DNA of 52,918 nt from positions 1 to 52,918 of the forward strand of contig NZ_JADYUD010000013.1 in assembly GCF_021531595.1 (NCBI RefSeq). The letters are read 5' to 3'. The translations under genes were made by a program, and so were the position numbers. The stretch is from Fusobacterium perfoetens (GTDB lineage Bacteria > Fusobacteriota > Fusobacteriia > Fusobacteriales > Fusobacteriaceae). Positions within the stretch are counted from its first letter, which is position 1, and each line of letters begins with the position of its first letter. Shown piece after piece: positions 1 to 52,918 of this stretch. The notes under the pieces were generated by a model. It did no database searches. It had not been told where the DNA came from and saw only the letters and a list, made by a program, of their open reading frames with translations.

Positions 1-49
1 CAAGAACTCCTGTGATAACCTCTTTTGTTTCTGTTACTGTTAAAGCCAT
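1..49 (-). CDS. 5' end of a truncated gene, function unknown
   Basis: An ATG on the minus strand at 49 opens a frame that runs off the left edge after 16 codons (begins MALTVTETKE). A strong AGGAGGT ribosome-binding site lies at 56-62, six bases before the start. A TATAAT -10 box lies at 100-105 on the minus strand, without a good -35 box. It is divergent from dus. Sixteen residues are too few to assign a family, so no function is proposed. A short palindrome (ATCCT-CTT-AGGAT, 81-93) lies in its leader. Confidence 0.7.
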   Translation of the reverse strand, partial: MALTVTETKEVITGVL

Positions 50-230
50 TTTTTTACCTCCTGTGTTTTTAAAAGATTTCATCCTCTTAGGATAAGTAAA
101 TTATACAATATAGGGAGAAAAAACGGACTTCTTGTAAATAACAGAATGAAACAGATTAAAATTTGAAATATGGAAATTTTAAGATAAGATAAAAATATAG
201 TAAAAATAGCTGTAAATATATGTACTATAA

Positions 231-259
231 TTGAAAAATATAGAAAAATATGTTAAAAT
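231..259 (+). promoter_or_regulatory. Sigma-70-type promoter upstream of dus
   Basis: TTGAAA at 231-236 and TAAAAT at 254-259 are separated by 17 bp. This is the best promoter-like pair ahead of the long co-directional block starting at 307, so it may drive dus-mutS and downstream genes. The assignment is by consensus only. Confidence 0.55.
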
Positions 260-306
260 TTTATATTGTGGTTTAGTGTGCTTTGTAATATGAATCGGAG
301 GAAAAC

Positions 307-1239
307 ATGAAAATATATATAGCTCCTATGGCAGGAGTGACGGATTATACATTCAGAGGAATTCTGGAAGAATTTAATCCTGACTTAGTATTTACAGAAA
401 TGGTAAGTGTAAATGCTATGGAAATGATGAATGAAAAAACTTTAAATAAACTTTTAAGACTAAGAGAAGGAGAAGCAGTTCAAGTCTTTGGAAATGATAT
501 TCAAAAGATAACTGCCAGTGCAAAATACCTTGAAGAAAAGGGAGTTAAGCACATAGATATAAATGCAGGATGTCCAATGGTAAAGATTGTAAAAAATGGT
601 TATGGTTCAGGGCTTCTTGCAGATCCTGAGCATATAAGGGAGATTCTTACATCAGTGAGAAAAGCTCTTAAACCTGAAACAAAACTTTCTATAAAGATAA
701 GGGTAGGTTTCAGAGGAGTGAAGGAATATGTAAAAATTGCCAAGATTGCAGAAGAGTGTGGCTGCTGTCATATAACTGTTCATGGAAGAACAAGAGAGCA
801 GATGTATACAGGGAAAGCTGACTGGAATACAATAAAAGAAGTAAAAGAGGCAGTTTCAATTCCAGTTATAGGAAATGGAGATATTTTTACAGCAGAAGAT
901 GCTGTTGAAAGAATAAAAATTTCAGGTGTTGACGGAGTTATGCTTGCAAGAGGTATCTGTGGAAATCCTTGGCTTATAAGGGACATAAGAGAGATGCTTG
1001 AATTTGGAGAAGTGAGAACTGTAGTAACTCCAAAAGAAAAAATTGAAATGGCGATAAAACATGTTTTAAGAGCTAGAGAAGACAATGAAAATGATAAATT
1101 TATATATGAAATGAGAAAGCATATTTGCTGGTATCTTAAAGGAATAAGAGGTTCAGCAGAAGCTAAGAATGCAATAAATAAATGTGATGATTACCGTGAT
1201 GTGATAAGACTCCTTGAAGAGCTTAAAGAGAAAGTTTAA
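307..1239 (+). CDS. dus: tRNA-dihydrouridine synthase (Dus family)
   Basis: FMN-dependent enzyme that reduces uridines in the tRNA D-loop to dihydrouridine. The 310-residue product has the usual TIM-barrel start (APMAGVTD), the catalytic cysteine Cys89 in a GCP motif, an [11 protein letters not shown] segment at 160-170 and a GNGD phosphate-binding motif at 190-193. Length and motifs fit the DusB-like branch, but I cannot fix which tRNA positions it modifies. GGAGG precedes the ATG by about five bases. mutS starts 12 bases after its stop, so the two are probably co-transcribed. Confidence 0.93.
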
Positions 1240-1251
1240 GAAGGTGATATT

Positions 1252-3867
1252 TTGGTGTTAGACGACACTCCTATGATGAAACAATACAATGAAATAAAAG
1301 CTGACTATGAGGACAGCATTCTTTTTTACAGAATGGGAGATTTTTATGAAATGTTCTATGAAGATGCCAAGACAGCTTCAAGGGAACTGGGGCTTACTCT
1401 TACAAAAAGAAACAAGAAAACAGATGTTCCTCTTGCTGGGATTCCATATCACTCAGCAGCGTCATATATTGCAAAACTTGTAGGAAAAGGTTATAAGGTT
1501 GCAATATGTGAGCAGGTAGAAGATCCAAAAACAGCAAAGGGAATAGTAAAAAGAGATGTTATAAGGGTTATAACTCCAGGAACAATAATAGATACAGAGT
1601 ATCTTGATGAAAAGATGAACAACTATCTTCTTGGAATTTTAACAGATGACAAGAAAACAGCTCTTGCATATGTTGATATTACCACTGGAGAATTTAGAGC
1701 CTCTGAAATAACAGGGGGGAATATAGGATACAAACTTCTTGGGGAGATAAATAAAATATCTCCTAAAGAGATTATGACAGATGATAAAGGTTATGAATTT
1801 CTTTCAAAAGAATTAGAAAATCACAGAATGAAAGATGGGATAAGCCTTCATAAAGGAAATCTTGTAAGAAACAGTGAAAAATATCTTACGGAATATTTTA
1901 ATGTTCAGTCTCTTGAAAGTTTTGGAATAGCAGACAAGGAACTTGTGATAAAAACAGCTGGAATGATACTTAAATATGTTGTGGAACTTCAAAAGGGAAA
2001 AGAACTTCCAGTGACAAAAATAGTGTACAGCAGCAGTAAAGATGTGATGGAGCTTAACCTTACCACTCAGAAAAATCTTGATATTATTTCAAATTGGAGA
2101 GGGGAAAGCACAAATGGAACTCTTTTATGGGTTCTTGATTATTGTAAAAGTTCTATGGGAAGCCGTCTTTTAAAGAAGATTATAAAAAATCCTCTTCTTA
2201 ACACAGAAAAGATAAAAAGAAGACAAAACCATATAGAATTTTTTATAAATGAAGTTCTTTTAAGAGAAGAGATAAGAGAAAAATTAAAAGATATTTATGA
2301 TATAGAAAGAATTATAGGAAAGCTTGTTCTTGAAACTATAAACGGAAGAGATTTAACTGCACTTAAGCAGTCAATAAGAAGCAGTCTTGAACTTTATAAA
2401 ATGCTTAAAGGGCATGAACTTTTTAAGATAGATGCAGAAAAACTTGTAAATGTTTATAATCTTATAGAAAGAATAATAGTTGAAGATCCTCCATTTTCAA
2501 TAAGAGAGGGAGGAATAATAAAGGACGGATATAATAAAGAACTTGATGAACTTCGTGATATGTCAAATCATGGAAAAGATTATATCCTTAAAATTGAAAG
2601 TGAAGAGAGAGAAAAAACAGGAATAAAAGGTCTTAAGATAAAATATAATAAAGTTTTCGGATATTTTATTGAAATAACAAAGGCTAATATAGACAGTGTT
2701 CCTGATTATTATATAAGAAAACAGACTCTTACAAATGCAGAAAGATATATTGTTCCTGAGCTTAAAACTTATGAAGAAAAAATTCTTAATGCAAAGACAA
2801 GAATAGAAAGTTTAGAATATTATCTTTTCAAGGAACTTACAGAGGAGATAAAAAAATACAGAGAAACTCTTCAGGATTTAGGCTATAAGATAGGATATCT
2901 TGATGTAGTTACAAACCTTGCTCATGTTGCAATAAAAAATGGTTATGTAAAACCTGAAATTACAGAGGATTCTTCCCTTGAGATACTTGGAGGAAGACAC
3001 CCTATAATAGAAAAACTTATTCCTGCTGGGGAATTTGTAAAAAATAAAGTTATCTTAGATGACAAAAAGAATTTTATAATTCTTACAGGGCCTAATATGT
3101 CAGGAAAATCAACTTATATGAAACAGACAGCCCTTATAATAATAATGGCTCATATGGGTTCTTATGTTCCAGCAGATTATGCAAAAATTGGGCTTGTTGA
3201 CAGAATATTCACAAGGATAGGGGCAAGTGATGACCTTATGACAGGACAGTCAACATTTATGCTTGAAATGAGTGAAGTGGCAAACATTTTAAACAGTGCC
3301 ACAGAAAGATCATTTATAATTCTTGACGAGATTGGAAGAGGGACATCAACATTTGATGGAATATCTATTGCAACAGCAATTTCAGAATATATCCATGATA
3401 ATATAAGGGCAAAAACAATATTTGCCACTCATTACCATGAACTGACACAACTTGGAGATAAGCTTGACAGGGCTGAAAATTACAGAATAGAAGTTGAAGA
3501 AAACGACAAGGAGATAAAATTCTTAAGGGAGATTGTAAAAGGAGGAGCTGACAAATCTTATGGAATAGAGGTTGCAAGGCTTGCAGGACTTCCTAAAGAA
3601 ATTCTTGTAAATTCAAAGAAAATATTAAAGGTTTTAGAACAGAGAAAAAATATTGTAGAAAAAAAACTTGGAGGAGAGCAGATGATGCTTTTTGCTCCTT
3701 CAGTGCAGGAAGAAACAGTTAAAAAGGAAGAGATTGTTCAGGAGGAAAAAACTATTTCTAAAGAGGAAGAACTTACATTAAAACTTCTTCGTAGTCTGGA
3801 CATAAATACTCTTACACCTATGGATGCTATGATAAAGCTTAATGAACTTAAAAAGTTATTAAATTAG
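1252..3867 (+). CDS. mutS: DNA mismatch repair ATPase MutS
   Basis: Recognises mismatches and small loops and starts mismatch repair. The 871-residue product has the N-terminal mismatch-binding Phe-x-Glu (F31, E33 within GDFYEMF) and a C-terminal ABC-type ATPase with Walker A GPNMSGKST at 613-621, followed by the conserved STFMLEM and DEIGRGTST motifs. Length is typical for MutS1. The start is uncertain: TTG at 1252 and GTG at 1255 both fit an AAGGTG ribosome-binding site at 1241, and ATGs occur at 1273 and 1276. It sits between dus and the LPS-transport genes in a tight operon-like run. mutL is not in the window. Confidence 0.96.
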   Translation: MVLDDTPMMKQYNEIKADYEDSILFYRMGDFYEMFYEDAKTASRELGLTLTKRNKKTDVPLAGIPYHSAASYIAKLVGKGYKVAICEQVEDPKTAKGIVKRDVIRVITPGTIIDTEYLDEKMNNYLLGILTDDKKTALAYVDITTGEFRASEITGGNIGYKLLGEINKISPKEIMTDDKGYEFLSKELENHRMKDGISLHKGNLVRNSEKYLTEYFNVQSLESFGIADKELVIKTAGMILKYVVELQKGKELPVTKIVYSSSKDVMELNLTTQKNLDIISNWRGESTNGTLLWVLDYCKSSMGSRLLKKIIKNPLLNTEKIKRRQNHIEFFINEVLLREEIREKLKDIYDIERIIGKLVLETINGRDLTALKQSIRSSLELYKMLKGHELFKIDAEKLVNVYNLIERIIVEDPPFSIREGGIIKDGYNKELDELRDMSNHGKDYILKIESEEREKTGIKGLKIKYNKVFGYFIEITKANIDSVPDYYIRKQTLTNAERYIVPELKTYEEKILNAKTRIESLEYYLFKELTEEIKKYRETLQDLGYKIGYLDVVTNLAHVAIKNGYVKPEITEDSSLEILGGRHPIIEKLIPAGEFVKNKVILDDKKNFIILTGPNMSGKSTYMKQTALIIIMAHMGSYVPADYAKIGLVDRIFTRIGASDDLMTGQSTFMLEMSEVANILNSATERSFIILDEIGRGTSTFDGISIATAISEYIHDNIRAKTIFATHYHELTQLGDKLDRAENYRIEVEENDKEIKFLREIVKGGADKSYGIEVARLAGLPKEILVNSKKILKVLEQRKNIVEKKLGGEQMMLFAPSVQEETVKKEEIVQEEKTISKEEELTLKLLRSLDINTLTPMDAMIKLNELKKLLN

Positions 3868-3875
3868 GAGGCAGT

Positions 3876-6596
3876 ATGAAAAAGAAAATATTGTACCCTG
3901 TTATTTTTGCTGTGGTAATTGTTTTGGGATATTTAAACTATTTCAGAGAAGAACCTATAATAAAAGAGGTTGAAGAAATAGTTGAAACAACAGATGTAGC
4001 TTATGAAACATCAGGATATTTTATAGAAGCACAGAAACAGTTTGACAATTTAAAATCTAATGACACAACTTTTGAAAAAGCAAGTGCAAAATATCAGGAT
4101 ATGGTTCTTTCAGGAGATAATGTTCTTCTTGATGCTGCAAGAAATCTGTTTCTGAAAAATAATATAGTTGGAAAAAGTGGAGAGGAATGGGAATTTTTCT
4201 CAGACAAGCTTGACTATGATCAGCTGAAAGATGCTGTAACTTCAGATGCAGGGGTAAAGGCAGTTAATAAACTTGAAAATGTAATAATAAAAGGAAAAAA
4301 TTTCAAGACAAACAGTAAATTTGATTTTATAGACCTTGCTGAAAATGTTGAAATAATAAATGGGGATACAGAACTTTTCGGAGATATTGGAAGATATACT
4401 GCAGAAGATAAGATAATAACTTTAAGTAATAATGGTAAATACAAGACAAAAGATAAAGATGGAAAAGAAATTTCAGGAACTTTTAAAAATGGAAGATTTG
4501 ATTCAAATAAAAAACTTTTGGAACTTTTTAATTCTTTTACAATAAATTATGGGGGAATTACTCTTACAGGGACAAAAATGTGGTATAATGATTTGAATAA
4601 GGGATTTTTAATACCAAATAATCCTGTAATTCTTGCAGGAGGATATAAAATCCTTTCAAAAGAGATAAAAAACCCTGACGGAGACAATATAGTTGATATT
4701 GTAGGTGAAATAACAGGAACAAATGGGGATACATCATTCAGAGCTGACAAAGGTTATTACAACACAGCTGAGAAGAAACTTTATGTCACAGGAAATATTA
4801 TAGTAACTTCAAAGGCTGGTGAAAGAGTTGAAGCTGAAAAGATGGTGTATGACACAAATACTAAAAATGCTGATTTCACAGGAAAAAATAATAAAGTAAT
4901 CTATACTTTCAATGACAGAAAGGCAGAGACTTCTAAGTTTGTATATAACTCTGACAGTAAGACAGTCCATCTTGATGAAGGTTATGTATATGAAGATAAT
5001 CTTTACAAGAGCAGAGGTAAGAAACTTGATTACAACAGTGAAACAGGAGACGGTGTAATCTATTTTGGAAATCTTGTTACAAAGGAAAAAAATGAAAAAG
5101 CAAAAGGTGATAAGATAACTTTTAACAGTAAAAAGAAAGATTATACAGCAGAAGGTAATGCTGAAGTAAATAATGGAGAATATCTGTTTAAGAGCAGTAA
5201 GGTTGATTACTTTAACAGTAAGGGATTTGCTTATCTTCCAGAACCTTTTACAATTACAAATTTAAAAGATAAAAGTATAATAAAGGGAAATGAGGGAGAA
5301 TATAATATAACAACAGGAGACTTTATAAGTCCTGGAAAAGTTTCTTATAAAAAGGGAACAGAATCTCTTACAGGAGATGACTTTAAATATAATTTAAAGA
5401 CTGAAACAGGAAAAATAGAAAGAAATGTTGTTTATGTAAATAAGGCTGATAATATAAGATTTACAAGTGACACAGGTTCATTTAAAAAGGATAAATTTAT
5501 AAAAGCAGAGAAAAATCTTAAAATAACAACTGCCAAAGAAGAAATTTATGCTGAGAAGGGAACATACAACCTTGAAACAGGGCTTGTGGATATTCCTGGA
5601 AAAATAGATTTTAACTCTAAAGATCAGAAAACAAAGGGAATAATTTATGACGGAGTATTTAATGTAAATGAAGATGTTCTTACAGGTAAAAATCTAGATG
5701 CTGTAACAGATAAGAAAGAGAAAATATCAAGTCTTAAGGCATCATACTTTACAAAAAAAGATCTTTTAAAACTTACTGGAAATGTAAAAATTTCTGATAA
5801 TAATTCAGTTCTTACAAGTGAGGACATAGATTACAATACAAAAACAAGAGAAGCAGTTATAAATTCTCCATTTAAGCTTATATATAACAAAACTTTCACA
5901 GTTACAGGAACAAAGGGAATAGTTTATATGGCAACTGAAAAATTAAAAGGTGAAAATATAAAAATAGTTTCTGATAAAAAAGAGGAGTTTTCAGCAAATA
6001 AAGCAGATGGAAATATGAAAGAAATGAGATTTGACTTTATCGGTGATGCAAAAGGAAAAATGTATGATAAAGACAAAGAAACAGGAAGAGTAATACCTGT
6101 AACATATACTGGAAACTTTGCAAGAGTGTACTTTAAAAATGAAAATGGAAGTTATAAAGCTATAAGAATAGAGGGAAGAGAAAACAGTACAGTAATAAGA
6201 GATGGACAGAAATTCTATTCAGATTATATAGAAACAGATTTAAGCAGAAATATTGTTTATGCAGGTAAAAATAATAAAGTTATTCTTAATGATGAAAATG
6301 GAAAAACAGTAATAACAGGAGAAATCTTAAGCGGAAATACAAATACAAATATAATGGAAGGACGCGGAGATGTTGTTATTGTAAATACAGGAAAAGATGG
6401 AAAAGTTACAACTCTTAAAGGTCAGGAAAGCATTCTTGACAGTAACAACAACACTGTTGAAATGATAAAAGAGGTAACAGCAGAAAATGATGAACTGATA
6501 CTTAATGCAGACAGGGCAGTCTACAATAAGATTACAAATAAAGTAAAAGCCTTTGGAAAAGTATTGGTTAATTATAAAGTGAATAACGGAAAATAA
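3876..6596 (+). CDS. Giant membrane-anchored LptA/LptC-like (OstA-fold) LPS transport protein
   Basis: Probably the periplasmic bridge of lipopolysaccharide export. The 906-residue product starts with lysines and one hydrophobic segment (about residues 4-20), which fits an LptC-like inner-membrane anchor. The rest is a long run of beta-rich OstA-like units with recurring patterns such as ...ADKGYYN...LYVTGNI... and ...GDKITFN...[10 protein letters not shown]. coli LptA and LptC are each below 200 residues, so this protein is several times longer and could span the envelope alone. It lies nine bases after mutS and is followed 11 bases later by lptB, which supports the role. Family is by pattern recognition; the count of jelly-roll units was not computed. 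Confidence 0.8.
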
Positions 6597-6607
6597 GGAG
6601 ACATAGT

Positions 6608-7333
6608 ATGATAAGTATAGAAGCTCAAAATCTATGCAAAAGTTACAAGAAAAGACAAGTTGTTAAAAATGTCAGCCTTAAAGTCAACAAGGGAGAGATA
6701 GTAGGTCTTTTAGGCCCTAACGGAGCAGGAAAAACCACTACATTCTATATGATAACAGGGATTATAAAACCTGAAAGTGGAAAAGTTTACTGCAATGAAA
6801 AAGAAATAACATCTTACCCTATGTATAAGAGAGCCAACCTTGGTATTGGATACCTTGCCCAAGAGCCTTCAATATTCAGAAATCTTACTGTAGAAGAAAA
6901 TATATATGCAATTCTTGAGATGAAGAATATGCCGAAGGAACAGCAGGACAAAGAGGTTGAACAGCTTTTAAAAGAATTTAAGCTGACTCATGTGGCAAAA
7001 TCTCTTGGATATTCTCTTTCAGGAGGAGAAAGAAGAAGGGTTGAAATAGCAAGAACCATTGCAAATAATCCAGACTTTATACTTCTTGATGAGCCTTTTG
7101 CTGGAGTTGATCCTATAGCAGTGGAAGATATTCAGGATATTATAAAATATCTTAAAGAGAGAGGACTTGGAATACTTATTACAGACCACAGTGTAAGAGA
7201 AACTCTTAAAATCACTGAACGGGCCTATATTATGGCAGAGGGACAGGTTCTTATAAGTGGAACTCCTGAGGAGATAGCCCAAAATGAACTTGCCAGAAAA
7301 GTATATCTAGGTGAAAACTTTAAACTTGATTAA
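6608..7333 (+). CDS. lptB: LPS export ABC transporter ATP-binding protein LptB
   Basis: Cytoplasmic ATPase that powers LPS extraction with LptF and LptG. The 241-residue product has Walker [10 protein letters not shown] (36-44), signature LSGGE (137-141), Walker B FILLDEP (157-163) and the H-loop histidine at 194, all in place. Size and the LAQEPSIF Q-loop match LptB rather than a general importer ATPase. It directly follows the LptA/C-like gene. Its permease partners lptF and lptG lie about 8 kb downstream on the same strand, separated by unrelated housekeeping genes. Confidence 0.93.
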
Positions 7334-7374
7334 AATAAAAATATTATAAATTGAAAGATATAAACGGAGGAAAA

Positions 7375-9984
7375 ATGTTAACAGGTAATGAAGTAAGAGC
7401 AAAATTTATAGAATTCTTTGAAAGCAAGAATCACAAACACTTTGAAAGTGCATCTTTAATTCCAGATGATCAGACACTTCTTTTAACAGTTGCAGGAATG
7501 GTTCCATTCAAACCATATTTCTTAGGACAAAAAGAAGCGCCTACTCCAAGAGTAACAACATTCCAAAAATGTATAAGAACAAATGACCTTGAAAATGTTG
7601 GAAGAACAGCAAGACACCATACATTCTTTGAAATGCTTGGAAACTTCTCTTTCGGAGATTATTTCAAAAAAGAATCAATCAAATGGTCTTATGAGTTCAT
7701 AACAGAAGTTTTAAAAATAGAAAAAGAAAGATTATGGGTAAGTGTATTTGAAACTGACGACGAAGCTGAAGAACTTTGGGTTTCTGAATGTAACTTCCCA
7801 AGAGAAAGAATTGTAAGATTCGGAGAAGAGGATAACTGGTGGGCAGCAGGACCTACAGGTTCTTGTGGACCATGTTCAGAAATATATGTTGATTTAGGTG
7901 TAGAATTTGGAGGAGACGAAAATTCAAGACTTGGAGATGCAGACACAGATAACCGTTTCATAGAAATTTGGAACTTAGTATTCACTGAATGGAACAGAAT
8001 GGAAGACGGACATCTTGAGCCTCTACCTAAGAAAAATATAGATACAGGAGCAGGACTTGAAAGAATCACTGCTGTTGTACAAGGAAAACCAAACAACTTT
8101 GAAACAGACCTTTTATTCCCTATAATTGAAGAAATGGGAAGAATTTCAGGGGTTAAATATGGAACAGATCCTAAAAAAGATTTCTCATTAAAAGTTATAG
8201 CTGACCACTCAAGAGCAGTAACATTCTTAGTAAATGACGGAGTAATTCCATCAAATGAAGGAAGAGGATATGTTTTAAGAAGAGTTTTAAGAAGAGCTAT
8301 AAGACATGGAAGACTTCTTGGAGTAAGCGAACTTTTCTTATATAAAATTGTTGATACAATAGTTGAACTTATGAAAGGTGCTTATCCTGATTTAGTTGAA
8401 AATGCAAAACACATTAAAAAAGTAATCAAAATAGAAGAAGAAAAATTCTCTAATACTCTTGATTCAGGAATTCAACAGGTTATGGCTGCTATTGAAGAAG
8501 CTAAGAAAAATGGAGAATCAAGACTTACAGGAGATGTTACATTTAAACTTTATGACACTTATGGATTCCCATATGAATTAACAGAAGAAATCTGTGAAGA
8601 AAATGGAATCACAATCTATAAAAATGAATTTGATCAAAAAATGGAAGAGCAGAAAGAAAAAGCAAGAAGCTCAAGAGAAGTTGTAATGGAAAAAGGTCAA
8701 GATGCCTTTATAGAAGCATTCTTTGACGAACATGGAAAAACAGAATTCACTGGATATGAAAGTCTTGAAGAAACAGCAAAAGTTCTTCATGTTTCTAAAC
8801 TAGATGAAGAAGGAATGTACATGATTATAACTGACAAAACTCCATTCTATGCAGAATCAGGAGGTCAGCAAGCTGATAACGGAGTTATAGAAGGAAACGG
8901 AGCTTTAGGACAAGTTGTAGATGTACAAAAACAAAAAAATATCTTTATGCATACTGTAAAAGTTGTAAACGGAGTTCATAATTTCTTTGAAGGTGCTGAA
9001 GTGAAATTAGTTGTAAACGGAAGCAGAAGAGATGCTATCTCTAAAAACCACAGTGCAACTCACCTTTTACAAAAAGCATTAAGAGAAATTTTAGGAACTC
9101 ATGTTCAACAAGCAGGATCTTTAGTTGCTCCAGATAGATTAAGATTTGACTTTAACCACTATGAAGCAATGACAGATGAAGAACTTGAAAAAGTAGAAAG
9201 ACTTGTAAATGCAAAAATATCAGAAGCACTTCCAGCTGACATTAAATACATGAACATGGAAGAAGCTAAGAAAACTGGAGCAATGGCACTTTTCGGAGAT
9301 AAATATGAAAGTGTTGTAAGAGTAGTTTCATTTGGAGATTTCTCAACAGAACTTTGTGGAGGAATCCATGTATCAAATGTATCTCAAATTGGACTTTTCA
9401 AAATCATATCTGAAACAGGAGTTGCTGCAGGAGTAAGAAGAATAGAAGCTAAAACAGGATTCCATGCTTATGAAGCAGTAAAAGATATGGAAAGAACTAT
9501 AAAAAATGTTGCAGACAGTTTAAAAACTGATGTTTCTAAAGTTGAAGAAAAAGCAGAAAAGACTTCTGAAGATTTAAGATCAGCTCTTAAAGAAATAGAA
9601 GAATTAAAATCTAAGATAGCAGCTTTTGAAGCAGGAAATCTTTTTGAACAAGCAGAAGAAATAAACGGTGTTAAAGTTCTTGTAAAAGGATTTAAAGACA
9701 AAGAAAGCGACTCATTAAGAGAAATCGTAGATAAAGCTAAAGATAAACTTGGAAGCTGTATTGTTGTTCTTGGAGCAGACAATGGAAAAGCAATCTTTAC
9801 AGTAGGAGTTACAAAAGATCTTACTTCTAAAGTAAAAGCAGGAGATATTGTAAAAGAACTTGCTGTAATTGCCGGAGGAAACGGTGGAGGAAGACCAGAT
9901 TTTGCTCAGGCAGGAGGAAAAGACGGTTCTAAAGTTATGGAAGCTCTTGAAAGTGTAAAAAAATCAATAAGAGAAAAATTATAG
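7375..9984 (+). CDS. alaS: Alanine--tRNA ligase
   Basis: Charges tRNA-Ala and edits mischarged tRNA. The start is taken at 7375 because CGGAGG lies five bases upstream; the frame can be opened from a TTG at 7351, but that lies ahead of the ribosome-binding site. The 869-residue product has the class II core (GMVPFKPYFLG; RTNDLENVGRTARHHTFFEMLGN region), the editing-domain zinc motifs (HSATH and CGGIHV) and the glycine-rich C-terminal GGNGGGRPDFAQAGG motif. Full length. No T-box is seen in the 41-base gap after lptB. Confidence 0.97.
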   Translation: MLTGNEVRAKFIEFFESKNHKHFESASLIPDDQTLLLTVAGMVPFKPYFLGQKEAPTPRVTTFQKCIRTNDLENVGRTARHHTFFEMLGNFSFGDYFKKESIKWSYEFITEVLKIEKERLWVSVFETDDEAEELWVSECNFPRERIVRFGEEDNWWAAGPTGSCGPCSEIYVDLGVEFGGDENSRLGDADTDNRFIEIWNLVFTEWNRMEDGHLEPLPKKNIDTGAGLERITAVVQGKPNNFETDLLFPIIEEMGRISGVKYGTDPKKDFSLKVIADHSRAVTFLVNDGVIPSNEGRGYVLRRVLRRAIRHGRLLGVSELFLYKIVDTIVELMKGAYPDLVENAKHIKKVIKIEEEKFSNTLDSGIQQVMAAIEEAKKNGESRLTGDVTFKLYDTYGFPYELTEEICEENGITIYKNEFDQKMEEQKEKARSSREVVMEKGQDAFIEAFFDEHGKTEFTGYESLEETAKVLHVSKLDEEGMYMIITDKTPFYAESGGQQADNGVIEGNGALGQVVDVQKQKNIFMHTVKVVNGVHNFFEGAEVKLVVNGSRRDAISKNHSATHLLQKALREILGTHVQQAGSLVAPDRLRFDFNHYEAMTDEELEKVERLVNAKISEALPADIKYMNMEEAKKTGAMALFGDKYESVVRVVSFGDFSTELCGGIHVSNVSQIGLFKIISETGVAAGVRRIEAKTGFHAYEAVKDMERTIKNVADSLKTDVSKVEEKAEKTSEDLRSALKEIEELKSKIAAFEAGNLFEQAEEINGVKVLVKGFKDKESDSLREIVDKAKDKLGSCIVVLGADNGKAIFTVGVTKDLTSKVKAGDIVKELAVIAGGNGGGRPDFAQAGGKDGSKVMEALESVKKSIREKL

Positions 9985-10012
9985 TATCTTATAATTCTAT
10001 GGAGTAATGAAA

Positions 10013-10432
10013 ATGTTTAAAAAATATATATCTCTTGATATAGGAGATGTAAGAATAGGAGTTGCCAGATCCGATATAATGGGTCTGGTTGCCACTCCAC
10101 TTGAAGTTATAGACAGGAGAAAGGTAAAATCTGTAAAGAGAATAGCAGAGATTTTAAATGAAAATAATACCAAATCTCTTGTTGTGGGAATACCTAAAAG
10201 CTTAGACGGTACAGAAAAAAGACAAGCAGAAAAAGTTAGAGAATATCTAGAGAAACTGAAAAAAAATATTGAGGGACTTGAGATTTTTGAAGTAGATGAA
10301 AGACTGACTACAGTATCAGCAGACAGAATGCTTACAGAGGGTGGAAAAAAAGGAGCTCTTGAAAAAAGAAAAGTTGTTGATAAAATAGCAGCAGCCATTA
10401 TTCTTCAGACTTTTCTGGACTCTAAGAAGTAG
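10013..10432 (+). CDS. ruvX: RuvX/YqgF family RNase H-fold nuclease
   Basis: Member of the YqgF/RuvX family, proposed to act as a Holliday-junction resolvase-like enzyme or in 16S rRNA maturation. The product begins MFKKYISLDIG with the acidic residue of the RNase H fold at D9, and has the conserved DERLTT motif and a C-terminal KVVDKIAAAIILQ helix. The start at 10013 is preferred over the ATG at 10007 because GGAG at 10001-10004 would be only two bases from the latter. It sits between alaS and secD, a common neighbourhood. Confidence 0.9.
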   Translation: MFKKYISLDIGDVRIGVARSDIMGLVATPLEVIDRRKVKSVKRIAEILNENNTKSLVVGIPKSLDGTEKRQAEKVREYLEKLKKNIEGLEIFEVDERLTTVSADRMLTEGGKKGALEKRKVVDKIAAAIILQTFLDSKK

Positions 10433-10448
10433 GAGTGTTGGAGGAAAA

Positions 10449-11672
10449 ATGAATAAATTATGGATTAGGTTATTACTTGTGATAGCAATACTTGCCGGTG
10501 CTGTAAGCTTAATAGTAAGAGAACCTGTAAAACTTGGACTTGACTTAAAAGGTGGAGTGTATGCAGTTCTTGAAGCATCACCGGAAAAAGAGGGAGATGT
10601 TATTGACAACGAAACAATGAACTCTCTTATAGAAGTACTGGACAGAAGAATAAACGGAATAGGAGTTGCTGAGTCAGTTGTTCAGAAAGCAGGAAACAAT
10701 AGAGTTATAATAGAACTTCCTGGAATAAGTGATACAACAGAAGCTATTAATATGATAGGAAAAACAGCTCTTCTTGAGTTTAAAATCATGGACGAAAACG
10801 GAAACCTTGGACCTACTCTTTTAACAGGAGGAGCACTTAAAAAAGCTCAGGTAGGATATGGAAACCTTGGAGAACCTCAGATTAACTTTGAAATGAAACC
10901 AGAAGGTGCAATAGAATTTGCAAGAATAACAAGAGAAAATGTGGGAAAACAGCTTGCAATTGTTCTTGACGGAAAAGTTCAGACAGCACCTGTTATAAGA
11001 ACAGAGATTCCAGGAGGAACAGGAAGCATAAGTGGAAACTATACAGTTGAAGAAGCTAAAAGAACTGCTACTCTTTTAAATTCAGGAGCACTTCCTATAA
11101 AAGCTGAAATTGTTGAAACAAGAACAGTAGGAGCATCTCTTGGAGATGAATCTATTGCAGCAAGTATGGTTGCAGGGAAAGTAGCAATGGCTCTTATAGG
11201 AATATTTATGCTTGTATTCTATAGATTCCCTGGAATAGTTGCAGATATAGCTCTTGTGTGCTTTGGAATTATAACATTTGCACTTCTTCAATTTATAGGT
11301 GCAACACTTACACTTCCTGGAATAGCAGGACTTATTCTTTCAGCAGGTATGGCAGTTGACGCCAATGTTATCATATTTGAAAGAATAAAAGAGGAGCTTG
11401 GATTTGGAAATACTATAAGAGGAGCGATAAATGCTGGATTCAGCAAAGGATTTGTGGCCATATTTGACTCAAACCTAACAACTCTTATAATAACAGGAAT
11501 ATTATTTATATTCGGTACAGGGCCTGTAAAAGGTTTTGCCGTAACACTTACAATAGGAACAGTTGCTTCAATGTTTACAGCAATAGTTATGACAAAAGTT
11601 CTTTTAATGGTATTTGTTGAAGTATTCCACATAAATAATCCAAAATTATTTGGTATAAGGGGGAAAGCTTAA
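10449..11672 (+). CDS. secD: Protein translocase accessory subunit SecD
   Basis: Inner-membrane subunit that uses the ion gradient to help SecYEG release translocated proteins. The 407-residue product has one N-terminal membrane segment, the LGLDLKGGVY motif, a periplasmic P1-like domain, and a C-terminal RND-type bundle containing AGMAVDANVIIFERIKEE. It is shorter than E. coli SecD (about 615) and resembles the compact SecD of many anaerobes. Its stop codon overlaps the secF start by one base (11672), which implies coupled translation. Confidence 0.96.
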   Translation: MNKLWIRLLLVIAILAGAVSLIVREPVKLGLDLKGGVYAVLEASPEKEGDVIDNETMNSLIEVLDRRINGIGVAESVVQKAGNNRVIIELPGISDTTEAINMIGKTALLEFKIMDENGNLGPTLLTGGALKKAQVGYGNLGEPQINFEMKPEGAIEFARITRENVGKQLAIVLDGKVQTAPVIRTEIPGGTGSISGNYTVEEAKRTATLLNSGALPIKAEIVETRTVGASLGDESIAASMVAGKVAMALIGIFMLVFYRFPGIVADIALVCFGIITFALLQFIGATLTLPGIAGLILSAGMAVDANVIIFERIKEELGFGNTIRGAINAGFSKGFVAIFDSNLTTLIITGILFIFGTGPVKGFAVTLTIGTVASMFTAIVMTKVLLMVFVEVFHINNPKLFGIRGKA

Positions 11673-12613
11673 TGGATATGCAGATTCGTATAATAAAAAA
11701 CAGTAAGAGATGGATAACTCTTTCTCTGATTGTTGTTATAATCTCTCTTGGAGGATTATTTGCAAAAGGTCTTAACTATGGAATAGACTTTTCAGGAGGA
11801 AGCATGTTCCAGTTAAGATTTGAAAAACCAATAACTCTTAAAGAACTTAATCCTGTTCTTGATAAAATAGCAGAAAATGTTCCGCAGTTTAATCCAAGCA
11901 GCAGAAAAGTTCAAGTTTCAGAAGGAAACGAAGTAATTATAAGAACACAGGAAATATCAGAAGCTCAGAAAGCTGAATTTTTAGATGAATTAAAAGAATT
12001 TGGAAAATTCCAGATTACAAGAGAAGATAAAGTAGGAGCAAGTGTAGGAGCTGAACTGAAAAGATCTGCAATTCTAGCTCTTGCAATCGGTGCAGTTATG
12101 ATAGTTGGATATATAACTATGAGATTTGAGTTTAGATTTGCAGTTGCTGCAATTTTAGCTCTTCTTCACGATATTATAATTGCAGTGGGAGGAATAGCTC
12201 TTCTTGGATATGAAATAGATACAGCATTTATAGCAGCAGTTCTTACAATTTTAGGATATTCAATAAACGACACAATAGTTGTTTTTGACAGAATCCGTGA
12301 AACTTTAAAAAGAAAAAGTGATCTTACTTTTGGAGAACTTCTTGATAAAAGTATCAATCAGGTTATAATAAGATCTATAAATACATCAGTAACAACACTT
12401 CTTGCAGTTCTTGCAGTTCTTCTTTTCGGAGGGGACAGCTTAAGAACATTTATAACAACACTTTTAATAGGAATACTTGCAGGAACATATTCTTCAATAT
12501 TTATTGCAACACCTCTTATCTATCTTTTTGAAAAAGACAGAGACGGAAAGGTTGACAATACTAAATATATTGAGCCTGAAGAAGATGAAAATCACGAAAA
12601 AATAGTAGTATAA
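11672..12613 (+). CDS. secF: Protein translocase accessory subunit SecF
   Basis: Partner of SecD in the Sec translocon. The 313-residue product has an N-terminal membrane segment, the GIDFSGGSMF motif, and a six-helix bundle with GYSINDTIVVFDRIRE. The start overlaps the secD stop; a GGGGG run just upstream serves as the ribosome-binding site. An alternative ATG two codons downstream cannot be excluded. A strong hairpin follows the stop. Confidence 0.96.
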   Translation: MDMQIRIIKNSKRWITLSLIVVIISLGGLFAKGLNYGIDFSGGSMFQLRFEKPITLKELNPVLDKIAENVPQFNPSSRKVQVSEGNEVIIRTQEISEAQKAEFLDELKEFGKFQITREDKVGASVGAELKRSAILALAIGAVMIVGYITMRFEFRFAVAAILALLHDIIIAVGGIALLGYEIDTAFIAAVLTILGYSINDTIVVFDRIRETLKRKSDLTFGELLDKSINQVIIRSINTSVTTLLAVLAVLLFGGDSLRTFITTLLIGILAGTYSSIFIATPLIYLFEKDRDGKVDNTKYIEPEEDENHEKIVV

Positions 12614-12620
12614 AACATAG

Positions 12621-12671
12621 AGAGCTTGACTCAAAAAATAGAATTTAACATCTGATTTTGAGTCAGGCTCT
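12621..12671. repeat. 16-bp inverted repeat between secF and alr
   Basis: Left arm 12621-12636 (AGAGCTTGACTCAAAA) pairs with right arm 12656-12671 (TTTTGAGTCAGGCTCT) with a single G-T wobble and a 19-base loop. No T-run follows on the plus strand, so it is not a typical rho-independent terminator. It could be a processing site or weak terminator separating secDF from alr. Confidence 0.6.
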
Positions 12672-12698
12672 TATGACTATTTAAAAGGAGGCATAAAA

Positions 12699-13778
12699 AT
12701 GAGGACATGGATAGAAGTAAATACAGATAATTTTATACATAACATAAAAAAAATCCAGAAGGATATGAAGGACAGAAAGGTTATAGCAGTTGTAAAAGCT
12801 GATTCCTATGGAATGGGAGCAGTGAGACTTGTTCAGGAACTTAAAAAGTGTGGAGTTGATTTTTTTGCAGTTGCAGCACTTTGTGAAGCATTGGAACTTA
12901 GAAAAAATGGAATCAATGATAAAATTCTTATTCTTGGAGGAGTATTTGATGAAGAGCTTGAAACAGTTGAAAAATATGATTTTCATATAGCTCTTACTTC
13001 AATGAAGCAGCTTAAGCTTATCCATGAAAAATCTCTTAATGTTAAATGCCATTTAAAACTTGAAACAGGAATGGGAAGAGTAGGATTTATTCCCAGTGAA
13101 CTGGAAAAAGTTAAAAACTATGTAAAGGAAAATAATGTCAAAAATATAATAGGTGTGTATACTCATCTTTCTGTATCAGATGAACCTGGAGAGGACAACA
13201 GAAAATATACAGAAAAACAGCTGGAAAAATTTAACAGTTTTGACGGCATAGAAGGAATAGAGTACAGACATGTGTTAAACAGTGGTGGTATAGTAAACTA
13301 CGCAGGTTTTGACAATGGAAATTATGTAAGAGCAGGAATAATTCAGTATGGAGTATGCAGTGGAAAAATTGCTGAAGGATATAAACCTGTATTTACATTT
13401 AAAAGCAGAATACTTTTTATAAAAACTCTTGAAGAGGACAGTGATATCTCTTATGGAAGAACAGCCACACTGAAAAAAGGAACAATTCTTGCAACAGTGG
13501 CAGCAGGATATGCTGATGGTTTCAGAAGAGAGATTTCAAATAAAGGTTGTGTAAAAATTCATGGAGTAGACTGCCCTGTAAGAGGTAAAGTGTGCATGGA
13601 TATGTTCATGGCTGAAATACCTGAAGAAATTAAAGATAAGGTTTCAGAAGGAGATGAGGTTATCCTTTATGGTGAAGATATAGGAAAACAATCTGCCCTT
13701 ATGAATGTATCAATATATGAATTATTTACAGGAATAGGAAAAAGAGCAGAAAGAGTTTATGTAAAAAGCGATAAATAA
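12699..13778 (+). CDS. alr: Alanine racemase
   Basis: PLP enzyme that interconverts L- and D-alanine for peptidoglycan. The 359-residue product has the PLP lysine K33 in AVVKADSYGMG, the metal-independent fold-III barrel pattern, and the catalytic tyrosine in AAGYADGF in the C-terminal half. The substrate-loop sequence CMDMFM is also present. AAGGAGG precedes the ATG. Other amino-acid racemases share this fold, so alanine as substrate is by family resemblance. A strong hairpin separates it from secF upstream. Confidence 0.9.
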   Translation: MRTWIEVNTDNFIHNIKKIQKDMKDRKVIAVVKADSYGMGAVRLVQELKKCGVDFFAVAALCEALELRKNGINDKILILGGVFDEELETVEKYDFHIALTSMKQLKLIHEKSLNVKCHLKLETGMGRVGFIPSELEKVKNYVKENNVKNIIGVYTHLSVSDEPGEDNRKYTEKQLEKFNSFDGIEGIEYRHVLNSGGIVNYAGFDNGNYVRAGIIQYGVCSGKIAEGYKPVFTFKSRILFIKTLEEDSDISYGRTATLKKGTILATVAAGYADGFRREISNKGCVKIHGVDCPVRGKVCMDMFMAEIPEEIKDKVSEGDEVILYGEDIGKQSALMNVSIYELFTGIGKRAERVYVKSDK

Positions 13779-13795
13779 AATTAGAAAGGATTGGT

Positions 13796-14971
13796 ATGGG
13801 ACAAGTAATATTATTAAAAGGCAAAGAAAAAAAGATTGAAAATTTTTATCCTAATGTTTTTAAAGATGAAATTAAATCTATACTTGGAGAGGCAAAAACA
13901 GGGGATATTGTAGATGTTTTAAGAGATGATATGAAATTTGTAGGAAGAGGATATGTTACAGAAGGAACATCAGCTTTTGTAAGAGTTCTTACTACACAAG
14001 ATGAAAAAATAGATAAGGATTTTATTTATAATAAAATAAAAACAGCCTATGACAAAAGAAAACATCTTTCAGAGGAAACTAATTGTACAAGAGTGTTTTT
14101 CTCTGAAGCAGACGGTATTCCAGGACTTGTAATAGATAAATTTGAAAAATATATATCTGTTCAGTTCAGAAATTCAGGAGTAGAAGTTTTCAGACAGGAA
14201 ATAATAAATGCCATAAAAAAATATATGAAACCAAAAGGTATATATGAAAGAAGCGATGTTGAAAACAGAGTTCATGAAGGGGTTGAAGAAAAGACAGGAA
14301 TAATTTACGGAGAAATCCCTGCTGAAATTATAATGGAAGACAACGGGCTTAAATATACCATTGATATTGTAAACGGACAAAAAACAGGATTTTTCTTAGA
14401 TCAGAGAGATTCAAGAAAGTTTATAAGACCATACCTTAATGAAAAAACAAGATTTTTAGATGTATTTTCTTCAAGTGGAGGATTTTCAATGGCAGCTCTT
14501 AAAGAGAACTGTGAAAAGGTAACAGCTATTGATAAAGAACCATATGCTCTTGAACTTTGCAGAAGAAACTATGAAGTAAATGGATTTACAGGAGATTTTG
14601 AAACTCTTGAGGGAGATGCTTTCATGCTTCTTAAAACTCTTGTTGGAAGAGGGGCAAAATATGATGTAATAACTCTTGATCCTCCTTCTTTAATAAAAAG
14701 AAAAACAGATATAAGAAAGGGAAGAGATTTCTTCTTTGAACTTTGTGACAGCAGTTTCAAACTTCTTGAAAAGGGAGGAATTCTTGGTGTAATAACATGT
14801 GCATACCACATGGGGCTTCAGGATCTTATAGAGGTAACAAGAATGGCTGCATCAAACAATGGAAAAATGGTGCAGGTAATAGGAATAAACTATCAGCCTG
14901 AAGATCACCCTTGGATACTTCATATTCCTGAGACACTTTATTTAAAAGCTCTTTGGGTAAGGGTAGTGTAA
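13796..14971 (+). CDS. Class I SAM-dependent rRNA methyltransferase, RlmI-like
   Basis: Likely a 23S rRNA cytosine-5 methyltransferase of the RlmI family. The 391-residue product has an N-terminal PUA-like RNA-binding region (about 1-75), a central segment with GQKTGFFLDQRDSR, a SAM-binding FLDVFSSSGGFSMAA motif, a TLDPPSL motif IV and a likely catalytic cysteine in GVITCAYHM. The exact target base is not provable here. It starts 17 bases after alr and 13 bases before the CvpA-type gene. Confidence 0.88.
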   Translation: MGQVILLKGKEKKIENFYPNVFKDEIKSILGEAKTGDIVDVLRDDMKFVGRGYVTEGTSAFVRVLTTQDEKIDKDFIYNKIKTAYDKRKHLSEETNCTRVFFSEADGIPGLVIDKFEKYISVQFRNSGVEVFRQEIINAIKKYMKPKGIYERSDVENRVHEGVEEKTGIIYGEIPAEIIMEDNGLKYTIDIVNGQKTGFFLDQRDSRKFIRPYLNEKTRFLDVFSSSGGFSMAALKENCEKVTAIDKEPYALELCRRNYEVNGFTGDFETLEGDAFMLLKTLVGRGAKYDVITLDPPSLIKRKTDIRKGRDFFFELCDSSFKLLEKGGILGVITCAYHMGLQDLIEVTRMAASNNGKMVQVIGINYQPEDHPWILHIPETLYLKALWVRVV

Positions 14972-14984
14972 AGGAGGATATAAG

Positions 14985-15515
14985 ATGTACTTGGATATTA
15001 TAGTAGGAGCAGTGATAGTAATATCAATTCTATTCGGAATAAAAAATGGATTTGTAGTTGAATTTATATCAACTTTTGGAGTTGTTATAAACTTTGTAAT
15101 AACTCAGAAAGTTACACCAATAGTTTTAAAATATGTAGAAAAATATCTTGGTTCAAATTATACATATACTTATGTAATAACTTTTGTAATTGTATTTATT
15201 GTATTCAGTATTTTAATACATATATTAAATATAATTTTAAAAAAACAGAGCGTTTCTTTTATAAGCAGAATTCTAGGAGGAATTTTAAGTCTTGTAAAAG
15301 GATTTATAATAAGTGCTCTTATTCTTTTAATTTTTAATGTAACAGCTGATACTTTCCCAAAAATTCAGGAATATGGAAAAGACAGTGTATCTAATGTATA
15401 TTTTCTTGAAGCATCAAAAAATGCAGATCAATATATTCCTGAAATTTTTAAGGAAAAACTAAAAACAATAAGAGACAACAAAACTATTGATAAGTATATA
15501 GACAAATTATTCTAG
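14985..15515 (+). CDS. CvpA family membrane protein
   Basis: A 176-residue integral membrane protein with about four hydrophobic segments and the CvpA-type N-terminus (DIIVGAVIVISILFGIKNGF). The family is linked to colicin V production and to envelope stress tolerance in other bacteria, but its molecular activity is not settled. It is closely spaced between the methyltransferase and lptF, inside an envelope-rich operon. A good AGGAGG precedes the ATG. Confidence 0.82.
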   Translation: MYLDIIVGAVIVISILFGIKNGFVVEFISTFGVVINFVITQKVTPIVLKYVEKYLGSNYTYTYVITFVIVFIVFSILIHILNIILKKQSVSFISRILGGILSLVKGFIISALILLIFNVTADTFPKIQEYGKDSVSNVYFLEASKNADQYIPEIFKEKLKTIRDNKTIDKYIDKLF

Positions 15516-15524
15516 GAGAGAGAA

Positions 15525-16604
15525 ATGAAAATAATAAATAGATATATATTATCAGAGGCAAAACTTCCCACAATATTTGGGATATCTCTTTTTACATTTA
15601 TATTTATGATAGAGATAATTGTTTCAATGATGGAAAGTATAATAATAAAAGGTATCTCTCTTATAGATGTTATAAGAATGCTGTCTTTTTATCTTCCAAT
15701 GATACTTTCTCAGACAATCCCTATGGGTATGTTTTTGGGAATAATGATAACTTTTGGAAAATTTACAAAGAACAGTGAATCAACAGCTATGAACTCTATA
15801 GGAATGTCCCTTAAAGATATGATAAAACCTGTGGCTATAATGGGAACTATAGCTACACTATTTATATTTTTTCTTCAAGAGAGTATTATTCCAAGATCAT
15901 TTAATAAACTTCAGCAGCTTACAGTAAAAATGGCTTATGAAAATCCTGTTTTTCAGTTAAGAGATAAAGTTTTAATTGATGAAATGGCAGATTACAGACT
16001 TTATATAGATAAGATAGATCCTAAGACAAAAGATGCAAGAAATCTTCTTATCTTTGTAAATGATGAAGATTCAAAATATCCTACTCTTGTTCTTGGAGAG
16101 ACAGCTCATTGGAAAGATGCAGCTATGATAATTGATAATGTTGATTTTTATAAGTTTGATAAAAAGGGAAAAGAAAATTTAAGAGGGCATTTTCAGGAAA
16201 GAAAAATACCTTTAAGTTCATATTTTCAAAATGTGGAAATGCAGGTAGATGATATAGAAGGAATGAGCATATCACAGCTTGTGAAAGATATGTCAAAAGA
16301 AAAGGATAAAGCAGAAAAACTTCCTTATATTGTTGAAATAAATAAAAAAATAGCAATACCTCTTTCAACAATAATGCTTTCTGTTTTAGGGGTACTTATG
16401 TCAATAGGTCATCACAGAAGTGGAAAAGGTGTAAATTATGGTTTTGGTATAGCCATTATTTTTGTTTATATAGTTCTTTTAAATATTGGAATGGTTATGT
16501 CTTACAGAGGAAAAATAAATCCTTATGCAGGAATATGGCTTCCAAATGTGCTTCTGTATCTTTTCACTGCAGCAATGTATAAGAAAAAGGTAAGGCTGGT
16601 GTAA
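15525..16604 (+). CDS. lptF: LPS export permease LptF/LptG family (first copy)
   Basis: YjgP/YjgQ-type permease that, with its partner and LptB, extracts LPS from the inner membrane. The 359-residue product has membrane segments near residues 15-35, 55-80 and 100-120, a periplasmic beta-rich domain in the middle (about 135-265), then three C-terminal segments. The order lptF then lptG is assigned from position; which of the two is F or G cannot be settled by eye. The next gene starts three bases after its stop. Confidence 0.88.
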   Translation: MKIINRYILSEAKLPTIFGISLFTFIFMIEIIVSMMESIIIKGISLIDVIRMLSFYLPMILSQTIPMGMFLGIMITFGKFTKNSESTAMNSIGMSLKDMIKPVAIMGTIATLFIFFLQESIIPRSFNKLQQLTVKMAYENPVFQLRDKVLIDEMADYRLYIDKIDPKTKDARNLLIFVNDEDSKYPTLVLGETAHWKDAAMIIDNVDFYKFDKKGKENLRGHFQERKIPLSSYFQNVEMQVDDIEGMSISQLVKDMSKEKDKAEKLPYIVEINKKIAIPLSTIMLSVLGVLMSIGHHRSGKGVNYGFGIAIIFVYIVLLNIGMVMSYRGKINPYAGIWLPNVLLYLFTAAMYKKKVRLV

Positions 16605-16607
16605 ACT

Positions 16608-17702
16608 ATGAAGATGAATTTAAAAATGAAAAAATTAGATTTATATATGAGCAAGAATTTTATAAAAGCATTTTTATTAAGTCTTATAGCTTTTATAAAT
16701 GTTTTTGTGTTAAGCCAGCTTTTTAAAATTTTTAGATATGTAGCTGATGGAAGAATGTCTTCATCAGATGGTTTTATATATGTGCTTAATATGATTCCAG
16801 ATATTCTTCTTAATGTGACTCCTCTTGCAGTTCTTCTTGGATCTCTTATGATGATAAATAAAATGGCTGCAAACCTTGAGATAATATCTCTTAAAACTTC
16901 AGGGATAAGTTTCAGAAGGATAATAATGTTTCCTGTTATAATATCTTTCTTTATATCTCTTGTAGTGTTTTTTATAAATGGAAATATATATCCAGTTTCT
17001 GAAAAAAGAATGAGAGAGCTTAGAGGGAATACAATTTCAAAAGTTCTTCCAAAAGAAAAAAGAAATGGATTTTTAAGAGATGCAGAAAAAAATAATATAT
17101 ATATGATGGGATATATAAATGTGGAAAAAGGAACAGCAGATGATATTGAGCTTATAGAACTTAACAAGGATTTCACAGAGATAGAAAAAGTTATAATTGC
17201 AGAAAAAGGAGAATACAACAGAGAAACTAATACATGGGAATTAAAAAATGTTGTTGTAAATGATCTTAAAAACAGGAAGTCAGAAACACATTCTCTTTAT
17301 GTTTCAGAGGAATATAAAGAGCCTCCTGAAAACTTTGTAACTCTTTCAATAGATCCTAGACTTCTTACAACAAAAGAACTTAAAAAAGAGATAAAAGATT
17401 TAAGAATCACAGGAGGAGATATAAGAAATGGAATGGTTGAACTTGGAAACAGATATTCATTTCCTTTTGCAAGTTTTATAATATCTTTTCTTGGGCTTTC
17501 TCTTGGAAGCAGATATGTAAGAGGAAATTCTGCAATGAGTATAGTTTTATGTATGTTCTTAGGTTATGGATATTATATAATGCAGGCTTCATTTGAATCT
17601 TTAGGTAAAAATGGACTTATGAATCCTTTTGTAAGTGGATGGCTTCCTAATATAATATTTTTGGGAATAGGAATGTATTTTGTACATAAAGCAGAGTATT
17701 AA
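16608..17702 (+). CDS. lptG: LPS export permease LptF/LptG family (second copy)
   Basis: Second YjgP/YjgQ-type permease, 364 residues, with the same six-helix plus periplasmic jelly-roll layout as the preceding gene. Conserved membrane features include DLYMSKNFIKAFL at the start and PFASFIISFLGLSLG near residue 285. It starts three bases after lptF, with no strong ribosome-binding site, suggesting translational coupling; in-frame ATGs at 16614 and 16626 are possible alternatives. It would pair with LptF and LptB (6608-7333). Confidence 0.88.
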   Translation: MKMNLKMKKLDLYMSKNFIKAFLLSLIAFINVFVLSQLFKIFRYVADGRMSSSDGFIYVLNMIPDILLNVTPLAVLLGSLMMINKMAANLEIISLKTSGISFRRIIMFPVIISFFISLVVFFINGNIYPVSEKRMRELRGNTISKVLPKEKRNGFLRDAEKNNIYMMGYINVEKGTADDIELIELNKDFTEIEKVIIAEKGEYNRETNTWELKNVVVNDLKNRKSETHSLYVSEEYKEPPENFVTLSIDPRLLTTKELKKEIKDLRITGGDIRNGMVELGNRYSFPFASFIISFLGLSLGSRYVRGNSAMSIVLCMFLGYGYYIMQASFESLGKNGLMNPFVSGWLPNIIFLGIGMYFVHKAEY

Positions 17703-17708
17703 TATCTG

Positions 17709-17740
17709 TTACTTTTCTTTGTGCAAACAAAGCAAAGTAA
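17709..17740. repeat. Hairpin of the TTACTTT-CTTTG type after lptG
   Basis: TTACTTT-T-CTTTG (17709-17721) pairs with CAAAG-C-AAAGTAA (17728-17740), one mismatch, six-base loop. The same motif, in a perfect 14-bp form, occurs at 21724-21757, so it is a recurring intergenic hairpin. Function could be termination or mRNA end protection. Confidence 0.6.
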
Positions 17741-17775
17741 TCAAAAGAAAATTAAAAGAGTAAAAAGGAAGGTAT

Positions 17776-18999
17776 ATGAGTATCAGAATAGAAAAACTTA
17801 AGAATGGAATTCCTGTTCTTATGGATAAAATAGATGGAATAAACAGTGTGACTTTTGGAATCTTTGTTAAGACAGGAGCTAAAAATGAACTTAACGGAGA
17901 AGAAGGAATATCTCATCTTCTTGAGCATATGATGTTTAAGGGGACAAAGACAAAAAGTGCAAAGGATATTTCTGAAATAATAGACAATGAAGGGGGCATA
18001 ATAAATGCCTACACTGGAAAAGAAAACACAGTTTATTATGTACAGATGCTTTCAAATAAGCTGAAAGAGGGAATAGAAATTTTAACAGATATGTTTTTAA
18101 ATTCTACTTTTTCAGAAGAAAATCTTGAAAAGGAAAAGAATGTTGTCATTGAAGAGATAAGAATGTATGATGACATACCAGAAGAAATAGTTCACGACAG
18201 AAATACAGCTCTTGTAATAGAAGGTGTTCAGGGAAATACAGTTTTAGGAACAGAGGAAAGTATAAAAGGAATAACAAGGGAAAAACTTGTAAAATATTTT
18301 AAAGATCAATACAGACCAGAGAATATTGTAATTTCAATAGCAGGAAATTTTTCTTTTGAAGATATATCAGAGCTTTTAAATGAAGGGCTTGGAAAAATAG
18401 AGAATATACTTCCTGAAAGAAAATATGACGGGGCTATGAAAATAAAAAGTATTGAAAATAAAATAAATAAAGATACAAATCAGGTTCATATTTGTTTCAA
18501 TACAATGGGATGTTCTCTTACAAGTGATATAAGATATGAAGTTGCAATAATTTCAAATACACTTGCAGGAAATATGAGTTCAAGACTATTTCAGAAAATA
18601 AGAGAGGACAGAGGACTTGCTTATTCAGTATTTAGTTATACTTCATCTTTTGAAGAGGGAGGACTTTTTACAGTTTATGCAGGAACAACAAAAAAAGATT
18701 ATAAAGAAGTTATTGAAATTATAGAAAAAGAGTTTGATGATGTAAGAGAAAACGGAATTACAGAGTATGAACTTCAAAAATCAAAGAATCAGTTTTTAAG
18801 TGCTGTGACATTTGGACTTGAGAGCAGTAAGGGAAGAATGAACAGAATGGCAAATTCTTATCTTCTTTACAAAGAAATAAAAGATTTGGATGAAATTCTT
18901 GAACAGATAGAAAAAATAACTGTTGAAGACATAAAGAAAGCTGCACAGAATATGTTTGATAAAAAATATTATTCTAAAACAATTTTAGGGAATATATAA
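17776..18999 (+). CDS. M16 family zinc metalloprotease
   Basis: Processing-peptidase-like protease. The 407-residue product carries the inverted zinc motif HxxEH (H47, E50, H51 in SHLLEHMMFKGT) and a downstream glutamate in EKNVVIEEIRMYDD that completes the zinc site. The C-terminal half has the paired inactive domain with REDRGLAYSVFSY. There is no signal peptide, so it is cytoplasmic. Single-chain M16B enzymes of this length usually work as dimers. It is followed by dut, and AAGGAAGG precedes its start. Confidence 0.93.
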   Translation: MSIRIEKLKNGIPVLMDKIDGINSVTFGIFVKTGAKNELNGEEGISHLLEHMMFKGTKTKSAKDISEIIDNEGGIINAYTGKENTVYYVQMLSNKLKEGIEILTDMFLNSTFSEENLEKEKNVVIEEIRMYDDIPEEIVHDRNTALVIEGVQGNTVLGTEESIKGITREKLVKYFKDQYRPENIVISIAGNFSFEDISELLNEGLGKIENILPERKYDGAMKIKSIENKINKDTNQVHICFNTMGCSLTSDIRYEVAIISNTLAGNMSSRLFQKIREDRGLAYSVFSYTSSFEEGGLFTVYAGTTKKDYKEVIEIIEKEFDDVRENGITEYELQKSKNQFLSAVTFGLESSKGRMNRMANSYLLYKEIKDLDEILEQIEKITVEDIKKAAQNMFDKKYYSKTILGNI

Positions 19000-19020
19000 C
19001 TAACTTAAGGAGAAATCATA

Positions 19021-19461
19021 ATGGAAAAAGTAACAGTAAAAATAATTTTAGATAAAGGTGTAGAAAAACCTATGTATATGACAGAAGGAGCAGCAGGTAT
19101 GGATGTAAGAGCAAATATTACTGAACCTGTTACACTTGGAAGTCTTGAAAGAAAATTAATTCCTACAGGAATAAAAATGGAAATTCCTGAAGGGTATGAA
19201 GTTCAAGTAAGACCTAGAAGTGGACTTGCTTTAAAGCATGGTATTTCTATGGCAAATACACCTGGAACAATAGACAGTGACTACCGTGGAGAAATTGGAG
19301 TTATAATGATAAACTTAAGTAAAGATGAATATACAGTTGAGCCAGGAGAAAGAATTGCTCAGCTGGTTCTTGGAAAAGTATATCAAATGAATTTAGTTGA
19401 AGCTGATGAACTTAGCAGCAGTGAAAGATCAAGTGGTGGATTCGGACACACAGGAAAGTAA
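19021..19461 (+). CDS. dut: dUTP diphosphatase
   Basis: Trimeric dUTPase that hydrolyses dUTP to dUMP, keeping uracil out of DNA and supplying dTMP synthesis. The 146-residue product contains all five family motifs: AGMDVRA (25-31), PRSGLA (65-70), NTPGTIDSDYRGE (79-91), GERIAQ (109-114) and the C-terminal RSSGGFGHTG (136-145). Length is standard. An AAGGAG site precedes the ATG. Confidence 0.97.
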   Translation: MEKVTVKIILDKGVEKPMYMTEGAAGMDVRANITEPVTLGSLERKLIPTGIKMEIPEGYEVQVRPRSGLALKHGISMANTPGTIDSDYRGEIGVIMINLSKDEYTVEPGERIAQLVLGKVYQMNLVEADELSSSERSSGGFGHTGK

Positions 19462-19484
19462 GATAAAAAAAGCAGGGAGCAAGA

Positions 19485-20597
19485 ATGGGATTATTAGACA
19501 GAAGAAGCATAAATACAGCAGTAAAAAAATTTAAAAAGATGGATCATACCCTTATATTAAAAATATTTTTAATAATAACTTTAAGTCTTACTGCTGTTTA
19601 TACAGCTACAGCTCATAGAACACTTTCTTTTTTTAAGAAAGAGCTTATATGGACAGCTCTGGGAGTGAGTGTATATTTTACAGTTTCTCTTATAGATTAT
19701 AGAAAATATGCAAAATATTATAAATTTATCTATGCAGTAAATATTTTAATGCTTGTTGCTGTTTATATATTTGGAGACGAGGCAAAGGGAGCTAAAAGAT
19801 GGATAGATCTTGGAGTTATAAGTGTTCAGCCTTCTGAATTTGCAAAACTTTTTCTTGTTCTTTCTTTTGCTGAAGTTCTTATATTAAATTATGGAAAAAG
19901 TTTCAGAGGACTAAAGGATATGTTTTTCTCAGGGCTTCATGTGCTTCCAATATTTCTTTTGGTTCTTAATCAGCCAGATCTTGGAACATCACTTGTTCTT
20001 ATATTCATATATCTTGTGATGATTTTTATTCATGGAATAGACTGGAAAACAATATGGCAGCTTGCAATTTTAGGAGCAGCAAGTATTCCAGCAGCATATT
20101 TTTTTCTGCTTAAAGATTATCAGAGAACAAGAATTCAGACATTTTTAAATCCAGAAGCAGATCTTATGAACAGTGGATGGAATGTTGTACAATCAAAAAT
20201 TGCAATAGGTTCAGGAGGAATGTTTGGAAAAGGATTCCTTCAGGGGACACAGAGCAAATTAAGATTTCTTCCTGAATCTCATACTGACTTTATTGGTTCT
20301 GTTTTTCTTGAAGAGAGAGGATTTGTAGGAGGAGTTCTTCTTATTGTTCTTTATCTTGCTCTTATAATGAATATTATAAAAATAGGGGATGTTTCAGAAG
20401 ACAGATATGGAAAATTAATATGTTATGGAATAGCAAGTATTTTCTTTTTCCATGTTGTAATAAATGTGGGAATGATTATGGGAGTAATGCCTGTTACAGG
20501 TCTTCCACTTCTTTTTATGAGTTATGGAGGAAGTTCATTTGTTTTCGGATTTTTAATGCTTGGAATAGTTCACAGTGTAAAAATACATAAGTTTTAG
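19485..20597 (+). CDS. rodA: Rod-shape peptidoglycan glycosyltransferase RodA (SEDS family)
   Basis: SEDS-family membrane glycosyltransferase that polymerises lipid II for lateral wall growth with a class B PBP. The 370-residue product has about ten hydrophobic segments, the AKRWIDLGVISVQPSEFAK loop region, NQPDLGTS, and the extracellular loop LPESHTDFIG that carries the essential aspartate, followed by SYGGSS. It resembles RodA more than FtsW because it lacks long tails and lies away from a division cluster. The partner PBP2 is not in the window. Confidence 0.93.
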   Translation: MGLLDRRSINTAVKKFKKMDHTLILKIFLIITLSLTAVYTATAHRTLSFFKKELIWTALGVSVYFTVSLIDYRKYAKYYKFIYAVNILMLVAVYIFGDEAKGAKRWIDLGVISVQPSEFAKLFLVLSFAEVLILNYGKSFRGLKDMFFSGLHVLPIFLLVLNQPDLGTSLVLIFIYLVMIFIHGIDWKTIWQLAILGAASIPAAYFFLLKDYQRTRIQTFLNPEADLMNSGWNVVQSKIAIGSGGMFGKGFLQGTQSKLRFLPESHTDFIGSVFLEERGFVGGVLLIVLYLALIMNIIKIGDVSEDRYGKLICYGIASIFFFHVVINVGMIMGVMPVTGLPLLFMSYGGSSFVFGFLMLGIVHSVKIHKF

Positions 20598-20605
20598 AGG
20601 TAATT

Positions 20606-21484
20606 ATGAAATATATAATAGAAAAAGAAGATGAAGGAGTAAGACTGGACAGATATTTAAGAAAAAAACTTAAATCAACTCCTCTTACAGAAATCTTTAA
20701 GGCTATGAGAATAGGAAAGATAAAAGTAAATAATAAGAAGAAAAAAGAAAATTATCGTCTTATGGAAGGAGACAAGGTCTTTATAGGTCTTGAAGTTTCT
20801 GAAGAAGAAATAAAAGAAGAACCATTTATAGAACTTTCTCTTAAAGAAAAAGAAGAACTAAAAAAAGGTATAGTTTTTGAAAATGATGATCTTATTATTT
20901 TTAATAAGAAAAAAGATGTGGTTATGCATAAGGGAAGTGGCTATGAATATGGAATTTCCGAGATGTTTAAATCATATTTTAAAGATAATAATTTTAACTT
21001 TGTAAATAGGATAGACAGAAAAACTTCAGGTCTTGTTATAGGTGCAAAAAATAAAATATCCACAAGAGTTTTAACTGAAGAGGTAAGAGAAAATAATATA
21101 AAGAAAAAATATTATGTTCTTGTACATGGAATTATAAATAAAGAAAAATTTATAATAGATAACTATCTTAAAAAAATAGAAGATAAGGTAGTTGTAACTT
21201 CAGAAGAAGATCCTGAAGGGAAAGAAGCAATAACTATATTTAAAACTTTAAAACATGGAAAGAATATAACACTTCTTGAAGCAGAACTTATTACAGGAAG
21301 AACACACCAGCTGAGAGTACAGCTTTCACATATGGGAAATCCTATAATAGGAGATACAAGATATGGAATAAAAGATGATGAAAAATCATTATATCTTAAT
21401 TCTTTTTATTGTGAGATACCTAAATATAATGTAAAAGTTGAACTTCCTATCTCAGAATTTTTTGAACTTAGATTAAAAAAATAA
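20606..21484 (+). CDS. RluC/RluD family pseudouridine synthase
   Basis: Isomerises uridine to pseudouridine in large rRNA or tRNA. The 292-residue product has an N-terminal S4-like RNA-binding domain (about 1-65: GVRLDRYLRKKL) and a catalytic domain with Asp137 in NRIDRKTSG and the GRTHQLRVQLSHMG motif near residues 233-246. The exact substrate (RluC, RluD or another) is unresolved. It is the last gene of the long plus-strand block; a large palindromic repeat follows. Confidence 0.92.
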   Translation: MKYIIEKEDEGVRLDRYLRKKLKSTPLTEIFKAMRIGKIKVNNKKKKENYRLMEGDKVFIGLEVSEEEIKEEPFIELSLKEKEELKKGIVFENDDLIIFNKKKDVVMHKGSGYEYGISEMFKSYFKDNNFNFVNRIDRKTSGLVIGAKNKISTRVLTEEVRENNIKKKYYVLVHGIINKEKFIIDNYLKKIEDKVVVTSEEDPEGKEAITIFKTLKHGKNITLLEAELITGRTHQLRVQLSHMGNPIIGDTRYGIKDDEKSLYLNSFYCEIPKYNVKVELPISEFFELRLKK

Positions 21485-21498
21485 TTTTATAAAATATT

Positions 21499-21700
21499 AT
21501 GGGCTGTTGTAAATCTATAAAAATAAAATTTTATTCTGTGAAAATATTTTTTATTTATATTGTTCGTTTCACTAAAAATGACAAACTCGTTTCACTCAAA
21601 CAGTGTCATTTTTCAGTGTTCAACTCACTTCATAAATTACAAAAATATTTTCAATATCTTAAAATTTTATTTTTATAAATTAGAAAATGCAACAGCCCAT
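21499..21700. repeat. Palindromic intergenic repeat, copy 1
   Basis: A 202-bp element bounded by the perfect 11-bp terminal inverted repeat ATGGGCTGTTG / CAACAGCCCAT. The interior arms (ATAAAAATAAAATTTTA..., GAAAATATTTTT...) are largely complementary to each other, and a nested hairpin pairs 21574-21583 with 21604-21613 (AAAAATGACA / TGTCATTTTT) plus CACT/AGTG outside it. Copies 2 and 3 share the arms. It lies between the convergent 3' ends of the pseudouridine synthase gene and livJ. No coding potential was seen. Confidence 0.85.
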
Positions 21701-21723
21701 TTTAATATAAAAATTTTCTTTTA

Positions 21724-21757
21724 GTTACTTTTCTTTGTTTTCACAAAGAAAAGTAAC
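21724..21757. terminator. Perfect 14-bp hairpin at the 3' end of the livJ-type gene
   Basis: GTTACTTTTCTTTG (21724-21737) and its exact reverse complement (21744-21757) flank a six-base loop, ten bases past the livJ stop. A pure T-run does not follow directly in either direction, so termination is plausible but not certain. It is the perfect version of the hairpin at 17709-17740. Confidence 0.6.
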
Positions 21758-21766
21758 ATAATAATT

Positions 21767-22909
21767 TTATTCAGGTTTTACAACAGAGTCAAAAGTATAT
21801 TCTCCGTTTACAATTTTTAAAACAGTAACATCTTTTACAGGGTTATTTTTTTCGTCAAATGTAAGATGTCCTGTTACACCATCATAGCTAAGAGTTTTTA
21901 AAGCATCAATAACAGCTTGTTTTTCAGTAGTTCCAGCTTTTTCAATAGCAGCTTTCATCATGTATGCAGAGTCATAAGAAAGAGCAGCGAATGAAGAAGG
22001 TTCTTCGTTATAAACTTCTTTATATGCTTTAACAAATTCTTGAACTTTAGGAGACTGATCATCTAGAGAATAGTGATTAGTGAAGTAAGAATTTTCAACA
22101 GCTCCATATGCACTAGGATCAAGAGTTTTAGAAACACCGTCCCAACCATCAGGACCAATGAATGTAGATTTTAAACCAACTTCTCTTGCTTGAACTGTGA
22201 TAAGAGCAGCTTGTTCATAATAATCAGGAACAACTAAAACATCTGGATTAGTTGGAAGAATTTTTGTAAGCTGAGCTCTGAAATCTTTATCCCCATCAGA
22301 ATATCCTTCTTTAGCAACTACTTTTAATCCAAGTTTTCCAGCTTGTTCAATGAATGCTTTAGAAACACCATCAGAATAGTCACTAGAGTTATTTACAAGA
22401 ATAGCAACAGTTCCAGCTTTTAAATTATTTTTAGCAAAGTTTGCAAGAACAACTCCTTGATAAGGGTCAGTGAAGCATGTACGGAATACATTTGGTCCTG
22501 CTTCAGTGATATTGAATTGAGTTCCGTTTGGTGTAATCATAGGCATATTATCCTGAGCAGCTACTTCAGCAATAGCAAGAGTAGGTTTTGAAGGAGCATC
22601 ACCAATGAATGCAACAATTCCTTGATCTACAAGTCTGTTATAAGCAGTGATTGCTTCAGTAGGATCTCCTTTAGAGTCAAGAACAGTAAATTCAACTTGT
22701 TTTCCAAGAATACCACCATTTTTATTGATTTCGTCCATAGCAAGTTTAGATCCATTTGAAGAAGTGATTCCATAAATAGCAACAGGCCCAGTAAGAGGTG
22801 CAGTACAACCAATTTTTACAGTATCAGCAGTTTTAGCAGTTTCTTTTTCACCTCCACATGCTGCAAGAAGTAAAGTTGCTCCAAGTAGTAAAGTGTTAAA
22901 TTTTTTCAT
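21767..22909 (-). CDS. Branched-chain/amphipathic amino-acid ABC transporter substrate-binding lipoprotein (LivJ-like)
   Basis: Periplasmic binding protein of a LivJ/LivK-type importer. The 380-residue product begins with a lipoprotein signal peptide with lipobox LLLAAC, so the mature protein starts at Cys18. It then shows the family's IGCTAPLTGPVAIYG start and ANGT/YDSAYMM segments of the two-lobe periplasmic-binding fold. No permease or ATPase gene is adjacent, so it is an orphan binding protein here. The ligand cannot be deduced. A GGGGGG run precedes the ATG. A terminator-like hairpin lies about 65 bases upstream of the start, suggesting control by readthrough. Confidence 0.9.
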   Translation of the reverse strand: MKKFNTLLLGATLLLAACGGEKETAKTADTVKIGCTAPLTGPVAIYGITSSNGSKLAMDEINKNGGILGKQVEFTVLDSKGDPTEAITAYNRLVDQGIVAFIGDAPSKPTLAIAEVAAQDNMPMITPNGTQFNITEAGPNVFRTCFTDPYQGVVLANFAKNNLKAGTVAILVNNSSDYSDGVSKAFIEQAGKLGLKVVAKEGYSDGDKDFRAQLTKILPTNPDVLVVPDYYEQAALITVQAREVGLKSTFIGPDGWDGVSKTLDPSAYGAVENSYFTNHYSLDDQSPKVQEFVKAYKEVYNEEPSSFAALSYDSAYMMKAAIEKAGTTEKQAVIDALKTLSYDGVTGHLTFDEKNNPVKDVTVLKIVNGEYTFDSVVKPE

Positions 22910-22966
22910 AATGTTTCCCCCCTTAAAAATATATTTTATTTATTTTTTATTTTTAAAATTTTTGTT

Positions 22967-22999
22967 AATAAAAAAGACAGCCTTTGTCAGGCTGCCTTT
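22967..22999 (-). terminator. Intrinsic terminator or attenuator upstream of the livJ-type gene
   Basis: On the minus strand AAAGGCAGCC (22999-22990) pairs with GGCTGTCTTT (22982-22973) with one mismatch and a seven-base loop, followed by a T-rich run. It lies between a small ORF (23080-23226) and livJ (start 22909). No convincing promoter is visible in the remaining 60 bases, so livJ may depend on readthrough of this hairpin. Confidence 0.7.
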
Positions 23000-23079
23000 A
23001 AAATCAAATTAATTATTTTATTCAAAATATTTTATTTTATCACAAACTCACATTTTGTAATTTAACAAAACTTCTTAAT

Positions 23080-23226
23080 TTATGAATTTATAAAATTATA
23101 TCTAAATAAAGGTAATAAAATATGATTATAAATTATCCTAACAAAATTATCTGCATATTCAGTTGTGCTTATTATTGATATTATTATGGCACATATGACA
23201 AATATTATGCTAAGTATTATAAACAT
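23080..23226 (-). CDS. Small membrane protein, 48 residues, function unknown
   Basis: ATG at 23226 is preceded by AGGAGG (revcomp of 23231-23236) four bases away. The frame encodes 48 residues: an isoleucine-rich hydrophobic N-terminus (about residues 1-20) and a polar, aromatic tail (TTEYADNFVRIIYNH...). A promoter-like pair lies just upstream (23287-23315) and an intrinsic terminator just downstream (22967-22999), so it has the layout of a self-contained gene or a leader ORF for livJ. I recognise no family. The AT-rich context means an open frame of this length could be chance. Confidence 0.5.
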   Translation of the reverse strand: MFIILSIIFVICAIIISIISTTEYADNFVRIIYNHILLPLFRYNFINS

Positions 23227-23286
23227 ATTTCCTCCTTTTTTATAGCTTTAGAAAATTTTAAGTTTTTGTATTCTGTTATTGAAGTA

Positions 23287-23315
23287 AGTATAAAACAAAA
23301 TTAAAAAAAATGCAA
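23287..23315 (-). promoter_or_regulatory. Promoter-like pair for the small ORF / livJ leader
   Basis: On the minus strand TTGCAT (23315-23310) and TATACT (23292-23287) are 17 bp apart. The -10 box is good and the -35 box weak. Transcription from here would pass through the 48-codon ORF and the 22967-22999 hairpin before livJ. Confidence 0.45.
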
Positions 23316-23375
23316 GAAAAATTTTAAAAAAATTAAAAAATTTTTTTAAAACTATTATTTTACTTTAAATATAGA

Positions 23376-23407
23376 TAAAAAATGCTCTGCCCATAAGGCA
23401 GAGCATT
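23376..23407 (-). terminator. Intrinsic terminator of tnaA
   Basis: AATGCTCTGCC (minus strand 23407-23397) pairs perfectly over 11 bp with GGCAGAGCATT (23391-23381), five-base loop, followed by TTTTT on the minus strand. It is 36 bases past the tnaA stop. Confidence 0.9.
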
Positions 23408-23442
23408 AGTCTAATAGTTTTTATTCAATTGTAATTAATTTA

Positions 23443-24834
23443 TTATTCTTCTACTGGAGCAAGAGATGCTTGGAAGTGACGAAGAATAGGTGGTTCCCAA
23501 GTAATTTTGTAACCATGTTTAATTTCGTGTGCTCTCTTACTTACAGCTATAATAGCGTCAGCCATTATGTCAAAGTGAGATTGAGTGTAAACTCTTCTTG
23601 GAATTGCAAGACGAGTAAATTCAAAGTCAGCTTTTAATTGTTCACCAGTATCAGGATCGTTTCCTAACATATAAGATCCGATGTCACAAGTTCTAATTCC
23701 AGCTTCAATATATAATTCTATTGCAAGAACTTGTCCTGGATATTCATTGTAAGGGATTTGAGGGAACATAGCTTTCGCATCAACGAATGCTCCGTGTCCT
23801 CCGATAGGTGCTTGGTAAGCGATACCAGCATCATCTAATCTAGATGCTAAGTATTCCATTTGTCCATTTCTGTATTTTAAGTAGTTTTCATCTATACCTT
23901 CATAAAGTCCTATAGCAAGAGCTTCTAGGTCTCTTCCTCCAAGTCCTCCATAAGTGAAGAATCCTTCGTAAGAAATACAGTTAGCTTTTATTTTAAGGAT
24001 TAATGGGCTTTCAGCATCTTTAATACCGATAAGACCTCCCATATTAACTATAGTATCTTTTTTAGCAGACATAGTAAACATATCAGCATAGCTGAACATT
24101 TCTCTTACTATTTCTTTTATTGATTTGTCTTGGTATCCTTCTTCATCTCTCTTAATGAAGAAAGCATTTTCTGCATAACGAGCAGCGTCTATATTGAAAG
24201 GAATGTTGTATTTTTTACATACAGCAGCTGTTTCTCTGATGTTTGCCATAGAAACTGGTTGTCCACCTGCAGAGTTGTTAGTAACTGTCATAACAACAAG
24301 TCCAACATTTTCAGGTCCTTTTTCAAGGATTATTCTTTCCATTTTTTCTACGTCCATGTTTCCTTTAAATTTGCAACGAAGAGATGGATTTTTAGCTGCT
24401 TCAATAACACAGTCTATAGGTCTTGCTCCTGCTAATATAACGTGAGCACGAGTAGTGTCAAAGAACATGTTAGAGATAGCTACTTTACCTGTGCTTAAGA
24501 AAGTAGGGAAAAGAACTTTTTCAGCTGCTCTTCCTTGGTGAACTGGTTGGATAAATCCATATTCAAATATATCTTTTCCAGCTTCAACTAATTTATAATA
24601 ACTTGATGCTCCTGCGTAAGCTTCGTCTCCACGCATAACTCCTGCCCATTGTTTGTCACTCATTGCATTTGTTCCAGAGTCAGTTAGAAGGTCAATGTAA
24701 ACATCTTCACCTTTAAGATTGAAAAGATTGTATTTAGCTTCTTTAATTTTCTCAATTCTTTCCTCTCTAGTTAACATTTTAATAGGTTCTACCATCTTAA
24801 TTCTAAATGGTTCTGGGATATACTTTACTGCCAT
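23443..24834 (-). CDS. tnaA: Tryptophanase
   Basis: PLP lyase that splits tryptophan to indole, pyruvate and ammonia. The 463-residue product has the PLP lysine at K259 in SAKKD. Tyrosine phenol-lyase is the close alternative, and residue choices argue against it: Asp126 (FFDTTR) and His453 (LRHF) match tryptophanase Asp137 and His463, and the position of the phenol-lyase Arg381 is isoleucine (I385 in DIGS). GGAGGTG precedes the ATG. It is transcribed divergently from a YheO-type regulator and lies near an NSS amino-acid symporter, as expected for tryptophan uptake and breakdown. Its leader holds a GC-rich foldable element. Confidence 0.92.
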
Positions 24835-24870
24835 AAAAAAACACCTCCAAAATTTCTAATAAAAAATTTG

Positions 24871-24938
24871 TCTGTGCCCCGGTCATCGTACAGGCCGACT
24901 GGCGGGCGGCATCTTTTTAAATAAAAGCTGGTCACAGA
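24871..24938 (-). promoter_or_regulatory. GC-rich structured leader element of tnaA, candidate cis-regulatory RNA
   Basis: Between the tnaA promoter and start codon the minus strand folds well. P1 pairs UCUGUG (24938-24933) with CACAGA (24976 is not involved; partner is 24876-24871). P2 is a CUUUU/AAAAG hairpin (24927-24913). P3 pairs GCCG (24910-24907) with CGGC (24897-24894), and its C-rich loop (24906-24903, CCCG) can pair with CGGG at 24881-24878 as a pseudoknot. The core 24876-24910 is about 77% GC in a very AT-rich region. A U-run (AAAUUUUUUA) follows P1 and a ribosome-binding site lies close behind, so either termination or translation could be controlled. I matched it to no riboswitch class I know. 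Confidence 0.6.
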
Positions 24939-25005
24939 TTCCAGCATATTTAACATAACGAGAACAGAACTTAAAAAATTTAATCTTTCCTGTTCTGTTG
25001 AGACT

Positions 25006-25034
25006 ATATTATCATTTTAATAAAAAAATGTCAA
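25006..25034 (-). promoter_or_regulatory. tnaA promoter
   Basis: On the minus strand a consensus TTGACA (25034-25029) is followed 17 bp later by TAATAT (25011-25006); GATAAT with a shorter spacer overlaps it. Transcription would start near 24999, giving a leader of about 165 bases. The first 35 bases could form an AACAGAAC/GTTCTGTT hairpin (24999-24992 with 24970-24963). Confidence 0.65.
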
Positions 25035-25074
25035 TATTTTCTTAAAAATTTTTTGAAAATTTTAAGAACTTTAT

Positions 25075-25098
25075 GTTCTGAATAAGTTTTTCAAGAAC
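25075..25098. promoter_or_regulatory. Inverted repeat upstream of the tnaA promoter, possible operator
   Basis: GTTCT (25075-25079) and AGAAC (25094-25098) form an inverted repeat, extendable to GTTCT-GAA / TTC-A-AGAAC with one bulge. It sits about 40 bp upstream of the tnaA -35 box. The related word GTTCTG/CAGAAC also occurs at 24992-24997 and 24965-24970. It may be a regulator site, for example for the YheO-type protein, but this is inference only. Confidence 0.35.
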
Positions 25099-25353
25099 AG
25101 AAAACATACTTTGAATTAAAAAATAAAAAAATATAGGGTATCAGAAAGTCTAGAAATTATGATACTATATAATATCTTTTTTATAGAAGAAAATAGCCAG
25201 AATCTTTTTTATTGATATAAAAAAAAGAAAAAGTATGTAAAAGCAGTACTTTATATTTAAAAGCGGCTTAATTTGAGACTTAATATTTAATTTATGAAAG
25301 AAGTGTTTGTATTTAGATTCATATTTTACATTTTTATCATATATATTATATAT

Positions 25354-25381
25354 TTTACTTATTAGAAAAATGTATTATACT
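25354..25381 (+). promoter_or_regulatory. Possible promoter of the YheO-type regulator
   Basis: TTTACT (25354-25359) and TATACT (25376-25381) with a 16-bp spacer, about 85 bases before the regulator start. The surrounding intergenic DNA (24835-25466) is very AT-rich, so alternatives exist. It also holds an inverted GTATCA/TGATAC pair around 25139-25165. Confidence 0.4.
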
Positions 25382-25466
25382 TAAGAATATAAAAGTTAGA
25401 AATACTTCTCGGAGAAAAAATATTACAAGAAAAAATTCTTATCAATTAAAAACGGGAGGCAAGACA

Positions 25467-26129
25467 ATGACTTTTAATGACAGCTTTGAATATTATACTA
25501 TAATAATAAACTTCCTTGAAAAGACACTTGGGGATATAGCAGAAATAACTCTTTATAGTTTTGAAAAAAGTAAAGAAGGAGAACTTATTTCTAAATCTTC
25601 AAACTGCAGCTTTGAAATGGGAAGTTCTATTCCGAAAACACTTGGAAAGCTTTTGGAAAAATATGCAAAAGATGAAGATCCAGATCTTAATTTTGTAACA
25701 AATTTTCCAGGAAAAGCAAATGACGGACAGCTGTTCAGAGTATCTACCTTTTTTATAAAAGACAGTAAAAAAAATCTAAGAGGTGTCTTTAATATAAGAA
25801 TAGATATTTCAAATATGATAGGAGCAGCGAATTTCCTTAATGGGCTTTTAAAAGCCATAACAGGAGGAGATGAAAGAAATATTGCTAAAGAATCTGATGA
25901 AGTTGATGAACTTGGAACTATAGAAGAATATGCACAATATGTTATTAATCAATATTTCAATAATTTGAAAAAGCCAATAGATGCATTGAATACTTCAGAA
26001 AAAATAGAAATAGTGAAACAACTTAACCAGAAAGGTATATTTCATCTTAAAGGAAGTGTTGGTGAACTGGCAAAGAGATTCCATACTTCTGAAAAGACAA
26101 TTTACAGATATTTAAGTACAGGACAGTAA
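25467..26129 (+). CDS. YheO/DauR-type transcriptional regulator (PAS-like plus HTH)
   Basis: A 220-residue DNA-binding regulator. The N-terminal half matches the YheO-type PAS-like domain (FLEKTLGDIAEITLYSFE... RGVFNIRIDIS) and the C-terminus carries a helix-turn-helix (about 195-218: GSVGELAKRFHTSEKTIYRYL). YheO-family proteins such as DauR often control adjacent amino-acid catabolic genes. It is divergent from tnaA and upstream of the NSS symporter, so it is a good candidate regulator of tryptophan use. Its ligand is unknown. GGGAGG precedes the ATG. Confidence 0.85.
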   Translation: MTFNDSFEYYTIIINFLEKTLGDIAEITLYSFEKSKEGELISKSSNCSFEMGSSIPKTLGKLLEKYAKDEDPDLNFVTNFPGKANDGQLFRVSTFFIKDSKKNLRGVFNIRIDISNMIGAANFLNGLLKAITGGDERNIAKESDEVDELGTIEEYAQYVINQYFNNLKKPIDALNTSEKIEIVKQLNQKGIFHLKGSVGELAKRFHTSEKTIYRYLSTGQ

Positions 26130-26183
26130 CAGCGAAACACAATTCTACATAGCAACAACTTAATAATGATATTCCGGAAGAAC

Positions 26184-26229
26184 TTTTATAAAGAAAACAT
26201 GGAAAGTTTATGGGTTTTCCTTTATAAAA
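26184..26229 (+). repeat. Hairpin between the regulator and the NSS symporter
   Basis: TTTTATAAAGAAAAC (26184-26198) pairs with GTTTTCCTTTATAAAA (26214-26229) with one bulged base and a 15-base loop, followed by TTATTTT. It may terminate the regulator transcript or attenuate the symporter gene, which starts 48 bases downstream. Confidence 0.55.
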
Positions 26230-26276
26230 TTATTTTATAAAAAACTATGATTTTAATCTTAAGGAGGTCTATCATC

Positions 26277-27767
26277 ATGGCTGAAGCAAGAGAATTATGG
26301 CAAAGCAGAAAAGGATTTATTTATGCAGCAGTAGGGGCAGCAATAGGACTTGGAAACTTATGGAGATTCCCGTTCCAAGCTTATAAAAACGGAGGAGGAG
26401 CATTTTTCTTCCCTTACATAGTAGCTCTATTTACTTGTGCAGTACCATTAATGATATTAGAATATCAATATGGTAGAAAAATTAGAGGAGGATCAACAAA
26501 AGCCTTCAGAATGCTTGGAAAGAAGTATGAATGGGTTGGTTGGCTTCAAGTAATGGTACCGATAGTTGTAATGATGTTCTACAGTACAATTATTTCTGTA
26601 TCTGTTGTATTTATGGTATGGTCTTTATTACATGCTTTTGGTGTAGTAAACTGGATGTCAAATCCTGGTCCTATAATGGGAATGATTGCAGGAAGTGCGT
26701 CAGGGCCTTTTGACTTAGCAGCAGGAATCAGTAAGTATATGTTAAGCTTTGTAATCGTTGTATGGCTTGGAAACTGGATAATCGTTAAAAATGGTATATC
26801 TGGTGGAATAGAAAAATGTTCTAAAGTTTTCACTCCAGTACTTATGGTTATGATGGTAATATTTATGATTAACTCTGTAAGACTTGATGGTTCAATACTT
26901 GGTCTTAATACATTATTTACACCTGATTTCAGCAAAATAGCAAATCCTAATATCTGGGTTGCTGCTTATGCACAAGTATTCTTCTCTACAACTCTTGCAG
27001 TTGGAGTTATGATAGCTTATGGATCTTATATTCCTGATGATTGGGATATAGTAAACAGTTCATTTATGACAGTATTCTCAAATGCGTCATTTGACATAAT
27101 TGCTGGTATAACAGTATTCTCTACACTTGGACACCTTGTTACAAAAATGGGTGTTGGATTTGACTCTTTCGGAAGCGGTGCAGGAGTTGCCTTCATAGCT
27201 TTCCCAATAGCAGTATCAACAATAACTTCTAATACAGTATTACAAGGATTAATAGGATTCCTATTCTTCTTCTGTCTATTTATAGCAGGTCTTTCTTCAA
27301 GTATTTCAATGCTTGAATCATTTGCAGCATCTGTTATGGATAAATTTAACATAGACAGAAAGAAACTAGTATCAATCATATCTGTAGTTGGATTTATAGG
27401 AAGTGCTTGCTTCTCAACTTATGCAGGATTTAACTATATTCTTGATATAGTTGATGCCCATGTAGGAAACTATATTATAGCAACTTCAGGACTTCTTGAA
27501 ACAGTGCTTATGGCTAAACTTTATGGACTTGAAAGAATAAGAGAAGATGCGAACGAATTCTCTGATTTCAAAATTGGAAAATTATTTAACTTCTTATTAA
27601 AATATGTAACTCCTATCGTTCTTGGAATTACAGTTATATCAAACTTAATAAGCGGATTTACAAGCATGACTACTGCAAAACTTGTATTTGGTTGGGGAAC
27701 AATTGCAATAATGCTTGTGACAGCAACTATTTTCTACAAAAAACCATGGGAAAAATCTATTGATTAA
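26277..27767 (+). CDS. Neurotransmitter:sodium symporter (NSS) family amino-acid transporter
   Basis: Sodium-coupled amino-acid importer. The start at 26277 is chosen because AAGGAGGT lies eight bases upstream; an in-frame ATG at 26247 lies ahead of that site. The 496-residue product has the NSS signature in segment 1 (AAVGAAIGLGNLWRFPF), the GGGAFFFPY motif and about 12 hydrophobic segments. F. nucleatum Tyt1 is a characterised tyrosine transporter of this family, but the gene here is longer, and its position in the tnaA region suggests tryptophan or another aromatic substrate. A MetS-type microprotein gene follows. Confidence 0.92.
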   Translation: MAEARELWQSRKGFIYAAVGAAIGLGNLWRFPFQAYKNGGGAFFFPYIVALFTCAVPLMILEYQYGRKIRGGSTKAFRMLGKKYEWVGWLQVMVPIVVMMFYSTIISVSVVFMVWSLLHAFGVVNWMSNPGPIMGMIAGSASGPFDLAAGISKYMLSFVIVVWLGNWIIVKNGISGGIEKCSKVFTPVLMVMMVIFMINSVRLDGSILGLNTLFTPDFSKIANPNIWVAAYAQVFFSTTLAVGVMIAYGSYIPDDWDIVNSSFMTVFSNASFDIIAGITVFSTLGHLVTKMGVGFDSFGSGAGVAFIAFPIAVSTITSNTVLQGLIGFLFFFCLFIAGLSSSISMLESFAASVMDKFNIDRKKLVSIISVVGFIGSACFSTYAGFNYILDIVDAHVGNYIIATSGLLETVLMAKLYGLERIREDANEFSDFKIGKLFNFLLKYVTPIVLGITVISNLISGFTSMTTAKLVFGWGTIAIMLVTATIFYKKPWEKSID

Positions 27768-27794
27768 TAATTTAATCTGCAAAGGAGGAAAATT

Positions 27795-27896
27795 ATGACT
27801 GCTGGTGCAATAATAATGATGCTTATAGGTTGCGGTGTAGTATGGGGAGGATTAATAACTACTATAGTAATCGCAATTAAAAAAGGAAATCTATAA
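27795..27896 (+). CDS. MetS-type NSS transporter small subunit, 33 residues
   Basis: A 33-residue protein (MTAGAIIMMLIGCGVVWGGL then a short hydrophobic stretch and KKGNL) encoded 27 bases after the symporter with an AAAGGAGG site. Sequence pattern, length and position match the MetS/alanine-importer small subunits that accompany NSS transporters, such as Corynebacterium MetPS, where the small subunit is needed for transport. One membrane helix with a positively charged tail is expected. Too short for normal gene finders. A strong terminator follows. Confidence 0.87.
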   Translation: MTAGAIIMMLIGCGVVWGGLITTIVIAIKKGNL

Positions 27897-27919
27897 TTTA
27901 AAAGGTTAATAAAATAAAT

Positions 27920-27946
27920 CGGGCTGTTTAATAACAGCCCGTTTTT
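27920..27946. terminator. Bidirectional intrinsic terminator between metS-type gene and marC
   Basis: CGGGCTGTT (27920-27928) pairs perfectly with AACAGCCCG (27933-27941) around a four-base loop, followed by TTTTT. It serves the NSS/MetS unit and probably marC on the other strand, which ends at 27954. Confidence 0.93.
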
Positions 27947-27953
27947 ATATTAT

Positions 27954-28574
27954 TTATCTGTTTTTAGCAATTACATCAAGAACTCCTGATATAAAAATTC
28001 TTACTCCTATTGACATTATAAATACCTGCATGACTCTTGAAAGAATATAAAGAACAAGTTTTCCAAGAAGTTTTTCAAGAAAAGTACCTATATAAAGGAT
28101 AAATCCAATAACAGAAAATGCTATTATAAGTGAAAGAGTACTTTGAACCATTCCTGTCTGAGATTTTACAATAAGCATTGTTGCAAGACTTCCGGGCCCT
28201 ACCATCATTGGAAAAGCCATAGGAATAACACCTTGTTTAACCTGTTCTTCAGGTGTCATTGAAAGCAGATCATTATCTTTTGCTTTTTTAGGTGGAAACA
28301 GAATGTTTCTGAAAGCAAGACCTGCAAGAAGAAATCCTCCAGCTATTCTAAGTTCCTTCATCTCTATTTTATAAAGATTTTTCATAAGAAACTCTCCAAC
28401 AAAACCAAAAATAAGCATAATACAGAAACCAGTAAGTGCTATCGTTTTAAAAAGTTTTGCACGAACTTCCCTGTCCATTCCATCACTCATGCTTACAAAA
28501 AGAGGAACATTTCCGAATGGGTTAAGGATAGCAATTAAAGTCAGAGCATCAGCTATTACATTGTGAAAAAACAT
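27954..28574 (-). CDS. MarC family integral membrane protein
   Basis: A 206-residue protein with about six hydrophobic segments and the MarC pattern (LTLIAILNPFGNVPLFVSM; PMAFPMMVGPGSLATML). The family is widespread but its transport role is not established; despite its name, a role in multiple antibiotic resistance is not supported. The start at 28574 is chosen because GGAGGG lies ten bases upstream; the longer open frame from 28661 would add an unusual hydrophobic leader. A promoter pair lies at 28660-28688. Confidence 0.9.
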   Translation of the reverse strand: MFFHNVIADALTLIAILNPFGNVPLFVSMSDGMDREVRAKLFKTIALTGFCIMLIFGFVGEFLMKNLYKIEMKELRIAGGFLLAGLAFRNILFPPKKAKDNDLLSMTPEEQVKQGVIPMAFPMMVGPGSLATMLIVKSQTGMVQSTLSLIIAFSVIGFILYIGTFLEKLLGKLVLYILSRVMQVFIMSIGVRIFISGVLDVIAKNR

Positions 28575-28659
28575 ATTGAACCAACCCTCCAATAATACTA
28601 AAGAATAAAATAAAAAAAATAAATAGAACAGATAATATACATATATATTTAGCGTATAC

Positions 28660-28688
28660 ATAATAGTACAATTCCATTAAAAAGTCCA
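28660..28688 (-). promoter_or_regulatory. marC promoter
   Basis: On the minus strand TGGACT (28688-28683) and TATTAT (28665-28660) are 17 bp apart, about 85 bases before the marC start. Consensus match only. Confidence 0.5.
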
Positions 28689-28756
28689 GTAAAAAAAGCA
28701 AGTATTACTTTTTTGTATAGTAAAGGTAAAGATGGTTAAAATTAGATATAAATAAA

Positions 28757-29009
28757 AGGGACTGTTGAATTTTCTAATTTATAAAAATAAAATTTTATCT
28801 TGTGAAAATATTTTTTATTTATATTGTTCGTTTCAGTGAGGAACAAACCAAGAAATTTAATAAATAAAATTTCTTGGTTCGTCGGGATTGCTAGTCGTCA
28901 GACTCCTTAGTAGTCCTCTGTCTCCTGCACTTCCGAACTCACTGCATAAATTACAAAAATATTTTCAATATTCTAAAATTTTATTTCTATAATATTTTCA
29001 ACAGTCCCT
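28757..29009. repeat. Palindromic intergenic repeat, copy 2 (with a longer centre)
   Basis: A 253-bp element bounded by the perfect 13-bp inverted repeat AGGGACTGTTGAA / TTCAACAGTCCCT. Its arms match copies 1 and 3, but the centre differs. It carries a 13-bp perfect hairpin (AACCAAGAAATTT 28846-28858 with 28867-28879) and a GC-richer stretch around 28880-28950 absent from the other copies. It fills most of the 460-bp gap between marC and cbiK. No ORF was found in it. Confidence 0.82.
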
Positions 29010-29034
29010 CTGTATTATTATATAATATTTTTAC

Positions 29035-29958
29035 TTAGTCTTTTTGTGTGCTGTAAAAAAGTTTCTTTGAAATCATATCTTCTTTTTTATTTTCAAGCAT
29101 AAATTTAGCATGTTCAATAAACATTTTTCTTATATCTTCCATCATACCAAGGCTTGTAAGTTTAACTTTTACTGTAAATCCTTCTTTTTCAAGAGCTTCT
29201 TTCCAGTCAACAGCTATATCGTTATTAGCATGATCTCCTGCTACAAACATAAATGGCATAAGAACAACTTTTTTAATTCCATCTTTTTTAAGTCCTTTTA
29301 CAACATCATCAAATTCAGGAAAACCTTCAACAGTTCCAACATAGAATTTATATCCCATAGATTTTGCAGTATAATCCATAGCAGGATAAGCTGCATTTCC
29401 ACTGTCATGTGTTCCGTGTCCTACAAGAACAACAGCTTCATCATCAGCAAGTTTTCCAGTTTCTTTGTTTATAATTTCTGCAACAGATTTGTAATCTTCA
29501 GGAGTTGTAAGAAGAGCTGAACCTATTCTTACTTCTTTAAATTTATCTTTGTACATATCAAGCTGTTGTTCAAGAGTTTTAGCTTCAACTCCGTTGATTA
29601 TATTTGTAGGCTGAACTATTATGTGAGTGTATCCTTCAGCTGCAAGTCTATCAAGAGCTTCAGCAGGATTATCTTTTACAATTCCTCTGTCTTTAAGCCT
29701 TCTCATAATAATTCTTGATGTGTACGCTTCTCTTACTTCCATTTTTGGAAATTCTTTTTCAGCTTCAGAGTTTACTGCATCAATGGTATTTTTTCTTGTG
29801 TCGTCAAAAGTAGTACCAAAATGCACCATAAGAACAGATGCCTTATCATTTTTTCCCATTGTTTTGTAAAAATCAGATTTCACAAATCCTCCTTCTTCAC
29901 CAGATGCAGCTGCTGAAATGGCAGCTGTAAGCATTAGTGCTGCAAATAATTTTCTCAT
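29035..29958 (-). CDS. cbiK: Exported CbiK-type sirohydrochlorin cobaltochelatase
   Basis: Anaerobic-type class II chelatase of the CbiK family, which inserts cobalt into sirohydrochlorin. The 307-residue product starts with a signal peptide (MRKLFAALMLTAAISAAASG), so the enzyme is likely periplasmic, as in Desulfovibrio CbiK-P. Metal-site residues are present: His181 in VGHGTH, Glu211 in VEGFPEF and His243 in AGDHANND. The gene stands alone downstream of a cobalamin riboswitch and a terminator/antiterminator, so low B12 should turn it on. Substrate could be cobalt, iron or nickel with a tetrapyrrole. GAGGAGG precedes the ATG. Confidence 0.9.
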   Translation of the reverse strand: MRKLFAALMLTAAISAAASGEEGGFVKSDFYKTMGKNDKASVLMVHFGTTFDDTRKNTIDAVNSEAEKEFPKMEVREAYTSRIIMRRLKDRGIVKDNPAEALDRLAAEGYTHIIVQPTNIINGVEAKTLEQQLDMYKDKFKEVRIGSALLTTPEDYKSVAEIINKETGKLADDEAVVLVGHGTHDSGNAAYPAMDYTAKSMGYKFYVGTVEGFPEFDDVVKGLKKDGIKKVVLMPFMFVAGDHANNDIAVDWKEALEKEGFTVKVKLTSLGMMEDIRKMFIEHAKFMLENKKEDMISKKLFYSTQKD

Positions 29959-29987
29959 AAAAACCTCCTCATAAAATTTAGGGAATT

Positions 29988-30045
29988 AAAAAAACTCCCA
30001 ATTAAAATTGAGAGAAGTCCATGACTAAAAAAGTCATTACCTCTC
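29988..30045 (-). terminator. Expression platform of the cobalamin riboswitch
   Basis: On the minus strand the terminator stem CTCTCAATT/AATTGGGAG (30014-29995) is followed by TTTTTTT. An alternative upstream hairpin (30045-30010: GAGAG...CTCTC with an ATGACT/AGTCAT core) uses the same CTCTC bases. The two structures are mutually exclusive, as expected for transcriptional control of cbiK. Confidence 0.8.
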
Positions 30046-30077
30046 CTGTCCTCGCAGGCAGTAAAACATATATTTTT

Positions 30078-30215
30078 ATAGCAGGTCTCCTGATTTAGAG
30101 TCATTTTACTGGCAGTCCTTCCCAAAGAAAAATCTTCAGTGGTATTCTACTTTCATCATCATCACAGTGGCGGGACCATGGGAGAATCTCACTCCTCTTC
30201 CCTTTTAACTGCTTA
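30078..30215 (-). ncRNA. Cobalamin riboswitch aptamer
   Basis: The minus strand carries the B12-box sequence CAGGAGACCTGC near 30092-30081, preceded by the other conserved blocks: AAAAGGGAA near the 5' end (about 30207-30199), CCCGCCACTGTGATGA in the core, and ACCACTG...TGGGAAGG. P1 ends GCAG/CTGC enclose it. This order is that of an AdoCbl-type riboswitch. It controls cbiK. Exact class (AdoCbl or hydroxocobalamin-selective) was not resolved. Confidence 0.92.
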
Positions 30216-30276
30216 TGCAGACTATAAAAATTTTTTATATAATCTGGAAAAATCCAGTGATTATATACTATATATA

Positions 30277-31269
30277 TTAAATAAAAAATTCAAGAATAAA
30301 TTTTTCTATTCCAGTTGCATCGTCAATTTGTCCTGTTTTTATTTTATATTCAACAACAAGAGTATCTTTCATTTTTCTCTTGTAAAATTCAGCAGAATAT
30401 AGATCAAGATATTTGAATTTTAAAAACAGAGGGTATTCAGCACTGATTCTAAAACTATTTATTCTGAAATGATTTTTTATATTTGGGTAAATATCAGCTT
30501 TAAATTTATTATAAGACATTCCTGTGCTTATGATTCCCCTTTGAAGAAGATCTTTTAATTTAAGCAATGTAGTAAGTTCTTCTCCTAAAATATTAAGAAA
30601 AAGCATATAATTTTTTTCAGCTCTTAAATGTTCAATAAGTTCTTTTACATTTTTATTATAAATAAAACTTTCAACAAGTTTATAAAGATTATATTCTGTA
30701 TTTATAGAAAGAATATGCTTTATTTTTTCTAGTTTAAAAGGTTCTCCATTTAGAAAATTTTCAACCTTTGCTATTTCATTTTTGATTTTGAGAAAATCTT
30801 CTCCTACCATTTCAATAAATTTTTCAGCTTCATATTCTGTACATTTAAGTTCTTTTTCTACGAAAAACTGAAGTGACTTTTTTTCTGTTTCTTTTCTTGC
30901 AGGAATAAGTTTAGCAACAGCTTCAAGATTTTTCATAGTAAGAGCTTTTTCAAGAGGATTTACTGTTTTTCCATAGTCGTTAAGAGATTCTTCATAGATT
31001 AAAATTATAATCTTTTGTGAGTAGTTAAATTCTCCTAAAGATTTTATAAAAGCATTAAGCCCTTTCATTTTTTCAAGCCTTCTTATAACAATAAGAGATT
31101 TTGGAATAAACATAGAATTTGTAGAAAGAGCCTGAAAAATATCATCAGTTTCATCTTGGGTTATATCAAAATATTGTTCAGGAATATTTTGATTTTCCTC
31201 TTTTATTTTTTTCAAAAGTTCATCGTATTTAAGCTGTAGAGGGATGTCCCCATATAAAAAGTAAACCAA
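30277..31269 (-). CDS. holA: DNA polymerase III delta subunit
   Basis: Clamp-loader subunit that opens the beta clamp. The 330-residue product has the HolA pattern: an N-terminal AAA-like region beginning YFLYGDIPLQLKYDE, conserved SMFIPKSLIVIRR (about 52-65), a middle segment FVEKELKCTEYEAEKFIEMVGEDFLKIKNEIAKV, and a C-terminal helical collar domain with LGEELTTLLKLKDLL. It lacks Walker motifs, as is normal for delta. Sequence is divergent but order and length fit. It has an extended -10 promoter at 31302-31310. Confidence 0.82.
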   Translation of the reverse strand: MVYFLYGDIPLQLKYDELLKKIKEENQNIPEQYFDITQDETDDIFQALSTNSMFIPKSLIVIRRLEKMKGLNAFIKSLGEFNYSQKIIILIYEESLNDYGKTVNPLEKALTMKNLEAVAKLIPARKETEKKSLQFFVEKELKCTEYEAEKFIEMVGEDFLKIKNEIAKVENFLNGEPFKLEKIKHILSINTEYNLYKLVESFIYNKNVKELIEHLRAEKNYMLFLNILGEELTTLLKLKDLLQRGIISTGMSYNKFKADIYPNIKNHFRINSFRISAEYPLFLKFKYLDLYSAEFYKRKMKDTLVVEYKIKTGQIDDATGIEKFILEFFI

Positions 31270-31301
31270 GATAATATCCTCCTTAAAATTTCCTTACTAT
31301 A

Positions 31302-31310
31302 ATTATATCA
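31302..31310 (-). promoter_or_regulatory. Extended -10 promoter of holA
   Basis: TGATATAAT on the minus strand (31310-31302) about 33 bases before the holA start, with no good -35 box. The same TGATATAAT form occurs before the flavodoxin gene (31382-31390) and hydG (44963-44955). Confidence 0.5.
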
Positions 31311-31381
31311 TAAACTGGAGAAATAAAATTATTCTATGAAAAAAATTTTTTTGCACACTTTTAGTATTTTTCCCGTCTATA

Positions 31382-31390
31382 TGATATAAT
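31382..31390 (+). promoter_or_regulatory. Extended -10 promoter of the flavodoxin gene
   Basis: TGATATAAT at 31382-31390, 38 bases ahead of the flavodoxin start, with no strong -35 box. It faces away from the holA promoter. Confidence 0.5.
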
Positions 31391-31428
31391 GATTTTTTAA
31401 GAAAGACAAATCAGGAGGAAACAAAATC

Positions 31429-31920
31429 ATGAAAATAGGAATTTTCTACGGAAGTACAACAGGAGTTACAAAAAGAGTGGCTGAAAGAGCAGGAGAGCTT
31501 CTTGGTGCAGATGTAATGAATGTATCTGAAATAGAAGATAAGATTGATAATTACGATATGCTTATATTTGCTACATCAAGCTGGAATAGAGGAGATGTTC
31601 AAAAAAGCTGGGAAGGGCATCTTAAATTTCTTGGAAGCAGAGATTTTGGTGGAAAAAAAGTTGCTCTTATAGGTGTAGGAGATCAGGAGTTTTTCGGAAA
31701 AACTTTTGTTGATGGAATGTGTGTTCTTTATACATATATAAAATATAATAATATAAATTTAATAGGAAAAACTTCAACAGAAGGTTATGAATTTGAAGAA
31801 TCAAGAAGTGTTGAAAAAGGAAAATTCATAGGCCTTGCAATAGATGATAAAAATCAGAAAGAACTTACAGAAGAAAGAATTGTAAACTGGGTAAATCAAC
31901 TTAAAGAAGAGATGAAATAA
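31429..31920 (+). CDS. fldA: Flavodoxin
   Basis: Small FMN electron carrier that replaces ferredoxin under iron limitation and feeds radical-SAM or pyruvate-oxidising enzymes. The 163-residue product has the phosphate-binding loop YGSTTGVTKR (9-18), a FATSSWNRGD segment, and the ALIGVGDQEFFGKTFVDGM core with the usual long-chain insertion. Length fits long-chain flavodoxins. AGGAGG precedes the ATG. A palindromic repeat follows the stop. Confidence 0.95.
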   Translation: MKIGIFYGSTTGVTKRVAERAGELLGADVMNVSEIEDKIDNYDMLIFATSSWNRGDVQKSWEGHLKFLGSRDFGGKKVALIGVGDQEFFGKTFVDGMCVLYTYIKYNNINLIGKTSTEGYEFEESRSVEKGKFIGLAIDDKNQKELTEERIVNWVNQLKEEMK

Positions 31921-31924
31921 TTTA

Positions 31925-32143
31925 TTTTTTATAGAGCTGTTGCATTATATAATCTATTAAAATAAAATTTTAGAATATTGAAAATATTTTTGTAATTTAT
32001 GAAGTGAGTTGAACGCTGAAAAATGACATGTTTGAGGACAAAGTCCGAGTTTGTCATTTTTAGTGAAACGAACAATATAAATAAAAAATATTTTCACAAG
32101 ATAAAATTTTATTTTTATAGGTTTACAACAGCTCTATAAAAAA
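31925..32143. repeat. Palindromic intergenic repeat, copy 3 (inverted relative to copy 1)
   Basis: A 219-bp element with a perfect 18-bp inverted repeat TTTTTTATAGAGCTGTTG / CAACAGCTCTATAAAAAA. Its reverse complement aligns closely with copy 1 over most of its length, including the nested AAAAATGACA/TGTCATTTTT hairpin (32020-32029 with 32053-32062). It lies between the convergent 3' ends of the flavodoxin gene and the 585-residue protein gene. Confidence 0.85.
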
Positions 32144-32167
32144 GATTTTTTAAGTTAGAAGATAATA

Positions 32168-33925
32168 TTAAAAATTAAAGAAGTATCCATTTTCTTTAAG
32201 AACTTCAGCAAGTTTTTCAATATCGCTTTCTTTAATTAAAATATGAAAGTTTTCAGCTTTCAAAATAATATTTGAAAGTCTTCTGTCTTTAGTAATAATA
32301 CTTATTAAATTTTTATCCTGTTCAAGTTTTATAACTCTGTATTCAGGAACAAGCTGTACATATTCCATTCTTTTCAGTAACTCCTCAAAAAAGTTTTTCC
32401 ATAAATCATTTAATTCATATTGTATTTTCTTTTTAAACTCATCTATTTTTTCTAAAAGAGCTTTCTTTGATGAAACTTTCTTTAAGAAACTTTCCTGAGT
32501 TATTTTAAATTTATTATCAGCTATTCTTATTCCTATACTTTCAAGGAAAAGAACTTTAACAGGAGAATCTCCTATTATTGTTATAATAAGTCTGTCATCT
32601 TCAAGAACTGCTGTTCCCTCTTCTTCCTCTTTGAAATCATATTTTTCTTGTCTGTCAAATATATATTTTCCAAGAGCAGTGAATTTAACTGCTTTTAATC
32701 CATCAAATTTTGAAAGATAACCATGCTTTAAATAAAGAGCATTATTTTCAGATGGAAGATCATAGTAAACTTCAAGAACTCCAAGAGCACTTAAGATGAA
32801 AAGTATTGATTTGATAAAAGGCTCAATTATATAAGCCTTGTATTTAAAATATGAAAGGATTTTTGTTCTTTCATAATTAGCTTCATTAATATAAATGTTT
32901 TCATAAACATCATTGATATCAAGAATTTCTATAAATTTATCTCTGTAAAGAATATATTTTATAATGTTTTCTACAGAAACAGGTTTATCATCAGGCATTT
33001 CAAGAAGAGCATCTCTTACACTTCCTATTGCTCTTTTTATCTCTTCATTATCTTTATCAATTTTCTTTACACCCTTAAGATAATTAAGATAAAGTCCTAC
33101 ATAAACAGAATTTTCACTTTTAATATTTTTTCCGTTAAGAAAATCAAGAATAATATTTTTAAGATTTGTTATTCTGAAATATTCTCTTGTAAGAAATTCT
33201 TTTTTCATCAGGAAAAAGAAAAGAGCTATAGTTTCTGTTTTAAGAAAATCAAGGTCTTTTGCATCTGTATAATATTCTTTTATATTACAGTATCTGCACA
33301 TATCATTTTTAGAAGCTTTTAAAAGTTTTCCACTGCTTGAAAGCTGAAGCCTTCCATCATTGAAAAAATTAAAATAGCTTGTAAGATTTTCAACAATACA
33401 GTTTTCATTATTATCTTTTAAAAGTTTTGGATTTTCAGGAACAGAATAGATGTAACAGTCTCTTATCTGAGGAAGAAAAGGTCTGTACATTCTTATTATG
33501 TCATTATCAATATAAAGATATTCATTTTTTTTAACTCCCTCTCCTATTTTAAAGAAAAGGTATTCATCTTTTAAATCAATAGAAGCTGCAAATTCTTTTC
33601 CTGCTTCCTGAAATTTTTCTCTGTCAGTTATAGGCATTCTGCCTTCCCATGCAATAGTTGTAAACATATCTTGTATATCTTTTGGGAAAGTATTGAATAT
33701 AGTAAGAAATACTTCTTTTTTTGAAAAAACTTGTTCAATCAGATCAAGAAATTTATTCTTACTGCTATCAGCAGTTATAAGAGAAATTTCAAATAATCCA
33801 AGATTGCTTCCAATATAACCTTCTGCAATCCAATTAAGGAAATATGTTTTAAAAAGTCTGAAAAGTTCATCTTTGGTATAAAATCTATTTAGTGCTTCCC
33901 GAAATCTTGTTTTGCTTATTGCCAT
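32168..33925 (-). CDS. Uncharacterised partner of the SNF2 ATPase, 585 residues
   Basis: I do not recognise a named family for the whole protein. It is mostly alpha-helical, with no signal peptide, membrane segment or nuclease motif. A paired-cysteine CRYCN motif (near residue 210) could be structural. The last 80 residues (from YVQLVPEYRVIKLEQDKNL to LKENGYFFNF) resemble the XPB/Ssl2-like helicase C-terminal domain by beta-strand and Leu-x2-x3-Leu-x2-Gly-Tyr pattern. It starts 18 bases after the SNF2 stop, so the pair is co-transcribed. The start at 33925 is preferred because GAGAG is six bases upstream; an ATG at 33931 abuts it. Confidence 0.85.
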   Translation of the reverse strand: MAISKTRFREALNRFYTKDELFRLFKTYFLNWIAEGYIGSNLGLFEISLITADSSKNKFLDLIEQVFSKKEVFLTIFNTFPKDIQDMFTTIAWEGRMPITDREKFQEAGKEFAASIDLKDEYLFFKIGEGVKKNEYLYIDNDIIRMYRPFLPQIRDCYIYSVPENPKLLKDNNENCIVENLTSYFNFFNDGRLQLSSSGKLLKASKNDMCRYCNIKEYYTDAKDLDFLKTETIALFFFLMKKEFLTREYFRITNLKNIILDFLNGKNIKSENSVYVGLYLNYLKGVKKIDKDNEEIKRAIGSVRDALLEMPDDKPVSVENIIKYILYRDKFIEILDINDVYENIYINEANYERTKILSYFKYKAYIIEPFIKSILFILSALGVLEVYYDLPSENNALYLKHGYLSKFDGLKAVKFTALGKYIFDRQEKYDFKEEEEGTAVLEDDRLIITIIGDSPVKVLFLESIGIRIADNKFKITQESFLKKVSSKKALLEKIDEFKKKIQYELNDLWKNFFEELLKRMEYVQLVPEYRVIKLEQDKNLISIITKDRRLSNIILKAENFHILIKESDIEKLAEVLKENGYFFNF

Positions 33926-33943
33926 AATCATCTCTCGCTTTCA

Positions 33944-36694
33944 TTATTTACCTAAAAGAAATTCTATATCATCTTCACTTAAAATTTTTGCTGCTGTTCC
34001 CTCTTCTGAAATAAGATTTTCTACAAGCTTACTTTTTGTTTCCTGAAGCTTTAAAATCTTTTCTTCAATACTGTCTTTCAGAATAATTTTGTAAGAAAAT
34101 ACGGTTCTGTCCTGGCCAAGTCTGTAAGCTCTGTCAACAGCCTGATTTTCAACAGTTTTATTCCACCAAGGATCATAAATAAATATAGTATCTGCAGCAG
34201 TAAGGTTAAGCCCTACTCCTCCTGTTTTAAGTGTCATTACAAAAACTTTATATTCATTGTCATTTTGGAATTTGTCTACAAGAATATGTCTGTCCTTTGT
34301 AGCTCCTGTCATTGAAAGATATTTAATTCCATTCTTTTTAAGCTGTCTGCATATTGCTTCAATAGAATGGATATAGTTTGCAAAAACAAGAACTTTATGG
34401 TTATTCTGAACAGCATCAAGAATATTTTCCACAACGACTTCTTTTTTACTTGAAACAATGTGTGAATTTTTACTTTCAGGACAGCTTGTAAGCTGTCTTA
34501 ATTCATTTAGTGCCTGAAGTACATAAATATGAGATTTTCCAATTCCTTTTTCTCTTATATTTTCATGCACCATATTATAATAATACATTCTTCTTTCTTC
34601 ATAGAAGTTTCTTTGCTCTGGATTCATTTCCACATATAGAGTTTTTTCTATTTTGTCAGGAAGATCCTTTAATACATCTCTTTTAACCCTTCTAAGAATG
34701 AAAGGATATATTTTTTTTCTAAGTTCATCAATAGCATTTTTATCATTTTCCTTATGTATAGGTCCTGCATAATATCTGTTAAATTCATCAGCAGTTCCAA
34801 ACATAGGAGGATTTAAAAATCTGAATAGGGAGTAAAGTTCTCCAAGATTATTTTCAACAGGAGTTCCAGAAAGTGCAACTCTGTTGTTTCCTTTTAAAAG
34901 CATAACAGCTTTTGTTGTTTGTGCATTTGTATTTTTTATATTTTGAGACTCATCAAGAATGATAAGCTCAAATTTATATTTTTTAATTTTTTCTATGTCA
35001 TTTCTTATTGTTCCATAAGTTGTAAGAATAACTTCACATTCTTTAAAAACAGAAATATCTCTTGCATTTCCATAGTATATTCCTGTTACAAGGGAAGGGC
35101 TGAATTTTTGTATCTCACTTTCCCAGTTATAAATAAGACTTTTTGGCATAACTACAAGACTTCTTTTTTTCTTTTTTCCTGCATGAATTCTTGTAATAAG
35201 AGCTATAGCCTGAAGTGTTTTACCAAGTCCCATGTCATCAGCAAGACATCCTCCAAGATTATTATCTGTAAGATAACAAAGCCATTTATAACCATATTCC
35301 TGATATTCTCTTAAATTTGCATTTAAATTAGGAAGAGGGGCCTTATAATTTTCTATGTTATTTATCCCTTTAAAAAACTCTTTTCCTTTATTAACCTGCT
35401 GCCTTAAAATTTTATCTTCAATAAGTTCATCTATGATAGGAAGATCAAAGAAAGAAATTTTAACTTTTTCCCCATCAACTTTTTTGAATACTTTTTCCAG
35501 TTTTTCAATATATTTTTTATTGATAACAGCATTTGTACCATCAGCAAGAACTATATAAGAATCTTTTTTTAATTTTGAAAGGACATCAAGAAGTCCGAAT
35601 TTTTCTTTTCCTATTTCAAGCTGAAGTTCTCCTTCAAGGAAATCTATTGAATGATTTAGTTTTCCAATAAGTTTAGGTTTTACAGGTTTTATATTATATT
35701 TACTAAGTTTGTCTGTTCCTACAACTTTATATTTTCCTGCAAGTTGAAGAAGCTCTTTTGTAACAAATTCTTTTGCAACTTTTTCGTTTATGATAATAAG
35801 ATTATCATCATCAACAAAGAAAGATGAAGTTTTTCCAACTTTTTTCTGATGCTTTGCAAGAGAAGTAGTGACATCTCCAACAGCAAGATTTATATCTCCT
35901 GAAGGATTACATATATATATTTTTTTCTCAAGATGGTTTACAATAACAATTTCACTTATTTCATTTGCTGAGATAAAATTTTGTGTTATTGTAGAAAAGA
36001 CTAAGTCAACCTTAAGATAAAGACTGTTGTCCTGAGATATTTTTTCTATTGTAATCTGAGGTATTCCCTTTATATCTCTCTGTGTTTCAGTAGAATATCC
36101 CATATAGTCAAAAGATATATTTTTTAAATAATGATGTGAAAGAGTAAGAAATGCTTCAAGTTCATTTTTATTTATGATGTCTATTTTTTCATTAAGCATT
36201 TCAAGATCTTCATCAATAAGGCTGAAACAGTAAAGAACTCCTTTTCTGTAAATCAGTCCATCTGAAATAATCTGAAAATCTGTATATTTTTTATTTAAAA
36301 GAATAGAAGGTTTAAGCTTTTCAGGATCATCTTCTATTTCTTCAATTTTTAAAGTAAGTTCATTATCTGAAAGACTCCATACTATTTTCTGGAAATCTTC
36401 ATTTACAAAATTTTCAATATTTTTAAGATTTTCTGAAAGATCATAAAAGTCATCAAGATAAACATGGGAAGTGCTTTGTTTTTCCCAGTCTATAAAAAAA
36501 TCATCTTCTTGTACTTCACTTAAAAGAGAAATTACACTTTTAATGTTTTCATCTTCAATGTGATAATATTCAAAGGAATCTATTTTTTTTCCAGATCTTG
36601 TGACAGGACTTATATATCCTCCATTTTTATCAATTTTAAGCATAAAATAAATTTCTTTTTCGCTTTTATAATTTTTTTCATTAAATGTACTCAT
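33944..36694 (-). CDS. SNF2-family DNA-dependent ATPase/helicase
   Basis: DNA-translocating motor of the bacterial SNF2/RapA-like group. The 916-residue product has a long N-terminal half (to about residue 440) that fits the SNF2-associated region, then the two RecA lobes: DDMGLGKTLQA (Walker A), LILDESQNIKN (motif II, with DESQ in place of the common DEAQ), ALSGTPVENN, a CTLKTGG..LNLTAAD helicase motif V, and DRAYRLGQDR (motif VI). No SWIM zinc finger or nuclease domain was seen. Followed by its partner gene. Bacterial SNF2 proteins act in DNA repair, transcription recycling or phage defence; which applies here is open. Confidence 0.92.
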   Translation of the reverse strand: MSTFNEKNYKSEKEIYFMLKIDKNGGYISPVTRSGKKIDSFEYYHIEDENIKSVISLLSEVQEDDFFIDWEKQSTSHVYLDDFYDLSENLKNIENFVNEDFQKIVWSLSDNELTLKIEEIEDDPEKLKPSILLNKKYTDFQIISDGLIYRKGVLYCFSLIDEDLEMLNEKIDIINKNELEAFLTLSHHYLKNISFDYMGYSTETQRDIKGIPQITIEKISQDNSLYLKVDLVFSTITQNFISANEISEIVIVNHLEKKIYICNPSGDINLAVGDVTTSLAKHQKKVGKTSSFFVDDDNLIIINEKVAKEFVTKELLQLAGKYKVVGTDKLSKYNIKPVKPKLIGKLNHSIDFLEGELQLEIGKEKFGLLDVLSKLKKDSYIVLADGTNAVINKKYIEKLEKVFKKVDGEKVKISFFDLPIIDELIEDKILRQQVNKGKEFFKGINNIENYKAPLPNLNANLREYQEYGYKWLCYLTDNNLGGCLADDMGLGKTLQAIALITRIHAGKKKKRSLVVMPKSLIYNWESEIQKFSPSLVTGIYYGNARDISVFKECEVILTTYGTIRNDIEKIKKYKFELIILDESQNIKNTNAQTTKAVMLLKGNNRVALSGTPVENNLGELYSLFRFLNPPMFGTADEFNRYYAGPIHKENDKNAIDELRKKIYPFILRRVKRDVLKDLPDKIEKTLYVEMNPEQRNFYEERRMYYYNMVHENIREKGIGKSHIYVLQALNELRQLTSCPESKNSHIVSSKKEVVVENILDAVQNNHKVLVFANYIHSIEAICRQLKKNGIKYLSMTGATKDRHILVDKFQNDNEYKVFVMTLKTGGVGLNLTAADTIFIYDPWWNKTVENQAVDRAYRLGQDRTVFSYKIILKDSIEEKILKLQETKSKLVENLISEEGTAAKILSEDDIEFLLGK

Positions 36695-37070
36695 TAAAAC
36701 CCAGTTTCCTTGTATAAATTTTTGTCTAGATTATATTATATCATAAAATTAATTTTTACACTATTTTTTTATAAACTGTGAAAAGAAGTGGTTTATTTTT
36801 GACCTTTAAAATTAAAAAAATGCTCTTTTAAAAGAAAAATTTTATATATTTTTTAAGATAAAATAAAAAAACAAAAAATTATAAAAAAATAGTAAAAAAA
36901 TAAAAAAAGTAAAAAATTTTTATAAAAATATTTTACTTTATAAATTTATGAAAAATGTCATTTTAGATATATTTCCTGAAAAAATCAAATTTTTCTTTTA
37001 AACTTTTAACTGAATAAAAACATCAAAAGGGCATTGTTAGAAAATATATTAAAATTTGCGGAGGGTGTAT
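36695..37070. other. AT-rich intergenic region between divergent SNF2 and antiporter genes
   Basis: No ORF, RNA or clear repeat was found in these 376 bases. They are dominated by A- and T-tracts (for example around 36840-36960), which may bend DNA or provide UP-elements. TATAAT on the minus strand near 36731-36742 may belong to the SNF2 promoter. TATATT near 37045 is a possible -10 of the antiporter. Both lack strong -35 boxes. Confidence 0.6.
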
Positions 37071-38498
37071 ATGGAACAAGAGAATAACAAACTTGGTCTT
37101 ATTGGTCTTATAGCCATTGTCGTCAGCTCTATGATAGGAGGAGGAATATTTAATCTTCCATCAAATATGAGTATTGATGCAGGGTTTATAGGGGTTACAG
37201 TTTCATGGATAGTTACAGCTGTTGGTATATATTTCCTTGCTAATACTTTCAGCATACTATCAGACAATAATCCAGAACTTCATTCAGGAATTTATTCTTA
37301 TGCAAGAGCTGGATTTGGAAAATTTGTAGGTTGTGAAATAGCTTGGGGATATTGGCTAAGCTCTATCTTTGGAAATGTTGCTTTTGCAGTGCTGCTAATG
37401 CAGACAATAGGGTACTTCTATCCTGTCTTTAATGGGCATAATATTCAGTCCTTTATTGGAGGATCAGCATTTATATGGCTTATGTACTTTATAGTAATTT
37501 GCGGTGTTACAAAGGCTACATTTTTAAATAATATTGCAACATTTGCAAAACTTTTAGTTCTTGTGGTTATATTATTTTTCTTTGCAAAAGGATTTAATCC
37601 TCATATAGCTTCATATGATATGCTTGGAAAAATAGAACATTTAGGACCTCTTACTCAACAGGTAAAAAGTACAATGCTTATTACATTATGGTGCTTTATA
37701 GGTCTTGAAGGGGCAGTAGTTCTTTCAGGAAGAGCGAGAAATCCAAAAGATGTAGGTAAGGCAACACTTCTTGGAATACTTATATGTATTATAATATTCT
37801 CTGCTTTATCAATACTTTCTTTTGGTGTACTTCACCAAAGCAAACTTGCATACCTTCCTAATCCGTCAACAGCTTATGTTCTTGAAGCTATTGTAGGACA
37901 ATGGGGAGCAACATTTGTTAATGTGGGAATAATAATAGCACTTCTTGGATGTTGGTTGTCATGGACAATCATAACAGCTGAAGTTCCTTATATAGCAGCA
38001 AAAGACGGAGTATTTCCAAAATTCTTAGTAAAAACAGATAAAAATGATACTCCTACAGCATCTCTTTTAATGTCAACAATAGCTATGCAGCTAGCAATGT
38101 TTATTGTTTTATACAGTACAAATGCTTGGCTTCTGCTTGTAGATATAACAGGTCTTATGATTCTGCCTCCTTATACAGCAAGTACACTTTTCTTACTTAA
38201 AGAGGTAAGAAATAAAAATCTTAAGGAAACAGGAAAAGGAAAAATAAGAATAGCCTTTGTATCAGGACTTGTTGCATGTATTTTTACAATATGGCTTCTG
38301 TTTTCATCAAAAGCAGAACTGCTTCTTATATCAACAACAATATTCTCTCTTGGAATAGCTGTTTATGCATATTCACAAAAAGAAGTGGGAGGTCATAATA
38401 TTTTTGCCGGAAAAGACAAATTTATCGCTTTTGTTCTTGGAGCAGTTGGAATAATATCTTTTATACTTTTAGTTTCAGGAAAATTAAACATGAATTAA
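37071..38498 (+). CDS. Basic amino-acid/polyamine antiporter, ArcD-like APC superfamily
   Basis: Twelve-segment exchanger; the sequence start KLGLIGLIAIVVSSMIGGGIFNLPSNM matches the ArcD/lysine-arginine branch of the APC superfamily better than AdiC. The start at 37071 has GGAGGG seven bases upstream; a TTG at 37056 also opens the frame. The 475-residue product retains the SMIGGGIF helix-1 motif and the WCFIGLEGAVVLSGRARNPKDVG segment. It lies 23 bases before adiA, so it probably exchanges extracellular arginine for intracellular agmatine. An arginine/ornithine role is the alternative. Confidence 0.88.
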   Translation: MEQENNKLGLIGLIAIVVSSMIGGGIFNLPSNMSIDAGFIGVTVSWIVTAVGIYFLANTFSILSDNNPELHSGIYSYARAGFGKFVGCEIAWGYWLSSIFGNVAFAVLLMQTIGYFYPVFNGHNIQSFIGGSAFIWLMYFIVICGVTKATFLNNIATFAKLLVLVVILFFFAKGFNPHIASYDMLGKIEHLGPLTQQVKSTMLITLWCFIGLEGAVVLSGRARNPKDVGKATLLGILICIIIFSALSILSFGVLHQSKLAYLPNPSTAYVLEAIVGQWGATFVNVGIIIALLGCWLSWTIITAEVPYIAAKDGVFPKFLVKTDKNDTPTASLLMSTIAMQLAMFIVLYSTNAWLLLVDITGLMILPPYTASTLFLLKEVRNKNLKETGKGKIRIAFVSGLVACIFTIWLLFSSKAELLLISTTIFSLGIAVYAYSQKEVGGHNIFAGKDKFIAFVLGAVGIISFILLVSGKLNMN

Positions 38499-38521
38499 TT
38501 TTACAGAAGGAGTGATGAAGA

Positions 38522-40825
38522 ATGAAAAACTTAGAAGGAGAAATGTATCAAATACTGCTGGTGCATAATATAAAAACAGATGAAGAAAGCAGTATAAAAG
38601 GAGTTCTTGAAAATCTTAAACAAGAAATTATAAAAAGAGGCGTTGAGATTGTAACAGCTGATTCTTTAGAAGATGCTGAAAATGTAATAAAAGTAGATAA
38701 AAATATAGACTGCCTTTTAGTTGACTGGGATTCAAAACATGGAGTAAAAGGTCAGGAAGAAAAATTAGAAAGATTTATTAAAAATCTTCATACAAGACAG
38801 GAGAATGTTCCGGTGTTCCTACTTGCTGAAAATGAAAAAGCAGTGGATTCATTAAAAGCCGAAACATTCAGAGATATAAGTGAATATGTATGGATTCTTG
38901 AAGATTCTCCTGTATTTACAATGGAGCGTATTTCAGCTGCAATAGAAAGATATAGAAAACAACTTTTACCACCTCTTGCAAAAGCTGTTATGAATTATGA
39001 GAAAAAAGCAGAATATTCATGGGCAGCTCCTGGACACCAAGGGGGAGTAGGATTTACTAAAACAGCAGTAGGTAAAAAATTCTATGATTTCTATGGAGAA
39101 AATCTTTTCAGAACAGATATGGGAATAGAAAGAGCTGAACTTGGTTCACTTCTTGACCATACTGGATATTTCAGAGATGCAGAAGAATATGCAGCTAAAG
39201 TATTTGGTTCAGACAGAACTTACTCTGTTCTTGGAGGAACATCAGGTTCAAACAGAACAATAATGCAGGCTTGTATTAAAGACAATGATATTGTTATAGC
39301 TGACAGAAACTGTCATAAATCAATAGAACAAGGACTTATTCTTGGAGGAGGACTTCCTGTTTATATGACTCCTACAAGAAACAGATATGGAATAATAGGT
39401 CCTATCCTTCCTGAACAAATGGAAGAAAATACAATAAAAGATAAAATTAAAAATAACCCTCTTATAAAATCAAGAGGAAAAGAAAATGATAAGGGAGTAT
39501 ATACAGTTGTAACAAACTGTACTTATGACGGAGTTACATATAATGCTGAAAAGGTAGAAAAACTTCTTGAAAAATCATCAGATATTATTCACTTTGATGA
39601 AGCATGGTATGGATATGCAAGATTTAATGATGTATATAAAAATCACTATGCTATGAGAGGAGAACCTAAAAAGGATAATAACGGACCTACAATATTTGCC
39701 ACTCACTCAACACATAAACTTTTAAATGCACTTTCACAAGGTTCATTTATTCATGTAAGATATGGTAAAAAACCTATGGATGAAGGAAGATTTAATCAAG
39801 CATATATGATGCATGCAACTACATCTCCTCTTTATGCTATTGCAGTTTCAAATGACATAGCAACAGCAATGATGGACGGAGAATCAGGAAAATCACTTAT
39901 GAGTGAAGTTGTGGAAGAAGCAGTTGAATTCCGTAAAGTTATGGGAAAATTATACAACCATTATCAAGAAGAAAAAGATTGGTTCTTTAAACCTTGGAAT
40001 GCTGAAACTTATCACGATGCAAAATCAGGAAAAACAGTTCCTTTCTTTGAAGCAGATACAAAAGTTCTAGCAAAAAATCAGAATTTCTGGATAATGCACC
40101 CTGAAGATACATGGCATGGATTTAAAAATCTTCAGGAAGACTGGTGTATGCTTGATCCTATTAAAGTAAGTATCCTTACTCCTGGAATGGGAGATGACGG
40201 AAAACTTCTTGAAAAAGGTGTTCCTGCAAGTTTAGTGTCAGCATATCTTAACAGATTTGGAATAGTTCCTACAAGAACAACAGATTTCCAACTTATGTTC
40301 CTATTCTCAATGGGAGTTACAAAAGGAAAATGGGGAACTCTTGTAAGTGTTCTTTCTGAATTTAAAAAATACTATGATAGAAATGCACCTCTTGCAGAAG
40401 TTCTTCCAGAACTTTTTGAACAATACAAAGACATATATAAAAATATGGGGGTAAAAGATTTAGGTGACAAGATGTTTGCATATTTAAGAGCAAATAATCC
40501 TGGAGAAGTTTTAAATGAAGCTTACTCAACTCTTCCTGAACCAGTTATCACACCAAGAGAAGCATATAATAAAATAGTAAGTAATGAAGTTGAACTTGTT
40601 CCTGCAGAAAAACTTGTAGGAAGAATAGCAGCCAACTCTGTAATTCCATATCCTCCTGGAATCCCAATGCTTATTTCAGGAGAAAATTTTGGAGATGAAA
40701 ACAGTCCTCAGATAAAATATCTTAAGGCTCTTTCTCTTTGGGATCATGCTTTCCCTGGATTTGAACATGACACAGAAGGAACAGAGGTTATAGATGGTGT
40801 TTACCATGTTCTTTGTGTAAAATAA
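38522..40825 (+). CDS. adiA: Biodegradative arginine decarboxylase AdiA
   Basis: PLP enzyme that converts arginine to agmatine and CO2, consuming a proton; used in acid resistance. The 767-residue product aligns by eye with E. coli AdiA along its length: wing domain at the N-terminus with VPVFLL, then SWAAPGHQGGVGFTKT, GTSGSNRTIMQ, the PLP lysine K399 in ATHSTHKLLN, GIVPTRTTDFQ, and the C-terminal IANSVIPYPPGIPML and HETEGTEIIDG-like end. Its upstream gene is the likely arginine/agmatine antiporter. A strong terminator follows. AGGAG precedes the ATG. Confidence 0.96.
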   Translation: MKNLEGEMYQILLVHNIKTDEESSIKGVLENLKQEIIKRGVEIVTADSLEDAENVIKVDKNIDCLLVDWDSKHGVKGQEEKLERFIKNLHTRQENVPVFLLAENEKAVDSLKAETFRDISEYVWILEDSPVFTMERISAAIERYRKQLLPPLAKAVMNYEKKAEYSWAAPGHQGGVGFTKTAVGKKFYDFYGENLFRTDMGIERAELGSLLDHTGYFRDAEEYAAKVFGSDRTYSVLGGTSGSNRTIMQACIKDNDIVIADRNCHKSIEQGLILGGGLPVYMTPTRNRYGIIGPILPEQMEENTIKDKIKNNPLIKSRGKENDKGVYTVVTNCTYDGVTYNAEKVEKLLEKSSDIIHFDEAWYGYARFNDVYKNHYAMRGEPKKDNNGPTIFATHSTHKLLNALSQGSFIHVRYGKKPMDEGRFNQAYMMHATTSPLYAIAVSNDIATAMMDGESGKSLMSEVVEEAVEFRKVMGKLYNHYQEEKDWFFKPWNAETYHDAKSGKTVPFFEADTKVLAKNQNFWIMHPEDTWHGFKNLQEDWCMLDPIKVSILTPGMGDDGKLLEKGVPASLVSAYLNRFGIVPTRTTDFQLMFLFSMGVTKGKWGTLVSVLSEFKKYYDRNAPLAEVLPELFEQYKDIYKNMGVKDLGDKMFAYLRANNPGEVLNEAYSTLPEPVITPREAYNKIVSNEVELVPAEKLVGRIAANSVIPYPPGIPMLISGENFGDENSPQIKYLKALSLWDHAFPGFEHDTEGTEVIDGVYHVLCVK

Positions 40826-40860
40826 GTAATAAATAAACGATTTTCTTCCAAATAAAAGAT

Positions 40861-40906
40861 AAAAACTCCCTGCTCGGAAAAATAATTTAAAATGCAGGGA
40901 GTTTTT
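40861..40906 (+). terminator. Intrinsic terminator of adiA
   Basis: AAAAACTCCCTGC (40861-40873) pairs perfectly over 13 bp with GCAGGGAGTTTTT (40894-40906); the loop is 20 bases. The 3' arm ends in a T-run. It isolates adiA from the mprF gene 42 bases downstream. Confidence 0.92.
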
Positions 40907-40948
40907 GTTAAAATATAATTTTAAAAAAAGTCACAGCAAGGAGAGTTT

Positions 40949-43459
40949 ATGTTAAAGTTAAATTTAAAAAAAGTGGGAATGATTGTTCAGACAGCAGTAG
41001 TTTTTATTATGCTGTTTTTTATCTATCATGAACTTAAAAGTTATAGTATGGGAAGCATAAAAGAAGCACTTATGAGAATTCCTTCTTATAAGTTAGTTTT
41101 GGCAGTATTTCTTGTAATACTTAATTATCTTATTCTTACAGGATATGAGCTTTTAGCTTTTAATATTACAAATATAAAACTGGAAAAGAAAAAAATAATG
41201 TTTACTTCATTTATAAGCTATGCTTTTGCAAATTTCATAGGACTTTCAGGGCTGAGCTCAACAAGTATAAGAATAAATCTTTATTCTTTATGGGATATAA
41301 ATTATAAATCTATTTTAAATATTATAAAAAATGTATATTTAAGTTTTCTTATAGGTGTTCTTCTTGTAGGAGGAATATCTCAGATAATTTATCCAAATGA
41401 TTTGACAAGATTTGATTTTGTAATAGAAAGTACTTTTTATATAGGAGTTGCTGCAATTCTTGCAGGAATGTTTTTTATATTTTATTTTCTTAAAAAGAAA
41501 CAGCTGAAACCAAAAGATATATTTATACAATTTCTTTTGGGATTATGTGACTGGCTTCTTGTAAGTAATATTCTATATCTTTTCCTGCCTCCTTCAGATA
41601 TAAATTTTGGAATATTTCTTTCAATATTTATGTGTGCTCAGGTTCTTGGTGTTTTAAGTACAATCCCTGGAGGACTGGGAGTTTTTGATGTAACTTTTGT
41701 AAAACTTCTTAATAATTATTATTCAAGTGATGTGGTTGTAGCAATACTTATTGTTTACAGAATTCTTTATTATCTTGCACCTTTTGTAATAGCATTTGTA
41801 TCATTTGTATTTTATAAAATGCTTCGTATGAGAGATTCACTAAAAGGATTTGGAAACTTTATAAGCAATATGATGGTAAATGTATCCCTTGAAGTATTGT
41901 CAATTTTAGTTTTTACTTCAGGAGCACTGCTTCTTTTTTCAGGGGCACTTCCTCCAAATTTTGCACATATAAAAATTCTTACAAGACTTCTTCCACAAAA
42001 TGTGATAATTGTATCTCATCTTCTGGCAAGCATTACAGGAACACTTCTTCTTATTTTAGCTTATGGACTTAAAAGAAGACTTGATGCAGCGTATTTTCTT
42101 ACAGTGATTTTAATCTCTTTAGGAAATATATTTCTGATATTTAAAGGATTTCATTATCCTATTTTCTTTGTGCTTTCTGTGACTCTTATATTCTTGCTTT
42201 TTGAAAGAGATAAATTTTATAGAAAATCTTCAATATTTAATGAAGATATAAATATGAAATGGCTTATTTCTATAGGTGCTGTTATAGTTTTTTCAATAGG
42301 AGTAGGAATATTCTCATTTAAGGGAGTGAAATACACAGATGAAATGTGGTGGCAGTTTACCCTTCATAATAATGGAGCACCAATGTTTATGAGAGCTTCC
42401 CTTGTAAGTGTTGTAATATTTATTTCATTTTTAATGTTAAGAATGTTCCGTCCAGTTATACAGATAGATAAGATAAAAAGCTCTGATGTTCAGGAAGAGC
42501 TTAAAGAAATAATGAAATATTCTCAGCACACAAATGCAAACCTTGCTCTTCTAAATGATAAATATATATATTTTAATGAAGAAAAAACAGCTTTTATTAT
42601 GTATGGAAAAAGCAGCAACAGACTTATTGTTATGGGAGATCCTGTAGGAGATGAAAAATGTATAAGAGAAATAATATGGGATTTTTATAACATAAGCAGA
42701 AGAAGTGGTTATAATATCGCTTTTTATGAGGTCGGAAAAGATTACCTTAATTACTATCTTGATTTAGGGCTGAAACTTTTCAAGATAGGAGAAGAAGCTG
42801 TTGTTGATCTTACTAAGTTTACTCTTGAAGGCCCTTCTCAAAGAAAATTAAGATATACTTTCAGCAGAGGGACAAAATCTGGAATAGTCTTTGAAGTTGT
42901 TGATTTTGAAAGTGTAAAACATGAACTTAAGGAAATATCTGACAGCTGGCTTAAAAATAAAAACGGTGCAGAAAAAGAATTTTCTCTTGGAAAATTTGAT
43001 GAGGAATATCTGAAAAATTTCAGAACAGCAGTTCTTAAAGTTAATGGAGAAATCACAGCTTTTGCAAATCTTTGGGAAACTTATAACAGAGACGAACTTT
43101 CAATAGACCTTATGAGATATAATGAAAAAGCTCTTGTGGATTCTATGGAATTTTTATTTATAAATATAATGCTATGGGGAAAAAATGAAGGCTATAAAAG
43201 ATTCAATCTTGGAATGGCTCCTCTTTCAGGACTTGAATATAAAGGAAGTACTTCATTATGGAATAAGTTAGGTTCATTTATTTTTAAAAACGGAGGAAAT
43301 TTTTATAATTTCCTTGGACTTAAAAACTTTAAAAATAAATTTAATCCTGAATGGAGACCTAAATATATTGCTCTTTCAGGAAACTTTACCCTTCCTGCAA
43401 CTCTTAATGATATAGCTGTATTAGTTTCAGGAGGAATAAAAGGGGTAATAAAAAAATAA
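40949..43459 (+). CDS. mprF: MprF-type phosphatidylglycerol lysyltransferase (bifunctional)
   Basis: Membrane enzyme that adds an aminoacyl group from tRNA to phosphatidylglycerol and flips the product, lowering surface negative charge. The 836-residue product has about 14 hydrophobic segments (to about residue 500) followed by a cytoplasmic GNAT-fold synthase domain: from KSSDVQEELKEIMKYSQHTNANLALL to the conserved end EWRPKYIALS. Aminoacyl specificity (Lys or Ala) cannot be read. MprF is best known in Firmicutes but occurs in several Gram-negatives. GGAGAG precedes the ATG; own promoter not clearly seen. Confidence 0.9.
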   Translation: MLKLNLKKVGMIVQTAVVFIMLFFIYHELKSYSMGSIKEALMRIPSYKLVLAVFLVILNYLILTGYELLAFNITNIKLEKKKIMFTSFISYAFANFIGLSGLSSTSIRINLYSLWDINYKSILNIIKNVYLSFLIGVLLVGGISQIIYPNDLTRFDFVIESTFYIGVAAILAGMFFIFYFLKKKQLKPKDIFIQFLLGLCDWLLVSNILYLFLPPSDINFGIFLSIFMCAQVLGVLSTIPGGLGVFDVTFVKLLNNYYSSDVVVAILIVYRILYYLAPFVIAFVSFVFYKMLRMRDSLKGFGNFISNMMVNVSLEVLSILVFTSGALLLFSGALPPNFAHIKILTRLLPQNVIIVSHLLASITGTLLLILAYGLKRRLDAAYFLTVILISLGNIFLIFKGFHYPIFFVLSVTLIFLLFERDKFYRKSSIFNEDINMKWLISIGAVIVFSIGVGIFSFKGVKYTDEMWWQFTLHNNGAPMFMRASLVSVVIFISFLMLRMFRPVIQIDKIKSSDVQEELKEIMKYSQHTNANLALLNDKYIYFNEEKTAFIMYGKSSNRLIVMGDPVGDEKCIREIIWDFYNISRRSGYNIAFYEVGKDYLNYYLDLGLKLFKIGEEAVVDLTKFTLEGPSQRKLRYTFSRGTKSGIVFEVVDFESVKHELKEISDSWLKNKNGAEKEFSLGKFDEEYLKNFRTAVLKVNGEITAFANLWETYNRDELSIDLMRYNEKALVDSMEFLFINIMLWGKNEGYKRFNLGMAPLSGLEYKGSTSLWNKLGSFIFKNGGNFYNFLGLKNFKNKFNPEWRPKYIALSGNFTLPATLNDIAVLVSGGIKGVIKK

Positions 43460-43475
43460 ATATTTTATATAAAAT

Positions 43476-43510
43476 AGAGCTGCTGCAGTAAATTAGCAAC
43501 AGCTCTTTTT
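43476..43510. terminator. Intrinsic terminator between mprF and hydG
   Basis: AGAGCTGCTGC (43476-43486) pairs with GCAACAGCTCT (43496-43506) with one mismatch, nine-base loop, followed by TTTTT on the plus strand. The 3' arm shares its sequence with the ends of palindromic repeat copy 3. Confidence 0.85.
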
Positions 43511-43518
43511 GTATTAGT

Positions 43519-44919
43519 TTATACTCTTAAGTCTCTTACACCGTTTTCAATTTGTTTTAAATATCCTCTTATTTTTTCTTTAAAACTTTCATCAGGCATA
43601 GCTTCAAGAGTTTTTGAAATAGCTTCATCTCCTATTTTTCTTAGATTTTCATCAGCATAATCAAGAAGAAATTCTTTAAGAGTCATAAGAGCATTCGCTT
43701 CACACATAACATTTATTTTTCCACTTTTTGCTATTTCCATGAATCTGTCTCCAGTACGCCCTTGTCTGTAGCAAGCTGTACAGTAGCTTGGAATGTATCC
43801 TGATTTAATTAAGCTTTCAAGCATTTCCATTGGAGAACGGTTATCTCCTACTTCAAACTGCATAGTATTTTTAGCAGATTCAGAATATCCTCCTACACCT
43901 GTACAAGAACCACTGCTTACTTGAGAAACTCCAAGAGATATGATTTCATCTCTAAGTTCAGCTTCTTCTCTTGTAGAAAGGATAAGTCCAGTATAAGGCA
44001 CAGCAAGTCTTAAAACAGCCACAATTTTTTTGAAATCATCATCTGCAACAAGATGAGGATAATTTTCAAGAGTTACATTTTCTGCAGGTCTAAGTCTTGG
44101 AACAGAAATAGTATGAGGTCCTACACCTGTAATTCTTTCAAGAGCATCAGCATAAACTATCATGGCAACTGTTTCATATTTATAATCATATAGTCCATAA
44201 AGAACTCCTATACCAACATCATCAATTCCAGCTTCTCTGGCTCTGAACATTGCAGTTGTGTGATAGTCATAATTTTTTTTCGGTCCTTTAAGGTGAACTT
44301 CTTCATAAGTAGGTTTGTGGAAACTTTCTTGGAAAAGAATATAAGTTCCTATTTCAGCATCTTTAAGTCTTTTATAATTCTCAACAGTTGTAGCTGCAAT
44401 ATTTACATTTATTCTTCTTATATTTCCGTTGTCAAATTTAATAGAATATATATCTTTTATACAGTCAAGAACATAGTCAAGAGAACAGTTTATAGGATCT
44501 TCTCCAGCTTCAAGGGCAATTCTTTTATGCCCTAATTTTTCAAGAGCTTTTACTTCTGCAATAAGTTCTTCTTTTGTAAGTTTTTTTCTGCAAAGTTCAT
44601 CGTTTTCATGTTTATATCCACAATATTTACAACTGTTTACACAGTAGTTGCTCACATAAAGAGGAGCAAACATAACGATTCTTTTTCCATATATTTTTTC
44701 TTTTACAGTATGAGCAGCCTCAAACATCTCATTTAAAAGTTCTTCATCATCTATATTTAAAAGAGCAGCAGCCTCAGCAGGAGTAAGTCCTTCTGCTTTT
44801 TTAGATTTCTCAATTATTCTTCTTACTTCTTCTTTATCTTTAGATTTTTCTTTTGAGATTTCAAGGATTTCATTGATCTTGTTTTCATCAAGAAAACTGA
44901 TGTCATAAATTTTATCCAT
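43519..44919 (-). CDS. hydG: [FeFe] hydrogenase maturase HydG (tyrosine lyase)
   Basis: Radical-SAM enzyme that cleaves tyrosine to p-cresol and makes the CO and CN ligands for the hydrogenase H-cluster. The 466-residue product has the radical-SAM CX3CX2C cluster (C93, C97, C100) and, in the C-terminal region, the second-cluster CX2CX22C (C380, C383, C406). This second cluster separates HydG from the related ThiH and HydE. The start at 44919 is used because GGAGG is nine bases upstream; the longer frame to 44946 lies ahead of it. hydE and hydF are not adjacent. Confidence 0.93.
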   Translation of the reverse strand: MDKIYDISFLDENKINEILEISKEKSKDKEEVRRIIEKSKKAEGLTPAEAAALLNIDDEELLNEMFEAAHTVKEKIYGKRIVMFAPLYVSNYCVNSCKYCGYKHENDELCRKKLTKEELIAEVKALEKLGHKRIALEAGEDPINCSLDYVLDCIKDIYSIKFDNGNIRRINVNIAATTVENYKRLKDAEIGTYILFQESFHKPTYEEVHLKGPKKNYDYHTTAMFRAREAGIDDVGIGVLYGLYDYKYETVAMIVYADALERITGVGPHTISVPRLRPAENVTLENYPHLVADDDFKKIVAVLRLAVPYTGLILSTREEAELRDEIISLGVSQVSSGSCTGVGGYSESAKNTMQFEVGDNRSPMEMLESLIKSGYIPSYCTACYRQGRTGDRFMEIAKSGKINVMCEANALMTLKEFLLDYADENLRKIGDEAISKTLEAMPDESFKEKIRGYLKQIENGVRDLRV

Positions 44920-44954
44920 TTTCCTTTTCCTCCGTTTTAAATTCAATATTATTT

Positions 44955-44963
44955 ATTATATCA
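44955..44963 (-). promoter_or_regulatory. Extended -10 promoter of hydG
   Basis: TGATATAAT on the minus strand (44963-44955), 36 bases before the hydG start. No strong -35 box. Confidence 0.5.
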
Positions 44964-44991
44964 CAGTTTTAGAATAAAATATATTTCAAAT

Positions 44992-45024
44992 AACAGGAGA
45001 ATCAAAAATATTGGTTTTCCTGTT
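44992..45024. terminator. Terminator-like hairpin between two divergent promoters
   Basis: AACAGGAGAATC (44992-45003) pairs with GGTTTTCCTGTT (45013-45024) over 12 bp with two G-T wobbles and a nine-base loop, followed by a T-rich tract on the plus strand. It lies upstream of both the hydG and the POT promoter, so it is not the end of either gene. It may insulate the divergent promoters or bind a regulator. Confidence 0.55.
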
Positions 45025-45035
45025 TTTATTTATAT

Positions 45036-45063
45036 TTTCAAATAAAGAAAAATAGGTTATAAT
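45036..45063 (+). promoter_or_regulatory. Promoter of the POT transporter gene
   Basis: TTTCAA (45036-45041) and a consensus TATAAT (45058-45063) with a 16-bp spacer, 31 bases before the start codon. Confidence 0.6.
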
Positions 45064-45093
45064 AAAAGGTACTATTTTTTTAGGAGGTTTTTA

Positions 45094-46464
45094 ATGCATA
45101 ATAATTTTACAGAAACAAAAAAAGGAAAGGGATATCCTAAGTCTTTCTGGCTTATGTGTGTGACAATAGTTTGGGAGAGATTTGCATATCACGGAATTTC
45201 AACTCTTCTGGTGCTTTATTTTACAGCTCAGGTTATTCAGGGAGGGATAGGTCTTTCAGTTAAAGAAGCAACAGCTCTTTATGGAACTTTCGTAGGAATA
45301 CTTCATCTTACTCCACTTATAGGAGGATGGCTTGCAGATTCTTATCTTGGACAGCAAAAATCAGTAATACTTGGAGGAACTTTTGTAGCTTTAGGGGATA
45401 TAATTTTATTTTATAGTCCTGTTAAGGAAGTTTTATATCTTGGGCTTGTGTGTATAATAATAGGAAATGGATTTTTCAAAGCCAGTGGAAGCAGTCTTAT
45501 AGGAAATATTTTTTCAAATGAAGAGCCAAACAAAAAAGAGGTTGCGTACAGTATCTTTTATATGTTTATAAATTTAGGTTCTTTCCTTGCACCTTTTACA
45601 GCAGGAATTGTATCAGATAAAATTTTTGCTGTAAGAGATGCAACAGGAACAGTTCTTCATTTTGGATACAGAGAGATGTTTTTAATAGCAGGGCTTATGG
45701 CTTGTGCAGGAACAGTTCTTTTCATACTTACAGCTCCTAAGTATCTTGGAGAAATAGGAAGAAAACCTTTCAAGAAAACTTCAGAACAGGAGAAGACTAA
45801 TATTTTTACTTATAAGTTTTCAAAAAGTGAGAAAAAAAGAATTCTTGCTATGGGAATAACAGCTGTTTTTGTTATTTTATTCTGGACAAGTTTCTATCAG
45901 TCTTTCAGTTCAATAACTCTTTATGCAAGAGATCATGTAAACAGAAATATAGGAAATTTCCAAGTTCCTGTTCCATGGTTTGCTGCTCTTAATTCAATAC
46001 TTGGAATAGTTCTTGCTCCTGTAATTGCAGAAATATGGAAAAAATTTGGAAGTAAAGGATTTACTACTCCAGTTAAAATGACAGCTGGAATTTTTTCTAT
46101 GGGAACAGCTTTTGCTCTTATGACACTTTCTGTTATTTCAACAGGAGGAACAGAAAATGGAGTAAAAGCAGGTATGATATTTATAGTTCTTGCTTATTTC
46201 TTTAATACAGTTTCAGAACTTTGTATAGCTCCTATAGGAATTGCAATGTTTAACAGACTTGCTCCAAAAAGATTTTCAACTTTCTTTATGGGAATGTGGT
46301 ATATGACAATGTTTGTAGCAAGTTTTATTTCTGGAAGAGTTGCAGGATATACTCAGAATGTTGGTTTCTTAACAATATTTGCATCTCTTTCAACAATACT
46401 TTTTATTATGGGATTTATACTTTTCAGTATAAGAAAGTACCTTAATAAACTTATGATGTCTTAG
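45094..46464 (+). CDS. POT/PTR family proton-coupled di-/tripeptide transporter
   Basis: Peptide importer of the major facilitator superfamily, resembling DtpT. The 456-residue product has about 12-14 hydrophobic segments, the family's helix-1 motif region VWERFAYHGIS (ExxER-like, with E and R retained but one E replaced), and GGWLADSYLGQQKSVILGG. It would supply peptides for amino-acid fermentation in an asaccharolytic organism. AGGAGG precedes the ATG. There is no clear terminator in the gap after it. Confidence 0.92.
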   Translation: MHNNFTETKKGKGYPKSFWLMCVTIVWERFAYHGISTLLVLYFTAQVIQGGIGLSVKEATALYGTFVGILHLTPLIGGWLADSYLGQQKSVILGGTFVALGDIILFYSPVKEVLYLGLVCIIIGNGFFKASGSSLIGNIFSNEEPNKKEVAYSIFYMFINLGSFLAPFTAGIVSDKIFAVRDATGTVLHFGYREMFLIAGLMACAGTVLFILTAPKYLGEIGRKPFKKTSEQEKTNIFTYKFSKSEKKRILAMGITAVFVILFWTSFYQSFSSITLYARDHVNRNIGNFQVPVPWFAALNSILGIVLAPVIAEIWKKFGSKGFTTPVKMTAGIFSMGTAFALMTLSVISTGGTENGVKAGMIFIVLAYFFNTVSELCIAPIGIAMFNRLAPKRFSTFFMGMWYMTMFVASFISGRVAGYTQNVGFLTIFASLSTILFIMGFILFSIRKYLNKLMMS

Positions 46465-46671
46465 AAAATATAAAAATATATGTTCTGCAAAAGCTTAAAA
46501 AATAACTTATAACAGCGTAACAGTGAAATAATAAGTAAAAAATATTACACGAAAAACAGTTATAATGATATAATAAAAGCAAGGGATATAATATAAAAAA
46601 TTTTTTAGGGAAACAAAGATTGTTTATGGGTAAAGGCTTTAAAAAATATCTAATTTTTAAGGAGACTGACT

Positions 46672-47583
46672 ATGAATAATCAAACTACAAACAGAATAGT
46701 AATGGTAAGACCAGCAAAATTTTATTTTAATGCAGAAACAGCAGTGAACAATCATTATCAGAATTCTGACAATCAGGATAAGGACAAAGTAAATCAAAAA
46801 GCTTTGGAAGAGTTTGATGCCCTTGCAGCTAAAATAGCAGAAAAAGGAGTTCAGGTAAATATTATTCAGGATACATATAATCCAAGCACTCCTGACAGTA
46901 TATTTCCAAATAACTGGTTCAGTTCACATGAAGAAGGAATTTTATTTTTTTATCCTATGTTTGCAGAAAACAGAAGAGAAGAAGTAAAAAAATTCAGAGG
47001 AAAACTATATGATATAGTTAGAAGAGAAAATCTTAAAATCGTTGATTACAGCCTTAAGGCAGAGGAAAACATCTTTCTAGAAGGTACGGGGAGTATAGTC
47101 TTAGACAGAAAAAATAAAAAAGCTTATTGCTCGTTGTCTCAGCGTTCAAATGAAGAACTATTTAAAAAATTCTGTGCAGAGACAGGGTGCAAACCTGTTG
47201 TATTTTCATCTTTTCAAGATGATTATCCTATATATCACACAAATGTAATGATGAGTATAGGGGAAAACAGAGCTATTATATGTCTTGACTGTATAAAAGA
47301 TGAAGCTGAAAGAGAAAATGTAAAAAGAGAACTTTTAGAAAGTGGAAAAGAAATAGTAGAAATTTCTCAGAAACAGGTTAAAAATTTTCTAGGAAATACT
47401 CTTGAATTAAAAGGAAAAGATGGGAAAAGATTTGTGGTAATGTCTGAAACAGCATACAGAGCACTTACAGATGAACAGAAAGAAAAAATTTTAAAAGATA
47501 CAGAGATAGTTCATTCTGATGTGCATACAATAGAATATTATGGTGGAGGATCTGCCAGATGTATGATAGGTGAAATTTTTTAA
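46672..47583 (+). CDS. ctlX: CtlX-like guanidino-group hydrolase (arginine deiminase superfamily)
   Basis: Cytosolic member of the pentein superfamily, related to CtlX (citrulline utilisation) and dimethylarginine hydrolases. The 303-residue product has the expected catalytic positions: Asp75 in PDSIFPNNW, Glu137 in LEGTG, His189 in YHTNV and Cys297 in GGGSARC near the C-terminus. The substrate could be citrulline, arginine or another guanidino compound. It sits before a PTS EIIB gene. A TATAAT box at 46587-46592 may be its -10. AAGGAG precedes the ATG. Confidence 0.9.
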   Translation: MNNQTTNRIVMVRPAKFYFNAETAVNNHYQNSDNQDKDKVNQKALEEFDALAAKIAEKGVQVNIIQDTYNPSTPDSIFPNNWFSSHEEGILFFYPMFAENRREEVKKFRGKLYDIVRRENLKIVDYSLKAEENIFLEGTGSIVLDRKNKKAYCSLSQRSNEELFKKFCAETGCKPVVFSSFQDDYPIYHTNVMMSIGENRAIICLDCIKDEAERENVKRELLESGKEIVEISQKQVKNFLGNTLELKGKDGKRFVVMSETAYRALTDEQKEKILKDTEIVHSDVHTIEYYGGGSARCMIGEIF

Positions 47584-47635
47584 AAAATTAATATAGAGGT
47601 ATAAGGTAATTGTAATATTTTGAGGAGGAGAAATT

Positions 47636-48016
47636 ATGAAGAATACTGAGAAGAAAGGGAGACTTTCCAGTTTGTTTAAAAGTTTCACTGACAGGCTTAA
47701 TGGAAAAGAAGCACCAAAGAGAATAGATACGAGCAAAATGTCAGATGAAGATTTCTGTAAGCTTGTACTTGTTGAACTTGGAGGAATAGAAAATCTTCTA
47801 ATGATAGATTCATGTATAACAAGACTTAGACTTGAAACAGCAGATATTAAAAAAATAAATGTAGAAAGACTTGAGGCACTTGGATCAGAAGGTGTTATAA
47901 AAGTAGGGGAAAACAGAGTGCAGATAATATTTGGAGAAAAGGCAGCTCTGCTTGAAAAATACTACAATAAAATGAAAAGAGATATAGAAGAGAAACTTCA
48001 TAATCATAAGAAATAA
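47636..48016 (+). CDS. Stand-alone PTS EIIB domain protein
   Basis: A 126-residue single-domain protein of the glucose/N-acetylglucosamine PTS EIIB family. The phosphorylated cysteine is Cys60 in IDSCITRLRL, and the C-terminus has the usual GVIKVGENRVQIIFGEKA strand. The first 35 residues are a basic linker. No EIIC or EIIA gene is adjacent, so it may act on another transporter or as a regulatory phosphocarrier. It lies 53 bases after ctlX, so they may share a transcript. A terminator follows. Confidence 0.88.
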   Translation: MKNTEKKGRLSSLFKSFTDRLNGKEAPKRIDTSKMSDEDFCKLVLVELGGIENLLMIDSCITRLRLETADIKKINVERLEALGSEGVIKVGENRVQIIFGEKAALLEKYYNKMKRDIEEKLHNHKK

Positions 48017-48018
48017 AA

Positions 48019-48054
48019 AAAGAACCGCTGTAAATAAGTTTGCAGCGGTTCTTT
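48019..48054. terminator. Bidirectional intrinsic terminator between EIIB and mgtE
   Basis: AAAGAACCGCTG (48019-48030) pairs perfectly over 12 bp with CAGCGGTTCTTT (48043-48054). T-runs follow on both strands, so it can end both the EIIB gene and the convergent mgtE. Confidence 0.95.
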
Positions 48055-48072
48055 ATATATTAAATAAAAAAA

Positions 48073-49407
48073 TTAATTCATATGAAGAAGCATTGTTGCC
48101 ATTTTAAAATATATAACAAGGGCACATGCATCAACTATTGTAGTGATAAGAGGACTTGCCATTATAGCTGGATCAAGTCTTAATTTTTTTGCTACAACAG
48201 GAAGAATACCTCCCACAACTTTTGCAATTACAACAGTGGCAAAAAGGCTTAAGCACACAACGGCAGTCATTGTAAATCCTATTTTATCAAAATAGAATAT
48301 TCTTAAAAAGTTTACAAAAGCAAGAGTGAATCCAACTATAATACTTACTCTGAATTCTTTCCATAAAATTTTCCACACATCACTTGTTTTAATTTCTCCA
48401 AGAGCAAGTCCACGAATAACAAGTGTTGATGATTGAGAGCCTGCATTTCCTCCAGTATCCATAAGCATAGGAATGAATGCAGCAAGAATAACTACAGACT
48501 GAAGAGTATCTTCATATTTTCTGATTATAGTTCCTGTAGCTGTAGCTGAAATCATAAGAATAAGCAGCCATAAAATTCTGTGCTTTGCAAGAGAAAGAAC
48601 AGAATCTTTTAAATATTCTTTGTCAGAAGGCTCCATTGCAGCCATTTTTTGGAAGTCTTCAGTATTTTCCTGATCAATTACATCTACTATATCATCTATT
48701 GTGATAATTCCAACAAGTCTGTTTTCCATATCCACAACTGGCATAGTAGAAAGGTCATAGTGTCTGAAAAGGTCAGCTACAATTTCACGGTCTGTGTCAA
48801 CTTGAACCTTTTCAAAATTGTCAGTCATAATATCTTTTATAAGAGTATCTTCTTGATTGACAATAAGCTCCCTTATAGGAACAGTCCCTTCAAGTTTTCT
48901 TTCCTTGTCAACTACAAAGCAATCGTTTATAGTTTCATTTTTCATTCCTTTTGCTCTTATTCTTTCAAGAGCTTGTTTGATATTCATATCATTCTTTAGA
49001 GAAACATATTCAACAGTCATAACACTTCCAGCACTGTCTTCTGGATATTTTAAAAACTGGTTAATAAGTTTTCTGTTTTCTGCAGAAGTATTTTTTAAAA
49101 TTTTAGCAACAACACCTGCAGGCATCTCTTCAACAAGGTCCACAGTATCATCAAGGAACATGGCATCAATAATTCTTCCAAGTTCTTCATCACTGCTGGA
49201 CTCAATTATTTCCTGCTGTTTTTCTGAAGAAAGATATGAAAAAACTTCACTGGCAGTATCTTTTGAAAGAAGTCTGAAAGCCTTTATAGTATTTTCTTTT
49301 GAAAGTGTTTCCAAAATAGATGCAATATCTATAGGATTTAAAAGGCTGAGCTCATTTTTTACCTCCAGCAGAAGATTTTTTTCAAGTGCATCAGATATAC
49401 GAATCAT
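48073..49407 (-). CDS. mgtE: Magnesium transporter MgtE
   Basis: Magnesium channel gated by cytosolic Mg. The 444-residue product has the N-terminal superhelical domain with LEEMPAGVVAKILKN, two CBS domains (about 130-250) and a C-terminal five-helix pore with MDTGGNAGSQSSTLVIRGLALGE, the MgtE signature. The upstream region is too short for an M-box riboswitch and none was seen. AGGAGG precedes the ATG. It is convergent with the EIIB gene. Confidence 0.96.
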   Translation of the reverse strand: MIRISDALEKNLLLEVKNELSLLNPIDIASILETLSKENTIKAFRLLSKDTASEVFSYLSSEKQQEIIESSSDEELGRIIDAMFLDDTVDLVEEMPAGVVAKILKNTSAENRKLINQFLKYPEDSAGSVMTVEYVSLKNDMNIKQALERIRAKGMKNETINDCFVVDKERKLEGTVPIRELIVNQEDTLIKDIMTDNFEKVQVDTDREIVADLFRHYDLSTMPVVDMENRLVGIITIDDIVDVIDQENTEDFQKMAAMEPSDKEYLKDSVLSLAKHRILWLLILMISATATGTIIRKYEDTLQSVVILAAFIPMLMDTGGNAGSQSSTLVIRGLALGEIKTSDVWKILWKEFRVSIIVGFTLAFVNFLRIFYFDKIGFTMTAVVCLSLFATVVIAKVVGGILPVVAKKLRLDPAIMASPLITTIVDACALVIYFKMATMLLHMN

Positions 49408-49583
49408 AATAAATACACCTCCTGTTTAAAAAATTTTTATATAATAGCTTAACATTAATTGCATGAAAAAAGCAAATATTAAAATTTTTTTATTTACTTA
49501 TAGAAAATTAAAATTTATAAATTTAAATAAAAAAAGAGTAGCTGTAAATTTTTAAAAATACAGTATACTTTTTTAAATTTAAT

Positions 49584-50219
49584 TTAGTCTAAGCCATTGA
49601 AATTTTCTAATTCAATAACATTATCATTTGACATTTTATTGAAACATCTGTTTTTCAATCTAAGAATATTTAAAACTTCTTCTTTTGTTTTATTAACAGC
49701 TAAAATTTTAAAATTATAATCAAATACAAGAGAAGATAAAGGAATGCTTTGTGTGCTTCTTACTGTATGTCCTTCTTTAAACCATTTTACTTTCTCTTCT
49801 AAAAAATTACCAATTTCTTCATTTTGACCATAACATATGAATAATAAATCACTTGCATTTTTCCAAACAGCTAGTGCAAGAAAAACTTTTTTACTTTTAA
49901 AAGATGAAGCTTTTTCTAGTGTTGTATCATTGAATGTTGCCTGCCATGATTTTGCACTAAAACTTGCTGATTTTACTTCTAAATAAACTTCATCATTTTC
50001 AGAGAGTTTGCAGTCAAATCCATGTTTTTCAATATTAACTAATTTAAACCCAAGAGTATATCCTGCTATAGAATCTCTTAGTTCATTAATAAAAGTATCT
50101 GTATCTTCTTTATTAAATTTTTCTTGAATTTTACTTACACATTGTAAAACTTCGTGTCCTTCCACCATAAAATCACTGTTTATAGGGACAAAATTACCTT
50201 TTTTAAATAGTTCTAACAT
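49584..50219 (-). CDS. Probable type II restriction endonuclease, PD-(D/E)XK fold
   Basis: A 211-residue protein with a PD-(D/E)XK-like pattern: Asp69 in GFDCK, then Glu81-Val-Lys83 in YLEVKS, with the usual spacing of acidic and lysine residues. It directly follows a DNA methyltransferase gene (17-base gap), which supports a restriction enzyme role. I could not assign it to a known enzyme or recognition site. Leucine codons are mostly TTA here, whereas neighbouring genes favour CTT, consistent with recent transfer. GGGAGG precedes the ATG. Confidence 0.75.
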   Translation of the reverse strand: MLELFKKGNFVPINSDFMVEGHEVLQCVSKIQEKFNKEDTDTFINELRDSIAGYTLGFKLVNIEKHGFDCKLSENDEVYLEVKSASFSAKSWQATFNDTTLEKASSFKSKKVFLALAVWKNASDLLFICYGQNEEIGNFLEEKVKWFKEGHTVRSTQSIPLSSLVFDYNFKILAVNKTKEEVLNILRLKNRCFNKMSNDNVIELENFNGLD

Positions 50220-50236
50220 GACAATCCTCCCATATA

Positions 50237-51427
50237 TTATTCCATTTCATATACTTCAAAATCTTCATCTTTATTTTTAGATTTTAAGTAAGTTTTAATT
50301 CTATATTTCATTATTTCATCTACTGTTGGTTTAATATTTAAAATTTTACAGTTATTATAAACATCACTTTTTTCATTTACAGGTTCTTTAATCTGAATAA
50401 GTATATATTTATTGTTTCGTAAATCTTCAGAATTAACTTCATAGACTGCTTGAGCGAGAGTACCTGAACCAGCAAAATAATCTAAGATAATATCATCTTT
50501 TTTAGTAGAAATTCTAATTAAGAATTTTAATAGTTCAACAGGTTTAGGAGTATCAAATAAGCCATCTATACCTAATTTTTTTAAGTCATTAGTCCCTTGT
50601 CTTGAATAAAAGTTTAATACAGAAGGAACATTATCTTTAGATTCGTATAAAAAATGTTTTGCATACGGTCTTCCATCTTTAAAAGAGAGTCTATTATCAT
50701 TAAAAAGTTTTATAAATTTATTATCGCTTGACCATCCTCTCGTGGCTAAAGGTTCGAGCTCTAATCCTATTGAATCAATTTTAACTCTTCTTGGCTTACC
50801 TGGTGTAGATAAATCAACAGAAAAAAATATATCTCCATTTTCATCTATATTTGAATAATTTTTTAGCCAAGTTATATTATATTCTAAGCAATAATCTTTA
50901 ATTATTTTTTTTAATTCTTTATTAGCGATTTCTAGTCCTTTTTCATTTAAGATATCTCTTACTTTTTTTGTAAGTTTATTTATCATTTTTCTATCTTCTG
51001 GTATTTCCATTCTGTTTATCTGAAATTTATGAAGCTTATTTTTATTTTTAGCAAAACATAAAATATATTCATGAACAGTGTTAATATGTTTAGCATTGCT
51101 TCTTTGAGCTTGCTTTGTTATAAATGTTCCGACAAAATTTTCTTTTTCAAAAATATCATCACATATTAATTTCAAATTTGCATACTCATTATCATCTATA
51201 CTTATAAATATAACTCCGTCTTCTTTTAATAAATTTTTTGATAATTCAAGACGCTTTTTCATGAATAAACCCCAAGTAATACTTGATGTTTTATCATTAT
51301 AACTTTTACAGCTCTTTGTATTATAAGGGGGATCTATATAAATCATTTTTATTTTTCCTGAAAATTTTTCAAATTCAGTACTTTTTAAAATATCGTAGTT
51401 ATCCCCTATGTAAATTTTATTTTTCAT
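50237..51427 (-). CDS. N6-adenine/N4-cytosine DNA methyltransferase, beta class
   Basis: Methyltransferase with motif IV DPPY at residues 32-35 (IYIDPPYNT) and motif I FAGSGT at 318-323, the beta-class order with the target-recognition region between them. The 396-residue length fits a type II enzyme rather than the longer type III Mod. Its partner restriction gene follows on the same strand. AAAGGA precedes the ATG. A possible promoter is TTGCTA-17-TAAACT just upstream. Codon use differs from neighbours, like its partner's. Confidence 0.9.
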   Translation of the reverse strand: MKNKIYIGDNYDILKSTEFEKFSGKIKMIYIDPPYNTKSCKSYNDKTSSITWGLFMKKRLELSKNLLKEDGVIFISIDDNEYANLKLICDDIFEKENFVGTFITKQAQRSNAKHINTVHEYILCFAKNKNKLHKFQINRMEIPEDRKMINKLTKKVRDILNEKGLEIANKELKKIIKDYCLEYNITWLKNYSNIDENGDIFFSVDLSTPGKPRRVKIDSIGLELEPLATRGWSSDNKFIKLFNDNRLSFKDGRPYAKHFLYESKDNVPSVLNFYSRQGTNDLKKLGIDGLFDTPKPVELLKFLIRISTKKDDIILDYFAGSGTLAQAVYEVNSEDLRNNKYILIQIKEPVNEKSDVYNNCKILNIKPTVDEIMKYRIKTYLKSKNKDEDFEVYEME

Positions 51428-51636
51428 ATCTTATTTTCCTTTAGGTCTTGTGAATATATAAATTGTTTTTTAATAATAATTTATATTTTTCATTTAGTTT
51501 AACATATTTTCAAGATAATAGCAATAGCAAAATTGATATAGTATATTTAATTAAAAAGAATTATATAAAAATAAAAGAAGAAATTTCTTTTTCTGAATAA
51601 TAAAAAAGTGTATTGGTACGATTTTAAAAATATTTT

Positions 51637-51664
51637 TTGAAAAGCTTGCTAATTAGAGTATAAT
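51637..51664 (+). promoter_or_regulatory. Promoter of the radical-SAM gene
   Basis: TTGAAA (51637-51642) and TATAAT (51659-51664) with a 16-bp spacer, 43 bases before the start codon at 51708. Confidence 0.7.
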
Positions 51665-51707
51665 TGTAATGGAAAAAATAAAAAAGTTACCAATTAGGGA
51701 GGAATTT

Positions 51708-52538
51708 ATGTATAAATATCTGTTTGGACCAGTACCTTCAAGAAGACTTGGAATATCTTTAGGACTTGATTTAGTAGCACCAAAAACTTGTAATATGAAC
51801 TGTGTATTCTGTGAATGTGGAGTTACTCAAGAACTTACAACTGAAAGAAAATCATATATAGATGTAGAGGAAGCAAAAAAAGAGATAAAAGATATATTAA
51901 AAACAGTAAAACCTGATTGTATAACTTTTTCAGGAGATGGAGAGCCTACTCTTAGCAGTGATCTTGGTGAGATGATAAACTGGATTAAAGATAATACAGA
52001 TGTAAATGTTGTTGTTATTACAAATTCAGGGCTTTTACATGATAAAAAAGTAAGAGATGAAATTAAAAGAGCAGATATTGTTATTCCTACACTTAATAGT
52101 GCAATAGAACTTACAATGAAAAAAATAAACAGACCTAAAGCAAGTATATCTTTAAAAGAAATAGAAGAGGGAATAAAAGCTTTAGGGGAAGAGTTTACAG
52201 GAAAAATATATCTTGAAACATTTATCATAGAAGGAATAAATGACTCTGAGGAAGAACTTAATGCCCTTTATAGTTTTCTTAAAGATGTAAAGTATACAAA
52301 GCTTCAGCTTAACAGACTTGACAGACCTGGAACAGAAAAATGGGTTCAGCCTGCTTCATTTGAAAGACTTGATTTTATAAAAAAATATCTTGAAGAAAAA
52401 GGTCTTCATGATGTTGAAATTTTAGGAAAATTCCATATAGCAGAGCAGGAAAAAATTGAAAAAAATGATGAACTTGTGGAAAATATGAAGTCTAAAAGGG
52501 TATATTCTGAGGAAGAACTTAATGCAATATATAAGTAA
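51708..52538 (+). CDS. Radical-SAM protein, COG0731-like
   Basis: A 276-residue radical-SAM enzyme with CNMNCVFC (CX3CX2C) and the start pattern YLFGPVPSRRLGISLG, which matches the COG0731 group that includes wyosine-type tRNA-modifying enzymes. The target is unknown, though a tRNA role fits the tRNA cluster downstream. The start at 51708 has AGGGAGGA upstream; an in-frame ATG at 51669 lies before that site. It has its own promoter. Confidence 0.87.
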   Translation: MYKYLFGPVPSRRLGISLGLDLVAPKTCNMNCVFCECGVTQELTTERKSYIDVEEAKKEIKDILKTVKPDCITFSGDGEPTLSSDLGEMINWIKDNTDVNVVVITNSGLLHDKKVRDEIKRADIVIPTLNSAIELTMKKINRPKASISLKEIEEGIKALGEEFTGKIYLETFIIEGINDSEEELNALYSFLKDVKYTKLQLNRLDRPGTEKWVQPASFERLDFIKKYLEEKGLHDVEILGKFHIAEQEKIEKNDELVENMKSKRVYSEEELNAIYK

Positions 52539-52617
52539 TCCCCAACAAATAAACCTTTGGAATATAAGAGATTTTTTAAGTGTTGTAAAAAAATATAAAA
52601 AAAATGAAAAAAATTTA

Positions 52618-52646
52618 TTGACAAAATAATGGAGATAAGATATAAT
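52618..52646 (+). promoter_or_regulatory. Promoter of the tRNA cluster
   Basis: TTGACA (52618-52623) and TATAAT (52641-52646) with a 17-bp spacer, both perfect consensus, 16 bases before the first tRNA. A strong promoter, as is usual for tRNA operons. Confidence 0.92.
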
Positions 52647-52662
52647 CAATCTTGTTGAAGGC

Positions 52663-52738
<76 letters not shown>

Positions 52739-52745
52739 TTGGTAT

Positions 52746-52820
52746 GCCCCGTTCGTTCAACGGTTAGGACATCAGATTTTCACTCTGGAAACAGGGGTTC
52801 GATTCCCCTACGGGGTACCA
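52746..52820 (+). tRNA. tRNA-Glu (anticodon TTC)
   Basis: A 75-base cloverleaf including CCA. Acceptor GCCCCGT/ACGGGGT, anticodon loop TTTTCAC with anticodon TTC, T-loop TTCGATT. Seven bases after tRNA-Thr. Confidence 0.97.
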
Positions 52821-52839
52821 AACTCATAACTAAATATTT

Positions 52840-52918
52840 GGTGAGGTTCCCGAGTGGTCAAAGGGAGCAGACTGTAAATCTGCCAGCACAGCTTTCGAAG
52901 GTTCAAATCCTTCCCTCA
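52840..52918 (+). tRNA. tRNA-Tyr (anticodon GTA), truncated at the window end
   Basis: Class II tRNA with a long variable arm. Acceptor 5' strand GGTGAGG, anticodon arm GCAGACTGTAAATCTGC with anticodon GTA. The sequence ends after CCTCA of the 3' acceptor strand, so about six bases including CCA are missing. Confidence 0.95.

Follow-up and report, generated by a model that had tools for sequence, protein, structure and literature searches.

In Escherichia coli, tryptophan induces tryptophanase through the mRNA leader of tnaCAB, which acts by means of the TnaC peptide. Glycine riboswitches are amino-acid-sensing leaders of a degradation gene; they often occur in tandem and turn the gene on. 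A tryptophan-binding RNA site obtained by selection goes by the name of CYA motif. A 2022 review lists validated amino-acid riboswitches for glycine, lysine and glutamine only (PMC9971707). The trpB motif, an orphan RNA of Firmicutes and Fusobacteria, is linked to tryptophan genes; it consists of two hairpins, the second an intrinsic terminator, and lies mostly before ABC transporters (PMC11109978). Among selected RNAs, the simplest site for tryptophan requires a G beside it whose position may vary (PMC5492135), and a synthetic tryptophan riboswitch contains ACGCCACUGG-loop-CCAGGACCGU (PMC11126579). The literature searched, which covered few subscription journals and no bioRxiv preprints, yielded no report of a natural tryptophan riboswitch; an earlier description elsewhere is possible. 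Two surveys, of 26 and of 50 genomes, in which the trpB motif is described make no mention of tna.

The locus described here lies in a 52,918-nt stretch of Fusobacterium perfoetens DNA (the window; Table 1). A GC-rich element occupies the minus strand between a well-formed promoter sequence (25034-25006) and the Shine-Dalgarno (SD) sequence (24848-24844) of tnaA. The earlier note had remarked on a segment of about 77% GC (24876-24910) in a tnaA leader, and both remarks hold. The segment has 77.1% GC against 30.5% for the window and ranks first among all 52,884 35-mers, with no other at that level; the gene downstream belongs to the NF009709 tryptophanases (716 bits), and a transcript start predicted near 24999 would give a minus-strand leader of ~165 bases. 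A TTGACA-TAAAAT pair similar to the promoter of the window precedes the element in five other loci (L003, L004, L085-L087). The note could name no riboswitch class for the element. Neither the leader of the window nor seven homologous loci reach the gathering score of any Rfam 15 family, and permissive thresholds bring no match in the leader of the window either. The element is much smaller than the glycine riboswitch and unrelated to it in sequence and structure; it is set apart from the trpB motif by description, that is by anatomy and gene association, and not by alignment.

Table 1. Features of the tnaA locus and its leader element (window coordinates).
Feature	Position	Strand	Remarks
tnaA, tryptophanase, 463 aa	23443..24834	-	NCBIfam NF009709, 715.7 bits, cut-off 285
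Shine-Dalgarno GGAGG of tnaA	24844..24848	-	read directly
Whole element, covariance model R1 match	24869..24915	-	48.5 bits, E 4.9e-10, as a member of the R1 training set (independent support comes from other loci); sole match in 2.06-Mb genome
P1 3' strand GGCA	24875..24878	-	covariation in anchored alignment
P2 3' strand GG	24879..24880	-	covariation in anchored alignment
Internal loop 3' side GACC, consensus RACC	24881..24884	-	A, C, C invariant, 56/56
P3 3' strand CGAU	24885..24888	-	covariation
P3 hairpin loop	24889..24895	-	length and sequence variable
P3 5' strand GUCG	24896..24899	-	all four pairs covary
Internal loop 5' side GCCA, consensus GCYN	24900..24903	-	G, C invariant; Y covaries with R opposite
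P2 5' strand CC	24904..24905	-	pairs with GG 24880-24879; CU/AG in L085-L087
Bulge G-N (here GC)	24906..24907	-	G9 invariant, 56/56
P1 5' strand UGCC	24908..24911	-	pairs with 24878-24875; columns covary
Predicted anti-SD strand AAAAGAUGCC	24908..24917	-	overlaps P1 5' strand; predicted to pair with GGUGUUUUU of the SD region (whole-leader centroid and fragment ensemble)
-10 box TAATAT	25006..25011	-	17-base spacing from -35 box; read directly
-35 box TTGACA	25029..25034	-	read directly

Other features flank the gene. A divergent YheO-like regulator with PAS and HTH_22 domains (25467-26129, plus strand) adjoins tnaA and may contribute an additional level of control. In L148, a tryptophanase of the second subfamily has a divergent relative of this regulator (29% identical) in front of it. 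A transporter of the sodium:neurotransmitter symporter family (26277-27767, plus strand) lies beside the tnaA region without a copy of the element and is possibly a tryptophan importer. Farther away, a cobalamin riboswitch (Rfam RF00174, 101 bits; 30063-30241, minus strand) lies upstream of a CbiK cobalt chelatase gene (29035-29958).

Comparison of homologous leaders identifies the covarying structure as a nested hairpin with an internal loop, running from 24911 to 24875 and made up of P1, a G-N bulge, the CC/GG pairs of P2, the GCYN/RACC loop and P3. On an alignment of 23 sequences this fold pairs 91.7% of cells and shows double changes in 8 of 11 pairs, and none of 500 shuffles matched its covariation score; that alignment was built without a rule on P3 pairs, and its first members came through a pairing filter. 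An anchored alignment of 56 distinct elements, its columns fixed by conserved blocks, shows double changes in 10 of 14 pairs, with far lower values in slid controls. Its blocks were chosen with at least three of four pairs at the P3 ends, and for that reason P3 is favoured in it. Covariation extends over P1, P3 and the closing pair of P2 (C-G to U-A once). The folding energy of the single sequence is unremarkable (z of -0.2 for the core and -1.9 for the whole leader); support for the element is comparative. Lying in the 5' leader in the orientation of the gene, the element is an RNA structure with both conservation and covariation.

The internal loop contains variation that lay outside every selection rule. 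Y on one side and the R of RACC on the other occur as C-G (20), U-A (19) and U-G (17) but never as C-A, and therefore very likely pair inside the loop. The G that opens the loop and the C that ends it never vary and are able to pair. The unpaired part of the site would then be the C opposite A-C, plus the base N. Natural versions carry CCA, CUA, CUC or CCU in the loop.

This fold differs from the one first drawn for the locus. The check proposed in the earlier note, a search of other Fusobacteriota tnaA leaders with a covariance model, did return a conserved and covarying element. The note had envisaged a P1 of UCUGUG/CACAGA, a P3 of GCCG/CGGC and a pseudoknot. The letters of both helices are present in the window, but of 60 homologous elements only 2 could form the CUGUG/CACAG pairing and only 10 a GCCG/CGGC-type helix, and the pseudoknot is not kept; the helix-plus-pseudoknot fold was rejected for this reason. 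What is strongly supported is the broader proposal of an unnamed riboswitch-like element with tryptophan as a plausible ligand, whereas the detailed secondary structure and the pseudoknot were wrong.

Additional hairpins occur in the leader of the window. A long one, AACAGAAC...GUUCUGUU (24963-24999, minus strand), opens the predicted leader and by eye is absent from relatives. Another, GCUGG/CCAGC (24920-24945, minus strand), is followed by UUUUAUUU; UCUGUG in its loop can pair with CACAGA after P1. A CUGUG like that of this second hairpin is found only in L126-type leaders, and the hairpin is perhaps a lineage-specific addition.

The same comparison bears on a TnaC-like mechanism, in which a leader peptide would stall the ribosome on tryptophan. 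TnaC controls tnaA in E. coli, and an open frame, lacking a recognisable SD sequence, spans the leader of the window. Against this, hairpin lengths of 24, 20 and 16 represent all three classes modulo 3, a small frame with both a Trp codon and an SD sequence is found in only one of 76 leaders, and RNA pairs are conserved while codons are not. TnaC needs a translated peptide, and none is conserved in the element-bearing leaders. We give this mechanism very little credence.

Tryptophanase genes were collected from the genus of the window, from its family (records of Fusobacterium, Cetobacterium and Psychrilyobacter) and from 84,980 bacterial and archaeal species genomes. In the leaders that have it, the shared block runs from P1 through G-N, CC and GCYN to a variable hairpin, and on through RACC and GG to the partner of P1. 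This block precedes tnaA in the genus of the window and in other Fusobacteriaceae genera including Cetobacterium, in Lachnospiraceae, Ruminococcaceae, Christensenella, Sedimentibacter and Sinanaerobacter, and in Pleomorphomonas (Alphaproteobacteria). Homologous leaders span Fusobacteriota, Clostridia, Peptoniphilaceae and this one alphaproteobacterium. Gene and element are jointly present or absent in seven of seven genomes of the window's genus; several tnaA genes, for example in Pelosinus and Psychrilyobacter, are without the element. Degenerate or expanded versions stand before tnaA at L047 (2909-2968, E 0.0026) and at L008 (117-150), the latter keeping chiefly the 3' half.

Covariance model R1 was trained on leaders of first-subfamily tryptophanases only. 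Over 98 Fusobacteriota genomes it gave 20 matches in 19 genomes (E <= 0.05), every one adjoining a tryptophanase. Over about 1,500 genomes, in overlapping sets, at least 78 loci were located, 76 of the 78 just upstream of a tryptophanase (tandem partners before one gene being counted separately). Twenty-nine of these, training sequences included, accompany the subfamily of the window and 47 a second subfamily of ~490-550 residues, assigned by NCBIfam as tryptophanase and absent from R1 training. Matches at L146 (E 0.011) and L189 (E 8.7e-4) adjoin no tryptophanase and are probably false. The many-genome searches scored the best 15-63 candidates per genome, and because so few were scored, presence counts are lower bounds and absence is weak evidence. 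Among the best candidates per genome, no match was found in 198 genomes of Spirochaetes, nor any beyond Pleomorphomonas in 240 of Alphaproteobacteria; both absences are weak in this sense. Spread by phage was considered and set aside: viral contigs gave 29 pattern matches, the best at a model E of 0.0018 (L203) and the others at E >= 0.04, and these were taken as chance. The element is consistently associated with genes of one metabolic function, tryptophanases of two subfamilies.

This gene association helps to discriminate between ligands. Tryptophanase is PLP-dependent, and the cofactor had also been put forward as a plausible ligand. In G037, however, the tryptophanase carries the element while a tyrosine phenol-lyase (TIGR02618, 854 bits), which belongs to that superfamily and also uses PLP, does not, and this makes PLP unlikely. 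In G032-G034, copies with 47% identity (probably tyrosine phenol-lyases) are also without it, and no other PLP enzyme follows any strong match. A PLP riboswitch has, in our judgement, virtually no claim.

The internal loop itself points to tryptophan. With its closing pair, C-GCCA...GACC-G, the element of the window is identical, letter for letter, to the aptamer of PMC11126579, a comparison made post hoc, prompted by the CYA motif and the gene context and then checked against the printed sequence. The motif arose in 201 of 400,000 composition-preserving shuffles of that aptamer. The synthetic riboswitch concerned, Blc3 (PMC11126579), appears to be aptamer 70-727, which PMC12566513 attributes to Majerfeld and Yarus 2005. 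Blc4, the second tryptophan aptamer printed in PMC11126579, is without the GCCA/GACC loop. Aptamer 70-727, as represented by Blc3 and used to build synthetic translational ON switches for tryptophan, shares with the natural element the GCCA/GACC loop, the C-G pair closing one side and the helix on the other. A G flanking the loop on its 5' side may be a further common feature: next to the internal loop a bulged G is invariant in the natural element, and going by the text of PMC5492135 it may be the counterpart of the G that the selected site requires. The natural element differs from aptamer 70-727 in its two-base G-N bulge, its two-pair P2 and its CUA, CUC and CCU variants; it precedes tryptophanase genes and can be tandem, and common descent is not implied.

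Conservation, covariation, the near-exclusive association with tryptophanase and the match to a selected aptamer together support the earlier proposal of a riboswitch-like element for which tryptophan is a plausible ligand. The same structure could instead recognise indole or another tryptophan derivative, since only tryptophanase genes carry it, and substrate and product fit that pattern equally. The loop, however, matches an aptamer selected for L-tryptophan, and the ON logic predicted below suits a substrate better than a product, so that indole seems decidedly improbable. A binding site for a regulatory protein, and not a metabolite sensor, is less probable again. Proteins could recognise a hairpin of this kind, conserved and with an internal loop, but the presence of element and gene in distant phyla would require a co-transferred protein, and the match to a protein-free tryptophan aptamer would be left unexplained. 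The element probably senses tryptophan directly and switches tnaA on.

From the computed structure and gene association we infer the ligand, transcription of the leader, translational control and the direction of switching. We propose, with considerable confidence, that the element is a natural tryptophan-responsive translational ON riboswitch in the tnaA mRNA leader. At low tryptophan, the SD sequence of tnaA would be held by a strand of the element itself, here the P1 5' strand. Binding of L-tryptophan to the GCYN/RACC internal loop would stabilise P1-P2-P3, the anti-SD strand would be taken into P1, and the freed SD sequence would allow tryptophanase to be made. The substrate would thereby induce its own degradation.

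Folding predictions are partly consistent with this scheme. In the whole-leader centroid predicted for the window, AAAAAGAUGCC is paired with the SD region. Ensemble folding finds in-element anti-SD pairing in 39 of 55 leaders (71%), against 44% with the variable strands shuffled; the anti-SD is the P1 5' strand in 19 leaders and the P1 3' strand, which often extends as CCUC, in 21. Both arrangements predict that the SD sequence is freed on ligand binding. When the aptamer is enforced, predicted mean SD accessibility rises from 0.27 to 0.49, with an increase in 43 of 55 leaders. No gain is seen in the remaining 12, among them close relatives of the window (L126, L123, L127). These 12 leaders, and a U-run that follows shortly after P1 in Peptoniphilaceae leaders, would suit a tryptophan riboswitch of opposite sign or on another platform (OFF, or transcription termination). 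We regard this as unlikely: substrate induction is what one expects of a degradative gene, and a freed SD sequence is predicted in 43 of the 55.

Tandem arrangement is common to the natural element and glycine riboswitches. Two elements stand back to back before a second-subfamily gene in G322, G429, G447, G843 and G851-G853, genomes of one family that is apparently Peptoniphilaceae-like. The related leaders of L168, L171, L173, L175 and L176 have diverged upstream copies before an intact element. Some of these copies perhaps hold an inserted hairpin, and arrays of up to three copies possibly occur in leaders of this type. It is likely, in our view, that the elements form a natural class of aromatic amino acid riboswitch, sharing the binding loop of the test-tube tryptophan RNA, with an anti-SD on either P1 strand and two tryptophanase subfamilies under its control; tandems could steepen the response.

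If the proposed tryptophan ON switch is correct, tryptophan would be the fourth amino acid with a riboswitch, beside glycine, lysine and glutamine, and nature and in vitro selection would, in a rare case, have come to one binding site. The elements would also be a natural source of parts for tryptophan sensors. An argument that places anticodons in amino-acid sites has drawn on the selected tryptophan site (PMC5492135). At the corresponding place the natural versions have CCA, CUA, CUC and CCU, which makes that idea directly testable. For the organisms themselves, the switch would account for a possible TnaC-independent induction of tryptophanase in anaerobes that produce indole.
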